Of a DNA stretch of 64,000 nucleotides, positions 1 through 64,000 are shown one piece after another. The position numbers were made by a program, and so were the translations under genes. A model generated the notes under the pieces. It was not told the origin of the DNA and searched no databases. It saw nothing but the letters and a program-made list of their open reading frames with translations. How positions within the stretch are numbered: position 1 is the first letter of the stretch; the number at the start of each line of letters is the position of its first letter. The stretch comes from Betaproteobacteria bacterium (GTDB lineage: Bacteria > Pseudomonadota > Gammaproteobacteria > Burkholderiales > UBA6910), in the NCBI GenBank assembly GCA_016183615.1, contig JACPEG010000021.1, positions 62,001 to 126,000 of the forward strand, given 5' to 3'.

Positions 1-1247
1 CGGTCACCCTCCTCGGCATCGCCGCCGCTCCCCTGATCGTCTATGTCAGCGCCCCCGGATTCTCCGCGGTGCCCGCCAAGTTCCAGCTTACGGTGGAACT
101 GCTGCGGATCACCTTCCCCTACATCCTGTTCATTTCGCTGACGGCGCTGGCAGGCGGCGTCCTCAACACCTACAGCCGGTTTTCGGTGCCGGCCTTCACG
201 CCGGTGCTGCTCAACGTCTCGTTCATCGTCTGCGCGCTGGCCCTCGCGCCGCGGCTGGAGGCGCCGGTGATGGCGCTGGCGTGGGCCGTGTTCATCGGTG
301 GAATACTGCAGCTCGCCCTGCAGGTGCCTTTCCTGGTCCGGCTGGGCCTGCTGCCCCGGTTCAGGCTGCTGATGGATGAAGGCGTGCGCCGCATCCTCAA
401 GCTCATGGCGCCGGCCGTCTTCGGCGTTTCCATCAGCCAGATTTCGCTGCTCATTAACACCATTTTCGCCTCGTTCCTGGTTACGGGGAGCGTGTCGTGG
501 CTGTACTACGCGGACCGCCTGATGGAGTTCCCGAGCGGCATGCTGGGCGTGGCGCTGGGCACGATCCTGCTGCCCTCGCTCGCCAAGCATCACTCGGACC
601 AGAGTCCCGAGGAATACGCGAAACTGCTGGATTGGGGACTGCGCCTCACCGTTCTGCTCACGGTGCCGGCGGCCCTCGCCCTGGCGGTGCTGGGAGTGCC
701 GCTGATCGCCACTCTGTTCCACCATGGAGCTTTCAGCGACGCGGACGTGTGGATGACCCGGCAGGCGCTGGTGGCCTATAGCGTAGGGCTGCTCGGCATC
801 ATCCTGGTCAAGGTCCTCGCGCCCGGGTTCTACGCCCGGCAGGACATCAGGACGCCGGTGAAGATCGCGGTGGTCACTCTCGTCGCCACCCAGCTCATGA
901 ATCTGGCCTTCATCCTGCCGTTGCGGCATGCGGGGCTGGCACTGGCCATCGGCCTCGGCGCGTGCCTCAATGCCGGCCTGCTCTACCGCGGACTGCGCCG
1001 GCGCGAGATCTACCGGCCACTTCCCGGCTGGCGCACCTTCCTTGCCAAGGTCGCGCTCGCGGTCACCGCCATGGGCGCCGCCCTGTGGTTCTCCGCCGGG
1101 CCCGACGCCGACTGGCTCGCCGGCACGGTGGCAAGCCGCGCGCTGAAGCTCGGCTGGATCATCGCGCTCGGCGCCGGCGTCTATTTCGGGCTGCTGTGGA
1201 TGCTGGGATTCCGCCTCCGGGATTTCACCCACCGGGCGGCGGAATAG
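1..1247 (+). CDS. murJ: Lipid II flippase MurJ, 3' part (5' end outside the window)
   Basis: MurJ (MVF family of the MOP superfamily) flips lipid-linked peptidoglycan precursor across the inner membrane. The frame is open from base 3 with no start; the first in-frame GTG at 69 lies inside conserved protein, so the gene begins upstream and about 414 codons are visible. Full MurJ proteins are near 510 residues, so roughly the first 100 residues are missing. What remains is a string of hydrophobic helices with family-like segments such as LLRITFPYILFISLTAL and WLYYADRLMEFPSGMLGVALG. The last helix ends a few residues before the TAG stop. No downstream partner is obvious; a small DUF4926 gene follows after 90 bp. 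Identification is firm, completeness is not. Confidence 0.95.
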   Translation, partial: VTLLGIAAAPLIVYVSAPGFSAVPAKFQLTVELLRITFPYILFISLTALAGGVLNTYSRFSVPAFTPVLLNVSFIVCALALAPRLEAPVMALAWAVFIGGILQLALQVPFLVRLGLLPRFRLLMDEGVRRILKLMAPAVFGVSISQISLLINTIFASFLVTGSVSWLYYADRLMEFPSGMLGVALGTILLPSLAKHHSDQSPEEYAKLLDWGLRLTVLLTVPAALALAVLGVPLIATLFHHGAFSDADVWMTRQALVAYSVGLLGIILVKVLAPGFYARQDIRTPVKIAVVTLVATQLMNLAFILPLRHAGLALAIGLGACLNAGLLYRGLRRREIYRPLPGWRTFLAKVALAVTAMGAALWFSAGPDADWLAGTVASRALKLGWIIALGAGVYFGLLWMLGFRLRDFTHRAAE

Positions 1248-1337
1248 CGCGAATCGGACCCATCCCGCTCCTGACCGTGCGCGGGCTTGCGCCACCGGCT
1301 GAACTAGAATGAAGTTATCGGCCGGGAACGTGCGCCC

Positions 1338-1547
1338 ATGCCCGAACTGATCCGTTTCCTAGACACGGTTGCCGTGACGGAGGACCTCCCCGGCAAGCAT
1401 CTATGCCGCGGCCAGGTGGGCACCGTGAAGGACATGATTGCTCCCGGGGTGTTCGAGGTGGAGTTCAGCGACGAGAAGGGGCGCATGTACGCATCGGTGG
1501 AGTTGCGCGCCGAGCATCTCATGGTGCTGCATTACGGTCCGCGGTAG
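1338..1547 (+). CDS. Small DUF4926 domain protein
   Basis: A 69-residue protein that matches the small DUF4926 family: an N-terminal LDTVAVTEDLP segment, a central GQVGTVKDM turn and a C-terminal stretch ending in LRAEHL. These proteins look like a compact SH3-like beta barrel and are often found near toxin-antitoxin or mobile loci, but no partner toxin is next to it here. It is co-directional with murJ and converges with cysB, leaving only about 50 bp between the two stops. No clear terminator was seen in that gap. The function is unknown; the family assignment rests on recalled sequence pattern only. Confidence 0.7.
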   Translation: MPELIRFLDTVAVTEDLPGKHLCRGQVGTVKDMIAPGVFEVEFSDEKGRMYASVELRAEHLMVLHYGPR

Positions 1548-1595
1548 CCGGTCCTCAGGCCCCGCTCCCCTCCATCCCAGGGGACGGCCAGAATT

Positions 1596-2537
1596 TCAAA
1601 GCTCGTAATCCGATCCCCGCGCCTCCATCGCCGCCTGGACGATCCTGCGCGCGAGCTGGGGCGCGAACAGCTCGATGAAATCGTACACGTAGGCCCGCAG
1701 GTAGTCCCCGCGCCGCAGCCCGATGCGGGTGGTGCTCGACTCGAACAGGTGGCTCGCGTCGATGGCCTGGAGTCCCTTGTCACGTTTCGGGTCGAACGCC
1801 ATCTCGGCCAGTATTCCGACTCCCAGTCCGAGCTCCACGTAGGTCTTGATCACATCCGCGTCAATGGCGGTGAGCACCACGTTGGGGTCGAGGCCCCGCT
1901 GGTCGAACGCTTTTTGCAGCTGGGAACGCCCGGTGAACGCAAAATCATAGGTGACGATGGGGTAGCGGGCGATGGCCTCCAGCGTCAAGGGCTTGACCTT
2001 CAGCAGCGGATGTTTCGGCGGCACGACCACGCAGCGGTTCCACTGGTAGCAGGGAAGCGACACCAGCTCGTCAAAGGACTCCAGCGCCTCCGTGGCAATT
2101 GCGATGTCGGCCTCTCCCGCGATGACATGCTGGGCGATTTGGGTCGGATTGCCCTGCATGAGTGAGAGCCGTACCTTGGGATAGCGCTTGATGAAACGCT
2201 CCACCACCGCCGGGAGGGCATAACGGGCCTGGGTGTGGGTAGTGGCGACCGTGAAGGTGCCCGCGGTTTCCTGGGAAAACTCTTCCCCCACCCGCTTCAG
2301 GTTCCGCGCCTCCTGCAGGATGCGCTCGGCAATGGCCAGAATGGCGCGGCCCGGCTCGGTGACCGCGGTGATGCGCTTGCCGTTGCGCACGAAGACTTCG
2401 ACCCCCAGTTCCTCCTCCAGCAGCCGGATCTGCTTGCTGATGCCGGGCTGGGAGGTGTGAAGCGTCTCGGCCGCTTCGGAGACGTTGAGCCCCCGCCGCG
2501 CCACTTCGCACAGGTACCTGAGTTGCTGGATCTTCAT
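1596..2537 (-). CDS. cysB: LysR-type regulator CysB
   Basis: A 313-residue LysR-family regulator of the CysB/Cbl type. Residues about 1-60 form the winged helix-turn-helix (start MKIQQLRYLCEVARRGLNVS, recognition region TSQPGISKQIRLLEEELG). Residues about 90-300 form the effector domain with typical CysB segments such as TTHTQARYALP, GEADIAIATEAL and ELGLGVGILAEMA. CysB proteins activate sulfate assimilation genes under sulfur limitation with N-acetylserine or O-acetylserine as inducer. It is transcribed away from tauE-cysI-cysH-cysD-cysN, the usual arrangement of a LysR gene and its target. A candidate operator lies in the shared 95-bp promoter gap, so both control of the operon and autoregulation are likely (inference). 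Confidence 0.93.
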   Translation of the reverse strand: MKIQQLRYLCEVARRGLNVSEAAETLHTSQPGISKQIRLLEEELGVEVFVRNGKRITAVTEPGRAILAIAERILQEARNLKRVGEEFSQETAGTFTVATTHTQARYALPAVVERFIKRYPKVRLSLMQGNPTQIAQHVIAGEADIAIATEALESFDELVSLPCYQWNRCVVVPPKHPLLKVKPLTLEAIARYPIVTYDFAFTGRSQLQKAFDQRGLDPNVVLTAIDADVIKTYVELGLGVGILAEMAFDPKRDKGLQAIDASHLFESSTTRIGLRRGDYLRAYVYDFIELFAPQLARRIVQAAMEARGSDYEL

Positions 2538-2567
2538 CGGGAATCGGGGACGGTCTTAATAACACTT

Positions 2568-2597
2568 GGTTATAACAATGTAACACAATATTCTTTT
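2568..2597 (+). promoter_or_regulatory. Candidate CysB operator upstream of tauE-cys operon
   Basis: This 30-bp AT-rich box starts GGTTATAAC and ends CAATATTCTTT. A near copy (24 of 29 positions identical, same orientation) occurs at 8717-8745 upstream of cobA, the other sulfur-assimilation transcription unit of the window. It lies 36 bp before the tauE start and 31 bp from the cysB start. Shared sequence and context suggest a CysB binding/activation site; binding is not shown. Confidence 0.6.
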
Positions 2598-2632
2598 GAA
2601 ACATATGCCCCCGTTGTTAGCATGCGGAGCAT

Positions 2633-3412
2633 ATGGATTTCAGCTATTCATTCGCCGGCCTGGCGGTCGGCTTCATCGTCGGCGTGACAGGCGTCGGAGG
2701 GGGCTCCCTGATGACCCCCATCCTGGTCCTCGGCTTCGGGATCACCCCCGTCGTTGCCGTGGGCACCGACCTGCTATACGCCGCCGTCACCAAGACCGGC
2801 GGCGGGGCGGTTCACGCCCGGCAGCGGACCGTGGACTGGACCATCGCCGGGCTGCTCGCTGCCGGCAGCGTGCCCTCGGCGCTGGCCGCCACCTTACTCC
2901 TGCGGCACCTGGAAAGCATCGGCCGCGACGTCACCGCGTTGATCAACACCACCCTGGGCGTGGCGCTGGTGCTCACCGCGCTGGTGCTGCTCGGCCACGA
3001 ATGGATCAAGCGCCGCGGTGAACGCACGACTTTCGAGGCCCGCGCGCCGCGCGGCCGGACCAGGGCCTTCGCCACCGTCACCGTCGGCGTGGTGCTCGGC
3101 GCCCTGGTCACGATTTCCTCGGTCGGCGCGGGCGCCCTGGGGGCGGCGGCGCTGCTGTTCCTTTACCGGGACCTTTCCGCCGTGCGCATCGCGGGCACCG
3201 ATATCGTCCACGCCGTGCCGCTCACCGCGGTCGCCGGCCTTGGCCACGCGACCCTGGGCCACGTCGACGTTCCGCTGCTCTCGAGCCTGCTGATCGGCTC
3301 GTTGCCGGGCATCTACTTCGGGAGCCGCCTGGCGGCCGGCGTGCCCGACCGGGTGCTGCGGCCGGCGCTCGCCGCGGTACTTATCCTGGTGGGCGGCAGG
3401 CTGGTCTGGTGA
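2633..3412 (+). CDS. TSUP (TauE/SafE) family sulfur-compound permease
   Basis: A 259-residue integral membrane protein of the 4-toluene sulfonate uptake permease family. It begins with the typical glycine-rich first repeat (VGFIVGVTGVGGGSLMTP) and has about seven or eight hydrophobic segments in two halves, the second starting near GALVTISSVGAGALG. Family members export sulfite or sulfoacetate or move other sulfur anions. Being the first gene of a sulfite reductase/APS reductase/ATP sulfurylase operon behind a candidate CysB box, it most likely moves sulfate or sulfite; direction cannot be told. Only 39 bp separate it from cysI. The ATG at 2633 has a short GGAG just upstream at close spacing. 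Confidence 0.85.
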   Translation: MDFSYSFAGLAVGFIVGVTGVGGGSLMTPILVLGFGITPVVAVGTDLLYAAVTKTGGGAVHARQRTVDWTIAGLLAAGSVPSALAATLLLRHLESIGRDVTALINTTLGVALVLTALVLLGHEWIKRRGERTTFEARAPRGRTRAFATVTVGVVLGALVTISSVGAGALGAAALLFLYRDLSAVRIAGTDIVHAVPLTAVAGLGHATLGHVDVPLLSSLLIGSLPGIYFGSRLAAGVPDRVLRPALAAVLILVGGRLVW

Positions 3413-3451
3413 AAAAGTGTTTCTGACATTCCAAAGCATCGAGGGGAACCC

Positions 3452-5554
3452 ATGATCGAACTGAACAACCTGGCAGACCGTGACGAGATCCAGCGCTTCG
3501 GAGAAGTGGTGGCCGATTTCGCCTCAGGCAGTCTCGACCCCGAGCGCTTCACCGCCATCCGGCTCCAACACGGAGTCTATGGCCAGCGCCAGGAAGGCGT
3601 GAACATGCTGCGCATCAAGGTGCCGGGCGGAAAGCTCGACGGCGAGCGCCTGAATGCCATCGCCGACGTGGTGGAGCGCTACTCCCAGCACCAGACTGCG
3701 CACATTACCACGCGCCAGGACATCCAGGTCCACTACATCCCCCTGGAGCACAGCCCCGCTGCCATGGCGCGGCTTGCGGAAGCGGGTCTCACCACCCGCG
3801 AAGCCTGCGGCAACACCATCCGCAACATTACCGCCTGCCCGCTGGCGGGCGTCTGCCCGCGCGAGCACGTGGACGTGACCACGCACCTCAACGGCGCCGT
3901 AGCCCATTTCCTTCGCAATCCGCTCAACCAGCAGCTGCCGCGCAAGTTCAAGATCAGTTTCTCGGGCTGCGAGGCGGACTGCGCCCAGAGCCTGCTGCAC
4001 GATCTGGGCGTGGTGGCAGTGCGCCAGGATGGCCGTTTCGGCTTCAAGGTTCTTGCCGGCGGCGGTCTGGGCCACAAGCCCCACGAAGCCATCGTCGTGG
4101 AGCCCTTCATCGAGGAAAAAGACCTGCTGCTCAGCATGGAAGCGCTGGTGGCGCTCCACAACCGCTACTCGGACCGCACCAAGCGCGCCAAGTCGCGCAT
4201 CAAGTTCCTGGTGGACCGCTTCGGCCCCGAGGGCTTCGTGCAAAAATACCGCGAGGAACTGGTGCGGGTAAAAACGGCCCTTGGCGCCCAGGACTACCCG
4301 AAAGGGGTTTGGCGTCCGGGGATAGCGGCAGAAGCGCCGGGGCCCGGCGCGCCGCGTCGCGTGTATCCGCAGAAGCAGCCCGGCCACTATGTGTTGCCGA
4401 TCGCGATTCCGCTGGGCGATCTGAAGCCGCAGGCCCTGCGAGGCCTGGCCGAGGTGCTCGCACGGCATGGGCTCGACGATGTTCGTACCACCCAGGACCA
4501 GAACCTGATGCTGATGAGCGTCCCCGCGCCGCGGCTCGCCGCATTGCGCAGCGACCTGGCGGCACTGGGACTCAAGGAGCCCGCGGCGGGCGACAATGTG
4601 GTGGCCTGCCCCGGCACCTCCACTTGCCGGCTCGGGATCACTTCCAGCACGATCGTCGGCCCCAAGCTCTCCGGCGGGGCCCAGGATCTGCGCATCCGGG
4701 TATCGGGCTGCCACAACGGCTGCGCCCAGCCGGAGACCGGTGACATCGGCATCTACGGCGAGGGACGGCGCCTGCACGGCAAGCTGATTCCCCATTACCA
4801 GACCTACTTCGGGGGCAGCGGCATGGGCGGCGGGGGCCTCGCCATCAAGGGCCCGTCGGTGCCCTCGGCGCGCATCGAGCCGGCCCTCGCGCGCGCGCAG
4901 CAAGCCTTCGAGGGTACGCGCCAGAAGGACGAGCCGTTCTTCGCCTGGACGCGGCGCCAGGGACAGCAGTATTTCCACGAACTGCTCGCCGACCTGGTGC
5001 AAGTGAAGCCCGAAGATGTGGCGCAGGTCGCGCGCGATCACGGGGATACCCGCGAGTTCAAGGTGCTGCAGCTGGGTGGCGGGGAGTGCGCCGGAGCGAG
5101 CCAGGTGCAGATCGGTGCGGATTTCTTCGAGGCCGCCCACGAGCGCGAGTACCGCAACGCCCTCATGTTCCAGCGCAAGTACGCGGAGGCCGCCAAATCC
5201 GGCGAGGCCATCGTCCGGCTGGTGGGCCAGGGCCTGGTGACCCTGCTGGGCGGCCAGAAGGTGGAAGAGCTGCCGCAGCTCGCAGCAGAACTCGCCCGCC
5301 GCCTCCCCGGAAAAATCCCCGCGCAGTTTGGCCACCTGGCGAACGAGTTGTCGGGCCTGGATGAGGAGCCCGCGGAAGCCCGGCTCAGCGCCCTGTTCAG
5401 GGATTTGGACGAATGGACGGTTGACGCCGCCCGCTTCTGCCAGAGCTTCAATCCCCAGCTCGACGTGAGCGAGGCGTTGCCGAAGCTGGGCGCCGCCCGG
5501 GTGATTCCGCTCAAGCCCGTGGCGCGGCAACCGGAATCCGCCTCCGCGGCGTGA
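3452..5554 (+). CDS. cysI: Assimilatory sulfite (nitrite/sulfite) reductase hemoprotein with extra C-terminal domain
   Basis: A 700-residue siroheme/[4Fe-4S] sulfite reductase. The C-terminal half carries the catalytic cluster ligands: Cys386 and Cys392 (ACPGTSTC) plus Cys420 and Cys424 (SGCHNGC). The N-terminal half also keeps a full set: Cys129, Cys135 (ACPLAGVC), Cys173, Cys177 (SGCEADC). After about residue 560 there is an extra, largely helical region of about 130 residues that I cannot assign with certainty (HEPN-like in appearance). Many betaproteobacterial operons have a separate DUF934 gene between cysI and cysH; here only 34 bp separate them. The enzyme should reduce sulfite to sulfide with ferredoxin or another donor, since no CysJ flavoprotein is nearby. 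A GAGGGGA ribosome site precedes the ATG. Confidence 0.9.
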   Translation: MIELNNLADRDEIQRFGEVVADFASGSLDPERFTAIRLQHGVYGQRQEGVNMLRIKVPGGKLDGERLNAIADVVERYSQHQTAHITTRQDIQVHYIPLEHSPAAMARLAEAGLTTREACGNTIRNITACPLAGVCPREHVDVTTHLNGAVAHFLRNPLNQQLPRKFKISFSGCEADCAQSLLHDLGVVAVRQDGRFGFKVLAGGGLGHKPHEAIVVEPFIEEKDLLLSMEALVALHNRYSDRTKRAKSRIKFLVDRFGPEGFVQKYREELVRVKTALGAQDYPKGVWRPGIAAEAPGPGAPRRVYPQKQPGHYVLPIAIPLGDLKPQALRGLAEVLARHGLDDVRTTQDQNLMLMSVPAPRLAALRSDLAALGLKEPAAGDNVVACPGTSTCRLGITSSTIVGPKLSGGAQDLRIRVSGCHNGCAQPETGDIGIYGEGRRLHGKLIPHYQTYFGGSGMGGGGLAIKGPSVPSARIEPALARAQQAFEGTRQKDEPFFAWTRRQGQQYFHELLADLVQVKPEDVAQVARDHGDTREFKVLQLGGGECAGASQVQIGADFFEAAHEREYRNALMFQRKYAEAAKSGEAIVRLVGQGLVTLLGGQKVEELPQLAAELARRLPGKIPAQFGHLANELSGLDEEPAEARLSALFRDLDEWTVDAARFCQSFNPQLDVSEALPKLGAARVIPLKPVARQPESASAA

Positions 5555-5588
5555 CCCGGAATTCAGCACAGGAAACGAGGAACCGACC

Positions 5589-6278
5589 ATGAGCCTGGAA
5601 AGAAAAGTCGAAAACGTGAAGAGCGTGCTGGCCGAGATCGAGCGCGAGTACGCGCCGGCGGGCTTCGCCTCCAGTTTCGGGGCCGAGGATATGGTGCTCA
5701 TCGACCTCATCGCGAAGCACCATCCCGGGATCGAGATCTTCACCCTGGACACCGGCCGGCTGCCGGAGGAAACCTATGGTCTGATGAAGGAGGTTTCCAG
5801 CCGCTACGACGTGCGGCTGCGCATCTACTACCCGAACACCGGCGCCGTCGAGCGGTTCGCGTCCGAGCACGGACCCAACGCCTTCTACGACAGCGTGGAC
5901 CTGCGCAAGCATTGCTGCCACGTGCGCAAAGTGGAGCCCCTGAAGCGGGCCCTCGCCGGGAAGAAGGCATGGATCACCGGGCTGCGGCGCGAACAGTCGC
6001 CCACCCGCCAGGACCTTGCGGTCGCAAGCTTCGATCACGACAACGGGCTGCACAAGTTCAACCCGCTCCTCGACTGGAACCAGCTGGACGTGTGGACCTA
6101 CCTGCGCACCCAGAAGGTCCCGTACAACGCGCTCCACGACCGGGGCTACCCCAGCATCGGCTGCGCCCCCTGCACCCGGGCCATCACCCCGGGCGAGGAT
6201 ATCCGCGCCGGGCGCTGGTGGTGGGAAGACCCGCAGCACAAGGAGTGCGGCCTGCACCGCAAGACCCAGGCGGCGTAG
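5589..6278 (+). CDS. cysH: Adenylylsulfate (APS) reductase, thioredoxin-dependent
   Basis: A 229-residue CysH-family reductase that converts adenylylsulfate to sulfite and AMP. It has the cysteine pairs that bind a [4Fe-4S] cluster in the APS-specific branch: Cys109-Cys110 (KHCCHVRK) and Cys192-Cys195 (GCAPC), plus the catalytic Cys220 in the C-terminal KECGLH motif. E. coli-type PAPS reductases lack the cluster cysteines, so APS is the expected substrate; consistent with this, no APS kinase gene or CysC fusion is present in the operon. An AGGAAACGAGGA ribosome site precedes the ATG. The TAG stop is the first part of a short palindrome (6276-6295). Confidence 0.93.
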   Translation: MSLERKVENVKSVLAEIEREYAPAGFASSFGAEDMVLIDLIAKHHPGIEIFTLDTGRLPEETYGLMKEVSSRYDVRLRIYYPNTGAVERFASEHGPNAFYDSVDLRKHCCHVRKVEPLKRALAGKKAWITGLRREQSPTRQDLAVASFDHDNGLHKFNPLLDWNQLDVWTYLRTQKVPYNALHDRGYPSIGCAPCTRAITPGEDIRAGRWWWEDPQHKECGLHRKTQAA

Positions 6279-6295
6279 GGCGGGCTTAGCCCGCC
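6276..6295 (+). repeat. REP-like palindrome abutting the cysH stop codon
   Basis: The cysH TAG stop is followed at once by GGCGGGCT-T-AGCCCGCC, a perfect 8-bp inverted repeat with a single central base (6279-6295). Short TAGGG(C/T)GGG...-type palindromes next to stop codons are scattered in many proteobacterial genomes. It could attenuate the transcript or protect its 3' end between cysH and cysD; there is no T-run after it, so it is not an ordinary terminator. Confidence 0.6.
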
Positions 6296-6328
6296 TCTGC
6301 GGTTGGAGTTTGAACCAGAAAGGGAAAA

Positions 6329-7321
6329 ATGGAACTTGCAGCAGCACAGGAACTGAATTCGCGTATCCCGCCGGCGCCGGATTTCGCCCTGAAGTGCCCG
6401 GTTCCGGTTGAGGCACCCCCGGCGCACGGGCTCTCGCACCTGGAAGCCCTTGAGAGCGAATCCATTCACATCCTGCGGGAAGTGGCGGCCGAGTGCCGCA
6501 CGCCCGCCCTGCTGTTTTCCGGCGGCAAGGACTCCATCGTGCTGCTGCGGCTCGCGGAAAAGGCGTTCCGCCCCGGGAAGTTCCCGTTTCCCCTGCTGCA
6601 CATCGACACCGGGCACAACTTCCCCGAAGTGATCGCCTTCCGCGACCACCGCGCGCAGCAGCTGGGTGAGCGGCTCGTGGTACGCTCGGTGGAGGACTCG
6701 ATCCGCGAGGGCAAGGTGGTGCTGTCGAGCCCCACCCAGAGCCGCAACGCGTTCCAGTCGGTGACGCTCCTCGACGCCATCGCCGAGTTCGGCTTCGACG
6801 CCTGCATCGGCGGGGCGCGGCGCGACGAGGAAAAAGCCCGGGCCAAGGAGCGCATCTTTTCGTTCCGGGACGAGTTCGGCCAGTGGGACCCCAAGAATCA
6901 GCGGCCGGAGCTGTGGGACCTTTACAACACCCGCGTCCGCCCCGGGGAGAACATCCGGGTGTTCCCCATCAGCAACTGGACCGAACTCGACGTCTGGCAG
7001 TACATCGCCCGGGAGGGCCTTGAGATCCCGAGCATCTACTACGCCCACCGGCGCGAGGTCATTCGCCGCAATGGGCAACTGGTGCCGCTGACGGACCTCA
7101 CTCCGCCGCGCGCCGGCGAGCGGGTGGAAACCGCCTCCGTGCGGTTCCGCACCGTGGGCGACCTGACCTGCACCTGCCCGGTGGAATCCACGGCGGCCAC
7201 GGTACCGGACATCATCGCCGAAACCGCCGCCACCCGCATCACCGAGCGCGGCGCCACCCGCATGGACGACCAGACCTCCGAAGCCTCGATGGAGCTGCGC
7301 AAGAAGGAGGGCTATTTCTGA
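6329..7321 (+). CDS. cysD: Sulfate adenylyltransferase subunit 2 (ATP sulfurylase, catalytic)
   Basis: A 330-residue ATP-pyrophosphatase-fold protein that forms APS from sulfate and ATP together with CysN. The PP-loop SGGKDS lies at residues 64-69; further family segments are HIDTGHNFPE, GGARRDEEKARAKER and ISNWTELDVWQYI. It is about 28 residues longer than E. coli CysD because of a poorly conserved proline-rich N-terminus (residues 1-30) before SHLEALESESIHILRE. The ATG at 6329 is preceded by AAAGGG. Its TGA overlaps the cysN ATG by one base, which indicates translational coupling of the two subunits. Confidence 0.95.
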   Translation: MELAAAQELNSRIPPAPDFALKCPVPVEAPPAHGLSHLEALESESIHILREVAAECRTPALLFSGGKDSIVLLRLAEKAFRPGKFPFPLLHIDTGHNFPEVIAFRDHRAQQLGERLVVRSVEDSIREGKVVLSSPTQSRNAFQSVTLLDAIAEFGFDACIGGARRDEEKARAKERIFSFRDEFGQWDPKNQRPELWDLYNTRVRPGENIRVFPISNWTELDVWQYIAREGLEIPSIYYAHRREVIRRNGQLVPLTDLTPPRAGERVETASVRFRTVGDLTCTCPVESTAATVPDIIAETAATRITERGATRMDDQTSEASMELRKKEGYF

Positions 7322-8595
7322 TGTGCGCCCCCGAACGCATCGAATTCAGCCACGGCGAGCTGCTGCGCTTCATCACCGCCGGCAGCGTGGACGACGGCAA
7401 GAGCACTTTGATCGGGAGGCTGCTCCACGACTCCAAGTCCATATTCGAGGACCAGTTGACCGCCGTCGAGCGCTCGAGCCGGCGCCGGGGGCTGCCGGCG
7501 CTGGACCTGTCGCTGCTCACCGATGGCCTGCAGGCGGAGCGCGAGCAGGGCATCACCATCGACGTCGCCTACCGCTATTTCGCCACCCCGCGGCGCAAGT
7601 TCATCATCGCCGACACCCCGGGGCACGAACAGTACACCCGCAACATGGTGACCGGGGCATCCACCGCAAACCTCGCCATCATCCTGGTCGACGCCCGCAG
7701 GGGCGTGCTCACCCAGTCGCGGCGCCACGCCTATCTGGCAAGCCTGGTGGGCATTCCGCACCTGGTGGTGGCGGTGAACAAGATGGACCTGGTGGGCTAC
7801 TCGCAGGAGGTATTCGACCGCATCCGTGCCGAGTTCGGGGCGTTCGCCCAGGGGCTCGATCTGCGCAACGTGATCTACGTTCCGATCTCCGCCCTGCACG
7901 GGGACATGGTGGTGGAGCGCGGCGACAATCTGCCCTGGTATCCCGGCAGCCCGCTGCTGGAAATCCTGGAGACCATCGAGATCGACCACGACATCAATCT
8001 CGATGACTTCCGCTTTCCGGTGCAATGGGTGTGCCGTCCCGGCACACCGGAGCACCACGACTTCCGCGGATACATGGGGCGAATCGAGTCGGGCAGCATC
8101 CGTGCCGGCGACCAGGTGACGGTGCTGCCCTCCGGCCGGTCCACCCGCGTCGCTGAAATCGCCACCCATGACGGACCGCTCGGCGAAGCCTTTGCCCCCC
8201 AGTCGGTGACGCTGCTGCTGCAGGACCACATCGACATCTCCCGCGGCGACATGATCGTGAAAGGCGGCGACTCGCCCCGCTTCGCCAGGGAATTCGCGGC
8301 CATGGTGTGCTGGCTCTCGGAGCAGCCCCTGGATCCGCGCCGCAAATACCTGGTGAAGCACACCACGCGCACCGTGAAGGCCATCCTGTCGCAGCCGGGA
8401 TTCCGGGTGGACATCAATACCCTGGCGCGGGACACCGGGGCGCAGACCCTGGGCATGAACGATATCGGCGAGCTGCGGGTCCGGGTGCCTCAACCCCTGG
8501 TGGTGGACCGCTACGCGGACAACCGCGCCACCGGCAGCTTCATCGTCATCGACGAAACCAGCAATAACACCGTGGCGGCGGGAATGATTCTGTAG
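7321..8595 (+). CDS. cysN: Sulfate adenylyltransferase subunit 1 (GTPase)
   Basis: A 424-residue translation-factor-like GTPase that drives APS synthesis by CysD through GTP hydrolysis. G motifs are visible: G1 GSVDDGKST near residues 20-29, G3 DTPGH and G4 NKMD. Domain 2/3 beta barrels follow (for example RAGDQVTVLPSGRSTRV). The protein stops after the barrels, so there is no fused APS kinase (CysC) domain as in some CysNC proteins, which fits the APS-type CysH upstream. E. coli CysN is about 475 residues. It is the last gene of the tauE-cysI-cysH-cysD-cysN unit; a strong terminator follows 46 bp after the stop. Confidence 0.95.
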   Translation: MCAPERIEFSHGELLRFITAGSVDDGKSTLIGRLLHDSKSIFEDQLTAVERSSRRRGLPALDLSLLTDGLQAEREQGITIDVAYRYFATPRRKFIIADTPGHEQYTRNMVTGASTANLAIILVDARRGVLTQSRRHAYLASLVGIPHLVVAVNKMDLVGYSQEVFDRIRAEFGAFAQGLDLRNVIYVPISALHGDMVVERGDNLPWYPGSPLLEILETIEIDHDINLDDFRFPVQWVCRPGTPEHHDFRGYMGRIESGSIRAGDQVTVLPSGRSTRVAEIATHDGPLGEAFAPQSVTLLLQDHIDISRGDMIVKGGDSPRFAREFAAMVCWLSEQPLDPRRKYLVKHTTRTVKAILSQPGFRVDINTLARDTGAQTLGMNDIGELRVRVPQPLVVDRYADNRATGSFIVIDETSNNTVAAGMIL

Positions 8596-8641
8596 GGCTG
8601 TCCCGGCCCCGACGGATTGCGTTGCTTCATTGGTGGGGTTT

Positions 8642-8677
8642 GCGGCGGCACCGCTTCGGCGGCCCGCCGCTTTTTTT
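8642..8677 (+). terminator. Rho-independent terminator after cysN
   Basis: A GCGGCG/CGCCGC stem (8642-8647 with 8665-8670) is followed by seven T residues (8671-8677). It closes the sulfur assimilation operon and separates it from the independently promoted cobA. Confidence 0.8.
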
Positions 8678-8716
8678 GCGCGGCTTGTTCCGCGCCCCTT
8701 GTGGCATATAGCCCAC

Positions 8717-8745
8717 GGTTATAACCACATAATTCAATATTCTTT
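8717..8745 (+). promoter_or_regulatory. Candidate CysB operator upstream of cobA
   Basis: The box starts GGTTATAAC and ends CAATATTCTTT, with 24 of 29 bases identical to 2568-2596 and the same orientation. It lies 63 bp before the cobA ATG, beyond the cysN terminator. Its recurrence in front of the two sulfur-assimilation units points to shared control, most simply by the CysB encoded at 1596-2537 (inference). Confidence 0.6.
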
Positions 8746-8808
8746 CCCACGCTAAACGCTCGTTGCTACGATGGCCTCCATGCATCTCATCGGCAAGGAA
8801 CGTCCCCT

Positions 8809-9579
8809 ATGGGCAAGGTCTATCTGATCGGCGCGGGGCCCGGAGCACCCGATCTCATCACCCTGCGCGGCGCGGAAATATTGAGGCGCGCCGACGTCGT
8901 GTTTTACGACGCGCTGGTGCATCCCGAAACCGTGGCGCTGGCGCCAGATGCGAAAACCGTCGCCGTCGGCAAGCGTTGCAGCCAGGTTTCCACCGAGCAG
9001 CGCTTCATCAACAGGAGCCTGGTGGAAGCCGCGCGCAAGCACGAAATCGTGGTGCGCCTCAAGGGCGGCGACCCGATGCTGTTCGGGCGCGCCCAGGAGG
9101 AGATCGATGCGCTGGAAGCGGCCGGAATCGAATTCGAGGTAGTCCCCGGCGTGACCGCGGCGCTGGCTGCGGCCGCCGACCTGGGCGTCTCTCTCACGCG
9201 CCGCGGACTCTCCCGCAGCGTGACCTTGGCCACGCCCCGGGTCGGAGCCGGCGAGGAAGCCACCGACTGGGCGGCCGGGGTAACCCATGGCGGTACTGCG
9301 GTGCTGTATATGGGCGTAGGCCAGGCACCGGAAATCGCAGCTGCGCTGCTGTCCCGGGGTCTATCGCCCCATACCCCGGTCAGCGTCGTCGAGTCGGCGT
9401 CGCTTCCGGATTCGCGCAGTTTCCAATTCCCTCTCTCGGAGTTGCGTCGCGCCGCCGAAAATGGCATCGAGGGTCCGGCGGTGATCCTACTGGGCGAAGT
9501 GTTCCGGCAGGCGCCCGCGGTTCAGGACGACGAGTTCGAGGACGATTTCCTCGCCTACGGCAACTCCTGGTTTCGTTAG
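8809..9579 (+). CDS. cobA: Uroporphyrinogen-III C-methyltransferase (SUMT)
   Basis: A 256-residue tetrapyrrole methylase that uses two SAM to make precorrin-2, the precursor of siroheme and of cobalamin. Family motifs are visible from the start: VYLIGAGPGAPDLITLRG, DALVHPE, VRLKGGDPMLFGR and the GVTAALAAAADLGVSLTRRG region. There is no CysG-like dehydrogenase/ferrochelatase domain. Next to sulfite reductase its likely job is siroheme supply. It has its own promoter region behind the cysN terminator and shares the 29-bp box with tauE, so co-regulation with sulfite reductase is likely. It stands alone as a transcription unit before ribF. Confidence 0.93.
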   Translation: MGKVYLIGAGPGAPDLITLRGAEILRRADVVFYDALVHPETVALAPDAKTVAVGKRCSQVSTEQRFINRSLVEAARKHEIVVRLKGGDPMLFGRAQEEIDALEAAGIEFEVVPGVTAALAAAADLGVSLTRRGLSRSVTLATPRVGAGEEATDWAAGVTHGGTAVLYMGVGQAPEIAAALLSRGLSPHTPVSVVESASLPDSRSFQFPLSELRRAAENGIEGPAVILLGEVFRQAPAVQDDEFEDDFLAYGNSWFR

Positions 9580-9691
9580 ACGCGCGGTTTCCGTCTCCGC
9601 GGACGGCTGGACCGCGCCCGCACACGTCCCTCTCGCCATCACCTAGACCCCGCGGCCTAAAACGCGCTACAATTCAGCGCTTTAGGCCATC

Positions 9692-10621
9692 ATGCGGATT
9701 TTTCGCTGCATCCCCGAAAAGGCGCACACCCCGGTAGCGCTCACAATCGGCAACTTCGACGGTGTGCACCTGGGGCATCAGGCCATGGTGCGGCGTCTCG
9801 AGGATGCGGCACATGCGCGGGGCGTTCCCTCCTGCGTCCTGACCTTCGAGCCGCATCCGCGGGAGTTCTTCGCTCCGGACCAGGCGCCGACCCGGCTCAC
9901 CAACCTGAGGGAAAAGCTGGAGCTCCTGGCCGAACTGGGCGTGGACCGGGTGCACGTGTGCCGGTTCAACTTCGAGTTCGCGAAGATACCCGCCGAGGAT
10001 TTCGTCGGGCGAATCCTGGCGCAGGGCCTCGGCGCGCGCTGGGTCCTGGTGGGGGATGATTTCCGCTTCGGCGCCCGGCGCGCGGGGGATTTCGACCTGC
10101 TCAAGGATTCGGCGCCCCGGTTCGGCTTCGAAGTTGCGGCGATGGAGAGTGTCGGGCTGGAAGGCATCCGGGTCTCCAGCACCGCGATCCGCAACGCGCT
10201 CGCGGCGGGCAACGTAGCACTGGCGCGCAAACTCCTCGGCCGTCCCTACTCGATCAGCGGGCGGGTAGTGGACGGGGACAAGCTGGGAAAGAAAATCGGC
10301 TTCCCCACCGCCAACATCCAGCTCAAGCACAACCGGCCGCCGGTGTCGGGAATCTTCGTGGTGCAGGTGGAAGGCCTCGCCGCCAAGGCGCTCCCGGGCG
10401 TGGCAAGCCTCGGCGTGCGGCCAACGGTCCGGCAGGGGGGCCGGCCGACGCTGGAGGTGCATATATTCGATTTCAACCGGGAAATCTACCGGCAGCACCT
10501 GCGGGTGGATTTTCTGCACAAGCTGCGGGACGAGGAACGCTACCCGGATCTGGACACGCTGGTGCGCCAGATCGGCCGGGACGTGGAAAACGCCAGGGCT
10601 TTTTTTGAAAACAGAAGGTGA
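9692..10621 (+). CDS. ribF: Bifunctional riboflavin kinase / FAD synthetase
   Basis: A 309-residue RibF that phosphorylates riboflavin to FMN and adenylylates FMN to FAD. The N-terminal nucleotidyltransferase domain (about 1-180) shows LTIGNFDGVHLGHQ, and a later SSTAIRNAL segment. The C-terminal riboflavin kinase domain (about 185-305) shows GDKLGKKIGFPTANIQL. A TACAAT -10-like box at 9668-9673 predicts a leader of only about 12 nt. ribF directly precedes ileS and lspA, the common proteobacterial order. The TGA stop touches a 17-bp palindrome (10622-10638). Confidence 0.95.
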   Translation: MRIFRCIPEKAHTPVALTIGNFDGVHLGHQAMVRRLEDAAHARGVPSCVLTFEPHPREFFAPDQAPTRLTNLREKLELLAELGVDRVHVCRFNFEFAKIPAEDFVGRILAQGLGARWVLVGDDFRFGARRAGDFDLLKDSAPRFGFEVAAMESVGLEGIRVSSTAIRNALAAGNVALARKLLGRPYSISGRVVDGDKLGKKIGFPTANIQLKHNRPPVSGIFVVQVEGLAAKALPGVASLGVRPTVRQGGRPTLEVHIFDFNREIYRQHLRVDFLHKLRDEERYPDLDTLVRQIGRDVENARAFFENRR

Positions 10622-10638
10622 GGTGCGCTGCGCGCACC
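10622..10638 (+). repeat. Palindrome abutting the ribF stop codon
   Basis: GGTGCGC-TGC-GCGCACC is a perfect 7-bp inverted repeat starting the base after the ribF TGA. A further related GC-rich stretch (CTGCGTGCGCTGCGG) runs to about 10681, just before the ileS start at 10701. The whole 79-bp ribF-ileS spacer looks repeat-derived. There is no T-run, so it is not a classical terminator. Confidence 0.55.
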
Positions 10639-10700
10639 ATGAAAACGACCCGGGCGCATGGCACACCCTGCGTGCGCTGCGGTAAATCCAGGGAATCAAC

Positions 10701-13505
10701 ATGACCGATTACAAGAAGACGCTCAATCTTCCCGACACGCCATTTCCCATGCGCGGCGACCTTGCAAAGCGGGAGCCGGGGATGGTGAAGGCCTGGCAGG
10801 AAGGCAAGCTCTACCAGCGCATTCGCGAGGTCTCCAAGGGACGCCCCAAGTTCATCCTGCACGACGGCCCGCCCTACGCCAACGGCGACATCCACATCGG
10901 TCATGCCGTCAACAAGGTGCTCAAGGACATCATCGTCAAGAGCAAGACGCTGGCGGGTTTCGATGCGCCCTACCTGCCCGGGTGGGACTGCCACGGGCTG
11001 CCCATCGAGCATCAGGTGGAGAAGCAGCATGGCAAGGACATTCCGCCGGCCCGGTTCCGGGAGCTGTGCCGCGCCTACGCCGCGTCCCAGGTCGAGCGCC
11101 AGCGCACCGACTTCATCCGGCTCGGCGTCCTGGGCGAATGGGAGAATCCGTACCTCACGATGAACTTCAGGACCGAGGCCGACATCATCCGCGCCCTGGG
11201 ACGGATCCTCGACCGCGGATACCTGTACCAGGGCAGCCATCCCGTCAACTGGTGCCTGGATTGCGGCTCGGCGCTGGCCGAGGCGGAGGTGGAATACGAA
11301 GACCGCGTCTCCCCGGGCATCGACGTCGCGTTTGCGGTTAAGGACCTGGGCGCCCTGGCCAAGGCCCTGGGGACGCCCGCCATTTCCGAGCCGGTGTATG
11401 CGGTGATCTGGACCACCACGCCCTGGACGCTCCCCGCCAACCAGGCGGTGGCGGTGCACCCAGACCACCAATACGTCCTGGTGCAGACCCCGAAGGGACT
11501 GCTGATCCTGGCCCAGCAGCTGGCGGAAGCCTGCATCAGACGCTATGGATTCGAGGCGGTCGAAGTCTTCGCCCACTTCAAGGGCACGGTACTCGAGCAC
11601 CTGCCCCTCAAGCATCCGTTCTACGAGCGCACGGTCCCGGTGATCCTGGGCGAGCACGTGACGCTGGAGGCGGGAACGGGGCTGGTGCACACGGCGCCGG
11701 CCCACGGTCTGGAGGACTTCGTGATCGGCAGGAAGTACGGACTGCCGGTGGATAATCCCGTGGGCGACGATGGCAAGTTCCTGGCGAACACCCCGCTGGT
11801 GGGCGGCCAGCTGGTGTGGCAGGCCAACCAGACCGTGATCGACAAGCTCGCGCAGAACGGGCTGCTGCTCAAGAACGAGAAGGTCACTCACAGCTATCCC
11901 CACTGCTGGCGCCACAAGACCCCGATCATCTTCCGTGCCACCCGGCAATGGTTCATCGCCATGGACAGCGACTTCTACGTGGGCATGGACGGCGGGCACC
12001 ACGCCCACCGCAAGCTGCGGGAGGTGGCGCTGGACGCCATCGCCGCCACCCGCTTTTTCCCGTCCTGGGGCCGTGCCCGCATTGACGCCATGGTGAAGAA
12101 CCGCCCCGACTGGTGCGTATCGCGCCAGCGCAACTGGGGCGTGCCCATGCCGTTCTTCGTCCACAAGGAGACGGGCGCGCTGCACCCGCGCAGCCTCGAC
12201 CTGCTCGAACAGGTGGCGAAGCGCGTGGAGAAGGAAGGCATCGAGGCCTGGTTCCGGCTGGAAGCGGCCGAGCTTCTGGGGGCGGAAGCGAACACCTACC
12301 GCAAGATGCCCGACACGCTCGATGTCTGGTTCGACTCCGGCACCACCCACGCCACGGTACTGAAGCACCGCGACGGCCAGCGCTGGCCCGCCGACCTCTA
12401 TCTCGAGGGCTCCGATCAGCACCGGGGCTGGTTCCAGTCTTCGCTGCTCACCAGCTGCGCGCTGGAGGGCCGGGCGCCCTACGACGGGCTGCTCACCCAC
12501 GGCTTCGTGGTGGACGGCCAGGGCCACAAGATGAGCAAGTCGAAAGGCAACGTGATCGCACCCCAGAAAGTGGCCGACACCCTGGGCGCGGACGTGCTCA
12601 GGCTGTGGGTCGCCTCCACCGACTACTCCGGGGAGCTCTCCATTTCGGATGAGATTCTGAAGCGGGTGGTGGAGACCTATCGCCGCATCCGCAACACGCT
12701 CAGATTCCTGCTCGCCAATCTCACCGACTACGATCACGCGAAACACCGCCTTCCGGTAAAGGAGTGGCTGGAGATCGACCGCTATGCGCTGGCCCTCGCC
12801 GACCGGCTGCAGCGGGAAGTCGTGGACGACTACGCCGGATACGAGTTCCATTTCGTGGCCCAGAAGCTGCACAACTTCTGCTCCGAGGACCTGGGGGCGT
12901 TCTACCTCGATGTGCTCAAGGACCGGCTCTACACCGGCGCGGCGGACGGGCGGCCGCGACGCTCGGCCCAGAACGCCCTCTACCACATCACCCACAGCCT
13001 GCTGCGGATGTTCGGTCCGATTCTTTCCTTCACCGCGGACGAGGCCTGGGGGCATTTCACGGGCAATCCCGAGGACAGCGTGCTGCTTCACACCTGGCAC
13101 GAGCTGCCGCAGCAGGACGGCGCCGAAAGTCTGCTCAAGCGCTGGGAGACGCTGAGGGCGATCCGCTCCGAGGTGCAGAAGCGGCTGGAAGCCCTGCGGG
13201 TGGAAGGCAAGATCGGATCATCGCTGGCAGGCCAAGTGGAGATCCGGGCCAGCGGCGAAAACCATGCGCTGCTCTCGTCGCTCGGCGAAGATCTGAAAGT
13301 GGTCTTCATCACCTCGGCGGCAGTGGTGACCAAAGTTGAAAAAGCCGCCGATGAAGCGGTGGTTGCAACCCCCAGCCCCCATCAGAAATGCGAGCGCTGC
13401 TGGCATTACCGCACCGACGTGGGGGCGAGTCCGGAACACCCGACCTTGTGCGGCCGTTGTGTCTCCAACCTGTTCGGGGCCGGCGAGTCCCGGCGCTATG
13501 CCTGA
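10701..13505 (+). CDS. ileS: Isoleucyl-tRNA synthetase
   Basis: A 934-residue class I aminoacyl-tRNA synthetase. The HIGH signature is in [11 protein letters not shown]-like sequence near residue 65 ([11 protein letters not shown]), preceded by HDGPPYANG; the second ATP signature KMSKSKGN lies near residue 610. The CP1 editing domain contains [15 protein letters not shown]. The C-terminus carries a zinc-binding cluster (CERCWHYR ... CGRCV), as in E. coli IleRS (938 residues). Length and motif order indicate an intact gene. The last codons overlap the lspA start by eight bases, so ileS and lspA are translationally coupled. Confidence 0.98.
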
Positions 13506-13998
13506 GCGGGAGCCGTCAAGCACGGCCGCGGGCAAGCTTGTCCCCTACCTGCTCCTCGCCTTCCTGGTGCTCATCCTGGACTTGGGCACCAAGGCGCTGG
13601 TGGAGGCCTATCTGCGTCCCGGGCAGGTGATCTACGTGGCGCCCTTCTTCAACCTGGTGCTTACCTACAACCCCGGCGCGGCGTTCAGCTTGCTCTCCGA
13701 CGCGGCGGGATGGCAGCGCTGGCTGTTCTCCGGAATCGCGGTGGCCGCTTCCGTGCTCATCGTGCATCTCCTGCGCAGGCACTCCGCGGAGACCCTGTTT
13801 TGCGTGGCGCTCGCGCTGATCCTGGGCGGCGCGCTCGGAAACCTCCGGGACCGCATCGCCATCGGCGAAGTGGTGGATTTCATCCAGCTTCACTACGCCG
13901 GCTATTACTGGCCGGCGTTCAACCTGGCCGACTCGGCCATCACCGTGGGGGCGGTGCTCATTGTCTGGGACGGCCTGCGCGGAAAGACGAAGACATGA
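13498..13998 (+). CDS. lspA: Lipoprotein signal peptidase (prolipoprotein signal peptidase II)
   Basis: A 166-residue inner-membrane aspartyl protease that cleaves the signal peptide from diacylglyceryl-prolipoproteins. Four hydrophobic segments are visible. The two catalytic aspartates fall in the conserved motifs [10 protein letters not shown] and [11 protein letters not shown]. The start is the ATG at 13498 inside the end of ileS, giving [14 protein letters not shown], which matches the usual LspA length; the open frame extends further upstream only as ileS overlap. The TGA overlaps the fkpB ATG (ATGA). Confidence 0.95.
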
Positions 13999-14435
13999 GC
14001 GCAGTGCGCACCGCCGGGCCCGGCGACACCCTGACCCTGCATTACCGCCTGCGCACAGCAGCCGGGGTCGAGATTTCCAGCACCTTCGGGGATGCTCCCG
14101 TGACGGTGACCCTGGGGGCTCATGACATGGCGCCTCCGCTGGAAACGCGGCTCGCGGGCCTTGTGGCGGGAGACCATCGGATATTTGAACTCCCTGCCGT
14201 CGAGGGCTTCGGCCTCTACAACCCGGACCTGGTCAAGGAGATGGCGCTTGCCGATTTTCCTCCCGGAATGACCGTGGCCCGGGGCCAGTTGCTGGAATTC
14301 ACGCTGCCCAACGAGGTCACCCTGTCGGGCACCGTGGAGAACGTCACCTGGAATTCCGCGGTCGTGGATTTCAATCACCCGCTCGCGGGCTGCGACGTGG
14401 TGCTGGAAGTCGCGATCGTGGCGATCGGGGAATAA
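13995..14435 (+). CDS. fkpB: FKBP-type peptidyl-prolyl cis-trans isomerase (SlpA/FkpB type)
   Basis: A 146-residue FKBP-fold prolyl isomerase with the inserted-flap architecture of SlpA: an N-terminal FKBP strand (GDTLTLHYRLRTAAGVEI), a flap insertion (about residues 70-125) and the closing FNHPLAGCDVVLEVAI. The lspA-fkpB-ispH order is conserved in many proteobacteria. The ATG overlaps the lspA stop by four bases. The catalytic pocket is weakly conserved, as usual in this subfamily, so a chaperone role is as likely as isomerase activity. Confidence 0.88.
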   Translation: MSAVRTAGPGDTLTLHYRLRTAAGVEISSTFGDAPVTVTLGAHDMAPPLETRLAGLVAGDHRIFELPAVEGFGLYNPDLVKEMALADFPPGMTVARGQLLEFTLPNEVTLSGTVENVTWNSAVVDFNHPLAGCDVVLEVAIVAIGE

Positions 14436-14504
14436 CACCGAAGCCGGCGGGGTGTTCATGTCCTTCGATTTGAACTATCATTTCCGACCCTGATCGAACC
14501 TGCC

Positions 14505-15434
14505 ATGGAAGTCATTCTCGCCAATCCCCGGGGCTTCTGCGCCGGAGTGGACCGCGCCATCGAAATCGTGGAGCGCGCGCTGGCCCTCTACGGCCGGCCC
14601 ATTTACGTCCGCCACGAGGTCGTGCACAACCGGTTCGTGGTGCAGGACCTGGAGGACAAGGGAGCCATTTTCGTTGAAGAACTCGCCGAGGTCCCCGACG
14701 GAGCGACGGTGATCTTCAGCGCCCACGGCGTGTCCCAGGCAGTGCGTCACGAAGCGCAGGCCCGGGGCCTCAAGGTATTTGACGCCACCTGCCCGCTGGT
14801 GACCAAGGTCCACGTTGAAGTATCCAAGATGCACGACCACGGCAGGGAGATCGTCATGATCGGCCACCATGGCCATCCCGAGGTGGAAGGCACCATGGGC
14901 CAGGTCGATGGCGGAATGTACCTGGTGGAAACGGTGGAGGATGTGGCGAAGCTTTCGGTGAAGGACGAGGCCAATCTCGCCTTTGTGACCCAGACCACGC
15001 TCTCGATGGATGATGCCGCAAGGATCATCGAGGCCCTGAAGGCCCGTTTTCCCGGCATCGTGGGCCCCAAGAAGGATGACATCTGCTACGCGACGCAAAA
15101 CCGCCAGGATGCGGTGAAGGCCATGGCGAAACAATGCGACCTGGTGATCGTGGTGGGCTCCCCCAACAGCTCCAACTCCAATCGCCTGCGGGAAGTGGCG
15201 GGCAACCTGGGCGTGGAAGCCTACATGGTGGACCGGGCGGAACAGGTCCGGGAACAGTGGGTGCGGGGAAAGGCTCGCGTCGGCGTCACCGCGGGCGCCT
15301 CCGCTCCCGAGGTGCTGGTGCAGGAAGTCATCGCCCGCCTCAGGGAACTGGGCGCCGGCCGCATCACCCCCCTTACGGGAATCGAGGAGAAAGTGACGTT
15401 TCCGCTGCCCAGGAAGTTGGCCGGGACCGCGTGA
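14505..15434 (+). CDS. ispH: 4-hydroxy-3-methylbut-2-enyl diphosphate reductase
   Basis: A 309-residue [4Fe-4S] enzyme that performs the last step of the non-mevalonate isoprenoid pathway, giving IPP and DMAPP. Cluster cysteines are visible: Cys12 in [12 protein letters not shown], one in [11 protein letters not shown] and one in the [18 protein letters not shown] region. The conserved active-site segment with the catalytic glutamate lies near [14 protein letters not shown]. It is the last gene of the ribF-ileS-lspA-fkpB-ispH block and is followed by a strong terminator. Confidence 0.97.
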
Positions 15435-15471
15435 ACGCCGCCCGCGGGCGATCTCGTCGGATCAGCACTGC

Positions 15472-15500
15472 GGGGCGGCAACTGCCGCCCCTGGTTTTTT
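15472..15500 (+). terminator. Rho-independent terminator after ispH
   Basis: A perfect GGGGCGGCA/TGCCGCCCC stem (15472-15480 with 15483-15491) with a two-base loop is followed by TGG and six T residues (15495-15500). It ends the ribF-ispH block. Confidence 0.8.
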
Positions 15501-15605
15501 CCGGGGGACCCGCTTCGCGCGCCGGCCCTTCCCGTCCCCCGTCTATTTACCGTCCCCGGAATCCTGTTATGCTATCGTGACCCAAACGTCCATGACGCGA
15601 TCCCC

Positions 15606-16430
15606 ATGAAGATTTGGCCGATTCTGATCACGCTCCCGCTCGCAATCGCCAGTACCATGGCCGCGGCGCAGCTCTATCGCTGGATTGATGCAGACGGCAA
15701 GGTGAACTTCAGCGACACGCCGCCGCCTCCGGGCGCCAGGGACATCCAGCAGAAGAAAGTCCCGGCCGGCGGACCCGGGGACGAAGCATTGCCCTATGCG
15801 GTTCGCGAGGCGGCGCGAAACTTTCCCGTCGTCCTGTTCAACGCCGATTGCGGAACGGCCTGCACCAAGGCCGCCCAGCTCCTGAACAGCCGCGGGGTTC
15901 CTTTCGCCGAAAAAAACCCCAGGCAGCCGGCGGATGCGGAAGCGCTCAAGAAACTGACCGGAGGCGACATCATGGTGCCGGTGGTTCAGATCGGACGCAC
16001 GGTCCTGCGGGGCTTCGATGAGGACGAGTGGAACCTGGAACTCGACACCGCCGGCTATCCCAGAACCGGGATTGCGCGGCCGAGGCCCGCCAGGGCAACC
16101 GCGCCGGTTCCGGTGCCGGCCGCCGGAACACCGCAAGCCGCCGTCCCCGAAGCGGCGCAGCCTGCCCCCCAACCGGAGGTGCAGGTGACCGTGTTCACCA
16201 CCGATTGCGGCGATCCCTGCGCCAATGCCAAGGATCTGCTCGGAAAGCGCGGCGTAAAGTACGCCGAGAGGGATGCCCGGGACCCTGAAAACCGGGAAGC
16301 CTTGCGGCTCATCATCGGCCCCAACCCGGTGCTGCCGGTGCTCATCGTCGGCACCACCACCGTGCGAAGCTTCGACGAGGGCGCCTGGAATGCGGCTCTC
16401 GACGCCGCGGGCTTTTCCAAGGCGCCATAG
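15606..16430 (+). CDS. Exported DUF4124 protein with two glutaredoxin-like domains
   Basis: A 274-residue protein with an N-terminal signal peptide (about residues 1-21, ending AAA). Residues about 22-60 are a DUF4124 module (YRWIDADGKVNFSDTPP). Two glutaredoxin-like repeats follow: about 72-150 with the C-x3-C site CGTAC, and about 193-270 with CGDPC. Each repeat has the same end pattern, a VP-V/L-x-I-G strand, a T-VR/LRGFDE-like segment and a final W-N helix. They are joined by a Pro/Ala-rich linker of about 40 residues. It is probably periplasmic and may be a thiol or disulfide carrier or metal-binding protein; the substrate is unknown. It is a lone gene converging on the pil operon. Confidence 0.75.
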   Translation: MKIWPILITLPLAIASTMAAAQLYRWIDADGKVNFSDTPPPPGARDIQQKKVPAGGPGDEALPYAVREAARNFPVVLFNADCGTACTKAAQLLNSRGVPFAEKNPRQPADAEALKKLTGGDIMVPVVQIGRTVLRGFDEDEWNLELDTAGYPRTGIARPRPARATAPVPVPAAGTPQAAVPEAAQPAPQPEVQVTVFTTDCGDPCANAKDLLGKRGVKYAERDARDPENREALRLIIGPNPVLPVLIVGTTTVRSFDEGAWNAALDAAGFSKAP

Positions 16431-16459
16431 GCGGGCAGGCGCAAATTCCCCGGCAGGTG

Positions 16460-16485
16460 AAAAAAGGGGCGGCCCATGCCGCCCC
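16460..16485 (-). terminator. Terminator of the pil operon (minus strand)
   Basis: A perfect GGGGCGGC/GCCGCCCC stem with loop CCAT (16466-16485) has six A residues at 16460-16465, read as a T-run on the minus strand. It ends pilY1 transcription and lies between convergent genes. Confidence 0.8.
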
Positions 16486-16508
16486 TTCCCGTTTCCGGCG
16501 AGCCCGGG

Positions 16509-19500
16509 CTACTCCAGCTCCATGTGCCAGTAAATGCGGTAGCGCTTCTCGAGCTCCTGGGCCGGGGGCTGGATGCACTGGGTGCCGGTGCACATGACTT
16601 CGAACTTTTTCTGCCCCCCCGCTCCGTCGTCCAGCTGCGTCACGATCGGAATCGGGGTCGGCGGGAACCCGCCGCCCGCCTTCACGGCATAGCGGTCTGA
16701 CGTAGTCAGCGCGCCGCCGCTGTTGTTGAGATCCAGCACCGGGCTCGCATCCTTGAAGCTCACGGCGTAGAGCCGCGCCTCTCCCAGGTTCGAGGTGCAA
16801 ACGCCGGGGGCGGCCGACGCGGGGAGGTTGGTTCCGAAGAAGGTGGCGCCGGCCAGCGTGGTCGAGCCGCCCACCACCTTTTCCCCGCTCGAGAGCGGCA
16901 AGAACCATCCCTTCTTCGCGATATCCGTCATGCAGCTCGCGAAGCCCGGGTCGTTGGCATTGCACATGATCGACTCGCCGATGGCGGAACCCGGCGTGGC
17001 GTTCAGCGCATGGTCGTCCTTGAACATGTAGAACCGGTTCGCAACCGTGGTATCGAAGGGGTGCTCGCGGTCCCCGGTGCCCAGCAGCACGGCATCGTAC
17101 CCGGTTGCGAACACCACGTCCGGCGCGAACAGGAACTTGCGCTCGCTGGCCCCGCTTCCGCCGATCGCCGCCAGCTTGCCCACGGTCCAGTTGGCCGGAT
17201 CGGCATCGTCGATGTTGATGCGCCAGACGTTGCCGCAGGTGTCCCCGGCATAGATCCGGTCCACGAATCCACCGGCATCGCTGTCGGAATCGAACACCGT
17301 AACGTCGGCCGGGATGCTGCAGGTCATGTCCACAACCTGCTTGTACACTCCGGGCGTTCCAACAGGCACCTGGGCGGTGTCGCTGGGATCCCGCGGTCCC
17401 GCCTGCCAGATGGGCACCCCGGTCCATGCGTCCACCACCATCACCCCGCGGCCCATGGTGGCCGTGAGCTGCGGGCTCGCGTCGTTGGCCGTCGGGTCAT
17501 AGCCCAGGCCGAAGATGAGCGCCGAGTTGGTCCCCGAGGGGTTGACCTTCCGGATATTCACCGGCTTCAGTTCCGACCAGGACTGACCCAACTCGAAGTA
17601 GCCGGTGCTGGTATTGTCCTTTTTCCACAGGAACGTCGGCGCATCCGGACTGCTCACGTCCAGGGCATAGACGAACCGGCCGCCGCGCCGCATGCCCATG
17701 TACAGATACACCAGGTCGCCGGTCGCCTGGTTGCCCGGACTGGTCTCAAACCGGCCGTCATCGGGATTCTCGATGTCCCGGGAGTAGATGCTCAGAGGCC
17801 CGTCCACGAAATACGACTTCGGGTTGGACGAACTGATGGTGGGCGTGACCTCCATCGCCCGGCGGAACTTGCTGAAATGCTCGGGCAGCACAAAACCCCA
17901 CTTCTCGTCGCCGTCAGCGTCGTCGTTGCCGCCCTTGATGGCGTGCACGATCCCGTCGTTGGCCCCGTAGAATACCCGGATATCCCGGTCCACCGGCTCG
18001 TTGGTCCGGTTGTAGTTGACCACCGCGGGACGGGAATGCAGCACGTCGCCGTGGATATAGCCGCGCACGCTGCTCGCATTGTTGTCGGGATTGTCCTCCT
18101 GGCGCACGTTATGGCCCCGGAACCAGTCGATCACCTGCTCGCGGGTCACGGTGTCGGTGCTGGAGCTGATGGTGCCGGTCGCCGGCGTGGTCGGATTCAC
18201 CGTCACGGTATAGCGGAACGCCCAACCGTCGATCCGGGTCACGGTAAAGGTGCCGTTGTACTCGGCCTGGTCGGCGCCGGAGATCACGATCTGATCCCCG
18301 TCGTTGTAATTGAACTGGATCCCGCTGTCGCAGAAGTTGTCCGCGATCACCTGGTCATCGCCGAAGCTGAGCCCCCCCAGGCAGGTGGCGATGTTCCGGT
18401 TCAGCCGGTCGACGTTGATCACCCCGGAGGAGAGCTCGGCCCTGAGGCTGCCCGTGGCCGGGCTCGACGGCCCGAGACTCGCAAGGTTATAGGTGATGGT
18501 GTCACGGGACGCGTTGATGCTGGCGATGGTAAACACCCCGTTGTACTCGGTCGGCGTCACGCCCGCCACCGATACCTGCTGGCCGGCGGCCACGGACGCG
18601 GCCCACTTGTTGTTGCTGGCTACCGTGAGCGTGACCGTGGTCCCGCTGCGGGTGATCGCCGTGGGCGATTTGATAGTGCTGCCGATGGTGGCCGTGGCAC
18701 TGCCGACGCTTGCCGGGGTGGCCGGCGTTACCGTTACGGTGTAGGTGAAGGTGTTGGCATCGACAATGGTGACCGTCTTGACCCCGTTGTACTCGGGCTG
18801 GTCCGCCCCGGAGAGGAGCACGCTCGCCGTCGGTCCCGCGCCGAATCCGTGGCCCGCCGCCACGGTCGCAGTCGCGGTGGTGCCGGAGCGCGTGATGGAA
18901 TCCACCGCGATCGACCCCGCCGTGGTCCGGGCCGAAGTAATGGTGCCGGTGGCGGTCGGGGCCGGGTTCACGGCAACGGTATAGGTGAAGGTGGTGGACG
19001 ACGGACCGCTCGTGCTAATGGCAAATGTGCCGTTGTACTCGTTCTGGTTGGCGCCGCTGATGGTCACGAACTGGCCGTTCAAATAGCCGTGGGCCGCGGC
19101 GAACGTCGCCGTCGCGGTGCTGCCGGAACGGGTGAGGGAACTCAGGGTCTGGGCGCCCACGATCCCGAGCGACGGCGCCGTGATGCTGGAGTTAAGGGTG
19201 TTGAACAAGGTCAGCGCGCTGCCGCTGCTGGCGCATCCGCCGGCGCAGGTGTAGAGGGTCCTCCCGGAGGCGAAGTCCCCCCGCAGGTGCTGGGCCGCCC
19301 CGCCCTTTTCCACCAGGTCCCCGTCGGGCGCGTCGAACTGGCCGCCGCTGCTCTGGGCCGTGGAGTAGTCATAGAACCCGGAGGTGTAGCTGCTCGCCCA
19401 GTACCCCGGAGACGCCCCGGCGGTGGTCCAGATGCTGGTCACCGTGGGCGACACGAAACCGGTAACGGTGTTCTCCACCGCGGCGCCGTTCTTGTCGGCG

Positions 19501-20684
19501 AGAAACACGGTATTGGTATTGCTGTCGAAGGCGAGCTTGTACTGCTTGAGGTTGCCGGCCCAGCGCGGCGCGCTGTTGGGATCCGGGCGGAACACGCCCA
19601 TGTACACCTGGTTGAGGAAAGTGCCGCGCACGTTGACGCTCACCGGCAGGGTCGAGGAGGCGAACACGCTGTTGACCGCCTGCACCTCCTGGAAGATCTT
19701 GTTGAGCGCATCGGCGATGGACGAGGTGCTCCCGGAAACCTGGAAAAACTTGCCCTTGCCCTGCCCGGCCATGCTCTTCATCAGAGCCGTGTGGCCCTCC
19801 GGGTACTGCCCGGCCGGCGCGCTCGCCTCCTTGACCAGCACCGCGTAGGTGAACACGGTCTGGTCCCCGGTTTCGACGCTGTTCTGGTCGTTGTTGGCGA
19901 GGAACCGCGCCCATTCGTCGGCGGAATTGCTCTCCGAGCCGTTGGGCGTCAGCGGGATCGTGGTGCTGTCGCCCCCCAGGCCCGAAAGCAGGGTGTTCGA
20001 GGTAGTGGTCGCGGCCGCGTTGTCGTTGGCCTTGCCGTTGCTGATGAAAATGATGAAGTTCTTCTGGCACGAGTCCCCGATCGGGCTCTCGTAGGACTGG
20101 TCGCTGCTGGAGGAAAGGGGATTCTCCGTCGTTGGCGGATCCACCGCCGGGCAAGTGTTGCCGTTGAAGTCCCGCTTGGCCTGCAGGTGCCCGGAGCGCG
20201 CGTTCGCACCGGCGAAATACTGCCGGGCCTCGTTCATGGTCAGGCCGTACATGGCGTTGTTGGACTTGTCGTTGTTTACGTCCAGCCCGTTGAGGATGTC
20301 CTTGAGGGCGGTCTTGTTCGGCGTGGTCATCTGGCGGATGCCGAAACGCACGTAGCTGCCGTCCACGTTGCCGTTGTTGCAGGGCGCCGTGCCGCCGGTT
20401 TCCACGAACATCATGAGCCCGACGTTGAACTGGTCGGTGAGCCCCGGGTTGGCGGCCGTGCCATCACCAGCGATTACCGACACCAGCGCCGCCTTCTCGG
20501 CGGTAAACATGGGACTCCAGTTCGCGGTATTGTCGAGGATGATCAGGACATTCGGCCGCTGACTCGCGATGGCCGGATTGATCAGGAAAAGATCGGTATC
20601 GTCCGCCGTGGTCGCCTGGGGCAGCGCCAGGAAGCCCGCCATGAGCATGCCGGCGCAGGCACTGCGAAAATGTTTTGCGATCAT
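16509..20684 (-). CDS. pilY1: Type IV pilus tip-associated protein PilY1 with internal SGADQ/EYNG repeats
   Basis: A 1391-residue secreted pilus biogenesis and adhesion factor. It has a signal peptide (about 1-27), an N-terminal von Willebrand A-like region (about 30-340, NVLIILDNTANWSP and later IIFISNGKAND) and a C-terminal PilY1 beta-propeller (about 880-1370, from the VRGYIHGDVLHSRPAV segment). Near residue 1130 there is an EF-hand-like calcium loop (DSDSDAGGFVD), comparable to the calcium site of Pseudomonas PilY1. Between the two regions are about four tandem copies of a 70-residue module ending in EYNG...TYTV. It is the last gene of the minor pilin operon. A role in pilus extension, adhesion or surface sensing is expected from the family. 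Confidence 0.92.
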   Translation of the reverse strand: MIAKHFRSACAGMLMAGFLALPQATTADDTDLFLINPAIASQRPNVLIILDNTANWSPMFTAEKAALVSVIAGDGTAANPGLTDQFNVGLMMFVETGGTAPCNNGNVDGSYVRFGIRQMTTPNKTALKDILNGLDVNNDKSNNAMYGLTMNEARQYFAGANARSGHLQAKRDFNGNTCPAVDPPTTENPLSSSSDQSYESPIGDSCQKNFIIFISNGKANDNAAATTTSNTLLSGLGGDSTTIPLTPNGSESNSADEWARFLANNDQNSVETGDQTVFTYAVLVKEASAPAGQYPEGHTALMKSMAGQGKGKFFQVSGSTSSIADALNKIFQEVQAVNSVFASSTLPVSVNVRGTFLNQVYMGVFRPDPNSAPRWAGNLKQYKLAFDSNTNTVFLADKNGAAVENTVTGFVSPTVTSIWTTAGASPGYWASSYTSGFYDYSTAQSSGGQFDAPDGDLVEKGGAAQHLRGDFASGRTLYTCAGGCASSGSALTLFNTLNSSITAPSLGIVGAQTLSSLTRSGSTATATFAAAHGYLNGQFVTISGANQNEYNGTFAISTSGPSSTTFTYTVAVNPAPTATGTITSARTTAGSIAVDSITRSGTTATATVAAGHGFGAGPTASVLLSGADQPEYNGVKTVTIVDANTFTYTVTVTPATPASVGSATATIGSTIKSPTAITRSGTTVTLTVASNNKWAASVAAGQQVSVAGVTPTEYNGVFTIASINASRDTITYNLASLGPSSPATGSLRAELSSGVINVDRLNRNIATCLGGLSFGDDQVIADNFCDSGIQFNYNDGDQIVISGADQAEYNGTFTVTRIDGWAFRYTVTVNPTTPATGTISSSTDTVTREQVIDWFRGHNVRQEDNPDNNASSVRGYIHGDVLHSRPAVVNYNRTNEPVDRDIRVFYGANDGIVHAIKGGNDDADGDEKWGFVLPEHFSKFRRAMEVTPTISSSNPKSYFVDGPLSIYSRDIENPDDGRFETSPGNQATGDLVYLYMGMRRGGRFVYALDVSSPDAPTFLWKKDNTSTGYFELGQSWSELKPVNIRKVNPSGTNSALIFGLGYDPTANDASPQLTATMGRGVMVVDAWTGVPIWQAGPRDPSDTAQVPVGTPGVYKQVVDMTCSIPADVTVFDSDSDAGGFVDRIYAGDTCGNVWRINIDDADPANWTVGKLAAIGGSGASERKFLFAPDVVFATGYDAVLLGTGDREHPFDTTVANRFYMFKDDHALNATPGSAIGESIMCNANDPGFASCMTDIAKKGWFLPLSSGEKVVGGSTTLAGATFFGTNLPASAAPGVCTSNLGEARLYAVSFKDASPVLDLNNSGGALTTSDRYAVKAGGGFPPTPIPIVTQLDDGAGGQKKFEVMCTGTQCIQPPAQELEKRYRIYWHMELE
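18160..19145 (-). repeat. Tandem 70-residue repeats coded inside pilY1
   Basis: About four consecutive modules share the pattern TRSGxTATxT, then GxxVxISGADQxEYNGtFt, then FTYTVtVnP and a PATGtI end. Approximate starts on the minus strand are 19140, 18903, 18664 and 18320. The fourth is separated from the third by an inserted stretch with two cysteines (CLGGLSFGDDQ and NFCDSG) and its first strand is degenerate. Such modules are not part of the usual PilY1 core and look like an acquired extracellular adhesin-type repeat. Confidence 0.75.
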
Positions 20685-20706
20685 AAATGACTCCGTAAGA
20701 CCCGGC

Positions 20707-21162
20707 CTAGCCCGGGCAGGTGGCGCCCGCCGGCAGGCGTATCCTCACGCCCTGATGAACCACCACCTTCGCCCCGGTGGTCGTATCCGACACCTCGGCC
20801 CTGACGTCCCAGGTCGTGTCCTGGGGCGCCGAGGACACGCCCCCGATCTGGAATAGCGCGCTGTACCCGGGCGCCGCCTTGATGCTGAGGCAGGCCGGGG
20901 CATCGAGACTCACGCTGTAGTTCTTCCCGGCCACCGTCACGGTCTGGGTGGTCGCGGTTCCGGCCGTAAAGCCGGTGACGCTGCTCAGGACGCTTTCGAT
21001 CGCGGCCTGGGCCGCCGCCTGGGCCTCGCTGCGCATCTGCATGTTGCCTGCGATCCTGAGGTTGAGGCCGGAGATATTGAGGGCGGACAGCACGAACAGG
21101 GTCAGCACCACCAGCATGATCAGGGTGATGAGCAGGGTCGCGCCGGTTTGCCTGGTGTTCAT
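20707..21162 (-). CDS. pilX: Minor pilin assembly protein PilX
   Basis: A 151-residue protein with a PilX N-terminal motif: a short positively charged start (MNTRQTGATLLITLIML), a single long hydrophobic helix and then a soluble domain with two cysteines (Cys91 and one at CPG at the very end). It lacks the Glu5 of true pilins, as PilX proteins often do. PilX, PilW, PilV, FimT and PilE form the priming complex under PilY1. Its start overlaps the pilW stop by four bases, and it lies 22 bp before pilY1. Confidence 0.88.
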   Translation of the reverse strand: MNTRQTGATLLITLIMLVVLTLFVLSALNISGLNLRIAGNMQMRSEAQAAAQAAIESVLSSVTGFTAGTATTQTVTVAGKNYSVSLDAPACLSIKAAPGYSALFQIGGVSSAPQDTTWDVRAEVSDTTTGAKVVVHQGVRIRLPAGATCPG

Positions 21163-22223
21163 TGCTCGCGCCGGGATCCGGGGTTGACCGCACGAACCAG
21201 GCGGCTGTAGACATGCCGCTTGTAGGGGGCGTTATCGGCCGCGACCGAAACCGATCCCAGGGTATAGGACTTGGTATCCGTGTAGCCCGGGGTAGGCTCG
21301 GTGTTGCGGGCAAGAACGTTGACCCTGACCGCCATGACGTTGTTCCAGTCGGTGGTGCTGGACGGCGCCGCCGCGAAAGCGTCGGGGGAACCGTCGGCCG
21401 TGCCCACGTTGTCCAGTCCGTAGTCGAACTGCAGGTTCTCGACGCCTTCCGCGATGGGCACCGTGGCGAACGTCGCGGAGCCGCCGCTCGCAGTGAGCTC
21501 GATGCGCTTCAGGGTCGGAATCGAGCGGCCGCCGTCATCGGTGGTCCCGTTGCAGTTCGAGCCGCTCGCCGGCACGTTGCAGGGGCTCACGAAATAGATG
21601 TGGGTCACGAACTTGCGAATGTCCGCCTCCGTGGTGGCGTCCTTTTTCTTGAGGGTGAACACTGATGCGGGTGTCGCGGTCCCGGCGGCGAGTATCATGC
21701 CGATGCCGTTCGACTGCAGGTAAATCTCGCCCACCGTCACGCTTCCCATCGCCGTGGTCTTGGTTTCCGCGCGCCGCACCACCAGGATGTCGGTTCCCGC
21801 CCGGTGGTTGGCCGCGGCAAGGCATCCGGTGATCGGCGACGTAGCCGGGTCGTTGTAGCCCTGGAGGGGCAGCGACAACGTCGACTGGATGGTAGCCGGC
21901 GTCGTGCTGCAGGGATCCACCAGGCCAGCGGGGAACCCGGCCTCGCCGGGCGCCGGAACTTCGTAGTACTGGCCGTAGTAGCCCGCGTGGGCGATATCCT
22001 CGCCGATCACGAGCTGGGCATAACGGGCGTTTTCCAGCTGCCGGGTGGACCGGTCCAGCTCCCGTCGCGTGTTGCTGCTGTTGATGAGCAGCGTGGTCAC
22101 CCCGGCAAGCAGGATCAGGCCGATGGTGAGGGCAACCATGAGTTCCACCAGCGACAGCCCGCGGCAGTTGCCGATCGGGGGCGGGAAATTCGCCGGGATT
22201 CCTGGTGCCGCAATCCGTCTCAT
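21159..22223 (-). CDS. pilW: Minor pilin PilW
   Basis: A 354-residue pilin-like protein. The start chosen (22223) gives MRRIAAPGIP and a prepilin cleavage site RG|LSLVE at residues 21-26, with Glu5 of the mature protein present. The open frame runs 42 codons further upstream but only over pilV sequence. The N-terminal helix is followed by a large soluble domain with several cysteines (for example DPCSTTP, ITGCLAA, SPCNVPASGSNC). It lies between pilV and pilX in one operon with gaps of 8 bp or overlaps, so translation is probably coupled. Confidence 0.9.
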   Translation of the reverse strand: MRRIAAPGIPANFPPPIGNCRGLSLVELMVALTIGLILLAGVTTLLINSSNTRRELDRSTRQLENARYAQLVIGEDIAHAGYYGQYYEVPAPGEAGFPAGLVDPCSTTPATIQSTLSLPLQGYNDPATSPITGCLAAANHRAGTDILVVRRAETKTTAMGSVTVGEIYLQSNGIGMILAAGTATPASVFTLKKKDATTEADIRKFVTHIYFVSPCNVPASGSNCNGTTDDGGRSIPTLKRIELTASGGSATFATVPIAEGVENLQFDYGLDNVGTADGSPDAFAAAPSSTTDWNNVMAVRVNVLARNTEPTPGYTDTKSYTLGSVSVAADNAPYKRHVYSRLVRAVNPGSRREQ

Positions 22224-22231
22224 CGGGACCT

Positions 22232-22786
22232 TCACAAGGTTGCAAAGCGGATGACCGTGCTCACTCCCCGGCGCAGGGTCTCCGCGGAATAAAGGTTGAG
22301 ACCGCAGCCGATGGCGGCCGGAGCCGCGGTGGGCGAAAGGCCCTGCCACACCACGCTTACCGTCACGGTGGGCGGAGCGGCGGCCGAGTCATACGCCAGG
22401 CAGCCGCGGGCGTCGATCATGGCCCCCAGGTTGGTGGTGCCGACCTTTTCGGACGTCCCCTTGAGCAGATTGCTCCAGTCCGTCATGTCGGAGGTGGCCC
22501 GGGCCTGCTGCTCCAGGGTGCCGGCCGTGCAGTTCGGCGTGAGTCCTGTTCCGGTCCCGAGATAGCTCGATCCCGTGGTATAGCAGCTCGCCACTTTCCG
22601 GTTCGCATTGACGCGATCCACCATGTCCTGCAGCACGATCAGCGCCTGAACCCGCTGGTAGGACTCCATTTCCGCCTGCTGGGCCCGCAGGTTCAGGCCG
22701 GAAAGGCCCATCAGGCCGATCATGATGATGACCAGCGCGGTCAGCACCTCGATCATGCTCACACCCGCTTGCGTCCGGCGGTCCAT
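22232..22786 (-). CDS. pilV: Minor pilin PilV
   Basis: A 184-residue prepilin. The ATG at 22786 gives MDRRTQAG|VSMIEVLTALVI, a class III prepilin signal with Glu5 conserved and cleavage after Gly8. The helix is followed by LSGLNLRAQQAEMESYQRVQ, typical for PilV. Three or four cysteines in the globular part (Cys in ASCYTTG, PNCTAG, RGCLAY, IGCGLN) may form disulfides. It lies 11 bp after fimT and 8 bp before pilW. Confidence 0.9.
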   Translation of the reverse strand: MDRRTQAGVSMIEVLTALVIIMIGLMGLSGLNLRAQQAEMESYQRVQALIVLQDMVDRVNANRKVASCYTTGSSYLGTGTGLTPNCTAGTLEQQARATSDMTDWSNLLKGTSEKVGTTNLGAMIDARGCLAYDSAAAPPTVTVSVVWQGLSPTAAPAAIGCGLNLYSAETLRRGVSTVIRFATL

Positions 22787-22797
22787 GCCGCGTCTCC

Positions 22798-23316
22798 TCA
22801 AGTGCACCCGCCGGAACTGCCCAGCCGGGACTTCGCAAGGCCGGAAACGTCGATGCTGATGCAGCGGGCCGAGATATTCGTATTGACGGGATCCACGTTG
22901 ACGGCGAATGTGACCAAACCCGAGGTGGTGCGCCCGTCCTTGGTGAAGGTTATGGAGGCGGCGGCCGGACTCGGCGAAATCGTGAGTCCGGATACGGCGT
23001 CCTGGGAACGCAGCGTCGCCCCGCCCACGGTAATGGTCCAGCCGTCCTTCCAGTCGGACCCGGCCGGGGCGATCACCACGTTGGTATTGCGCTTGATGGC
23101 CTCGCTGCGCGCATAAGTGAGCGCCGCAAACAGATCGAAAGAGACGGTCCTGACCCGCTGGCTCCGGACATATCCCTGCAGGGACGGCAACGCGACAGTG
23201 ACCAGCACCGCCAGCACGGACATCGTGACCATGAGCTCGATCAGGGTGAACCCGCGCTTTCGCTCCGGCGCGGAACGGACTGCCGTCCTCATTGTGTTGG
23301 TGACCGATGCCATCAT
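22798..23316 (-). CDS. fimT: Pseudopilin FimT/GspH-type minor pilin
   Basis: A 172-residue FimT/FimU-type minor pilin. A basic leader ends KRG, followed by FTLIELMVTMSVLAVLV with Glu5. The soluble part matches the GspH pattern (FAALTYARSEAIKRN). Two start codons at 23316/23313 and one at 23292 are possible, none with a clear Shine-Dalgarno site; the longest form leaves a 22-residue leader and sits 3 bp after the pilE stop, suggesting reinitiation. FimT in some species also binds DNA during natural transformation; that cannot be told here. Confidence 0.85.
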   Translation of the reverse strand: MMASVTNTMRTAVRSAPERKRGFTLIELMVTMSVLAVLVTVALPSLQGYVRSQRVRTVSFDLFAALTYARSEAIKRNTNVVIAPAGSDWKDGWTITVGGATLRSQDAVSGLTISPSPAAASITFTKDGRTTSGLVTFAVNVDPVNTNISARCISIDVSGLAKSRLGSSGGCT

Positions 23317-23319
23317 CCG

Positions 23320-23781
23320 CTACCACTTGTTCGCCGGGTATTTCTTGCCCTCGCTGGTGACGCAAAGCGTTCCATCGTTTTCCTGGCGCGTTCCCGCCCT
23401 GGGTACGGCGCTGACCACGTACGAAGGGGCGGCAACCGCCGGTGCCCCGCACGCGGTCACCGCCCCCGCCGGCGTGTCGACTTTCAGGTCGTAATATGTC
23501 GAAACCTCGGTGGGCACCGAAAGACCGAGGTTGGCCGCCACCTGGGCGTTGCTCGTCGCGGCGAGGTACTGGCGGGTGTCCAGCAGGAACTGTTCTTCCT
23601 TCTGCGCCGCGCTCATCATGAAGCCCTGGGTCGCGGAGCGCGTGGACTTCACCACGTAGTTGTTGTACGAGGGAAAGGCGATGAGCGCGATCAGCCCGAT
23701 GATCGCCACCACGATCATCAACTCGATCAACGTGAATCCTGCGATCCCGTTCCCCGTTGGCTTCCGGCTTGTCATGTTCAT
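23320..23781 (-). CDS. pilE: Type IV pilin PilE (minor pilin class)
   Basis: A 153-residue prepilin with leader MNMTSRKPTGNGIAG and cleavage before FTLIELMIVVAIIG (Gly15|Phe16, Glu20 is mature Glu5). The start at 23781 was chosen because a GGAGAGG ribosome site lies just ahead; the frame extends 25 codons further but without one. Later segments (ATQGFMMSAAQKEEQFLLDTRQYL and a C-terminal Cys pair, TACGAP and TLCVTS) match the PilE-type minor pilin found with pilY1. It is the first gene of the operon and divergent from thiO. Confidence 0.9.
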   Translation of the reverse strand: MNMTSRKPTGNGIAGFTLIELMIVVAIIGLIALIAFPSYNNYVVKSTRSATQGFMMSAAQKEEQFLLDTRQYLAATSNAQVAANLGLSVPTEVSTYYDLKVDTPAGAVTACGAPAVAAPSYVVSAVPRAGTRQENDGTLCVTSEGKKYPANKW

Positions 23782-23958
23782 TTTTTCCTCTCCAGTCCAG
23801 GCGTTCCTTCCATTCATCAACAACCGCCGGATCGCGTCGGTCCCGGATTGGTGCATGCCACGATTCCATCATAAGCACCCGGACCGGCCGCCGCGACCGC
23901 GGTCCGATAAGCGGTCGCTCTGTTAGAATAAACGGCAGATTCCAACACATTCAACCGC

Positions 23959-25062
23959 TTGCGAAACGATTCTATCATCATCGGCGGTGGCATCATCGGC
24001 CTCGCCACGGCCCTGGAGCTGGCCCGGTGCGGGCTGCGCGTCACGCTGCTCGAGCGCGATCAGGTGGGGCGCGAATCCTCCTGGGCCGGCGGCGGCATCC
24101 TGTTTCCGCTGCTCCCCTGGGATTACCGGGAACCGGTCACGGTGCTTGCCGCGTTCAGCGAGTCGCTGTTCCAGGACTGGGCCGAGAGCCTGGCGGCCGA
24201 AACCGGGATCGATCCCGAGTTCAAGCGCTGCGGCATGGCGCTGTTGCCTCCGTTCGATGAATCCGCCGCTCTGGCCTGGTGTCGGGCCCGCGATTATCCG
24301 GCCGAGCGGATTGCCGCCGCCTCCCGTCTGCCCTGGATTTCGGGCGGCCTGCCCGCGCTATGGCTGCCGCAGGTTTCCCAGGTGCGAAATCCGCGGTTGC
24401 TCAAGGCCCTCCGGGCCAAGGCCGAGGCCATGGGCGTGCGCGTCGAGGAAAGGGCGGAAGTCACCGGCTGGGAGTCCTCCGGGCAGCGCATTCGCGCGGT
24501 GGCAACTCCGCGCGGCGAGTACGCGGCGGATTCCTACGTGGTCTGCGCCGGCGCCTGGTCGCGTCCTGTGCTCGGCAAGCATGGCGCCGACCTCGCCATC
24601 GAGCCGGTGCGGGGCCAGATGCTCCTGTTCAAGGGGGAGCCCGGCGCCCTGCCCTGCATCGTGCTCCAGAACGGAACTTACCTGATTCCGCGACGGGACG
24701 GCCACGTGCTGGCGGGAAGCACCCTGGAGCGGGTCGGCTATGACAGCGGCGTGACGACCGAAGCCCTCGGCCGGTTGCTCGCCCGGTCAAGAGCCATGTT
24801 TCCCCAGCTCACGTCGGATCGGCTGGTGCGCCAGTGGGCGGGGCTGCGTCCCGGTTCGCCGGACAACATCCCCACCCTCGCGCGTCACCCCCTCCTGGAA
24901 AACCTCTATCTGAACGGCGGCCATTTCCGCTACGGCGTCACCATGGCTCCCGGGAGCGCGCGGCTGCTGGCGAATCTCCTCCTGGGGCGCGAGCAGCCCC
25001 TCGATATGACACCCTACGGCTGGCCGTCCCGCGCGTCCGCCACGCCGCGGGTCGTGGTCTGA
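23959..25062 (+). CDS. thiO: Glycine oxidase ThiO-like FAD-dependent oxidoreductase
   Basis: A 367-residue DAO-family flavoprotein. The N-terminal FAD-binding motif is IIIGGGIIGLATALELARCG, followed by ESSWAGGGILFPLLPW. The C-terminal part has the typical WAGLRPGSPDNIPTLA and NGGHFRYGVTMAPGSA segments. ThiO oxidises glycine to iminoglyoxylate for thiazole synthesis of thiamine. The start codon is TTG at 23959; no ATG or GTG near it fits. A TAGAAT -10-like box lies at 23924-23929. No thiG or thiS is in the window. Location beside minor pilins is common in betaproteobacteria and probably not functional. Confidence 0.85.
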   Translation: MRNDSIIIGGGIIGLATALELARCGLRVTLLERDQVGRESSWAGGGILFPLLPWDYREPVTVLAAFSESLFQDWAESLAAETGIDPEFKRCGMALLPPFDESAALAWCRARDYPAERIAAASRLPWISGGLPALWLPQVSQVRNPRLLKALRAKAEAMGVRVEERAEVTGWESSGQRIRAVATPRGEYAADSYVVCAGAWSRPVLGKHGADLAIEPVRGQMLLFKGEPGALPCIVLQNGTYLIPRRDGHVLAGSTLERVGYDSGVTTEALGRLLARSRAMFPQLTSDRLVRQWAGLRPGSPDNIPTLARHPLLENLYLNGGHFRYGVTMAPGSARLLANLLLGREQPLDMTPYGWPSRASATPRVVV

Positions 25063-25079
25063 GCCGGACCCACCCGGGT

Positions 25080-25109
25080 TAGACAGAGTCCAAGTCCATG
25101 TTTTATAAT
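25080..25109 (+). promoter_or_regulatory. Sigma-70 promoter of the Fur-family gene, predicting a leaderless mRNA
   Basis: -35 TAGACA (25080-25085, five of six consensus bases), an 18-bp spacer and a perfect -10 TATAAT (25104-25109). Transcription should start at about 25116, directly at the ATG at 25117. The 18 bases TATAAT-GCGCGCC-ATGAA are exactly repeated at the queA start (54459-54442, minus strand). Confidence 0.75.
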
Positions 25110-25116
25110 GCGCGCC

Positions 25117-25539
25117 ATGAAGGCGGCGACCTACACGCGCGACAACATGGCCGATTTGCTGCGGCGGCACGGGATCAACCCCACCCACCAGCGGATCGAG
25201 ATTGCCTATGCGCTGTTCTCCCGGCAGGAGCACCTGTCAGCGGACCAGATTCTTTCCATCGTGAACCTGCGTCACGCGGAGACTTCCAAGGCCACGGTGT
25301 ACAACACGCTGAATCTGTTCCTCCAGAAGCGGCTCATCCGCGAGGTGATCGTGGACCCTAACAAGGTGTTCTACGACCCCAACACCCACGAGCATCATCA
25401 CTTCTATGATGTGGCCACCGGCCAGCTCACCGACATCGACGCCTCCGCCATCCAGGTCACCGGGCTGCCGCAGTTGCCGGACGGCGTCGTCACCGAGGGT
25501 GTGGACATAGTCATCCGCATCCGCCCGAAGACCGCTTGA
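25117..25539 (+). CDS. Fur-family transcriptional regulator (Irr-like)
   Basis: A 140-residue Fur-superfamily repressor. The winged helix (about 10-85) shows NPTHQRIEIAYALFSRQEHLSADQI-type and TSKATVYNTLNLFLQKRLI segments (quoted in part). The metal/heme region has NTHEHHHFYDV, a histidine cluster. There is no CxxC structural zinc site, which is the pattern of Irr- or Mur-like proteins rather than Zur or PerR. ATG 25117 was preferred over 25108 because the latter is part of the -10 box. Possible role: iron or heme-dependent control, or peroxide response. Targets are not visible in the window. Confidence 0.85.
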   Translation: MKAATYTRDNMADLLRRHGINPTHQRIEIAYALFSRQEHLSADQILSIVNLRHAETSKATVYNTLNLFLQKRLIREVIVDPNKVFYDPNTHEHHHFYDVATGQLTDIDASAIQVTGLPQLPDGVVTEGVDIVIRIRPKTA

Positions 25540-25568
25540 TTGCCGGGCTCCCCGCGAATCCCTATAAT
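25540..25568 (+). promoter_or_regulatory. Promoter of tRNA-Thr
   Basis: -35 TTGCCG (25540-25545), a 17-bp spacer and a perfect -10 TATAAT (25563-25568), ending 12 bp before the tRNA 5' end. Confidence 0.7.
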
Positions 25569-25580
25569 CTGCGCCGGTCT

Positions 25581-25656
<76 letters not shown>

Positions 25657-25663
25657 CCCATCA

Positions 25664-25690
25664 AAGGCTTGCACGAGTGCAAGCCTTTTT
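25664..25690 (+). terminator. Terminator after tRNA-Thr
   Basis: An AAGGCTTGCAC/GTGCAAGCCTT stem (25664-25674 with 25677-25687) followed by a T-run to 25690, eight bases after the tRNA CCA end. Confidence 0.85.
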
Positions 25691-25753
25691 CGCTGGTGGC
25701 GACCGGCGCATAATGGATCTGCGCCCGTGCCGCGCCGGCTCTGGTGCCCGTCG

Positions 25754-26008
25754 ATGACTGAATCGAAAAGCGACAAGCTGATCCTTCCTGTGGAACTGCG
25801 GGTATGCGCCACCTGCAGCTACTGGGACGGCGAGCGTCGGGTGGACGATGACGTGAAGGTCGTGGTGGTGGCGGAGAACTGCGCCGGCGAGTGCATCCTG
25901 CGGGAACAGGCCCTGGGCGGACTGACCGCCGCGGAAAAGATCCGCAATTGCCTCTGGGAACAGCTCGGCGAGTCCTGCCAAGGCCGGGACGATCCGGAAA
26001 CCCGATAG
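25754..26008 (+). CDS. Small cysteine-rich protein of unknown function
   Basis: An 84-residue protein (start MTESKSDKLILPV) with five cysteines: VCATCSYWDGER (C-x2-C), ENCAGECILRE (C-x3-C), and one each in IRNCLWEQ and ESCQG near the end. The spacing looks like a zinc or iron-sulfur site. The open frame begins nine codons earlier at 25727, but the ATG at 25754 is preferred because the upstream residues are atypical. I do not recognise a named family. It sits between tRNA-Thr and the convergent fccB, with its own short upstream region, and may be an orphan gene. Confidence 0.6.
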   Translation: MTESKSDKLILPVELRVCATCSYWDGERRVDDDVKVVVVAENCAGECILREQALGGLTAAEKIRNCLWEQLGESCQGRDDPETR

Positions 26009-26064
26009 TCCGGATCGGGCCGCGCGCCGCCAGTCCGGCGCGCCATCCCATTTGACGAGGGGCA

Positions 26065-26099
26065 GAAAAAAGCCCGCTGCGGGATGGCCGCCGCGGGCT
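26065..26099 (-). terminator. Terminator of the fcc operon (minus strand)
   Basis: An AGCCCGC/GCGGGCT stem (26071-26077 with 26093-26099); the six A residues at 26065-26070 read as a T-run on the minus strand. It is 20 bp after the fccB stop. Confidence 0.75.
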
Positions 26100-26119
26100 G
26101 TGAAGGGTGTTGCGACGGC

Positions 26120-27400
26120 CTACGCCAGCGCGTCGGACCAGATGCTCTCGGCCCAGCCCATGGCGAACGCACCTTCCTTGACGCTGGGGGCCGGAGACAG
26201 CCCGCCCGCGCCCGGCACCGTGACCATGGTCTTCTTCTCCTTGTCATACTTGTGCACCGAGGCCACGTGCACCACCTCCCGGTCCGAGATCCAGCTGTAG
26301 CAGGTGTTGGAGATCATCGGCTCGTCGTTCACCGGGCGGCCCGTCATCACGGCGATCACGGCATCGGCGCAGATTTTGGCCTGCTGGTTCGCCATGTGCC
26401 CGGACTTGGGCATTCCCGGCGCGGCCTGGATGGAGTCGCCGAGGACATGGATGCCCTTGGCCACCGTGGACTCGTAGGTGAGGAAATCCACCCCGCAGAA
26501 CCGGGCGTTGATGTTGGTGAGTTTGGCGCCCTGGGCCACCTTGCCCGCGCGCTGGGGTGGCACCACGTTGAGCACGTCAGCCTTCACATCGCCACCCAGC
26601 AGCTTCGCGGTGTTGGCGCGGGCATCCACGTCCAGCAGCTCGCTGTTGGGCCGGTACTCCACGATCCCCGGGTATTTCTCGTTCCAGGCCTTGGTGAACA
26701 GGCCCTTCTTGGACTGGATGTCCTCGTTAGCGTCCAGGATGAGAATCTTGGACTTGGGCTTGGCATTCTTCAGGTAGAACGCCACCTGGGTCGCGCGTTC
26801 GTAGGGTCCGGGCGGACAGCGGTAGGGCGCCTTGGGGATGTGAATGGCGTAAACGCCCCCATCGCGCATCGCCTCGAGCTGTTTCCGGAGCGCCACAGTC
26901 TGGGGACCGGCTTTCCACGAATGCAGCACCCGTTCCTGGGCGGCGGCATTGTTCAGCCCGGGAATGGTTTCGTACATGAAATCGATGCCCGGGGCGAGGA
27001 TCAGCCGGTCGTAGCTGAGCGCATCACCCTTGGCGAGCCGCACCACCCGCTTGTCCGCGTCCACCGCGGTCACCTCATCGCGCACCAGCTTCACGCCGCG
27101 CACCGACTGCAGCTTGTCGTAGCTGACGGTGAGCTCCTCGATCTTCATGCTGCCGCCGAGCACCCGGTTGCTGAACGGGCAGGAAACGAAATTGGCGTTG
27201 GGCTCGACCAGAATCACCTCGATCCCGGGCTCCCACAGGCGGATGTACTTGGCCGCGGTCGCCCCGGCATAGCCTCCGCCCACCACCACCACCCGGCCGA
27301 TGGTCCTGGTCGGGGTCGCGGCGCAACCGTAAAGCGAAGCCGCGCTCACCGCCGCGCCGGCGCCCAGCAGTTTCACGAAATCACGTCTGTTCAGGGTCAT
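26120..27400 (-). CDS. fccB: Flavocytochrome c sulfide dehydrogenase, flavoprotein subunit
   Basis: A 426-residue periplasmic flavoprotein that oxidises sulfide to sulfur or polysulfide and passes electrons to its cytochrome subunit. A twin-arginine signal is visible (MTLNRRDFVKLLGAG), followed by the FAD motif VVVVGGGYAGATAAKYI near residue 37. Cys74 in VSCPFSN matches the covalent FAD attachment region of Allochromatium FccB. Cys195 (RCPPGPYERA) and Cys302 (RFCGVDF) match the redox-active disulfide. The C-terminus is the FCSD flavin-binding domain. The start at 27400 has a GGAGAGGA site; the frame extends further upstream only over fccA. It is the last gene of a four-gene cytochrome operon. 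Confidence 0.93.
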   Translation of the reverse strand: MTLNRRDFVKLLGAGAAVSAASLYGCAATPTRTIGRVVVVGGGYAGATAAKYIRLWEPGIEVILVEPNANFVSCPFSNRVLGGSMKIEELTVSYDKLQSVRGVKLVRDEVTAVDADKRVVRLAKGDALSYDRLILAPGIDFMYETIPGLNNAAAQERVLHSWKAGPQTVALRKQLEAMRDGGVYAIHIPKAPYRCPPGPYERATQVAFYLKNAKPKSKILILDANEDIQSKKGLFTKAWNEKYPGIVEYRPNSELLDVDARANTAKLLGGDVKADVLNVVPPQRAGKVAQGAKLTNINARFCGVDFLTYESTVAKGIHVLGDSIQAAPGMPKSGHMANQQAKICADAVIAVMTGRPVNDEPMISNTCYSWISDREVVHVASVHKYDKEKKTMVTVPGAGGLSPAPSVKEGAFAMGWAESIWSDALA

Positions 27401-27420
27401 GGTCCTCTCCTCTGCGCGGG

Positions 27421-27738
27421 CTATTTTGGTTGTTTGGAAAAATAATCCGCGAGCCGCTCGAGCTGCTCGTCGGTATAGCCCTTGGCATGCTGGTGCATGA
27501 CCGTCAGGGACTTGGGCTCGCCGGCCTTGGCGTCCTTGAGCTTCTTGAGGAGATCCTCCTTTTTCTTGCCGGCCAGCGCCGGAATTTCGCCCTCGCTGCG
27601 CCCGTTGGTCCCGTGGCAGGCCGCACAACTGGCGGCCCAGGCCCTGGCCTTGTAATCCTGGGCAAGCACCGGCGAAGCGATCGCCGTGGCTACCGCGGCA
27701 GACAGCGCCGCCAATAGAACAACCCTTGACTTGCTCAT
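27421..27738 (-). CDS. fccA: Monoheme cytochrome c, likely FccA electron-transfer subunit
   Basis: A 105-residue exported class I cytochrome c. The signal peptide spans about residues 1-27 (ending VLAQ). A single heme site CAACH is at residues 38-42; the likely axial methionine lies in LTVMHQHAKG. Placed 20 bp before fccB with a strong GAGGAGG ribosome site, it is the expected heme partner of the sulfide dehydrogenase. It is smaller than the diheme FccA of Allochromatium and resembles the monoheme type of Chlorobium. The name is based on position and size, so a general cytochrome c role is possible. Confidence 0.85.
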   Translation of the reverse strand: MSKSRVVLLAALSAAVATAIASPVLAQDYKARAWAASCAACHGTNGRSEGEIPALAGKKKEDLLKKLKDAKAGEPKSLTVMHQHAKGYTDEQLERLADYFSKQPK

Positions 27739-27865
27739 TTTTCCTCCTCTGCGAAGAACTGCGCGGTTGTGAGACATATCGGGCGGCAATGCCGACCCAT
27801 GACTGCGTTATGGTTTTTGTGCTGGACGTTTTGTAACAGCTTTGGCAAACCCTGACAACCTCGGA

Positions 27866-27886
27866 GACATCAAAAGTGCTGATGTC
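27866..27886. repeat. Inverted repeat upstream of fccA
   Basis: GACATCA (27866-27872) and TGATGTC (27880-27886) are perfect 7-bp arms with a 7-base spacer, in the 160-bp gap between the diheme cytochrome gene (27899) and fccA (start 27738). It has no flanking T-run on the minus strand, so an operator or an mRNA-processing hairpin is as likely as a terminator. Confidence 0.45.
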
Positions 27887-27898
27887 CCCATAAAGTCA

Positions 27899-28609
27899 TT
27901 ATTTAGCGGGTTTTCGCTTTTTTGCAAGGGCAAGGCGGGACATGTAGTCGCTCACGGCTTCCAGCTCCCCGTCGCTGTAGCCCTTCACCGCCTTCACCAT
28001 CTTGGGATTGGCGTTGCGTCGCTTGCCGTCGCGGATGTCCCGCGCCTGGCGCACCAGATACGGGTAGTGCTGGCCGGCCAATACCGGATAGAACTTCGCC
28101 GCATTGCCCTCGCCGTTGGCACCATGGCAGGTCTTGCAGTCCTTGTCGTAGAGGCTTCGACCGCGTTCCAGGTCCGCTCCCGGACCCTTGGCGTTGTGGC
28201 GAGGGATCGCCAGCCCCTCCAGGTACACCGCGATGTCCGCAATCTCCTGCACATTGATGACATGCGGGGTCGAAAAAGGATACATCTTGGGATTATCGCG
28301 GGTTCCGGCCCGGATGTCGGTCATCTGCTTGATCAGCACGGTGGCATGCTGGCCGGCGAGCTGGGGGTAGGCGCCGTCGGGCCGGCCGCTGCCGTCGGGC
28401 CGGTGGCATCCCTGGCACACTTCGTAGGCCTGGCGCCCCCGCTGGGCGTCGCCCTTGCGCCGCAACGCCTCCGCTTCCTCCCCGGTCAGTTCGTTCCAGC
28501 GGTAGTCCCGCGACTCGATTCCCTTGCCCTTGGGCTGCTCGGGAACCGCCGCCGAACCGCCGGCCGGCAGTATCGCCATTACCGCTGCGATGAGTAGCCT
28601 TTTCACCAT
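27899..28609 (-). CDS. Diheme cytochrome c (c4-like)
   Basis: A 236-residue exported cytochrome c with a signal peptide (about 1-21, ending GSAA), an unusual charged linker (about 22-58) and two heme sites, CQGCH near residue 65 and CKTCH near residue 158. Each is followed by a PQLAGQH or PVLAGQH segment and a methionine (NPKM) that can ligate the heme, typical of cytochrome c4 halves. It is encoded between another diheme cytochrome and fccA. It is a likely electron acceptor between sulfide dehydrogenase and a terminal oxidase. Confidence 0.88.
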   Translation of the reverse strand: MVKRLLIAAVMAILPAGGSAAVPEQPKGKGIESRDYRWNELTGEEAEALRRKGDAQRGRQAYEVCQGCHRPDGSGRPDGAYPQLAGQHATVLIKQMTDIRAGTRDNPKMYPFSTPHVINVQEIADIAVYLEGLAIPRHNAKGPGADLERGRSLYDKDCKTCHGANGEGNAAKFYPVLAGQHYPYLVRQARDIRDGKRRNANPKMVKAVKGYSDGELEAVSDYMSRLALAKKRKPAK

Positions 28610-28630
28610 GGCGCCCTCCCCAGGCTCGTG

Positions 28631-29248
28631 CTACGGCAGGCTCGCGACATATTCGGCGACCGCCTTCATCTCCTGCTCGGTCATGCGCAGCGCCACCGAC
28701 TGCATGACCAGCCCGCGGTCGTTTTCCCGCTTGGAGGCGCCGAATTGCTTGAGTTGGTTCAGCGTGTATTCCGGATGCTGACCCGCCAGGCGCGGAAACC
28801 GGGCGGTTCCGCTGCCATCGGGGTAATGGCATCCGCTGCAGGACGGCACGCCGCTCTCCGCATTGCCATCCTCGTACACCTTCCTGCCCAGATCCAGCAG
28901 GGCCTTGTCCCGAACCGTGCCCGGCGCCGGCTTCTGCTGGTTATAGTAGGCGGCCAAGTCTTCGACATTCTCCGGGCTCAGGCTCCCCGCCACCGGCCCC
29001 ATGACTTCATTCAGACGCTTGCCCGCCTGGTAATCCTTGAGTTGCTTCGCGATGTACTGGGCCTGCAGGCCCGCGAGCTTGGGATGGACAGCCTGGACAC
29101 TGTTTCCGTCGGGTCCGTGACATCCGCTGCATACTGCGGAAGCGATGGAGCGGGCCCGCTCCGGGTTCCCTGAAGCGCCCTGCGCCGGCGCATCGGACGC
29201 TACGGCCACGCCGACCAGCGTAAACAGCCCCGCCAGGATTCGCGTCAT
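28631..29248 (-). CDS. Diheme cytochrome c4-like protein
   Basis: A 205-residue exported protein with signal peptide (about 1-24) and two CSGCH heme sites (near residues 40 and 138). Conserved c4 segments HPKLAGLQAQYIAKQLKDYQ and FPRLAGQHPEYTLNQLKQF follow each heme, with axial methionine candidates in NEVMGPVAG and LVMQSVA. It is the first gene of the four-gene cytochrome/FccAB cluster and lies 21 bp before the next cytochrome. Family role: periplasmic electron transfer to cytochrome oxidase. Confidence 0.9.
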   Translation of the reverse strand: MTRILAGLFTLVGVAVASDAPAQGASGNPERARSIASAVCSGCHGPDGNSVQAVHPKLAGLQAQYIAKQLKDYQAGKRLNEVMGPVAGSLSPENVEDLAAYYNQQKPAPGTVRDKALLDLGRKVYEDGNAESGVPSCSGCHYPDGSGTARFPRLAGQHPEYTLNQLKQFGASKRENDRGLVMQSVALRMTEQEMKAVAEYVASLP

Positions 29249-29387
29249 CCTCCGCCTCTGAAACCCCGTTGTTATCGGCCCGGGTGGAGCCTCGGCGGAT
29301 TGTAATGAAAGGCGGTGGCGGCGGAATAGATTATTTCAATCCGGGCATCAGCCGCGCCGGTGTGGATGACCCGGGCAGGCGCGGAAT

Positions 29388-32300
29388 TTACGCGGCGATC
29401 ACCGGCCGGCCGCCGGATTCCCGCACCAGGCGGGCGATCGCCTCGGCGGGAATCGGTGCGCTGAAATGGAAACCCTGGGCTTCGTCGCAGCCGCAGGCGC
29501 GCAGGAATTCCACCTGCTCCTCCGTCTCGACGCCTTCGGCAATCACCTTGTACTGAAGGCTGTGACCCAGGGTGACCACCGCGCGCACGATGGCCGCATC
29601 GTTGGGATCGGTAGCGATGTCGCGCACGAAGGACTGGTCGATCTTGAGCTTGTCGATGGGGAAGCGCTTGAGGTAGGACAGCGACGAATAGCCGGTTCCG
29701 AAGTCGTCGATGGAAAGCTTTATTCCCGCGGCCTTCAGGGCCTGCAGGGTCTCGATGGTGCCCTGGGCGTTCTGCATCACGATGCTCTCGGTGAGCTCCA
29801 GCTCCAGCCATTCGGGATCGAGACCGGTTTCCGCCAGCACCGCGAGCACGGTTTCCAGCACGTCCTGCTGGCGGAACTGACGCGCAGATAGATTCACGGC
29901 GATCTTGAAACGCGGCAGCCCGGCGTCCATGAGCTCCCTGAGGTCGCGGCAGGCGCGCCGCAGCGCCCATTCGCCGAGGAGCACGATGTGGCCGGTCTCC
30001 TCCGCCAGCGGCACGAACTGGGCCGGAGACACCAGCCCCAGCTCGGGATGCTGCCACCGCAGCAGCACTTCCACCCCCACGATCTGCCCGCTCCGCAGGT
30101 CCACCTGGGGCTGATAGTGGAGCACGAACTGCTCCTCCTCGATGGCGCGCGACAGGCTGTGCTCGAGCTTCAGCCGCTCCAGGCCCGAGGCATTCATGTC
30201 CTCGGTGTAGAACTGGAAGGCGTTGCCTAACTCCTTCACCCGGTACATCGCGGCGTCCGCATTCTTCATGAGCGTCTCCGGGTCCTCGCCGTCCTCCGGA
30301 TAGACGCTGATGCCGATGCTGGTGGTGAGACGAAATTCCCGGCCGTCGAGCTCCATGGGATAGGACACGGCGGTGATCACTTTCTGGGCCATGACGGTCG
30401 CACCGGCATTGTCCTTGAGATCCGGCAGCACGATCACGAACTCGTCACCTCCATGGCGCGAGACCGTGTCGCTCTCCCGCACGCAGCGCGAAAGACGCTC
30501 GGCCGCCGTCTGCAGTACCTGGTCGCCGAAAGCATGCCCCAGGGTGTCGTTGATCTCCTTGAAGCGGTCGAGATCGATGAACATCACCGCCACCTTTTTC
30601 TGCGTTCGCCGGGTCTGGGTCACGGCCTGCTGGAGGCGGTCGAGCAGGAGGTTGCGGTTGGGCAACCCGGTCAGGCCGTCGTAATGGGCAAGATGGCGGA
30701 TGCGCTGCTCGGCCACCTTGCGCTCGGTGATATCGGAAAAGATGGCAACGTAATGGGTGATCTGGCCCTTCTGGTCCTTCACCACGCTGATGGACAGCCA
30801 CTCGGGATAGGTCTCCCCGCTCTTGCGCCGGTTCCAGACCTCGCCCGTCCACTGGCCGTCGCGCCTTATGGCTTCCCACATGCCCTGGTAGAAGCTCTTG
30901 TCCTGGCGTCCGGAGCTGAGCAGCCTGGGATTGCGGCCGATCACTTCCTCTGCCTGGTAGCCGGTGATTTCCGCAAATGCGCGGTTCACCGAGACTATCG
31001 TGTTCGACGCGTCGGTCACCATGATGCCTTCGGAGCTGCTGTCGAATACGGTCCCGGCGAGCCGCAGGCTGCCCTCGGCGTCGCGCACCTCGGTCACGTC
31101 ACGGGTATTGAGCACGATGCTCGCACGGCCCTCATCCTGGTAGAGATGGCCGATGCTTTCCACGATCCGCCAGCCCCGGTCCGCGGACAGGCAGCGGAAC
31201 TCCACGGTCTGGGGTTCACGGCTCACCAGCACGCGGCGCAGCGCCGCCCGGACCGCAAGCGCATCGTCGCCGTGAACCAGCTCGAGCAGGCTCCTTCCCT
31301 CGAGGAACCCGGGTTCATGGCCCAGCACGGTCCGCACCGATGAACTCTGGTAGGAGACCAGCCCCTCCGCGTCCACCACGCTGATCATGTCCCGGGATTG
31401 GGCAATCAGCGAGTGGAACCGGCGCTCCTTGGCTTCCAGCGCACGGCGCGCGCGGTCCCGCTCCACTGCGATCCGCGCGAAGTTGGCGGCCCGCTCGACC
31501 ACCGTCAGGTCCCCCGGCCCGGGCTCCAGGGTGCCCCGGTAATAGGCCGCAATACAACCGAGGATTGAGCCGGAATCCGAGAGGATCGGCGCGTAGAAGC
31601 AGCCGTGAAGGCCGTGGCGCGCCGCCAGGGCCTGATAATCGAGCCAGCGCGGATGGGCGGCCAGGTCGATAGCCCGACCCAGGTTGTCCTGATCCGCCAG
31701 CGTGGCAAAAAGCCCGGCGTCCACGCCGAGCGCCATGCCATCGAACTCCTCGATGAAGCCCTGCGGCAGGCTGGGCGCAGCCGCATGATGCATGGTTCCC
31801 CCCTGGCCCAGCGTCAGGATTGCGCAATGCACCTTGTGTTCGGTGACGGGGCGGTAGACGCTGACGATCTCGGTCACCCGGCCATCGGCGCCGCGGATCG
31901 CCTTGTGGGTCGCCTCGGCCCACAGGAAGTGGCCGTCCCGGCGCCTCATCCTGAACTGGGCGGTATAGACGCCGGGGAAACGCAGTACCGCCTCGTCGGC
32001 CTCCCGCGCGGCCCCGCTGTCATCCGGATGCACCAGGTCTTCGGAGGCGTGGCCCAGCAGCTGCTCGGGTCCGTATCCCAGCAGCCGGCGGGCGGCGGCC
32101 GATACATAGGTGAAGGTCCCGTCGGGCGCGCGCCGCGCGATCATGTCGCTCGCGTTCTCGGCCATCAGACGGTAGCGTTCCTCGCTTTCCCGGAGCAGGT
32201 GCTGGTTGCGGGAAATCTCCTCGGCGACCCGGTTCAGCACAGTGCCCAGGCGCCCCAGCTCATCGCCGCCGCTCACGTCGCAACGGGTATCGGTATCGCC

Positions 32301-33011
32301 CCGGGCAAAGCGCTCGCTCGCCGCCATGATGCGGGCGGCACGCCGCATCACCACCAGATAGAGGAAAAGCGCGAGCAAAGCCACCGCCACGGCAAAGTAG
32401 GCCCCGTATTCGCCCGCCGCGTGGAGTACCACGTCCTTCGGCCAGAGCTTGGTCTGGGTGAGGTCGTAGCGGACGTAGAGCACGCCGGTTTGCCCGCCGG
32501 CAAAACCGAAACGGACCGGCGAAAGCCCGGAAAGCAGGGATCGTCCGTCGTCGAGGACCACCTCAGGCCGGGGCTTGCCGGCCAGCACAATCTCGCGCAG
32601 CACCCTGGTTTCCGCCAGGTCGAGGCGGTCGAGAATGGGTCGCCCCACATCGCCCGGCCTGGTCGCCGCGACGATCACGCCGTCGGGCAGCGCCAGGTAG
32701 GCGGCCTGCAGCCGCCTCTGGGAACGCAGGGCCGCAATCGCGCCGGCGGCTTCGTCCATGCGGCCTTGCTGCACCAGGGGCTCGACGATGGTCCGAACCA
32801 CGCCCAGATCATCCCTGATCTCCAGGGCGCGTTCGGACTCGATATGCCAGTTCGCGTGCCGAATGTAGTCGTCGAAGACTTCCCATCCGATGACGGCGGT
32901 CGACAGCAGCAACACCACCGGCATCGTGACGCTCAGCGGATAGAGCACGAACGGACGGCGCAGGGTCCGCAGCAGGGATCGCGGGCGCTTGGGGCGGACA
33001 GCGGTAGTCAT
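29388..33011 (-). CDS. Membrane-anchored PAS/GAF sensor with GGDEF and EAL domains
   Basis: A 1207-residue cyclic-di-GMP signalling protein. Order: transmembrane segment (about 24-46), periplasmic sensor region (about 47-200), second transmembrane segment (about 205-226), HAMP (about 228-280), PAS (about 285-400), GAF-like region (about 400-520), two PAS domains (about 530-650 and 655-775), GGDEF (motif HGGDEF near 854-859) and EAL. The EAL signature reads EVLLRW, but other catalytic segments (ELTES, DDFGTGYSSL, AEGVET) are intact, so phosphodiesterase activity is plausible. No neighbour shares its job clearly; it precedes nothing in an operon and is separated from the cytochrome cluster by 139 bp. 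Confidence 0.92.
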   Translation of the reverse strand: MTTAVRPKRPRSLLRTLRRPFVLYPLSVTMPVVLLLSTAVIGWEVFDDYIRHANWHIESERALEIRDDLGVVRTIVEPLVQQGRMDEAAGAIAALRSQRRLQAAYLALPDGVIVAATRPGDVGRPILDRLDLAETRVLREIVLAGKPRPEVVLDDGRSLLSGLSPVRFGFAGGQTGVLYVRYDLTQTKLWPKDVVLHAAGEYGAYFAVAVALLALFLYLVVMRRAARIMAASERFARGDTDTRCDVSGGDELGRLGTVLNRVAEEISRNQHLLRESEERYRLMAENASDMIARRAPDGTFTYVSAAARRLLGYGPEQLLGHASEDLVHPDDSGAAREADEAVLRFPGVYTAQFRMRRRDGHFLWAEATHKAIRGADGRVTEIVSVYRPVTEHKVHCAILTLGQGGTMHHAAAPSLPQGFIEEFDGMALGVDAGLFATLADQDNLGRAIDLAAHPRWLDYQALAARHGLHGCFYAPILSDSGSILGCIAAYYRGTLEPGPGDLTVVERAANFARIAVERDRARRALEAKERRFHSLIAQSRDMISVVDAEGLVSYQSSSVRTVLGHEPGFLEGRSLLELVHGDDALAVRAALRRVLVSREPQTVEFRCLSADRGWRIVESIGHLYQDEGRASIVLNTRDVTEVRDAEGSLRLAGTVFDSSSEGIMVTDASNTIVSVNRAFAEITGYQAEEVIGRNPRLLSSGRQDKSFYQGMWEAIRRDGQWTGEVWNRRKSGETYPEWLSISVVKDQKGQITHYVAIFSDITERKVAEQRIRHLAHYDGLTGLPNRNLLLDRLQQAVTQTRRTQKKVAVMFIDLDRFKEINDTLGHAFGDQVLQTAAERLSRCVRESDTVSRHGGDEFVIVLPDLKDNAGATVMAQKVITAVSYPMELDGREFRLTTSIGISVYPEDGEDPETLMKNADAAMYRVKELGNAFQFYTEDMNASGLERLKLEHSLSRAIEEEQFVLHYQPQVDLRSGQIVGVEVLLRWQHPELGLVSPAQFVPLAEETGHIVLLGEWALRRACRDLRELMDAGLPRFKIAVNLSARQFRQQDVLETVLAVLAETGLDPEWLELELTESIVMQNAQGTIETLQALKAAGIKLSIDDFGTGYSSLSYLKRFPIDKLKIDQSFVRDIATDPNDAAIVRAVVTLGHSLQYKVIAEGVETEEQVEFLRACGCDEAQGFHFSAPIPAEAIARLVRESGGRPVIAA

Positions 33012-33357
33012 CGATGTGATTTTGCAGGCTCGCCGGTGACGCCTTTGCGGTCTCTCGGCGGGAATGCCCTCCCTGGGTCCTTCGATGTCGTTATCGCCCG
33101 CCGCGCGTCAGGTCCTTGGCGGGGCCGTTATGCAGGATTGATACAAGATTTGTGCCATCCCCCCGCCGATCGGCATTTATCCGGGAATTCAGTTGCTTAA
33201 TCCGTCCGGATGGAGCGACTGGCGATGCGGCCGGGCAACGCGAGCGGGGATTTGCTGAAGTTTGGGAACGGTCATGCCCAGAAATGAGAAAAGCGGGGCC
33301 GGGCAAGGCGAAAAACGTTCACCGCCGGGACCGATGATTCCGGGGACCAAAATGGCG
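33012..33357. other. Noncoding gap between the GGDEF/EAL gene and clpA
   Basis: About 390 bp separate the start of the PAS/GGDEF/EAL gene (33011) from the clpA stop (33405). The gap presumably holds the promoter of the signalling gene. I found no convincing gene, repeat or tRNA in it; short open frames in both strands have no recognisable protein pattern. Confidence 0.5.
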
Positions 33358-33379
33358 GGCGGGGGCCGAGACCCCCGCC
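33358..33379 (-). terminator. Probable terminator after clpA (minus strand)
   Basis: GGCGGGGG (33358-33365) pairs with CCCCCGCC (33372-33379) around a six-base loop, 25 bp after the clpA stop. Four A residues at 33349-33352 give only a weak T-run on the minus strand. Confidence 0.5.
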
Positions 33380-33404
33380 GGTAGAACGCGATGCGAAAGG
33401 AGCC

Positions 33405-35663
<2,259 letters not shown>

Positions 35664-35664
35664 G

Positions 35665-35973
35665 CTACGTTTCCTCCATCACGCATCGTAGCGGATGTTC
35701 ATGCTGCTTGGCAAAGGATACCACCTGTTCGACCTTGGTGGCGGCCACGTCCCTAGGATACACCCCGCAGATGCCTTTGCCTTCCCTATGGACTTTGAGC
35801 ATGATTTGGGTCGCCTGTTCGCGGTTCATGGAAAAAAACTTCTGCAGCACCGTGACCACGAAGTCCATGGGCGTGTAATCGTCGTTGAGCAGCATGACCT
35901 TGAACATGGGCGGCGGCTTGAGGCCGCTTTTCTTGGCCTCCAGTACCGTGCCTTCGCGATGCTTCGTTGCCAT
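35665..35973 (-). CDS. clpS: ClpA adaptor protein ClpS
   Basis: A 102-residue N-end rule adaptor that delivers substrates with destabilising N-termini to ClpAP. Conserved features: [21 protein letters not shown], which forms the hydrophobic specificity pocket, and [21 protein letters not shown]. The N-terminal 20 residues form the flexible extension. It is the first gene of clpS-clpA on the minus strand, divergent from the cold-shock gene across about 250 bp. Confidence 0.97.
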
Positions 35974-36079
35974 GGGAGGTGCCTACTGCATGCCCGATGC
36001 CAGCGAGCATGAATCATTCATCGATAAGTTGCCGCGCCGCCCCGGTTCCACCGGACCCGCTGAAAACGTCCCGAACCAC

Positions 36080-36109
36080 TTGACGCGGACAAGGAATCTG
36101 GCGTAAAAA
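36080..36109 (+). promoter_or_regulatory. Candidate promoter of the cold-shock gene
   Basis: TTGACG (36080-36085), an 18-bp spacer and TAAAAA (36104-36109). It would give a 5' leader of about 110 nt, as is usual for cold-shock genes whose long leaders are thermosensors. The -10 is weak. Confidence 0.45.
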
Positions 36110-36225
36110 GCGCTAGGTTGTTTGGTTTCAAGTCGTCTGCGTCCGGTCTTGCCGTTTTGCGGTCCTTGAATCAAACAGTCGTCCGGGCATGCGCCCAATT
36201 TAATTTTTATATCAAGGAAGCAAAG

Positions 36226-36432
36226 ATGGCAACTGGTACTGTGAAGTGGTTCAACGACGCGAAGGGCTATGGTTTCATCACGCCGGATGACGGCGGCGAG
36301 GATCTGTTCGCCCACTTCTCGGCGATCAACATGAGCGGTTTCAAAACCCTCAAGGAAGGCCAGAAGGTGACCTTCGAAGTCACCCAGGGACCAAAGGGCA
36401 AGCAGGCCTCGAACATCCAGGCCGCACCGTAA
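36226..36432 (+). CDS. cspA: Cold-shock domain protein
   Basis: A 68-residue single-domain nucleic-acid chaperone. It starts [23 protein letters not shown]1 is KGYGFI and RNP2 is DLFAHFS. It binds single-stranded RNA and DNA and helps translation in the cold or in stationary phase. The start at 36226 has an AGGAAG ribosome site; the frame extends further upstream without one. The particular Csp paralogue cannot be named. A clear terminator follows. Confidence 0.93.
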
Positions 36433-36477
36433 GCCCTCCCGAGCGGCGCCCGCCGCCGGGGATCTCGAATTCTTGGA

Positions 36478-36513
36478 AGACCCGTTTGGCCGAAAGGCCA
36501 GGCGGGTCTTTTT
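36478..36513 (+). terminator. Terminator after the cold-shock gene
   Basis: An AGACCCG/CGGGTCT stem (36478-36484 with 36503-36509) with an inner GGCC-GAAA-GGCC hairpin, followed by a T-run to 36513. Confidence 0.85.
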
Positions 36514-36571
36514 GCATCCGCGACCCGCGAGTGCGCATTCCCCGGAACGCGCAATGGGTCCGCAAAACACG

Positions 36572-36601
36572 AAGCCCCGGCACGGACGGGCCGGGGCTTT
36601 T
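36572..36601. terminator. Second hairpin between cspA and icd, possibly bidirectional
   Basis: AAGCCCCGGC/GCCGGGGCTT (36572-36581 with 36590-36599) is a perfect 10-bp stem with TTT after it on the plus strand and CGTGTTTT on the minus strand. It lies 43 bp after the icd stop, so it may end icd as well as back up the cspA terminator. Confidence 0.6.
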
Positions 36602-36643
36602 GCCGGGCCGGAATCCCGGTGCAGCGTTCAGTGGGCGCGGCGA

Positions 36644-37891
36644 TTACCGGTGCATGCGGTCGATCATGGCCTGGCCGAACGCCGAGCAGGACACCTGGGT
36701 CGCGCCCTCCATCAGGCGGGCGAAGTCGTAGGTCACGATCTTGGCCTTGATGGTGTCCTCCATCGCCTGGATGATAAGGTCCGCGGCCTTCAGCCATCCC
36801 ATGTGCCGCAGCATCATTTCCGCCGAAAGGATGATGGAACCCGGGTTCACATAGTCCTTGCCGGCGTACTTCGGCGCGGTGCCATGGGTCGCCTCGAACA
36901 TGGCCACCGAATCGCTCATGTTGGCGCCCGGCGCGATGCCGATGCCGCCCACCTGGGCCGCCAGCGCATCGGAGATGTAGTCACCGTTCAGGTTCAGGGT
37001 GGCGATCACGTCGTACTCGTCGGGGCGCAGCAGGATCTGCTGCAGGAAGGCGTCGGCGATCACGTCCTTGATCACCACTCCGCCCTGGGGCAGGCGCATC
37101 CAGGGCCCGCCGTCCAGTTCCACTGCGCCGAACTCGCGCCGGGCCAGCTCATAGCCCCAGCTCTTGAACGCCCCTTCCGTGAACTTCATGATATTACCTT
37201 TGTGCACGAACGTAACCGAGCGCCGGTGGTTGTCGAGCGCGTACTGGATAGCTTTGCGCACCAGCCGCTCGGTGCCCTCGCGGGACACGGGCTTGACCCC
37301 GATGCCCGAGGAACCGGGAAACCGGATCTTCTTCACCCCCATGTCCTTGGTGAGATACTCGATGAGCTTCTTGGCCTCAGGGGACCCTTCCTGCCACTCG
37401 ATGCCGGCATAGATGTCCTCTGAGTTCTCGCGGAAGATCACCATGTCGGTTTTTTCCGGGTGCTTCACCGGGCTCGGTACCCCCTGGAAGTAGCGTACCG
37501 GACGAAGACACACATAGAGATCGAGCTCCTGGCGCAGCGCCACATTGATTGAACGAATTCCACCGCCCACCGGGGTGGTCAGCGGCCCCTTGATGGAGAC
37601 CACGTACTCCCGGGCCGCCTGCAGGGTTTCCTCGGGAAGCCATACGTTCTCCCCGTAGACCTTGGTGGATTTCTCCCCCGCAAAGATCTCCATCCACACG
37701 ATCTTGCGCTCGCCCCCGTAAGCCTCCTCCACCGCGGCGTCGACCACCTTTTTCATGACCGGGGTAATGTCGACCCCGATACCATCGCCCTCGAGGAAGG
37801 GAATGATCGGGCGGAAGGGAACCGACAGGGTCCCGTTGTCATTTACGCGGATTTTCTCGCCGTTGGTGGGCACCTTGATATGCTGGTACAT
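36644..37891 (-). CDS. icd: NADP-dependent isocitrate dehydrogenase
   Basis: A 415-residue E. coli-type Icd that decarboxylates isocitrate to 2-oxoglutarate. Conserved segments are [35 protein letters not shown] (serine of RSINVALRQ is the phosphorylation and substrate site), [20 protein letters not shown] and the NADP-site region near the C-terminus. Isocitrate lyase lies 1 kb away in the opposite direction, so the two enzymes of the isocitrate branch point are close neighbours. The AT-rich gap to rraA (37892-38037) holds both promoters. Confidence 0.97.
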
Positions 37892-37955
37892 GTCTGCTCC
37901 TGAAATAGGGTTTTCGGGGTACCGCTTGCCAGGCTCTGTCTAGTCTTATATCTTA

Positions 37956-37961
37956 TATAAT
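37956..37961 (+). promoter_or_regulatory. -10 box (TATAAT) of rraA in an AT-rich divergent promoter region
   Basis: TATAAT at 37956-37961 lies within the AT-rich stretch TAGTCTTATATCTTATATAA and about 77 bp before the rraA ATG. TCTTATAT is repeated in it. The gap also has to hold the icd promoter on the minus strand. Confidence 0.45.
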
Positions 37962-38037
37962 ACATTATTCGCCGGTCCCGGCCAAATCGCGAGGAAGGAT
38001 GGGGCGGCGGCCGGATTCATTCACGAGGGAGAGTCAT

Positions 38038-38517
38038 ATGGTATTCAAAACCACCGACCTTTGCGACGCCAACGAAGGCAGGGTCCGGGTCCTCACGCCC
38101 ATGTTCCGCAGCTATGGCGCGAATATCGCATTCAGCGGGCGGATCGAGACCGTAAAGGTTCATGAGGACAACGTGCTGGTGCGCCAGGCACTGTCCCAGG
38201 ACGGCCACGGCAAAGTCCTGGTGATAGACGGTGGCGGCTCCATGCGCTGCGCCCTGGTGGGCGACCAGCTGGCCGAACTCGCCCACCGAAACGGCTGGGA
38301 GGGCATCGTCGTCTACGGTTGCATCCGCGATTCCTCGGCCATCAACCAGATCTCCATCGGGGTGCGGGCCCTCAACGCAAATCCCCTGAAAAGCGTCAAA
38401 AAGGGGGCGGGGGACAGCGACGTGCCGGTGAATTTTGGCGGGGTCACCTTCACGCCCGGGCATTTCCTTTATGCCGACGAGGATGGGATTGTGGTCTCGG
38501 AATCGGCGCTGGAATGA
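38038..38517 (+). CDS. rraA: RraA-family protein (HMG/CHA-type aldolase or RNase E inhibitor)
   Basis: A 159-residue RraA fold protein (E. coli RraA: 161). Conserved segments: TTDLCDAN, the SMRCALVGDQLAELA helix and the catalytic-type GWEGIVVYGCIRDSSAI, with the Arg and Asp that bind substrate and metal in 4-hydroxy-4-methyl-2-oxoglutarate aldolases of this family. It may be a regulator of RNase E activity or an oxaloacetate decarboxylase/aldolase. The ATG at 38038 follows a GAGGGAGAG site. Location between icd and aceA favours a metabolic role but does not prove it. Confidence 0.85.
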   Translation: MVFKTTDLCDANEGRVRVLTPMFRSYGANIAFSGRIETVKVHEDNVLVRQALSQDGHGKVLVIDGGGSMRCALVGDQLAELAHRNGWEGIVVYGCIRDSSAINQISIGVRALNANPLKSVKKGAGDSDVPVNFGGVTFTPGHFLYADEDGIVVSESALE

Positions 38518-38946
38518 ATCCAATTCCCGGCACCGCACCATACAATGTGAAATGTTATTTCGCAATACGGAATTATGGAAACTATACATATCGCAACACT
38601 ATGTTTAATTGATGATTAATTTTCATAAAAAATTTGTTGCGTTGCATAAAAACGTATTGCTACACTTTTTCAAGTATCACGAACGCCGGCTCAAGCCAAC
38701 CGAAGGCCGGTGTCCCCCAGGGCTGATGTCAACCACATCCCGCCCGCCAGGTCTGCCAGATTCGATCTCTGGCCGCCCCGTGAAACGAATGTGGCGGTTC
38801 GCCGTCGGCATTCACTTTGGCCGGAGTCAGCTCCGGGGCGCTACGTCCACCCGACATACGCTTCTGGAACCGCTTCGACCTCGGGACGCAGGCGCGGGAT
38901 TCCCCCAAGCCACCCCATTTAATTTCTGATGCAGAGGAGAGATTAG
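38518..38946 (+). promoter_or_regulatory. aceA upstream region with nested inverted repeats
   Basis: This 429-bp gap holds no convincing gene. Its first half (about 38540-38680) is markedly AT-rich against the genome. It holds two nested inverted repeats with the same core: GCAATACG (38562-38569) with CGTATTGC (38653-38660), and CGCAACA (38592-38598) with TGTTGCG (38635-38641). Such GCAAyAC/GTTGC boxes look like a multi-site operator, probably for carbon-source control of isocitrate lyase (inference). Confidence 0.5.
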
Positions 38947-40254
38947 ATGACTCGTGACCAAGAAATTGCTCGACTGAAGAAGGACTGGGCGGAAAACCCC
39001 CGGTGGAAGGGCGTCAACCGCCCGTACACCGCCGAGGACGTGTACCGCCTGCGCGGCACCGTGCAAATCGAGCACACGCTCGCCAAACGCGGCGCCGACA
39101 AGCTCTGGAAGTACCTCAATACTGAACCCTACGTGAATTCATTGGGGGCGCTCACCGGCAACCAGGCGATGCAGCAGGCCCGGGCCGGGCTCAAATCCAT
39201 CTACCTCTCGGGCTGGCAGGTGGCGGCGGACGCCAACGACAGCCTGCAGATGTATCCGGATCAGTCGCTGTACGCAGTCAGTTCGGTGCCCACCGTGGTG
39301 CGGCGGATCAACAACGCCTTCATCCGCGCCGACCAGTTGCATCATGCCGAGGGCAAGGATGATATCGACTGGTTCGTCCCCATCGTGGCCGATGCCGAGG
39401 CCGGTTTCGGCGGCGTGCTGAACGCCCATGAGCTGATGAAAGACATGATCGACGCCGGCGCCGCCGGGGTGCACTTCGAGGACCAGCTCGCCTCGGCCAA
39501 GAAGTGCGGCCACCTGGGCGGCAAGGTTCTGGTGCCCACCCAGGAAGCGGTGAACAAGCTGGGGGCGGCACGTCTCGCGGCCGACCTCTGCGGGGTGCCG
39601 ACGATCCTGCTGGCCCGCACCGACGCGGAAGCCGCCAACCTGCTCACCGCCGACGTGGACGAGCGCGATCGCCCGTTCTGCACCGGGGAGCGCACCGCGG
39701 AGGGCTTCTACCGGGTGAAAAACGGGCTTGAGGCGTCCATCGCCCGCGGCCTGGCCTACGCGCCCTACGCCGACCTGTGCTGGTGCGAAACCGGCAAGCC
39801 GGACCTGGACTTCGCCAAGAAGTGGGCAGAAGCGATCCGCAAGGAATACCCGGGCAAGATGCTGGCCTACAACTGCTCGCCCTCCTTCAACTGGAAGAAG
39901 AACCTGGACGACGCCACCATCGCCAAGTTCCAGCGCGAGCTGGGCGCCATGGGCTACAAGTTCCAGTTCATCACCCTGGCGGGCTTCCATCAGATCAACT
40001 ACGGCATGTGGGAGCTGGCGAGCGGCTACGCCAAGGAAGGCATGAGCGCCTACGTGCGCCTGCAGGAAGCGGAATTCGCCGCGGAGAAGCGCGGCTATAC
40101 CGCCACCAAGCACCAGCGGGAAGTGGGCACCGGCTACTTCGACGAGGTGACGCAGGTGATCCAGGGTGGCCAGTCGTCGCTCACCGCCCTTACCGGCTCC
40201 ACCGAGGAAGAGCAGTTCCACGCCCCGGAAAAGCCCAAGCTTGCAGCGGTGTAA
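38947..40254 (+). CDS. aceA: Isocitrate lyase
   Basis: A 435-residue enzyme that splits isocitrate into glyoxylate and succinate. The catalytic signature [10 protein letters not shown] is present, with [10 protein letters not shown] just before it and [19 protein letters not shown] after it. Length fits E. coli AceA (434). A GAGGAGAG ribosome site precedes the ATG. Together with icd it marks the glyoxylate branch; malate synthase is not in the window. Control is probably through the inverted repeats upstream. A perfect 18-bp hairpin follows. Confidence 0.97.
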
Positions 40255-40275
40255 AAAAACCTGCCGCTCCGGGCA

Positions 40276-40316
40276 AGACAGAAACGCCGCACCCACAAGG
40301 TGCGGCGTTTCTGTCT
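40276..40316 (+). terminator. Long perfect hairpin after aceA
   Basis: An 18-bp perfect stem (40276-40293 with 40299-40316) and loop CACAA. The following sequence is GATAAACGG rather than a T-run, so it may stabilise the mRNA or act with Rho. It directly precedes a heptamer repeat element. Confidence 0.65.
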
Positions 40317-40319
40317 GAT

Positions 40320-40405
40320 AAACGGGAAACGGTAATCAGGAAATGGCAAGAAACCCGCTGTTCACTGCTCACTGTTTACTGTTCACCGTTCACCTTTCAC
40401 TCTCA
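40320..40405. repeat. Heptamer inverted-array element A1 (CTGTTCA family)
   Basis: Right array at 40358-40405: units CTGTTCA, CTGCTCA, CTGTTTA, CTGTTCA, CCGTTCA, CCTTTCA and a shortened CTCTCA. The last TCA (40403-40405) is the complement of the TGA stop of the HupE-like gene. The left part (from about 40320: TAAACGG, GAAACGG, TAATCAG) is more degenerate and in the opposite orientation. Same family as element A2 at 45361-45446. Confidence 0.75.
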
Positions 40406-41527
40406 CACCGCAATCAGTTTCAGATCGAATACGCGCTCCAGCAGCCATACGAAGGCGAGCGCAGCAATCGCGCACGATCCCCCCACCAGGACCATGCGGC
40501 GGTAGAGCCAGGTTCCGCGCACCCCGAAGGCGAAGGGCAGGAACGCGCTGACGATGGCGAGCTGCCCCACTTCCACGCCCACATTGAAGCCTACCAGCGC
40601 TACCAGCAGCGCTCCCTGAGGCAAGCCCAGGTCCGCCAGAACGCTGGCAAAGCCGAAGCCGTGGACCAGGCCGAAGCCGAAGGCCACCATCCAGCGGCCT
40701 GCCATGACCACCGGAACCACGTTGTTGAGGGCAGCCACCAGGACCGATGCGGCAATGGCGGATTCCACAATTCTCGAAGGGATCGAGATCACGCCCAGGG
40801 CGGCCAGGCTCAGGGTAATGGAATGGGCAACCGTGAAAGACGTCACGATCTTGAACACGTCCCAGAACGCCGGCCGGAACCGCTCCACCGGGTGCCACGT
40901 CCGATTGCGGAATGCCAGCACAGCCGGGAATAGGAGGGAGAGCAGAAACAGGACGTGGTCGAAACCGATCCAGATATGCCACACGCCCTCCGCGCTATAG
41001 TCGAAGAACTGCCTGAGGCGGCTTACCTCCCCTAGGCTGAATTCCTGCGCCGCCTTTTCGGGACTGAAAATCCCGGTGACGGTGCCGCCCGGGTGCTCGA
41101 GCCGAAGCAGGCCCTTGTGCTGGGGATCCAGATCGAAGAACAGCGCGTATTCGACGCTTACCGATTCGATGGCCGAACCGCAATCTGCCGCAAAGCGCAT
41201 CACGGCGTAGGCGCCGTCGCTGTGGTCGTCGACCAGGTGCCCGGTAGCCTGCGTCGGGCAGTGGGCGCGTCCGGCACCGATTTTGAGCCGTGGCAGGGCA
41301 TAGGCCGCGATGTCCCCGTGCCGCGTTCTGAGCTCTCCCCAGTTTATCTCCCCGTCGTCGTTGGCATCGAGCCCGATGGCGAAATCCAGGTCCCGCAGCG
41401 CGATGTCCCACTGGCCCTCGACCCGGGCCCCCTCCACCCGCAGCACGAGGTAGGAATCGCTCGGCTTATGGGCCTCGGCGGCGCCGGCCAATAGCAGCAA
41501 AAGCAGCGCAAGCCCCCACCGCCTCAT
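40403..41527 (-). CDS. HupE/UreJ-like membrane protein with an EF-hand-like loop
   Basis: A 374-residue protein with a signal peptide (about 1-19), an extracytoplasmic domain (about 20-185) and a C-terminal membrane domain of about six or seven helices (about 190-370). The first domain carries DANDDGEINWGEL, a good EF-hand calcium loop. The membrane part has the histidine-containing motifs HIWIGFDHVLFLLSL, TVAHSITL and FGLVHGFGFA of the HupE/UreJ_2 family, often linked to nickel, cobalt or other metal transport. Its start overlaps the TPR gene stop (ATGA). The TGA stop lies at the edge of repeat element A1. The substrate is unknown. Confidence 0.8.
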   Translation of the reverse strand: MRRWGLALLLLLLAGAAEAHKPSDSYLVLRVEGARVEGQWDIALRDLDFAIGLDANDDGEINWGELRTRHGDIAAYALPRLKIGAGRAHCPTQATGHLVDDHSDGAYAVMRFAADCGSAIESVSVEYALFFDLDPQHKGLLRLEHPGGTVTGIFSPEKAAQEFSLGEVSRLRQFFDYSAEGVWHIWIGFDHVLFLLSLLFPAVLAFRNRTWHPVERFRPAFWDVFKIVTSFTVAHSITLSLAALGVISIPSRIVESAIAASVLVAALNNVVPVVMAGRWMVAFGFGLVHGFGFASVLADLGLPQGALLVALVGFNVGVEVGQLAIVSAFLPFAFGVRGTWLYRRMVLVGGSCAIAALAFVWLLERVFDLKLIAV

Positions 41528-42711
41528 GGCGCCGTCTTCCGAAGCTGCTCCGCGAGGCGCCGTATGTAGACGTCCTCATGACGCGCATTCGCCAGCCAGT
41601 CGAGCGCCGGTTTCGCGGCCCGGGGATCTCCCGCGCCAAGCGCCGCTTCCATGAGCATTCGGGCATCGCCGGGTTCGCGCTGGGTAAGGTAATTCTCCTG
41701 GGCAAGCTTCAGCGCCTCCTTGGGCCGTTTGAGGAATTGGAGGGTAAACCGGGCCTCGTCCTGGAGGTGCAGCTTGTCGCCCCGCAGCCGCGCCGCGTCG
41801 AAGCGGGCGCGAATCGTGGCCTCGTGCCCCGCGGCCTGCCTCAGGCCCATCGCCTTTTCCGCCAGGGCCAGTCGCACCAGCAGCACGTCCGAGCGCTCGT
41901 GCCCCTTCAGCAGCGCCACGACTTCCGCCGGCCGGTTCTGGTCCAGGAGGAACTCGGCGTAGACCGCCAGCAGGTAGTTGTCCCGGATCCCGACCGCCAG
42001 AGCCTGCCTGAAATGCCGGTCCGCCTCCGCCGGGAGTCCCAGCCGGTCGGCGATTTCCGCGAGCCGGGTCAGCACCCATAGCCGTTGGGTGGGCGTGGCG
42101 GCGGGGGCGGCGTCCAGGGCGCGGCGCAGCCCGGCGTAAGCGGCCTCGGCGCCGCCCGAAAGCGCCTCCACGGTCGCCGCACAGCCCAGTACCATCAGGT
42201 CGGCGTAGAGACCGCGCATGCCCTCACAATCCCGCCTGGCGTCCGGATACCGGGCCTGCACGATATGGATCACCGCGCGCTGGAACCAGGCGGCGCCGTT
42301 CCGGGAATCCTTGGCCAGGGCCCGGTCCAGGTCGGCAATCGCACCGTCGAAATCGTGCAGGTACTGGCGCAAGGTCGCCCGCAGGAGGAGCGCACCTGCG
42401 GGGGCATCCGCCGCGTCCCACCAGGGCTTCAGGGCGGACTGAGCGTAGCCGATATAGCGCGGGTCGCCCTCGGCCAGCGCAAGCCCGTAGTAACGCTCGG
42501 CCAGGGTCAGCGCCACCCCCAGGTCTTGGGTATTCCGGGATAGCTCCTGTCGCAAGCGCCGTACCTCCCGCCAGGCCGGGTCTCCCGCCCTGACGGGGAG
42601 GCGCTCCAGCACCTGGGCATCGTCCCTCGGCAGGTAGGGTGCGGCGGGGGCAGCCGCGGCCCAGGCCAGCAGCGCCAGTCCCGGAATCAGACGCCAACCG
42701 GGTCCCACCAT
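41524..42711 (-). CDS. Exported TPR-repeat protein
   Basis: A 395-residue protein with a signal peptide (about 1-23, ending APAAP) and tetratricopeptide-like helical pairs: ALLLRATLRQYLHDFDGAIADL, AAWFQRAVIHIVQARYPDA, LWVLTRLAEIADRLGLPAEA and YAEFLLDQNRPAEVVALL. It is probably a periplasmic scaffold. Four-base overlap with the HupE-like gene indicates that the two work as a pair, perhaps as a metal or envelope-stress module. I know no assigned function for the pair. Confidence 0.78.
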   Translation of the reverse strand: MVGPGWRLIPGLALLAWAAAAPAAPYLPRDDAQVLERLPVRAGDPAWREVRRLRQELSRNTQDLGVALTLAERYYGLALAEGDPRYIGYAQSALKPWWDAADAPAGALLLRATLRQYLHDFDGAIADLDRALAKDSRNGAAWFQRAVIHIVQARYPDARRDCEGMRGLYADLMVLGCAATVEALSGGAEAAYAGLRRALDAAPAATPTQRLWVLTRLAEIADRLGLPAEADRHFRQALAVGIRDNYLLAVYAEFLLDQNRPAEVVALLKGHERSDVLLVRLALAEKAMGLRQAAGHEATIRARFDAARLRGDKLHLQDEARFTLQFLKRPKEALKLAQENYLTQREPGDARMLMEAALGAGDPRAAKPALDWLANARHEDVYIRRLAEQLRKTAP

Positions 42712-42819
42712 GAAAATCCTCCCAGGGAAAGTTGAAAACGGCGGATTGTAGCGGACCCCCCCGCGCGCATCCAGCGCCGTTGGCTGTCAACCCGGTGCAG
42801 TACGGGAGCGTTTTAGGCT

Positions 42820-42847
42820 TTGACACTGAATGCGTGTCCTGTATTAA
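42820..42847 (+). promoter_or_regulatory. Sigma-70 promoter of the first lysine-rich gene
   Basis: Perfect -35 TTGACA (42820-42825), a 16-bp spacer and -10 TATTAA (42842-42847), about 28 bp before the ATG at 42876 with GAGGAG in between. Confidence 0.7.
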
Positions 42848-42875
42848 CCGTTAACCAACACCCTGAGGAGTTTCA

Positions 42876-43220
42876 ATGAGCAAACTACTGTCCGCGCTGA
42901 TCGCGGCCGCGATTGCCGGTACCTTGAGCTTCAATGCCGTGGCCGCCAAGCCTGTGACCGCCGAAGGCACCAAGGCCGAGGCCAAGAAGGAAGAAAAGAA
43001 GGAAATGAAGGGGGAGAAAAAGGTCAAGAAGGAGAAAAAAGCGAAAAAGGAAAAGAAAGCCAAGAAAGAAAAGGCCGCCGAAACTCCCAAAGCTGAGCCG
43101 GCCAAGCCGGCGACCCCGGCGACTCCAGCCACCCAGGGCAAGCCGGCAACCCCAGCCACCCCGGCGACCCCGGCCATCCCGGCCATCCCGGCGAAACCCG
43201 CTGAGCCCGCGAAGAAATAA
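42876..43220 (+). CDS. Secreted Lys/Ala/Pro-rich low-complexity protein 1
   Basis: A 114-residue protein. A signal peptide (MSKLLSALIAAAIAG..., cleavage after about residue 24, VAA|K) is followed by a strongly basic region of KKE and KEKK units (about 30-68) and a tail of PATPATP, PAIPAIP and PAKPAEP repeats. It resembles histone H1 tails in composition but has an export signal; the closest idea is a periplasmic polycation such as the acid-shock protein Asr. It has its own sigma-70 promoter and terminator. Its neighbour at 43429 is a paralogue with almost the same signal peptide. Confidence 0.75.
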   Translation: MSKLLSALIAAAIAGTLSFNAVAAKPVTAEGTKAEAKKEEKKEMKGEKKVKKEKKAKKEKKAKKEKAAETPKAEPAKPATPATPATQGKPATPATPATPAIPAIPAKPAEPAKK

Positions 43221-43242
43221 GGGAACCGGAAGCGATCTCCAG

Positions 43243-43275
43243 GGAAAAGGTGGGAGTGCCCGCCTTTTCCTTTTG
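43243..43275 (+). terminator. Terminator after lysine-rich gene 1
   Basis: GGAAAAGGTGGG pairs with CCCGCCTTTTCC (43243-43254 with 43259-43270, one G-T pair), loop AGTG, followed by TTTT. Confidence 0.8.
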
Positions 43276-43428
43276 TGACTCAATACATTACAATTTTCCG
43301 GCCGGCTTTTCGGGAGGGAACGGGGACTTGTTCCCGGGACGTCAACCATTTTCGATCATGGCCGTTAAAGCATGCACCGGCGAAAGTCGGTTTATGGTCT
43401 TATATAACTAACCTCTAGAGGAAATACC

Positions 43429-43737
43429 ATGAGCAAACTGCTGTCCGCCCTGATCGTCGCCGCCCTCGGCGCCGCCCTGAGCCTGAACGCCGTGGCTGCC
43501 AAGCATATGGCCGCCGAGGCGCCCAAGGCCGAGATGAAGAAGGAAGAAATGAAGAAGGAAGAAAAGAAGGAAATGACGAAGGAAGAGAAGAAGGGGAAGA
43601 AGGCCACCAAGAAGGCCACCAAGAAGGAAGCCAAGGCGGAAAAGAAGGAAATGAAGGGAGAAGGCAAGAATCCCTGCGCCGCGAAGAATCCCTGCGCCGC
43701 GAAGAAGGAGATGAAGAAGGAAGAAATGAAGAAGTAA
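43429..43737 (+). CDS. Secreted Lys/Glu-rich protein 2 with NPCAAK repeat
   Basis: A 102-residue paralogue of the preceding gene. The signal peptide MSKLLSALIVAALGAALS matches it, with cleavage after about residue 24. The mature part is KKEE, KKEMTKEE and KKATKK repeats and ends with NPCAAKNPCAAK followed by KKEMKKEEMKK. The NPCAAK double motif gives two cysteines and occurs in other low-complexity secreted proteins of proteobacteria; metal binding is possible. A TATAAC -10-like box (43403-43408) and an AGAGGAAA ribosome site precede it. The proline tail of paralogue 1 is absent. Confidence 0.75.
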   Translation: MSKLLSALIVAALGAALSLNAVAAKHMAAEAPKAEMKKEEMKKEEKKEMTKEEKKGKKATKKATKKEAKAEKKEMKGEGKNPCAAKNPCAAKKEMKKEEMKK

Positions 43738-43758
43738 GCTTCTTCCCTCTTCATGAGA

Positions 43759-43785
43759 AAGGCAGGGCCACACCCTGCCTTTTTT
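43759..43785 (+). terminator. Terminator after lysine-rich gene 2
   Basis: AAGGCAGGG/CCCTGCCTT stem (43759-43767 with 43773-43781) followed by six T residues. Confidence 0.85.
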
Positions 43786-43850
43786 GTTTCTGCTGTCGGC
43801 GGTGCCGGACCTCTCCGGGCGCCGACCACGCGGTAGAATTGCGCGGAATC

Positions 43851-44297
43851 ATGGTCTGGAAACCCAATGTCACCGTCGCTGCCGTCATCGAGCGCGACGG
43901 ACGCTTTCTCCTGGTGGAAGAGCACACCGTGAAGGGCGTGCGTTTCAATCAGCCCGCAGGCCACCTTGAGCGCCACGAATCCCTGGTGCAGGGAGTGGTG
44001 CGCGAGACGCTGGAGGAAACGGCCTACCATTTCGCTCCGGAGGCGCTGCTCGGGATTTACCGATGGCATCACCGCGGGACCCGCACCACCTACCTGCGCT
44101 TTGCTTTCGTTGGCCGGGTCACCGGTTTCGAGAGCGGGCGCAAGCTGGACGAGGGGATCATCGGCGCCCACTGGCTGAGCGTGGAGGAGATCCGCTGCAA
44201 CTCGCCTCAGCATCGCAGCCCGCTGGTCCTGCGTTGCATCGAGGACTACCTCGCGGGCAGGCGCTACCCCCTGGAGCTGATCACCCACTATGACTGA
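43851..44297 (+). CDS. nudJ: Nudix phosphohydrolase NudJ
   Basis: A 148-residue Nudix hydrolase. The Nudix box is [20 protein letters not shown] followed by TA, where the family glycine is replaced by Ala; the catalytic REtxEE core is intact. E. coli NudJ hydrolyses nucleoside tri- and diphosphates and HMP-PP and is also adjacent to mnmA. The ATG at 43851 is preferred over a TTG at 43839; a TAGAAT box at 43834-43839 predicts a leader of only about 5 nt. The gene overlaps mnmA by eight bases. Confidence 0.9.
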
Positions 44298-45363
44298 GGG
44301 CCGCGGCAGGCGTGTCATCGTCGGCATGTCGGGCGGCGTGGATTCCTCCGTCGCGGCGTTGCTGCTCAAGGAACAGGGCTACGAGGTGGTGGGCCTGTTC
44401 ATGAAGAACTGGGAGGACGACGACACCGACGAGTACTGCACCTCGCGCCAGGACCTGGTGGATGCGGTGTCGGTCGCCGACAAGATCGGCATCGAGATCG
44501 AGGCCGTGAATTTTTCCGCCGAGTACAAGGAGCGGGTGTTCAGCAACTTCCTCTCGGAATACCAGGCGGGGCGCACGCCCAACCCCGACGTGCTGTGCAA
44601 TGCGGAGATCAAGTTCAGGGCCTTCCTCGACCACGCGCTCAACCTTGGAGCGCATTTCATCGCCACCGGCCATTACGCCCAGGTGCGGGAAACTGACGGC
44701 CGCCACGAGCTGCTGAAGGCCGAGGACGGCACCAAGGACCAGAGCTATTTCCTGTACCGCCTGAACCAGCGGCAGCTGTCGAAGACGCTGTTCCCCCTGG
44801 GCGGGCTTTACAAGCGGGACGTGCGGGAAATCGCCAGAAAGGCGGGGTTGCCCACTTTCGCCAAGAAGGATTCCACCGGCATCTGTTTCATCGGCGAACG
44901 GCCGTTCCGGGAGTTCCTGAACCGCTATCTCCCGGCCCGGCCCGGGAACATGGAGACCCTCGACGGGAAAGTGGTGGGGCGTCACACGGGGCTCATGTTC
45001 CATACCATCGGCCAGCGGCATGGCCTCGGGATAGGCGGTGCCGGGGAACCCTGGTTCGTGGCTGGCAAGGATCTGGCGCGCAACGTGCTCCTCGTGGTGC
45101 AGGGCCACGACCACCCGGCCCTTTACCGGGAACGGCTCAGTGCCACCGACCTCACCTGGGTAAGCGGCGAGGCACCCCACTGCCACTGGGTGTATGGTGC
45201 CAAGACCCGATACCGCCAGGCCGATGCGCCGTGCAGTCTGGCGCGCGTCACGGATGGAACCTGCGAGGTGGAATTCGCCCAGCCCCAGTGGGCGATCACC
45301 CCGGGACAATCGGTGGTGATCTATGAGAGCCGGGTGTGCCTGGGAGGGGGGGTAATTCAGTGA
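44290..45363 (+). CDS. mnmA: tRNA-specific 2-thiouridylase MnmA
   Basis: A 357-residue enzyme that puts sulfur on U34 of Lys, Glu and Gln tRNAs. The PP-loop [20 protein letters not shown] is near the N-terminus. The two catalytic cysteines sit in CNAEIKF and in [10 protein letters not shown]. Other typical segments are TGHYAQV and [10 protein letters not shown]. It is translationally coupled to nudJ. The stop TGA is the first three bases of a heptamer unit of repeat element A2. Confidence 0.97.
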
Positions 45364-45443
45364 ACAGTAAACGGTAAACCGTAACTCCGGTCGCCGGGGT
45401 GGCACTGTTCACTGTTCACTGTTCACTGCTCACGGTTCACGGT

Positions 45444-45446
<3 letters not shown>
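45361..45446. repeat. Heptamer inverted-array element A2 (CTGTTCA family) spanning both stop codons
   Basis: The left array on the plus strand is TGAACAG, TAAACGG, TAAACCG, TAA (45361-45384); the right array is CTGTTCA three times, CTGCTCA, CGGTTCA twice (45405-45446). A 20-bp GC-rich spacer lies between. The left array begins with the mnmA stop codon (TGA, 45361-45363); the right array ends with TCA (45444-45446), which is the gst stop on the minus strand. The element fills the whole mnmA-gst gap. Confidence 0.85.
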
Positions 45447-47572
<2,126 letters not shown>

Positions 47573-47652
47573 TTGCGGCCGGGGCGACCCGGTTCGGCCT
47601 GAAAACCCCGGGACCGGATCCATTTACCGGAAAGGTTCCCAGGAGTCGCGCC

Positions 47653-48341
47653 ATGACCGCCGTTTCATTCGATGCCAACGCCGCCAATTTCCAGCAGGCG
47701 GTGATTGAAAAATCCCGGAGAGTCCCGGTGCTGGTGGATTTCTGGGCCGACTGGTGGACGAGTTCACCGGCGCGCCTCCCGAATCGGCCGTGCGCCAGTT
47801 CGTCGAGAGCCTGCTGCCCTCGCCCTGCGAGGAGCTGCGGCTGCAGGCGCAGGAGGTATTCCGGGACGGCAACGCGGCAAAGGCCCTCGCGCTGCTGGAG
47901 GCGGCGGCTGTCGACCCGGAGAATGACGACGTCAAGACGGACCTGGCGGAAATCCTTTTGGAGCAGGGTCGCCATGAGGATGCCCGACCCTGGCTGGAGA
48001 ACCTGAGTCCCCTGGCGAAGTCCGAGACCCGGGCCACGAATCTCGCCGCGCGGATCGAGTTCGCCGCCCATGCGGAACAGCTCGTTGACCCCGAGGCGTT
48101 GCGCAGCCGCATCTCGGCCGATGGCGGCGATCTCGATGCCCGCCTCGCGCTTGCCCGGTATCATGCGGGCCGGAAGGACTACGAGAAAGCGCTGGAGCAC
48201 CTGCTGGAGATCATCCGCCGCGACCGCAAGTTCGGCGATGACATCGGCCGCAGGACCATGCTTTCGCCATTCAACCTGCTCGGCAACGACAACGACCTGG
48301 TGGGGCGCTACCGGCGGCGGCTGGCCAGTGCGCTGAACTAA
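47653..48341 (+). pseudogene. cnoX: Broken cnoX (ybbN): thioredoxin core deleted with a frame change
   Basis: An N-terminal piece (about residues 1-34, MTAVSFDANAANFQQAVIEK through VLVDFWADW) runs in one frame from 47653. The reading then continues in another frame at about 47754 with VDEFTGAPPESAVRQFVESL and the full TPR-like C-terminal half to 48341. In CnoX the segment between DFW and VDxFxG is about 55 residues and holds the thioredoxin active-site region; here it is missing. Two copies of CTGGTGGA (47731 and 47751) flank the junction. CnoX is a chaperedoxin working with GroEL. The C-terminal half alone could still be translated from the GTG at 47754. An assembly error is possible. Confidence 0.8.
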
Positions 48342-48348
48342 GGCGCGC

Positions 48349-48984
48349 TCAGCGGCCGCGCTGGCGCAGGTATTCGATGGCGCCAGGGAGAACCGAGAGA
48401 AAGATAATGCCGACAATCACCAGGGTGAGGTTCTGCTTCACCACCGGGATGTTGCCGAAGAAATAGCCGCCGATCACGAAGAATCCGATCCAGAACGTGC
48501 TGCCCAGGGCGCTGAACAGCAGGAACTGGCGGTAGGTCATGCGTCCGATTCCCGCAACGAATGGGGCAAAGGTGCGGATGATGGGCAGGAACCGAGCCAG
48601 GATGATGGTCTTGCCCCCGTGCCGCTCGTAGAAGGCGTGGGTCTTTTCGAGATACGTCCGGTTCAGCAGCCGGGAATCGTTGCGGGTGAATACCTTCGGG
48701 CCGATGTAGCGGCCAATCCAGTAATTGGTGTTGTCGCCGCTGAAGGAGGCGATCATCAGCAGCGCCGCCAGCCACTCCACCTGCATGGCCCCCGCCGCCG
48801 CCAGCGTCCCCGCCACGAACAGCAGCGAATCGCCCGGCAGGAACGGTGTCACCACCAGCCCCGTCTCGCAGAAGACAATGAGGAACAGGATCAGGTAGAT
48901 CCAGGAGCCGTATTCCTGGATCAGCATGACCAGGTGCCGGTCCAGGTGCAGCACGATGTCGACCAGGGCGGCGAGCAGTTCCAT
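48349..48984 (-). CDS. DedA family membrane protein
   Basis: A 211-residue inner-membrane protein of the DedA/VTT family, linked to lipid scrambling or flipping and proton-motive-force homeostasis. Typical motifs are FCETGLVVTPFLPGDSLLF, the GDNTNYWIGRYIG region and FARFLPIIRTFAPFVAGIG-like sequence (read LARFLPIIRTFAPFVAG). Several hydrophobic segments cover the rest. The ATG at 48984 has no Shine-Dalgarno site; heptamer repeat element B1 begins directly upstream. It converges with cnoX, only 7 bp away. Confidence 0.9.
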   Translation of the reverse strand: MELLAALVDIVLHLDRHLVMLIQEYGSWIYLILFLIVFCETGLVVTPFLPGDSLLFVAGTLAAAGAMQVEWLAALLMIASFSGDNTNYWIGRYIGPKVFTRNDSRLLNRTYLEKTHAFYERHGGKTIILARFLPIIRTFAPFVAGIGRMTYRQFLLFSALGSTFWIGFFVIGGYFFGNIPVVKQNLTLVIVGIIFLSVLPGAIEYLRQRGR

Positions 48985-49103
48985 TGTTGGCTATCCGCTT
49001 TCAGCGATCAGCGCCGAAGGGAAATTGATGGCATGAAAACGACGCGAGCGTGCGATTTCGGCTGATTGCGGACGGCTGATTGCTGATAGCTGACAGCCAC
49101 TCA
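48985..49103. repeat. Heptamer inverted-array element B1 (TAGCTGA family)
   Basis: The left array is TTGGCTA, TCCGCTT, TCAGCGA, TCAGCGC (48987-49014). The right array, in reverse orientation, is CGGCTGA, TTGCGGA, CGGCTGA, TTGCTGA, TAGCTGA, CAGCCAC, then TCA (49059-49103). TCA at 49101-49103 is the secF stop (TGA on the minus strand). The left array is two bases from the dedA ATG and so occupies its whole ribosome-binding region. Confidence 0.75.
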
Positions 49104-50033
49104 CGGCACGCTGTCCGCCGTCTCCTTCTTCTCCGGCTTCACCAGGTCCTCGCGCGAGACGCCGAGCCACATGACAATGGGGCTCGCCACCAGCACCGAG
49201 GAGTAGATGCCGAACATGATGCCGATGGTGAGCGCGAGCGCGAAGTAGAACAAGGTTTCGCCGCCGAACAGCAGCATGGACAGCACCGCAAGCTGGGTCG
49301 AGCCGTGGGTGATGATGGTGCGCGACATGGTGCGGGTGATGGCGTTGTCGATGATCTGGGGCACCGTCGCCTTGCGCATCTTGCGGAAGTTTTCCCGGAT
49401 CCGGTCGAACACCACCACCGACTCGTTCACCGAGTAGCCGAGTATGGCGAGCACGGCCGCCAGCACCGACAGCGAAAATTCCCACTGGAAGAAGGCAAAG
49501 AAGCCGAGGATGATCACCACGTCGTGCAGGTTGGCGATGATGGCGGCAACGCCAAACTTCCACTCGAAGCGGAACCACAGGTACACCACGATGCCCATCG
49601 ACACGAACAGCAGCGCGAGCGCCCCGTTCTCCACCAGCTCCTGGCCCACCTGGGGCCCGACGAATTCCACCCGGCGCAGCTCCACCGCGGAATCGCCCTT
49701 GCGCAGCGCCTCCATCACCGTCTCGGAAAGCTTGGCGCCGGCAAAGTCCTTGCGGGCCGGCAGCCGGATCAGCACGTCGCGCGAGGTGCCGAAGTTCTGG
49801 ACGCTGGTTTCGGTGAGGTTGAGGCTGGTGAGCGCCTGCCGCACTTTCTGCAAATCCGCCGGCTGGACATAGCTCACCTCCATCACCGTGCCGCCGGTGA
49901 AGTCCACCCCGAAGTGCAGTCCCTTCACCACCAGGAAAACCACCGCCAGCACGAACGTGACCGCCGAGATCACGTTGAACGCCAGCGCGTGGCGCATGAA
50001 GGGGATATCGTTCTTGATCCTGAAGAATTCCAT
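49101..50033 (-). CDS. secF: Protein translocase subunit SecF
   Basis: A 310-residue SecF, which with SecD pulls proteins through SecYEG using the proton gradient. The first transmembrane segment is followed by the periplasmic P1 domain (GVDFTGGTVMEVSY) and five more helices with the conserved GYSVNESVVVFDRIREN segment and the TxxGSTQLAVLSMLLFGGETL region. The stop lies within repeat element B1. It is 52 bp downstream of secD in the yajC-secD-secF operon. Confidence 0.97.
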   Translation of the reverse strand: MEFFRIKNDIPFMRHALAFNVISAVTFVLAVVFLVVKGLHFGVDFTGGTVMEVSYVQPADLQKVRQALTSLNLTETSVQNFGTSRDVLIRLPARKDFAGAKLSETVMEALRKGDSAVELRRVEFVGPQVGQELVENGALALLFVSMGIVVYLWFRFEWKFGVAAIIANLHDVVIILGFFAFFQWEFSLSVLAAVLAILGYSVNESVVVFDRIRENFRKMRKATVPQIIDNAITRTMSRTIITHGSTQLAVLSMLLFGGETLFYFALALTIGIMFGIYSSVLVASPIVMWLGVSREDLVKPEKKETADSVP

Positions 50034-50085
50034 CTGGGATACCTGGATTTATCGGGAAGCGCCGGGTCGGTCGGTCAAGGCCCTG

Positions 50086-51933
50086 TTACCGTTTTTCCCC
50101 GGCCGGTTTCCACACCTGGCCGATCGAAACGCGTTCCAGCTTGCGCCGGCTGCCGTAGAGCAGGTTGACGATGCCCCGGGACACCATCACCGCGCTGAAC
50201 ATGGAGGTCAGGATGCCCAAGCACAACACCACCGCAAAGCCGCGCACCGGACCCGAGCCGAAGGCGAACAGGGCGATGCCCGCGATGAGGGTCGTGATGT
50301 TGGAGTCGAGAATGGTGTCGAACGCGCGATCGTAGCCCGCGGCAATCGCGGCCTGGGGGCTGTTGCCGGCGCGCAGCTCCTCCCGGACCCGCTCGTTGAT
50401 GAGCACATTGGCGTCGATCGCCATGCCCAGGGTAAGCGCAATGCCGGCCATGCCGGGAAGGGTGAGCGTCGCCTGCAGCATGGACAGGATCCCCACCAGG
50501 AACAGCAGATTGATGGAAAGCGCCACTACCGAGATAAATCCGAAGATCAGGTAGTAGCCGGCCATGAACACCGCGATGGCGGAAAACCCGTAGAGCGTGG
50601 AATTGAAGCCCTTGGCGATATTGTCGGCGCCGAGGCTCGGTCCCACGGTGCGTTCCTCGATAATGTCCATGGGCGCGGCAAGTGCGCCGGCCCGCAGCAG
50701 CAGCGCCACGTCGTTCGCTTCCTCGGTGGTCATGCGGCCGCTGATCTGCACCCGTCCGCCGCCGATTTCCTCCCGGATTACCGGCGCGGTGATGACTTCC
50801 GCCTGGCCCTTTTCGATCAGCAGGATGGCCATGCGCTTGCCGACGTTGGCGCGGGTCACGTCCTTGAAGCGGCGGGCGCCAGCGCCGTCCAGGCTGATGT
50901 GCACCGCCGGCTCGTTGGTGCGCTGGTCGAAGCCGGGCTGGGCGTCGTTGATGCGGTCGCCGGTGAGCACCACTTCCTTCTTTACCAGCAGCGGAACGCC
51001 GCTGCGCTCCTTGTAGAGCTCGGTGCCGAAGGGAACCTGGCCCTGGAGCGCGGCATTGACGTCGTGCTCCTCGTCCACCATGCGCACTTCCAGGGTCGCG
51101 GTGCGCCCGAGAATGTCCTTGGCCTTGGCGGTGTCCTGCACGCCGGGCAGCTGCACCACCACCCGGTCCGCGCCCTGCTGCTGGATGATGGGTTCCGCCA
51201 CCCCCAGCTCGTTCACGCGGTTGCGCAGGGTGGTGATGTTCTGCTGCACGGCGAAATCCTGGATGCGCTTCTGGGCCTCGGGCTTGAGGGTGGCCACCAG
51301 CCTCGATTCTCCCCCGGCATCCTCTTCCCGGAGCGCCAGGTCGGGGAAATTCTTGCCGATCTCCTTCCCAGCCCTGGCACGGGTCTCGGCGTCCCGGAAG
51401 CGCACCTGCACCGCCTGTCCCTCGCGCACCACGCCGGAGTAGGGAATCCGGGCATCGCGCAGGGCGGTGCGAATGTCCCCCGAATATCGCTCCACCGCCT
51501 TGAGAAGGGCCGCCTTCATGTCCACCTGCAGCAGGAAATGCACGCCGCCGCGCAGGTCCAGGCCCAGGTACATGGGAAGCGCGCCGAGGCTGGCCAGCCA
51601 GCGTGGCGAGCTGGAAAGCAGGTTGAGCGCCACCACGTAGCTGTCGCCGAGCCGACCGGCAAGCAGGTCCTTGGCCTTGATCTGGGTATCGGTGTCCTGG
51701 AACCGGGCCTTGACGCTGTTCCCCTCCAGGAACACGCCCTGGTAAGGCAGGTTCGCGCCTTTCAGCGTGTCTTCGACCCGGCCCAGCAGGGCCACGTCCG
51801 CCTTCACCGCCGACTTGAGAGGCGAGACCTGGACCGCGGGCACCTCGCCGAAGAAATTGGGCAGGGTATAGAGGAAGCCGAGGACGAGGGCGACCGCAAT
51901 GACGATATATTTCCAGAGGGGATAACGGTTCAT
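50086..51933 (-). CDS. secD: Protein translocase subunit SecD
   Basis: A 615-residue SecD (E. coli: 615). One N-terminal helix, a large P1 domain (LGLDLRGGVHFLLQVD), a second periplasmic domain and five C-terminal helices with the conserved GMAIDANVLINERVREELR region and the DSNITTLIAG segment. It forms the periplasmic motor with SecF and YajC. It lies 13 bp after yajC. Confidence 0.98.
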   Translation of the reverse strand: MNRYPLWKYIVIAVALVLGFLYTLPNFFGEVPAVQVSPLKSAVKADVALLGRVEDTLKGANLPYQGVFLEGNSVKARFQDTDTQIKAKDLLAGRLGDSYVVALNLLSSSPRWLASLGALPMYLGLDLRGGVHFLLQVDMKAALLKAVERYSGDIRTALRDARIPYSGVVREGQAVQVRFRDAETRARAGKEIGKNFPDLALREEDAGGESRLVATLKPEAQKRIQDFAVQQNITTLRNRVNELGVAEPIIQQQGADRVVVQLPGVQDTAKAKDILGRTATLEVRMVDEEHDVNAALQGQVPFGTELYKERSGVPLLVKKEVVLTGDRINDAQPGFDQRTNEPAVHISLDGAGARRFKDVTRANVGKRMAILLIEKGQAEVITAPVIREEIGGGRVQISGRMTTEEANDVALLLRAGALAAPMDIIEERTVGPSLGADNIAKGFNSTLYGFSAIAVFMAGYYLIFGFISVVALSINLLFLVGILSMLQATLTLPGMAGIALTLGMAIDANVLINERVREELRAGNSPQAAIAAGYDRAFDTILDSNITTLIAGIALFAFGSGPVRGFAVVLCLGILTSMFSAVMVSRGIVNLLYGSRRKLERVSIGQVWKPAGEKR

Positions 51934-51946
51934 GACCTGCGGGCGC

Positions 51947-52276
51947 CTAGGCGGCGCTCTTCATCGTGCCCTTGGGAAGGACCAGTTGCACCGCCTGTTT
52001 CTGCACCAGAATCTCGACGTTCTCGGCGATCTCCAGGTTCACGTAGTTCTCGCCGACCTTGGTGACGCGGCCCAGGGCGCCCCCTGCGGTCACCACTTCG
52101 TCGCCCTTCTGCAGGGCATCCAGCATGGTCTTGTGTTCCTTGGTCCGCTTCATCTGGGGACGGATCATGAGAAACCAGAACAGGACGAAGATCAGGATCA
52201 GGGGAAGCAGGCTCACCAGGTCCATGCCCTGCTGGGCGGGCGCGGCCGCCTGGGCAAAGGCTTCGCTAATCAACAC
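51947..52276 (-). CDS. yajC: Sec translocon accessory subunit YajC
   Basis: A 109-residue protein with one transmembrane helix (LLPLILIFVLFWFLMIRPQ) followed by the cytoplasmic YajC segment (MLDALQKGDEVVTAGGALGRV). It binds SecDF. An N-terminal Ala-rich stretch resembles a signal anchor. It lies between tgt and secD in the usual queA-tgt-yajC-secD-secF order, 53 bp after tgt. Confidence 0.96.
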   Translation of the reverse strand: MLISEAFAQAAAPAQQGMDLVSLLPLILIFVLFWFLMIRPQMKRTKEHKTMLDALQKGDEVVTAGGALGRVTKVGENYVNLEIAENVEILVQKQAVQLVLPKGTMKSAA

Positions 52277-52329
52277 GTTGAATCTCCCATGGGGGTTGGA
52301 AACAAAGGCCGCATTTTAGCACGTTAGGT

Positions 52330-54446
<2,117 letters not shown>

Positions 54447-54453
54447 GGCGCGC

Positions 54454-54459
54454 ATTATA
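54454..54459 (-). promoter_or_regulatory. -10 box of queA, predicting a leaderless mRNA
   Basis: The minus-strand sequence TATAAT-GCGCGCC-ATGAA (54459-54442) is identical over 18 nt to the start of the Fur-family gene at 25104-25121. The expected transcription start (about 54447) falls on the ATG. No good -35 was found. Confidence 0.65.
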
Positions 54460-54489
54460 CAGGCGGCCCGCGCGCGCTCCGCGGCCCGG

Positions 54490-54519
54490 TTGCCCGGCCT
54501 CCGCCATATGGTGGATAAT
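54490..54519 (+). promoter_or_regulatory. Promoter of tRNA-Leu
   Basis: TTGCCC (54490-54495), an 18-bp spacer and GATAAT (54514-54519), 10 bp before the tRNA. It is back-to-back with the queA promoter. Confidence 0.6.
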
Positions 54520-54529
54520 CCCCGCCTTT

Positions 54530-54616
54530 GCCGGGATGGCGGAATTGGTAGACGCAGCGGACTCAAAATCCGCCGGTGGTGACACTGTGGGGGTTCGAGT
54601 CCCCCTCCCGGCACCA
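54530..54616 (+). tRNA. tRNA-Leu (anticodon CAA)
   Basis: An 87-nt class II tRNA with CCA encoded. Acceptor GCCGGGA pairs with TCCCGGC; the D-arm contains GGTAGACGC; anticodon stem GCGGA/TCCGC holds loop CTCAAAA (CAA, reads UUG); a long variable arm (CGGTGGTGACACTGTG) and T-arm GGTTCGAGTCC follow. A decayed gene fragment begins right after it. Confidence 0.97.
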
Positions 54617-54633
54617 CAGAACAATCTCACCGC

Positions 54634-54926
54634 GCCGGCGCCGGCAAGAGCACGCTCACCCGCTACCTGTGCTCGCGGAGGCCTACCGGCAGCATCCCCA
54701 CCTGGGGCCGGTGCTCCCGGCCCTCGGCTACAGCCCGGCGCAGGTCCAGGAGCTGGAGCAGTCCATCAACCGCGTACCCTGCGATGCCGTGCTGCTCGGG
54801 ACACCGGCTGATCTCGCCCGGGTGCTGAAAATCGGCAAGCCCGTCGCCCGCGCCCGGTTCGAGGCTCGGGACGTTTCCACGCCTGCTCTCATCGGGCGGG
54901 TGTTACCATACCTCGGTCCCCGATGA
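54634..54926 (+). pseudogene. Remnant of a P-loop GTPase related to cyclic 2,3-diphosphoglycerate synthetase
   Basis: From 54634 one frame reads AGAGKSTLTRYLC, a Walker A-like fragment. From about 54669 another frame reads AEAYRQHPHLGPVLPALGYS, then QELEQSI, GTPADLARVLKIGKPVARARFE and STPALIGRVL, which is the C-terminal end typical of the cyclic 2,3-diphosphoglycerate synthetase-like GTPases as I recall them. No start codon or middle part exists. The fragment begins 17 bp after tRNA-Leu, a typical site for integration and deletion. The Walker-like piece may be chance. Confidence 0.5.
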
Positions 54927-54971
54927 CAGAAATCCTCTGCAATAACCCCCAAAGGACCGCAAGAGCCCATC

Positions 54972-55784
54972 ATGACCGGACAGCCGGAAACCAGGAACAT
55001 GGCCCTGTTCTGCGACTTCGAGGACATCGCCCTCGGCGTGCGCGACGCCCGCTACGACAAATTCGACATCAAGAAGGTTCTGGAGCGGCTGCTGCTCAAG
55101 GGCAACATCGTGGTGAAGAAGGCCTACTGCGACTGGGACCGCTACAAGGAGTTCAAGGCCCCGATGCACGAGGCCTCCTTCGAGCTGATCGAGATCCCCC
55201 ACGTGCGCCAGTCCGGAAAGAACTCGGCCGACATCCGCATGGTGGTGGATGCGCTGGACCTGTGCTACACCAAATCCCACGTGGACACTTTCGTCGTCAT
55301 CAGCGGCGACTCGGACTTCTCGCCGCTGGTGTCCAAGCTGCGGGAGAACAACAAGACCGTGATCGGGGTGGGCGTAAAGAACTCCACCTCCGACCTGCTG
55401 ATCGCCAACTGCGACGAGTTCATCTACTACGACGACCTGGTGCGGGAAAAGGCCAAGAAGCAGGGCAAGAAAAAGGCACCGGCCAAGGGCGCTGCCCCCA
55501 GGGCCGCGGCGGCCGACAACGGCGACAAGAAACAGGAAGCGCTGGATTTGGTGATGGAGACGGTGGAGGCATTGTTCTCGGAGCGGGCTGCGGACGAAAA
55601 GATCTGGGGCTCCATGGTGAAGCAGGCCCTCAAGCGCCGCCAGCCGGGATTCAACGAGGCTTACTACGGTTTCCGCTCGTTCTCCAAGCTGCTGGACGAT
55701 GCGGAAATCCGCAAGCTGGTGGAGCTGGAGCACGACGAGAAGTCCGGGGGCGTCATTATCAAGGGCTTCAATCCCGACTGGTGA
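54972..55784 (+). CDS. NYN (LabA/DUF88-like) nuclease-type protein with OST-HTH/LOTUS domain
   Basis: A 270-residue protein with an N-terminal NYN domain (about 8-165; PIN-like acidic residues in ALFCDFEDIALG, SADIRMVVDALDL and VISGDSDFSPLV), a Lys/Ala-rich linker (about 168-192) and a C-terminal OST-HTH/LOTUS domain (about 195-268, ending YGFRSFSKLLDDAEIRKLVEL). NYN domains are predicted RNases and LOTUS domains bind RNA, so RNA processing or decay is likely. It could start at 54972 or at a Met ten codons later. It follows tRNA-Leu and the remnant; a bidirectional terminator separates it from panD. Confidence 0.88.
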   Translation: MTGQPETRNMALFCDFEDIALGVRDARYDKFDIKKVLERLLLKGNIVVKKAYCDWDRYKEFKAPMHEASFELIEIPHVRQSGKNSADIRMVVDALDLCYTKSHVDTFVVISGDSDFSPLVSKLRENNKTVIGVGVKNSTSDLLIANCDEFIYYDDLVREKAKKQGKKKAPAKGAAPRAAAADNGDKKQEALDLVMETVEALFSERAADEKIWGSMVKQALKRRQPGFNEAYYGFRSFSKLLDDAEIRKLVELEHDEKSGGVIIKGFNPDW

Positions 55785-55806
55785 CGGCTGGCCGGGCGCA
55801 CAACGG

Positions 55807-55838
55807 AAAAGGGCAGCTCCATTGAGCCGCCCTTTTTT
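55807..55838. terminator. Bidirectional terminator between the NYN gene and panD
   Basis: GGGCaGCTC/GAGCcGCCC stem (55811-55819 with 55824-55832, one A-C mismatch), loop CATT, with four A residues before and six T residues after. It suits both convergent genes. Confidence 0.8.
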
Positions 55839-55855
55839 CTCGAAATCCGGATCGG

Positions 55856-56236
55856 TCAGGCGGCCTGGACCGGAATGTGCCCGCGCTTGTTCACGATGCG
55901 GTTCTGCTCGTCCACGTACACCAGCTCGGGGTGGTATTTCTGCAGTTCCAACTCGTTGTAGGTGGCGTAGGCGGCGATGATCAGGATGTCGCCGGGATTG
56001 GCCTTGTGGGCGGCGGCGCCGTTCACCGAGATCACCCCGGAACCGCGCTGGGCGCGAATGGCGTAGGTGGTGAAGCGCTCGCCGTTGGTGACGTTGTAGA
56101 TGTCGATCTGCTGGTATTCGCGAATGCCCGAGGCATCCAGCAGATTATCGTCGATGGCACAGGAACCCTCGTAATGGAGTTCCGAATGGGTCACGCGGAC
56201 CCGGTGCAGCTTGGCCTGGAGCATGGTGCGTTGCAT
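55856..56236 (-). CDS. panD: Aspartate 1-decarboxylase proenzyme
   Basis: A 126-residue enzyme that makes beta-alanine for pantothenate. It is processed at Gly-Ser in HYEGSCAID, the serine becoming the pyruvoyl group. The start at 56236 ([13 protein letters not shown]) matches E. coli PanD (126) and has a GGGGGTGA site; the earlier in-frame GTG at 56245 is less likely. It is the last gene of the pan block, after a palindrome that separates it from panC. Confidence 0.96.
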
Positions 56237-56285
56237 GGCCGTCACCCCCGTCTATGAGCCGGCAACAAATACTAAGGTTAAAGTA

Positions 56286-56311
56286 ACTATAATGCAAGTA
56301 TGCATTATAGT
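56286..56311. repeat. Perfect 11-bp inverted repeat between panC and panD
   Basis: ACTATAATGCA-AGTA-TGCATTATAGT (56286-56296 with 56301-56311). It begins 3 bp after the panC stop and lies 50 bp before the panD start. It is AT-rich with no T-run, so an operator or a promoter with dyad symmetry is more likely than a terminator. Confidence 0.7.
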
Positions 56312-56313
56312 GC

Positions 56314-57153
56314 CTATCTCCCTGGTGCCCGGATCTCCATATTGTCGATGAGGCGCGTGCTTCCGAGCCGGGCCGCCCCTAGCACCACCAAGTCCAAGTC
56401 TCCAGGCTGCGCCGGATCGAGGGTGGCTTGCTTGTGCAGCGCAACATAATCCACATTCCACCCGTGCTTGTCAAGCAGTTTCCTGGCCCCTTCCGCCAGG
56501 CCCCGAAAGTCTGCATCGCCTGCCATCACCGCCACCTTGACCCCGGTCAATGCCTGGTAAAGCCGCACTGCCTCCGCGCGCTCGGCGGGGCTCAGGTATT
56601 GGTTGCGGGAACTCAAGGCGAGACCGTCGGGGGCCCGCAGCGTCTCCCCGGCCACAATTTCGATGGGGAGCGCCAGCTGCCGTACCAGGCCCCGCACGAT
56701 ATGCAGCTGCTGGTAGTCCTTCTTGCCGAAAACCGCGATATGGGGCCGGACGATGTTGAAGAGCTTGAGAACCACGGTGACCACCCCGCGAAAGAATCCG
56801 GACCGGTATTCTCCTTCCAGGATGTCAGCCACCGGCGGCGGCGCCACCAGGAATTGTTGCATCTCGGGATAGAGCTCCTTCTCGTCCGGGGCGAACACCA
56901 CATCCACCCCCAGGCGCTCGAGCTGGGCGCAGTCCGCGGCAAAGGTCCGGGGGTAGCGGTCGAAATCCTCGTTGGGGCCGAACTGCAGCCGGTTCACGAA
57001 AATCGAGACGGCGACGCAGGCGGCGCGCTCGCGGGCGATGCGTACCAGGTCGAGATGGCCCTGGTGCAGGTTGCCCATGGTCGGCACGAACGCGACCAAC
57101 GCTTCTTTCTTCAGACGCGAGCGGGTTTCGGCGATGGTGGGGAGGATGTCCAT
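56314..57153 (-). CDS. panC: Pantothenate synthetase
   Basis: A 279-residue ATP-dependent ligase that joins pantoate and beta-alanine. The HIGH-type motif is in FVPTMGNLHQGHLDLVRIA; other typical segments are SIFVNRLQFGPNEDFDRYPRT (quoted in part), FGKKDYQQLHIVRGL and the KMSKS-like LSSRNQYLSPAERA. The start ATG has no Shine-Dalgarno; repeat element B2 is directly upstream. The stop is 3 bp from the panC-panD palindrome. Confidence 0.96.
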   Translation of the reverse strand: MDILPTIAETRSRLKKEALVAFVPTMGNLHQGHLDLVRIARERAACVAVSIFVNRLQFGPNEDFDRYPRTFAADCAQLERLGVDVVFAPDEKELYPEMQQFLVAPPPVADILEGEYRSGFFRGVVTVVLKLFNIVRPHIAVFGKKDYQQLHIVRGLVRQLALPIEIVAGETLRAPDGLALSSRNQYLSPAERAEAVRLYQALTGVKVAVMAGDADFRGLAEGARKLLDKHGWNVDYVALHKQATLDPAQPGDLDLVVLGAARLGSTRLIDNMEIRAPGR

Positions 57154-57256
57154 GGATTGAAGCGGTCAGCTATCAGCTATCGGGTGCGACGGGCGCTCGC
57201 AATATCCCGGGATTGCGGTTCGCGGCTGAAAGCTGAACGCTGAATGCCGGCCGCTA
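57154..57256. repeat. Heptamer inverted-array element B2 (TAGCTGA family)
   Basis: The left array is TCAGCTA, TCAGCTA, TCGGGTG (57166-57186). The right array is CGGCTGA, AAGCTGA, ACGCTGA, ATGCCGG, CCGCTAA (57223-57257). The CTA of the last unit (57254-57256) is the panB stop (TAG on the minus strand). The left array is 13 bp upstream of the panC ATG. Same family as B1. Confidence 0.75.
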
Positions 57257-58045
57257 AAAACTGTGTTCCGGCGCCGGGAAGCTGCCGGTTTTCACTTCCT
57301 TCACGAAGGCTTCGACGGCGCCCTGGATGGTGCCCGCGGCCTCCATGTAATTCTTAACGAAGCGCGCCTTCTTCCCGGGGAAGATGTTGAGCATATCGTA
57401 GAGCACCAGCACCTGGCCGTCGCACGCCTTGCCGGCACCGATGCCGATGGTGGGAATGCGCAGCTTCTCGCTCACCTGGGCCGATAGACTGGCCGGAACC
57501 AGTTCCAGCACAATCATGCCGGCTCCCGCCTGCTCCAGGGCCTGGGCGTCCCGGATCAGCTGGCGCGCCGCCTTGTCGGTCTTGCCCTGGACCCGGTAGC
57601 CGCCCAGCTGGTGCACCGACTGGGGCGTCAATCCCACGTGGCCGCACACCGGGATGCCACGGGAGGTAAGAAACTCCACGGTGTCGGCGATGGTCTGCCC
57701 GCCCTCCACCTTCACCATCTGGGCGCCCACCGCCATCAGGCGCGCGGCGTTCTCGAAGGTGGCCGCCGGGCTCACCTGGAAACTGCCGAAGGGCATGTCG
57801 GTGACGAGGAACGCCCGCTTCGAGCCCCTCGCCACGCAGCGGGTGTGGTACACCATGTGATCCATGGTCACCGGCAGCGTGGTGTCCTCGGCCTGGATCA
57901 CGTTGCCCAGCGAGTCCCCGACCAGCAGCACGTCCACCCCGGCCGCTTCCAGCAGGCCGGCGAAGCTGCCGTCGTAGCAGGTGAGCATCGTGATGCGGTC
58001 GCCCTCGTCGCACATCTTGTGCAGGGCGGTCAGCGTGACTCGCAT
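57254..58045 (-). CDS. panB: 3-methyl-2-oxobutanoate hydroxymethyltransferase
   Basis: A 263-residue enzyme that makes ketopantoate from ketoisovalerate and methylene-THF. Segments: [47 protein letters not shown] and [20 protein letters not shown]. The start at 58045 ([11 protein letters not shown]) is the family start; the frame upstream overlaps dgk. The TAG stop is supplied by element B2. It is 10 bp after dgk. Confidence 0.96.
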
Positions 58046-58055
58046 ATCCGTACCT

Positions 58056-58697
58056 CTAGATTCCCCGGTTGAAAAATTCCCGCGGGCTGCGCATGGCGGC
58101 CACGCGCTGCAACAATAAATCAAAATCCGCGGCGCCATCAACAAAATTCAGATTGTCGCTGTTGACGATCAGCAGCGGCGCCCCGTCGTACTGATAGAAG
58201 AACCGGCTGTAGCCCTCGGCCAGCCGCAACAGGTAATCCCCGGAAATGCCGCGCTCATAGGCGAATCCCCGGCGCCGGACCCGCTCCACCAGGTTTTCCG
58301 GGGAGGCCTGCAGGTAGATCACCAGATCGGGAGAGGGCGCCTGGGGCTTGAAATGCCGGAACACCTGCTGGTAAAGATCGTACTCCTCGTCGGAGAGCGT
58401 GAGCCGCGCGAACAGCGGGTCCTTTTCCAGCATGAAATCCGCCACCGTGGCCGGGCTGAACATGTCGGACTGGGCCAGGCCCGCCGCCTGCCGGGCCCGC
58501 TGGAACAGGAAGTAGAGCTGAGTGGGCAGCGCATAGCGCGGGATATCGTCATAGAACCTCGGAAGGAACGGGTTCTCCTCGGGCTGCTCGAGCAGGGCGG
58601 CGCACTGGAAATGGTCCGCCAGCCGGCGCGCCAGACTGGTCTTGCCGGCGCCGATGGGCCCCTCCACCGCCACGTAACGGTATTTTCCGAACAGCAC
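58056..58697 (-). CDS. Deoxynucleoside kinase family protein
   Basis: A 213-residue P-loop kinase. Walker A is [16 protein letters not shown] near residue 12; the segments [27 protein letters not shown] and a LID-like [10 protein letters not shown] follow. It belongs to the dNK/thymidine kinase-like family that phosphorylates deoxyadenosine or deoxyguanosine. The pcnB-folK-dgk-panB order is common in betaproteobacteria. The substrate is not known here. Confidence 0.88.
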
Positions 58698-58704
58698 CGG
58701 GTCC

Positions 58705-59205
58705 TCAGAGCTTTTCTATCGCCTGCCCGGCGCAGCGCGCAAGCCACTCCGATACCGGCCCCCGCCCGGGAATCTCGCAATCGGGCGCGATTTCCGCCAG
58801 CGGAACCAGGACGAAGGCGCGCTCGTGCATGCGGGGATGGGGCAGGGTGAGTCCGTGCTGGTGGCAGACCAGGTCCTCGTAGAGGAGGAGATCCAGGTCC
58901 AGGGTGCGCGGCGCGTTCTGAAACGCGCGCACCCGGCCGCGATGGTGCTCGACCGAGAGCATGGCCTCCAGAAGCTCCGTCGGCCCGAGCCGGGTCTCGA
59001 CCGCCGCCACGGCGTTGACGTAATCGGGCTGGCCCGGTGCCCCCACCGGCGCACTGCGGTAGAGGGAGGAGCGGACGAGCAAACGCGTCTCGGGTAGCCC
59101 GGCGAGATCCCGAAACCCCGTTTCCACCTGGGCCACCGGGTCCTGCAGGTTACTCCCCAGCGCCAGGTAGGCCCGGCACAGTTCCCTGGGCTTCACGCAG
59201 GCCAT
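58705..59205 (-). CDS. folK: 2-amino-4-hydroxy-6-hydroxymethyldihydropteridine pyrophosphokinase
   Basis: A 166-residue folate-pathway enzyme. Signatures are AYLALGSNLQDP near the start and RTLDLDLLLYED, with HPRMHERAFVLVPLAEIAP after it. The start ATG at 59205 gives MACVKPRELCRAYLALG and overlaps nothing but lies 5 bp from the pcnB stop. The longer open frame into pcnB is rejected. It is 7 bp before dgk. Confidence 0.96.
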   Translation of the reverse strand: MACVKPRELCRAYLALGSNLQDPVAQVETGFRDLAGLPETRLLVRSSLYRSAPVGAPGQPDYVNAVAAVETRLGPTELLEAMLSVEHHRGRVRAFQNAPRTLDLDLLLYEDLVCHQHGLTLPHPRMHERAFVLVPLAEIAPDCEIPGRGPVSEWLARCAGQAIEKL

Positions 59206-59209
59206 GCCG

Positions 59210-60559
59210 TCATGACCCCGCCGCAGCAGCCGGAGCGGCGCCTCCTCCGCCGCGGGGACCCCGCCGCCGCCGGCGGCGCGCCTTCGGCGCCTCCTCCGCC
59301 ACCAGCATGTGCTCCCGGCGCTCGGGGCTCGCATGCTGGAACTCCTCCCACCAACGGCCCAGCGCCGGGTCCACCTCCCCGCTCTCGCAGCGCAGGCGCA
59401 GGAAATCGTAGGCCGCCCGGAACCGCTCGTGCTCCAGCAGCCGGAACGGCCGCCGGCCCGCCCGCTGCTCGAACCGGGGCTGCATCGCCCACATCTCCTT
59501 TATCACCGCATCGTAGCGGCGCGGAATCGCGAGCTTCTCGTCCTGGACCCCGAGCACCTGGTCCATGGCCTGGTGCAACGCCGGCATCGGCTTCATGCCG
59601 CCCTTCCCCAGCTTTTTCCAGGCTGCGAGCACTTCGTGCCACAGCAGCGCCGCAAACAGGAAGGCGGGGGAAACCGGCTTGTCCTCCAGGATCCGCTCGT
59701 CGGTGCTCCTGAGGGCGAGCATCACGAAGCGCTCGCCCAGGGGCTGCTCCAGGATCACGTCCAGCATGGGCAGCAGCCCGTGATGCAGCCCGCGCCTGCG
59801 CAGCTCCTTCACGCATTCCGCGGCATGGCCGGAGAGCAGCAGCTTGAGCATTTCATCGAACACTCGCGCCGCCGGCACGTGCTCGATGAGGGGCGCGAGC
59901 CGCCTGATGGGCTCGGCGGTAGCGCGGTCGATCTCCATCCCGAGCTTGGCGGCCAGGCGCACCGCCCGCAGCAGGCGCACCGGGTCTTCCCGGTAGCGTG
60001 GCTCCGGGTCGCCGATCATGCGCAGCCGCCGCGCCTTGAGATCCCGCATGCCGTCGTAATAGTCCCAGATCTCCTGCTTCGCCGGATCGTAGAACAGGGC
60101 GTTGACCGTGAAGTCGCGGCGCGTGGCGTCCTGCTCCTGGCTGCCGAACACGTTGTCGCGCAGGATGCGGCCGTGCTCGTCGTGAAGCTGGTCGCCCTCC
60201 TCACCGTCGCCCTGGGTGCCGCGGAAGGTGGACACTTCCACCGTTTCCGGGCCGCACATCACGTGCACCAGGCGAAAGCGCCGGCCGATGATGCGGGAGC
60301 GCCGGAACAGGCCCCGCACCTCCTCCGGCGTCGCGCCGGTGGCCAAGTCGAAATCCTTGGGATCGCGCCCCAGCAGCAGGTCGCGCACGGCGCCCCCCAC
60401 TACGAATGCCGAATGCCCGCCCCGCTGCAGGCCTTCGGTGGTCCTGAGGGCGCAGGAACTGATGCGATCGCGCGAAATGCCGTGGCTCTTCAGCGGATAG
60501 ACCTTGAGCCGCGGGGTCGGCGCGGTGGTGAACATGCGGCGCAGAAGTCTGCGAATCAT
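59210..60559 (-). CDS. pcnB: Poly(A) polymerase I
   Basis: A 449-residue nucleotidyltransferase that adds poly(A) tails to RNA and promotes its decay. The catalytic region is FVVGGAVRDLLLGRDPKDFDLATG with the two Asp residues; RRRDFTVNALFYDP-like sequence (read TRRDFTVNALFYDP) follows. A C-terminal basic, low-complexity tail (KARRRRRRGPRGGGG) may bind RNA. The start at 60559 (MIRRLLRRMFTTAP) has a GGGAACCC context. It overlaps nothing and precedes folK by 4 bp. Confidence 0.95.
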   Translation of the reverse strand: MIRRLLRRMFTTAPTPRLKVYPLKSHGISRDRISSCALRTTEGLQRGGHSAFVVGGAVRDLLLGRDPKDFDLATGATPEEVRGLFRRSRIIGRRFRLVHVMCGPETVEVSTFRGTQGDGEEGDQLHDEHGRILRDNVFGSQEQDATRRDFTVNALFYDPAKQEIWDYYDGMRDLKARRLRMIGDPEPRYREDPVRLLRAVRLAAKLGMEIDRATAEPIRRLAPLIEHVPAARVFDEMLKLLLSGHAAECVKELRRRGLHHGLLPMLDVILEQPLGERFVMLALRSTDERILEDKPVSPAFLFAALLWHEVLAAWKKLGKGGMKPMPALHQAMDQVLGVQDEKLAIPRRYDAVIKEMWAMQPRFEQRAGRRPFRLLEHERFRAAYDFLRLRCESGEVDPALGRWWEEFQHASPERREHMLVAEEAPKARRRRRRGPRGGGGAAPAAAAGS

Positions 60560-60578
60560 GGGTTCCCTTGTGACGATA

Positions 60579-61364
60579 TCAGCCGGAGTATACGCGCCGC
60601 TCCGGGGTCGGCACGAAATGCCGCAGCCCGCCGCCGCCCACCTCGGCGAGCGCGCAGCCATACAGCGCCTCCAGGCTGGCGTGGGTGAAAAGATCCGCGG
60701 CCGGCCCCGACACCGCGCGGCCTCCGTCGTGGAGCAGCACCAGGTGATCGCAGTAGTGCCCCGCCCACAGGGTTTCATGCAGGACCATCACCAGCGCCTT
60801 GCCTTCGCCGGCCGCGAGCTCCCTCAGCAGTTCCATGGCTTCGAGCTGGTGGCGCAGGTCCAGGTGCTGCAGTGGTTCATCGAGCAGCAGAAATTCCGGG
60901 GCCTGGGCCAGCAGCTGGGCGATACGCACCCGCTGGCGCTCGCCCCCGGAAAGGGTGTTGAGGGATCGATAGGCGATGCCGGCCAGGTCCAGGCGCTCGA
61001 GAGCGGCGAGCGCCGCCTCCTTGTCTTCGGGCATCCACCCGAACACGGTCCTGGCATGGGGATGGCGCCCCAGCAGCACGTATTCCATCACGTTGCCCCA
61101 GAAACCGTGTGCTTCCTCCTGCAAAAGCACGCCCATGCGCCTGGCCAGCTCACGCCGCCCGAAATCCTCAATACTCCGGCCCTCCAGCGAAACCCCGCCG
61201 GAGGCGGGCGTTCTCAGGCCGCCCAGCGCCTGGACCAGCGTCGTCTTGCCGCTGCCGTTGTTCCCGAGGATGCCCCAGCATTCGCCCGGCTTCACGGCAA
61301 ATGCCAAATCGCGGCATAGCACCCGGCCGGGAACCTCGAGGGTAAGCGCGCGCGCTTCCAGCAT
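60579..61364 (-). CDS. ABC transporter ATP-binding protein (BtuD/FecE type)
   Basis: A 261-residue ATPase with Walker A GNNGSGKTTLVQAL, signature LSGGERQRVRIAQLLAQ, Walker B FLLLDEPLQHLDL and switch histidine in MVLHETLWA. It belongs to the FecE/BtuD-type importers of vitamin B12, siderophores or hemin. The start at 61364 overlaps the permease stop (TAATG). Its partner permease is the next gene upstream; no binding protein is in the window, so the substrate cannot be given. Confidence 0.92.
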   Translation of the reverse strand: MLEARALTLEVPGRVLCRDLAFAVKPGECWGILGNNGSGKTTLVQALGGLRTPASGGVSLEGRSIEDFGRRELARRMGVLLQEEAHGFWGNVMEYVLLGRHPHARTVFGWMPEDKEAALAALERLDLAGIAYRSLNTLSGGERQRVRIAQLLAQAPEFLLLDEPLQHLDLRHQLEAMELLRELAAGEGKALVMVLHETLWAGHYCDHLVLLHDGGRAVSGPAADLFTHASLEALYGCALAEVGGGGLRHFVPTPERRVYSG

Positions 61365-62335
61365 TACAATCTCCGGGAAAGCAGGACCAGCATCACCGGC
61401 ACCCCGAGCAGCGCGGTGAGCACGCCCACCGGAAGCTGCTGCGGCGCCCACAGCACCCGGGCCAGGGTATCGGCGACGACGAGAAATCCGCCACCCGCAA
61501 GCACCGCACCGGGAACGAGATAGCGATAATCGGTGATCCCGAGGAGCCGGATCCCGTGGGGAATCACCAGGCCGACGAAGCCGATGGCCCCGCCCACCAT
61601 CAGGGCGGTGGCCGTGACCAGCGAGGCGCCGAAGTAGACCACGAGCTGCAGCGGCCCCACCGCCACTCCCAATGTGGCGGCCTTGGTGTGCCCCAGGGAG
61701 AGCACGTTGAGGGCCCCCGCCAACGCGAGTGCGACGAAGGAGGCGAGGATGAGCACGATCCATGCGGCGAGCACCCCTTCGGCCTGCGACAGGTCGCCCA
61801 TGAGCCAGAACAGCATGCCCTTCACCGCCGCCGAGGGCGCGAGGCTGAGCAGCAGGCTGATGACGGCGCCGAATCCCGCCGAAAGCATCACGCCGGTGAG
61901 GAGCAGCCGGTAGACATTCCAGTCGGCAGCCCGATAGCTCACGACGAATACGATCCCGATGGCGGCCATGGCGCCCGCCAGCGCCGCAACGTTGATCGCG
62001 ACGCCCGCCAGCCCCAGAAGCATCGCCCCGAGAGCGCCCACCGCCGCGCCGCCGGAAACGCCGAGCACATAGGGGTCGGCGAGGGGATTTCTGAGGAGCA
62101 CCTGCAGCAGCGCGCCCGCCAGCGCCAGCAACCCGCCGCAGGCAAAGGCCGCGGCGACCCGCGGCGCCCGCAGTTGCCAGACGATCTGCCCCGTCACGTC
62201 ATCGGACGGCGCAACGAGGGCCTTCAGCACCGCGACCCAGGAAAGCGGCGCGCTGCCCCAGAGCAGCCCGACGAAAAAGGCGAACAGTGCGATCAGCGCG
62301 ATGAGAACGAGAACCCGGCCCCTGCGGTCCGTCAT
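61364..62335 (-). CDS. FecCD/BtuC-type ABC transporter permease
   Basis: A 323-residue permease with about ten hydrophobic helices. Typical segments are QLRAPRVAAAFACGGLLALAG, LLRNPLADPYVLGVSGGAAVGA and VGGAIGFVGLVIPHGIRLLG. The start at 62335 (MTDRRGRVLVLIAL) is the sensible one. Coupled to the ATPase gene by a one-base overlap. Likely cobalamin, hemin or iron chelate uptake; vitamin B12 would fit a bacterium with a SUMT gene but is only a guess. Confidence 0.92.
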   Translation of the reverse strand: MTDRRGRVLVLIALIALFAFFVGLLWGSAPLSWVAVLKALVAPSDDVTGQIVWQLRAPRVAAAFACGGLLALAGALLQVLLRNPLADPYVLGVSGGAAVGALGAMLLGLAGVAINVAALAGAMAAIGIVFVVSYRAADWNVYRLLLTGVMLSAGFGAVISLLLSLAPSAAVKGMLFWLMGDLSQAEGVLAAWIVLILASFVALALAGALNVLSLGHTKAATLGVAVGPLQLVVYFGASLVTATALMVGGAIGFVGLVIPHGIRLLGITDYRYLVPGAVLAGGGFLVVADTLARVLWAPQQLPVGVLTALLGVPVMLVLLSRRL

Positions 62336-62414
62336 CGGGAGTCTGATCCCCCTGCCTGCTTCACGCTGCGTCAATTCGAGGGGTGTCGGAGGAAGCGCCA
62401 CGGGCAGATCGCGC

Positions 62415-63362
62415 CTAATCCGAGCAGCAGTTGCGCCCGCAACGCTTGGCCCGGTAAAGGGCCGCGTCCGCCGCACTCATCAGGGAATCGAGCGTGTCCT
62501 CCGGCTTCATCTGCGCCACGCCGAGCGAAATGGTCACCGGAAGCAGGGCGTTGCCGGCCCAGGTGAGTGGCTCCGCATTGGCTACCGCCTCGCGCAGCCG
62601 TTCGGCCACTTTCAAACCCGCCTGAACCCCGGTATCGGGCAACAGCGCCGCGAACTCCTCGCCGCCGTAGCGGGCCAGCAGGTCCCCCGGACGGATGCGT
62701 CTCGCCAGGGCCTGGGCCACTCGGCTCAGCACGAAGTCCCCGGCCTGGTGCCCGAAGCTGTCGTTGAAGCGCTTGAAGTGGTCGATATCGACGAGAATCA
62801 GGGTGACGGCCCCATCGCCGCTGGTCGAGCGCCTAATCTGCCGCGCGAAGTTCTCGCTGAGCCAGGCCCGGTTGTGCAGGCCGGTCAGGCCGTCGAACAT
62901 GGCGATCTGGTGAAACTGCTGCTTGATGCGCTCGGTGTCCACGATCTTTTCGTTGTCGAAGCGCATGCGGCCCGAAAGGACGAGCAGCAGGTTGCGGGCA
63001 ACCTCGTTGAAATAGTCCACCAGGGACCACAGGGTACCGTGGTCGATCACCAGCAACCGGCACGGGCTCGCCGCCACCACGTAGGCGGAGGGACGCTGGC
63101 CGTCGATGAGGGAGAGTTCGCCCGCGCAGTCCCCCGCCTCCAGCGTCACCAGCGGCGGCGCCGCCAGCTCCCCCAGGTGGACCCGGAGCTGGCCGGAAAG
63201 AATGACGTACACGTGCCGGTTGTCCTGGCCGGGGGCAAGCAGGACCGCGCCTTCCTCAAGCTCCCGCATCGGGCACGACGCGATGATCGGCTTGACCGAC
63301 TCGACGTCCACATTGCGGAACAGCCGGGCCCGTGCAATGAGCTGAGTGTCGAATTGCTCCAT
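62415..63362 (-). CDS. Diguanylate cyclase with N-terminal cyclic nucleotide-binding domain
   Basis: A 315-residue protein. The cNMP-binding-like domain spans about 1-125 (EGAVLLAPGQDNRHVYVILSG and GDCAGELSLIDGQRPSAYVV), and a GGDEF domain about 150-312 (FDGLTGLHNRAWL, active site YGGEEF). It should make c-di-GMP in response to a bound nucleotide or other ligand; the phosphate-binding cassette of the first domain (GELSLIDGQRPSA) is fairly well conserved. It is a separate unit between the ABC permease and the HAD phosphatase. Confidence 0.9.
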   Translation of the reverse strand: MEQFDTQLIARARLFRNVDVESVKPIIASCPMRELEEGAVLLAPGQDNRHVYVILSGQLRVHLGELAAPPLVTLEAGDCAGELSLIDGQRPSAYVVAASPCRLLVIDHGTLWSLVDYFNEVARNLLLVLSGRMRFDNEKIVDTERIKQQFHQIAMFDGLTGLHNRAWLSENFARQIRRSTSGDGAVTLILVDIDHFKRFNDSFGHQAGDFVLSRVAQALARRIRPGDLLARYGGEEFAALLPDTGVQAGLKVAERLREAVANAEPLTWAGNALLPVTISLGVAQMKPEDTLDSLMSAADAALYRAKRCGRNCCSD

Positions 63363-63380
63363 GGAATTCCCTCCCCCGTA

Positions 63381-64000
63381 TCAGGTGCCCTGGCGCAGGC
63401 TGATGATAGGCCACCCATGACGTTGCGCGTGGGCGCACAGGGTGGCGTCCGGGTCCACCGCCACCGGGTGGGTCACCCGGGACAGCAGCGGCAGGTCGTT
63501 CAGCGAATCGCTGTAGAACGTGCTGCGCTCAAACGATCCCCAGTCGCGGCCCTGCTGCCCCAGCCATGTCTCCATCCTCACTACCTTGCCGTCGCGAAAG
63601 CAGGGAATTCCCGCGACCCGCCCGGTGAACTCCCCGTTCACCTGCTCCGGCTCGGTGGCGATCAGGTGCTCCACCCCGAATTCCCGGGCAACGGGCCGGG
63701 TGACGAAGCTGTTGGTGGCGGTAACGATGGCGCACAGGTCGCCCTGCGTGCGATGCCGGGTGACGAGCTCGACGGCGGGAGTGCCGATCATGGGTCGGAT
63801 CTTGCGCTCCATGTACTGCCGATGCCAGTCGTCGAGCTGGCTGCGGGGGTGGCGCGACAGGGGCTTCAGCTGGAAATCCAGGAACTCGTGGATATCCAGG
63901 GTCCCGGCCTGGTACTGGTCATAGAACTCCTGGTTGCGGGCCTCGTACACCTCCCGGTCCAGCACCCCCTGCTCGATCAGGAACTGGGCCCATTCGAAGT
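63381..64000 (-). CDS. HAD-IB family hydrolase, 5' end outside the window
   Basis: The frame is open to the right edge: FEWAQFLIEQGVLDREVYEARN is read from about 63999 down, so the apparent start at 63965 is internal. About 206 codons are visible and the first roughly 15-20 residues (the DxDxT nucleophile motif) are missing. Remaining HAD motifs are IVTATNSFVTRPVAREFG (motif II region) and FYSDSLNDLPLLSRV (motif IV). It resembles the SerB-like HAD-IB phosphatases found next to pan/fol genes in betaproteobacteria; the substrate is unknown. Confidence 0.88.
   Translation of the reverse strand, partial: FEWAQFLIEQGVLDREVYEARNQEFYDQYQAGTLDIHEFLDFQLKPLSRHPRSQLDDWHRQYMERKIRPMIGTPAVELVTRHRTQGDLCAIVTATNSFVTRPVAREFGVEHLIATEPEQVNGEFTGRVAGIPCFRDGKVVRMETWLGQQGRDWGSFERSTFYSDSLNDLPLLSRVTHPVAVDPDATLCAHAQRHGWPIISLRQGT

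Follow-up and report, generated by a model that had tools for sequence, protein, structure and literature searches.

In the present study, two unrelated genes in one window (the whole stretch of 64,000 nucleotides that was analysed), a Fur-family regulator gene and queA, were each found with a TATAAT box separated by 7 nt from the start codon. Judging from the DNA and its comparison with relatives, we consider it likely that each box belongs to a sigma-70 promoter yielding a leaderless mRNA, and that the identity of the linker at the two genes is coincidental. The prediction of leaderlessness had been made in an initial annotation of this DNA; the recurrence of the spacing in two unrelated families speaks for it, and by comparison it is strongly supported for the Fur-family gene and less so for queA.

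The shared sequence, TATAATGCGCGCC-ATGAA, occurs at 25104-25121 on the plus strand and 54459-54442 on the minus strand, both copies being exact, as had been reported, and these remain the only two matches in the window when up to three mismatches are allowed. Shuffled windows gave a mean of 0.04 such matches, and none of 100 shuffles gave two. In the 3.74-Mb genome, TATAATGCGCGCC has three copies, of which only the two in the window continue into ATG; the third (L003, G000:C43:23714-23726, minus strand) is followed by a C-rich, repeat-like-looking stretch. The idea that the 18-mer belongs to a repeat or a mobile element was rejected, because the third copy has no ATG downstream and because, by eye, the two window sites share nothing beyond the 18-mer.

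Transcription by sigma-70 RNA polymerase usually initiates 7-9 nt past the -10 box, preferably at a purine that follows a pyrimidine. At both genes, the eighth base after the box is the A of the start codon, with C before it; this A is thus the expected start, and transcription would begin on it or within 1-2 bases of it. The mRNA would then have no room for a Shine-Dalgarno site, and its 5'-terminal AUG would presumably be read by the leaderless (70S-type) route. An additional in-frame ATG overlaps the -10 box itself, at 25108-25110 (plus) and 54455-54453 (minus) (TATA-ATG-CGC-GCC-ATG), and could not be transcribed from that promoter. The longest-ORF list starts the Fur-family gene at this codon, and automatic gene callers may start both genes three codons early, with an extra M-R-A; for annotation, this concealed ATG is a pitfall in start calling.

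The Fur-family gene, its orthologs and a palindrome over the -35 hexamer

The Fur-family gene (25117..25539, plus strand; predicted RNA start 25117) encodes an Irr/PerR-like protein with a Pfam FUR domain (63.1 bits against a cut-off of 23.1, E 3.5e-17), an HHH stretch and no cysteine. The best NCBIfam model is IrrA (119.8 against a cut-off of 150), followed by Irr (110.1 against 170), both scores being below the cut-off, as are those for PerRA (82.9 against 200), PerRB (73.6 against 250) and PerR (56.8 against 180); the closest solved structure by sequence is the Fur-family regulator 5nl9_A (E 5e-18). The -10 box TATAAT (25104..25109) and the -35 hexamer TAGACA (25080..25085), separated by an 18-nt spacer, jointly match 11 of 12 consensus positions, and the linker GCGCGCC occupies 25110..25116.

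Among 300 genomes of the order, 88, including this one, had a match at E 1e-30 or better, and upstream DNA was gathered for all of them. Six loci (L151, L208, L217, L257, L259 and L261) dropped out, with no ATG near the expected start or no upstream sequence, leaving 82 distinct starts; in L208, a box lies 6 nt before a TTG. A -10-like box was defined by a weight score of at least 5 and was counted when 6-8 nt from the ATG. Such a box precedes 53 of the 82 starts, the window gene included, compared with 37 of 4452 other ATGs in the same loci, although the background ATGs are probably mostly intragenic, where -10-like boxes should be rarer than upstream of genes. The better control is the peak in spacing itself: linkers of 6, 7, 8 and 9 nt were observed at 24, 18, 11 and 0 starts, respectively, their length being frequently kept while their sequence varies. 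The homologs are not independent; a breakdown by family, which exists for the Fur-family count alone, gave at least one box-bearing start in 20 of 24 families. The remaining 29 starts have no box at 6-8 nt, including seven of eight in family f44 and both in f34, and these orthologs may be leadered.

The position of the start codon was also considered. Alignments of the Fur-family protein begin at residue 1-9 in 80 of the 88 matches, and QueA alignments start from the first residue for most of the loci listed, the best 80 of 583; because the alignments begin at or near residue 1, the ATG is a credible start at both genes. Some Fur-family orthologs have Met11, which might suggest a later start, but many box-bearing orthologs lack it, and it was therefore rejected as the general start.

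The -35 hexamer of the window gene is contained in a 15-bp palindromic box, TTAGACAGAGTCCAA (25079..25093, plus strand), which is shared with orthologous starts. Upstream of 55 of the 82 distinct starts, the palindrome TTAGACNNNGTCCAA reaches a score of 10 of 12 or more; palindrome and box occur together at 40 starts, with 13 starts having only the box and 15 only the palindrome. In 41 of these 55, the palindrome begins 34-38 nt ahead of the ATG, and its distance to the -10 box is 24 nt in 46 of the 53 with a scored box and 25 nt in the window. The palindrome is probably the operator of the Fur-family protein itself, which would repress its own gene by binding over the -35 hexamer and thereby shut its own leaderless promoter.

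Within its own genome, the palindrome was detected at six places with at most one mismatch, the own site being exact and the other five carrying one mismatch. Three of the latter (L171, L172 and L173, near position 1501) lie near genes whose products, read from their translations, are a Cu/Zn superoxide dismutase, a periplasmic iron-binding transport protein and a rubrerythrin, and two (L169 and L170) are not near such genes. It is possible that these copies represent an iron/peroxide regulon of the Fur-family protein; however, a reversed control pattern was commoner than the palindrome in that search (36 against 8 matches), and thus single mismatched copies prove nothing.

The Irr-binding ICE box is TTTAGAA-N3-TTCTAAA. 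The present protein resembles this system in being nearest to IrrA, in having an HHH stretch without cysteine, and in the 6-3-6 palindrome starting with TTAGA; it differs in the half-site, which is TTAGAC and not TTAGAA, and in the IrrA score below the cut-off. Three Fur homologs have been studied in Nitrosomonas europaea (PMC3050691).

queA, comparison genes and genome-wide counts

The second gene, queA (53415..54446, minus strand; predicted RNA start 54446), encodes tRNA preQ1(34) S-adenosylmethionine ribosyltransferase-isomerase (NCBIfam NF001140, 487 bits against a cut-off of 324; Pfam PF02547, E 1.5e-132). Its -10 box TATAAT lies at 54454..54459 and its linker GCGCGCC, a GC-rich discriminator, at 54447..54453. 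The homolog set comprised 109 loci, namely the best 80 of 583 relatives, mostly from Beta- and Gammaproteobacteria, and 29 of 30 from a second search, with the own gene and eight further second-search matches without a locus left out; after removal of three loci without a start and one duplicate, 105 distinct starts were compared. A box at 6-8 nt was found before 25 of the 105, compared with 130 of 13532 other ATGs, and linkers of 6, 7, 8 and 9 nt occurred 4, 7, 14 and 6 times. The bearers include Nitrosomonas (L005, L006, L013 and L008, Nitrosomonas nitrosa Nm90), Gammaproteobacteria such as Chromatiaceae (L028), Lysobacteraceae (L041) and Sedimenticola (L049), and the two same-family relatives G001 and G003, in which TATAAT lies at 8 nt.

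The other 80 homologs have no box at 6-8 nt, including the close relatives L109 (70% identity) and L110 (66%). In 35 homologs the best box (score of at least 6.5) lies 10-59 nt from the ATG, and Escherichia coli queA likewise has no 6-8 nt box, its likeliest -10 by eye being TAGACT, 32 nt before the ATG. These differences would mean that queA has alternated between a leaderless-like and a leadered-like form, or that part of the homologs were mis-scored. In addition, no recognisable -35 hexamer was found in the window queA promoter (54454-54485, minus strand), the best candidate scoring -3.7, and for this element the leaderless-like queA homologs fall below random sites; the promoter may thus depend on an additional activator or contact. 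With Rfam at gathering scores, two tRNAs were the only hits in the whole window, and a known RNA such as a riboswitch in front of queA was accordingly rejected.

These observations bear on the view that the transcripts of the two genes, and that of queA in particular, carry a leader, the proximal -10 being a minor or decoy element with the main promoter upstream, or the Fur-family gene starting later, at Met11. The missing -35 of queA and the leadered-like promoters of E. coli and many other homologs favour this view; against it stand the 6-8 nt peak in both families, sharp in the Fur-family, the linker without an SD-like site, the QueA alignments from residue 1 in most of the best 80 of 583 loci, and the box-bearing orthologs without Met11. 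We regard leadered transcripts as unlikely, and the leaderless reading is retained as probable for both genes.

The comparison genes were two, isocitrate lyase and nudJ, both from the same window. A box at 6-8 nt was observed in none of 24 isocitrate lyase relatives (26 tested, two without a start) and in 5 of 28 nudJ relatives (29 tested, one without a start); the 24% found for queA is only moderately higher than the nudJ rate. Two readings follow: leaderlessness is common in nudJ too, or queA stands out less than the comparison with background ATGs suggests. In the five nudJ relatives (L297, L303, L308, L310 and L313), 6-7 nt separate a -10-like box from the ATG. Leaderless nudJ transcripts may exist in some relatives; in the window copy, by contrast, the 11-nt linker would leave a leader of about 4 nt. 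An arrangement similar to that of the two genes had been claimed for this copy: TAGAAT (43834-43839) does lie 11 nt before the ATG (43834..43853, plus strand), but the similarity is weak, as 0.45 matches to TAGAAT followed by 6-11 nt and ATG are expected in the window by chance and none of 28 relatives has a score-5 box at 11 nt.

SD-like 4-mers were observed in 0 of 28 queA starts with a box and 3 of 70 without, and in 1 of 53 Fur-family starts with a box and 3 of 29 without. The window linker GCGCGCC contains no such site; however, because such 4-mers are rare whether or not a box is present, their absence discriminates little. This weak contrast and the nudJ rate slightly lowered our confidence in the joint reading of the two genes. 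Two further lines were set aside. First, a purine at -1 was found in 12 of 81 starts with a box and 25 of 99 without, a difference too small for a pyrimidine at this position to support an exact start on A. Second, low structure at the mRNA 5' end (z +2.30 for the Fur-family gene and +0.04 for queA) concerned two sequences only and was not used as support.

The pattern TATAATN{3,12}ATG gave 24 matches in the own genome, compared with 15 for the reversed pattern, and in 14 of the 21 inspected (L093, L099 and L105 being outside the 21) the linker is 6-9 nt. Besides the two window genes, ORFs starting at such linkers include GlgB (L090), a D-Ala-D-Ala carboxypeptidase S13 (L102) and a DUF4258 protein (L089), all over the Pfam cut-off, a DUF72 protein (L092) and RelE (L098) just under it, and L088 without a Pfam match; six others (L085, L087, L096, L103, L104 and L106) have only short frames of 8-93 codons. 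In 464 kb with 366 genes called by a crude gene caller, a box was present at 12 of 656 in-frame and 3 of 307 out-of-frame ATGs at score 5, and at 8 of 656 and 0 of 307 at score 6.5, although this caller is weak for a genome-wide leaderless rate and missed queA itself. The shortness of the hexamers and the 24 against 15 matches are what could be said for a functionless -10-like hexamer standing before each ATG by pure chance; the recurrence of the box position in relatives and the 11/12 promoter at the Fur-family gene make this explanation extremely improbable.

The shared linker

The initial annotation had raised the possibility that the linker is identical because of selection, either on leaderless initiation or on the initially transcribed sequence, and the comparison does not support this idea. 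The same-family queA linkers are GCCCGCCC and GCCCGGCC, and those of the nearest relatives of the Fur-family gene are unrelated; within each family the sequence varies, and mainly the length is kept. Moreover, the linker is the DNA between the -10 box and the start, and a transcript beginning at the ATG would not include it.

Composition was examined separately in the two families. In 21 leaderless-like queA promoters, the GC content of the 7 nt after the -10 box is 0.88, compared with 0.58 just upstream (higher in 20 of 21, p 8e-5), and in 35 leadered-like queA promoters the discriminator GC is 0.72, compared with 0.57 upstream (22 higher, 9 lower, p 0.001). Because leadered-like queA also have it, the GC-rich stretch is a property of the queA promoter and not of leaderlessness, and it is stronger in the leaderless-like group. 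Fur-family linkers are not GC-rich (mean 0.47, n=53, with a locus GC of 0.57).

In favour of an exact 7-bp sequence being selected for leaderless start-site choice or ribosome loading, and hence common to both genes, are the identity itself in two unrelated genes, the matches at six of seven positions in a Fur-family ortholog (CCGCGCC, L220) and in a Nitrosomonas queA (ACGCGCC, L006), and the low expected rate of collision: among 72 own-genome linkers, none of 2556 pairs was identical, with 9.3e-5 expected per pair, or about 0.24 pairs in all. Nevertheless, linkers vary in same-family relatives and across orthologs, the Fur-family linkers have the low GC content given above, and in Gallionella queA (L012) the exact GCGCGCC follows a -10 box located 36 nt from the ATG, that is, in a leadered-like promoter. 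We therefore hold such selection to be very unlikely. In the window, the identity is probably a coincidence recognised post hoc, resting on length and composition and still mildly surprising, in which a 7-nt spacing suiting start-site choice and a GC-rich composition would have produced the same linker twice, through neither shared ancestry nor selection on the exact sequence.

Known leaderless genes, tRNA neighbours and a proposed mechanism

Leaderless genes are already known in Betaproteobacteria, and the Fur-family gene and queA, predicted herein to be leaderless, would be further cases. Zheng et al. (2011, PMC3160421) took as leaderless the TA-led genes, in which a TANNNT box precedes the start codon by about 12 bp, and found them in 9 of 71 beta-proteobacterial genomes, where they make up 2.8-10.6% of genes; both window genes have the same box-to-start placement, their 5' ends being sequence predictions. 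Leaderless transcripts have been measured in other Betaproteobacteria. In Burkholderia cenocepacia, the primary start coincides with the start codon in 72 genes and lies within 10 nt of it in 42, 24 of these being tRNAs, and regulators are over-represented among the rest (PMC4603805); in Cupriavidus metallidurans, 4.67% of primary starts are leaderless, with enrichment of transcription genes (PMC7563307). Because regulators and transcription genes are enriched among leaderless genes, a leaderless Fur-family regulator fits the known pattern. The main texts of these two reports contain no occurrence of queA, and queA is not among the three leaderless mRNAs named in the text on Neisseria gonorrhoeae (PMC4176332).

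No description of leaderless queA was found among the literature matches listed, and mapped queA starts may sit in supplementary tables; the literature matches listed for leaderless Fur-family or Irr genes contained no such case, and those listed for the queA promoter and Fis contained nothing on leaderless queA. Searches for Irr/PerR with rubrerythrin in Betaproteobacteria, for TTAGAC operators and for queA with tRNA-Leu returned no description of these arrangements, nor did the literature on leaderless genes in Gammaproteobacteria, Burkholderia and Betaproteobacteria describe the arrangement of these two genes.

Upstream of queA and divergent from it lies a tRNA-Leu(CAA) (54530..54616, plus strand; ARAGORN and Rfam), with a promoter-like site, TTGCCC-18-GATAAT (54490..54519, plus strand), obtained by consensus scan. 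Of the 102 loci whose upstream DNA was long enough, 46, mostly from Beta- and Gammaproteobacteria, have a divergent tRNA-Leu within the 300 nt preceding queA, and five more have a tRNA-Leu on the same strand. Leaderless-like queA (box at 6-9 nt) was observed in 19 of 46 loci beside a divergent tRNA-Leu, compared with 10 of 55 without (p 0.015, phylogeny not corrected). A compact gap between the two genes as the cause of leaderlessness was rejected, as the gap is no shorter in leaderless-like queA.

Stringent-type sigma-70 promoters, such as those of rRNA and tRNA genes, have a GC-rich discriminator and are inhibited by ppGpp/DksA. The queA discriminators, e.g. GCGCGCC, are similarly GC-rich and resemble those of some own-genome tRNA promoters, such as that of tRNA-Thr, TATAATCTGCGCC, but not of others; the differences from stringent-type promoters are the missing -35 at the window queA and the linkers of Fur-family orthologs, which are not GC-rich. 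The queA promoter, with a discriminator as in many tRNA and rRNA promoters and placed head-to-head with tRNA-Leu(CAA), might be under ppGpp control.

Herein, we tentatively propose a wider interpretation, which we hold to be possible but rather doubtful. Under this proposal, queA would be anciently leaderless in Beta- and Gammaproteobacteria and would be expressed from a tRNA-type promoter with a GC-rich discriminator, head-to-head with tRNA-Leu(CAA), and its expression would be tied to the state of the ribosome both at transcription, through the discriminator, and at translation, through the leaderless AUG. In parallel, an Irr/PerR-like, self-repressed leaderless promoter would have been kept across an order, with operator, -35, -10 and AUG at near-fixed spacing. 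Leaderless genes are usually catalogued genome by genome; two families with a recurrent spacing from -10 to AUG offer a test of whether leaderless initiation itself is selected, and named genes with leadered-like homologs provide natural controls for comparing the stress response of leaderless and leadered versions.

The window also contains, in 25540-25656 on the plus strand, a tRNA-Thr(CGT) that starts 41 bp past the end of the Fur-family gene and has a promoter-like sequence, TTGCCG-17-TATAAT, with the discriminator CTGCGCC.

Follow-up and report, generated by a model that had tools for sequence, protein, structure and literature searches.

Dispersed two-armed heptamer arrays at gene edges in a betaproteobacterial genome

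The heptad array that ends in the stop codon of a HupE/UreJ-domain gene belongs to a family of about 58 elements found throughout the genome under study, better described as an inverted pair around a single-copy spacer, [GTRAACR]n–spacer–[YGTTYAC]n. We lean towards the view that these arrays constitute a dispersed two-armed heptamer satellite, neutral to mildly selfish and bounded by coding sequence; such a character is the most likely one for the element, rather than that of a dedicated terminator or regulatory RNA. The analysed DNA (the window) comprised 64,000 nucleotides, positions 62001–126000 of one contig (C38) of a 3.74-Mb draft genome in 63 contigs. The features discussed are collected in Table 1.

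Table 1. Coordinates of the heptad elements, neighbouring genes and related features (window positions, except for the last row).
Feature	Position	Strand	Remarks
aceA, isocitrate lyase family	38947–40254	+	Pfam ICL, E 8.5e-103
Perfect 18-bp hairpin 3' of aceA	40276–40316	+	Stems 40276–40293/40299–40316, loop CACAA
First element, left arm (degenerate)	40318–40345	+	ATAAACG GGAAACG GTAATCA GGAAATG; GTRANNR-type; partial pairing with right arm
First element, spacer	40346–40357		From sequence
First element, right arm	40358–40405	+	Seven YGTTYAC-type units, last one short; final TCA is the HupE/UreJ stop
Unit 1	40358–40364		CTGTTCA
Unit 2	40365–40371		CTGCTCA
Unit 3	40372–40378		CTGTTTA
Unit 4	40379–40385		CTGTTCA
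Unit 5	40386–40392		CCGTTCA
Unit 6	40393–40399		CCTTTCA
Unit 7	40400–40405		CTCTCA (short, 6 nt)
HupE/UreJ-domain protein gene	40403–41491	-	Pfam HupE_UreJ_2, E 2e-48
mnmA-type tRNA thiouridylase gene	44290–45363	+	Pfam tRNA_Me_trans, E 1.8e-80
Second element, left arm	45360–45387	+	First TGA (45361–45363) is the mnmA stop codon
Second element, right arm	45405–45447	+	TCA at 45444–45446 is the GST stop codon; TRF-supported
Glutathione S-transferase-family (GST) gene	45444–46052	-	Pfam GST_N_2, E 8.7e-20
Dispersed palindromic repeats	L253: 2607–2674, 2816–2881, 13213–13330, 14613–14686		Family distinct from heptads

The seven consecutive CTGTTCA-family units of the original prediction, ending in the TGA of the HupE-like gene, were borne out by the sequence, and TRF detected the same array independently (40358–40405, period 7, 6.3 copies, score 53). 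The stop codon of the HupE_UreJ_2 gene, read on the minus strand, occupies the last three bases of the array (40403–40405). The degenerate opposing array postulated 3' of the 18-bp aceA hairpin was recovered as a decayed left arm; the hairpin itself is a structure distinct from the heptad array and no part of it. The element is not a single array, as had been proposed, but a two-armed structure, and the idea of a decayed second arm holds. This arm pair folds weakly (40318–40405, z of -2.4 and -2.2) compared with the second window element (45356–45452, z of -4.9 and -4.5). Between the two, at 42876–43737, the window contains low-complexity reading frames rich in lysine, alanine and proline, with many internal tandem repeats.

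Searches of the whole genome with CTGTTCACTGTTCA, allowing up to two mismatches, gave 145 matches versus six with the reversed control, while an exact degenerate two-unit pattern gave 160 versus none. The matches resolved into 44 two-armed elements in left-right order and 14 others, mostly single arms. Arms had mostly 2–6 units and spacers mostly 6–41 bp. The unit consensus derived from these copies is GTRAACR, in which the two purine positions are mixed and the remaining ones are 84–98% conserved. When the spacers of this genome were compared, no pair was alike above chance; therefore, conservation of the element in this genome is confined to the heptad and the two-armed layout. The two window loci do represent one element class with a common heptad and different flanks, as first suggested, but conservation of anything further did not stand. 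Nothing in Rfam scored above the gathering threshold over the arrays.

Genes were called with an in-frame hexamer model, which recovered aceA, hupE, mnmA and GST, and every genomic match site was examined. None of the approximately 58 elements lay within a gene; they occupied gene-to-gene gaps, in the contexts +- (15), ++ (19), -- (23) and -+ (1), as against 44, 128, 177 and 43 background pairs, respectively. About a quarter were placed between convergent genes and nearly all the others between co-directional genes, with one arm abutting the start codon. Among 63 stop-facing edges, 60 were less than 12 bp from the stop codon, which was located inside the array in 30 cases (28 times as the TRA of an in-register unit) and at 0–11 bp in another 30, whereas 23 of 39 start-facing edges were within 12 bp; any single distance may be wrong by one unit or one codon, because up to two mismatches per unit were allowed and the gene model for starts was simple. 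The stop-codon position, first taken as a trait of the element, was confirmed at both window loci but turned out to be an edge effect found at nearly every gene boundary. An SD-like motif preceded none of the 25 starts situated up to 15 bp from an array, versus 32.5% of other genes. Provision of stop codons in all frames, an appealing driver, was rejected: within the unit, T2 is more variable than G1 and A4, and sister heptads such as GTTATC and GTCAAC contain no TRA.

Each species was represented by a single genome, in most cases assembled from a metagenome. Array-free syntenic sites were found in three genomes of the same family (G001–G003) at five elements, namely both window elements and three others; synteny at the window elements was provided by G002 for both and by G001 and G003 for mnmA–GST. 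G001 and G003 have a similar hairpin 3' of aceA. The products of mnmA, GST and infC (the last named from synteny and a lysine-rich C-terminus judged by eye) end with the same residue in the studied genome and the relative, with the stop position unchanged, which indicates that the array begins at the ancestral stop codon, replacing or displacing the old gap. Turnover was visible in a single genus from the same order: its genomes G026, G153 and G115 carry two-armed arrays at one common site, with GTGAAC-type units in two of them and a long GTAATTG run in the third. At a site 3' of a SecA-like C-terminus, G026 and G153 have a spacer in common, but their right arms differ, one being of the CGTTCAC type and the other (CTTTCAC)6, so a spacer can outlast changes in the type and number of units; G115 has an unrelated insertion of ~700 bp there. 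At a third site, G153 shows a partial array at most and G115 shows none. Other dispersed palindromic repeats, of high copy number (e.g., CCACGGAGAACACGGATACCC...), were noted in G072 and G153.

Within the order, the strict two-arm pattern occurred in 7 of 399 sampled genomes (controls, 0), and within the same family the other two genera sampled had essentially no arrays. At least 115 stretches matched in the named collection, for the whole of which an arithmetic estimate gives ~0.1 chance matches. The GTRAACR-type unit is patchily spread over about ten other phyla among the matches listed, whose titles include Gemmatimonadota, Bacteroidota, Chloroflexota, Cyanobacteriota, Synergistota, Deltaproteobacteria/Desulfobacteria, Armatimonadota, Acidobacteriota, Planctomycetota, Bacillota and Betaproteobacteria; isolates of Nostoc, Brasilonema, Fibrella, Hymenobacter and Bacteroides are among them. 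Carriers available as isolates include Nostoc spongiaeforme FACHB-130 and Hymenobacter terricola 3F2. E. coli gave no match. Four plasmid records matched, three of them cyanobacterial, and four matches were in viral contigs, so the arrays are not mainly phage-borne. A run of 13 GTGAACN units was seen in Desulfobacteraceae (L134:1922), and in Acidobacteria the heptad element is itself repeated in tandem, at ~128 bp per copy (L175:2822–3321). In the related loci, 234 of 1335 in-register heptads outside the matched arms fitted GTNANC, compared with 2–7 in shifted registers; beyond GTRAAC these were mainly GTCAAC, GTAAGC, GTTATC and GTGATC. That GTRAACR and its sister heptads form one bacteria-wide repeat class, its arrays seeded and homogenised at gene edges by common trans-acting machinery and its dialects differing by lineage, is a speculative extension which we regard as rather unlikely.

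According to the satellite interpretation, GTRAACR arrays run inward from each gene edge toward a short unrelated spacer, slippage in 7-nt steps or unequal exchange would add, remove and homogenise units, and new sites would be seeded. Coding sequence would halt the spread, so that an array comes to its end either at a stop codon, the TRA of which is then taken up as a unit, or just short of a start codon. Counting against it, slippage alone does not account for the recurrence of one unit at 58 sites that are unlinked, or in different phyla. Given the strong mean folding, the arrays may also have some role at the RNA or cruciform level. Also, some copies elsewhere have spacers in common, which looks like whole-element copying: TGCTCCTTGATCT or its reverse complement in seven Saprospiraceae loci (L115, L126, L151, L166, L176, L183 and L193), where whole copies seem to spread, and a spacer resembling GATCATGCGCTGGCTCCGCGACT in four deltaproteobacterial loci (L149, L174, L187 and L190).

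These common spacers, the patchy distribution, the empty sites in relatives and the inverted arms would also fit a mobile palindromic element, REP/REPIN- or MITE-like, inserted at gene ends and moved in trans by a transposase. We consider this unlikely for the elements studied, as own-genome spacers lacked matches above chance, a non-systematic look at the site alignments revealed no target duplication, and the numbers of Y1/RAYT transposase genes failed to follow the arrays (two in G000, none in the carrier G039, 18 in the array-free G059 and nine in G022). The arrays resemble REP/REPIN–RAYT systems in being short, intergenic, paired inverted repeats; the conserved repeat with its RAYT partner was nevertheless rejected in the absence of a fixed REP sequence, with unrelated spacers and no tracking by Y1.

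A functional RNA hairpin, acting as a bidirectional terminator or mRNA 3'-end stabiliser, is improbable, despite folds that are stable on both strands (mean -38 kcal/mol, z -4.5) and the enrichment at gene 3' ends with depletion between divergent genes. The strong folds arise because the arms have one unit in common. The arms are as similar within an element (0.769) as between elements (0.774 ± 0.009, p = 0.74), i.e., independent; no compensatory pairing between them was found among own-genome elements, nor any RNA-strand asymmetry, G.U being about as frequent as A.C in co-directional contexts. Moreover, aceA is already followed by a hairpin of its own, which lies before the array. A GC-rich intrinsic terminator with a T-run is not supported, given that at least five T in the 10 nt 3' of an arm occurred in 12 of 102 cases (control, 7.9%), no clear enrichment, and the window arrays had no terminator-like score.

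Little credence is given to binding sites of a putative sequence-specific protein with heptad "dialects" differing by lineage. The high conservation, within this genome, of most unit positions around two free purines and the variation of unit type between lineages agree with such sites, but no binding protein was identified, and at single sites the unit type changes from one congener to another. Finally, coincidence of the two window arrays is ruled out by the genome-wide family and by the 12 window matches to CBGTTYACBGTTYAC (up to one mismatch), all inside these arrays, versus a mean of 0.07 in dinucleotide shuffles.

The arrays extend the known class of intergenic heptameric repeats by a new unit variant. 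In the available parts of Rehm et al. 2015 (PMC4692102), the Xanthomonas GGGAATC/GGGANTN repeats are described as intergenic, G-rich and quadruplex-forming, mostly with ~4 units, arranged in 70–75 inverted convergent pairs per genome, rarer between divergent genes, and retained beside the same genes by two species, with differences in length and sequence. The 7-nt unit, few copies, inverted pairs and gene-context bias are similar here; the unit GTRAACR, the flush stop-codon fit, the independence of arms and the wide cross-phylum spread differ from what those parts report. The same text cites tandem heptanucleotide repeats of the cyanobacterium Calothrix, to which our arrays can be likened by that description. 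The TAACTGA direct repeats of Beggiatoaceae, Cyanobacteria and Bacteroidetes, as presented in the accessible sections of MacGregor 2015 (PMC4679880), are intergenic, taxonomically patchy, vary by 7-nt indels between strains and abut RBS-less starts; the Beggiatoa genome has them almost exclusively in direct orientation, a single case being inverted. The intergenic heptads described here are likewise patchy and abut starts without an SD-like motif, but own-genome units are versions of GTRAACR and inverted pairs dominate. GTTATCA is the reverse complement of a TAACTGA rotation, and this rotation (GTTATC) stands in register beside GTRAAC units in mixed arrays, seen only in the related loci. The GTRAACR unit is not reported in those portions of either paper, and our literature search found no bacterial report of the literal repeat sequence.

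So far, heptameric repeats of bacteria have been described group by group, each time as an oddity of the group concerned. The loci described here show the TAACTGA type sharing arrays with a second unit and the inverted-pair architecture occurring outside Xanthomonas. At orthologous sites unit turnover can be read directly, and the loci make slippage, transposition and maintenance by a binding protein testable against one another.
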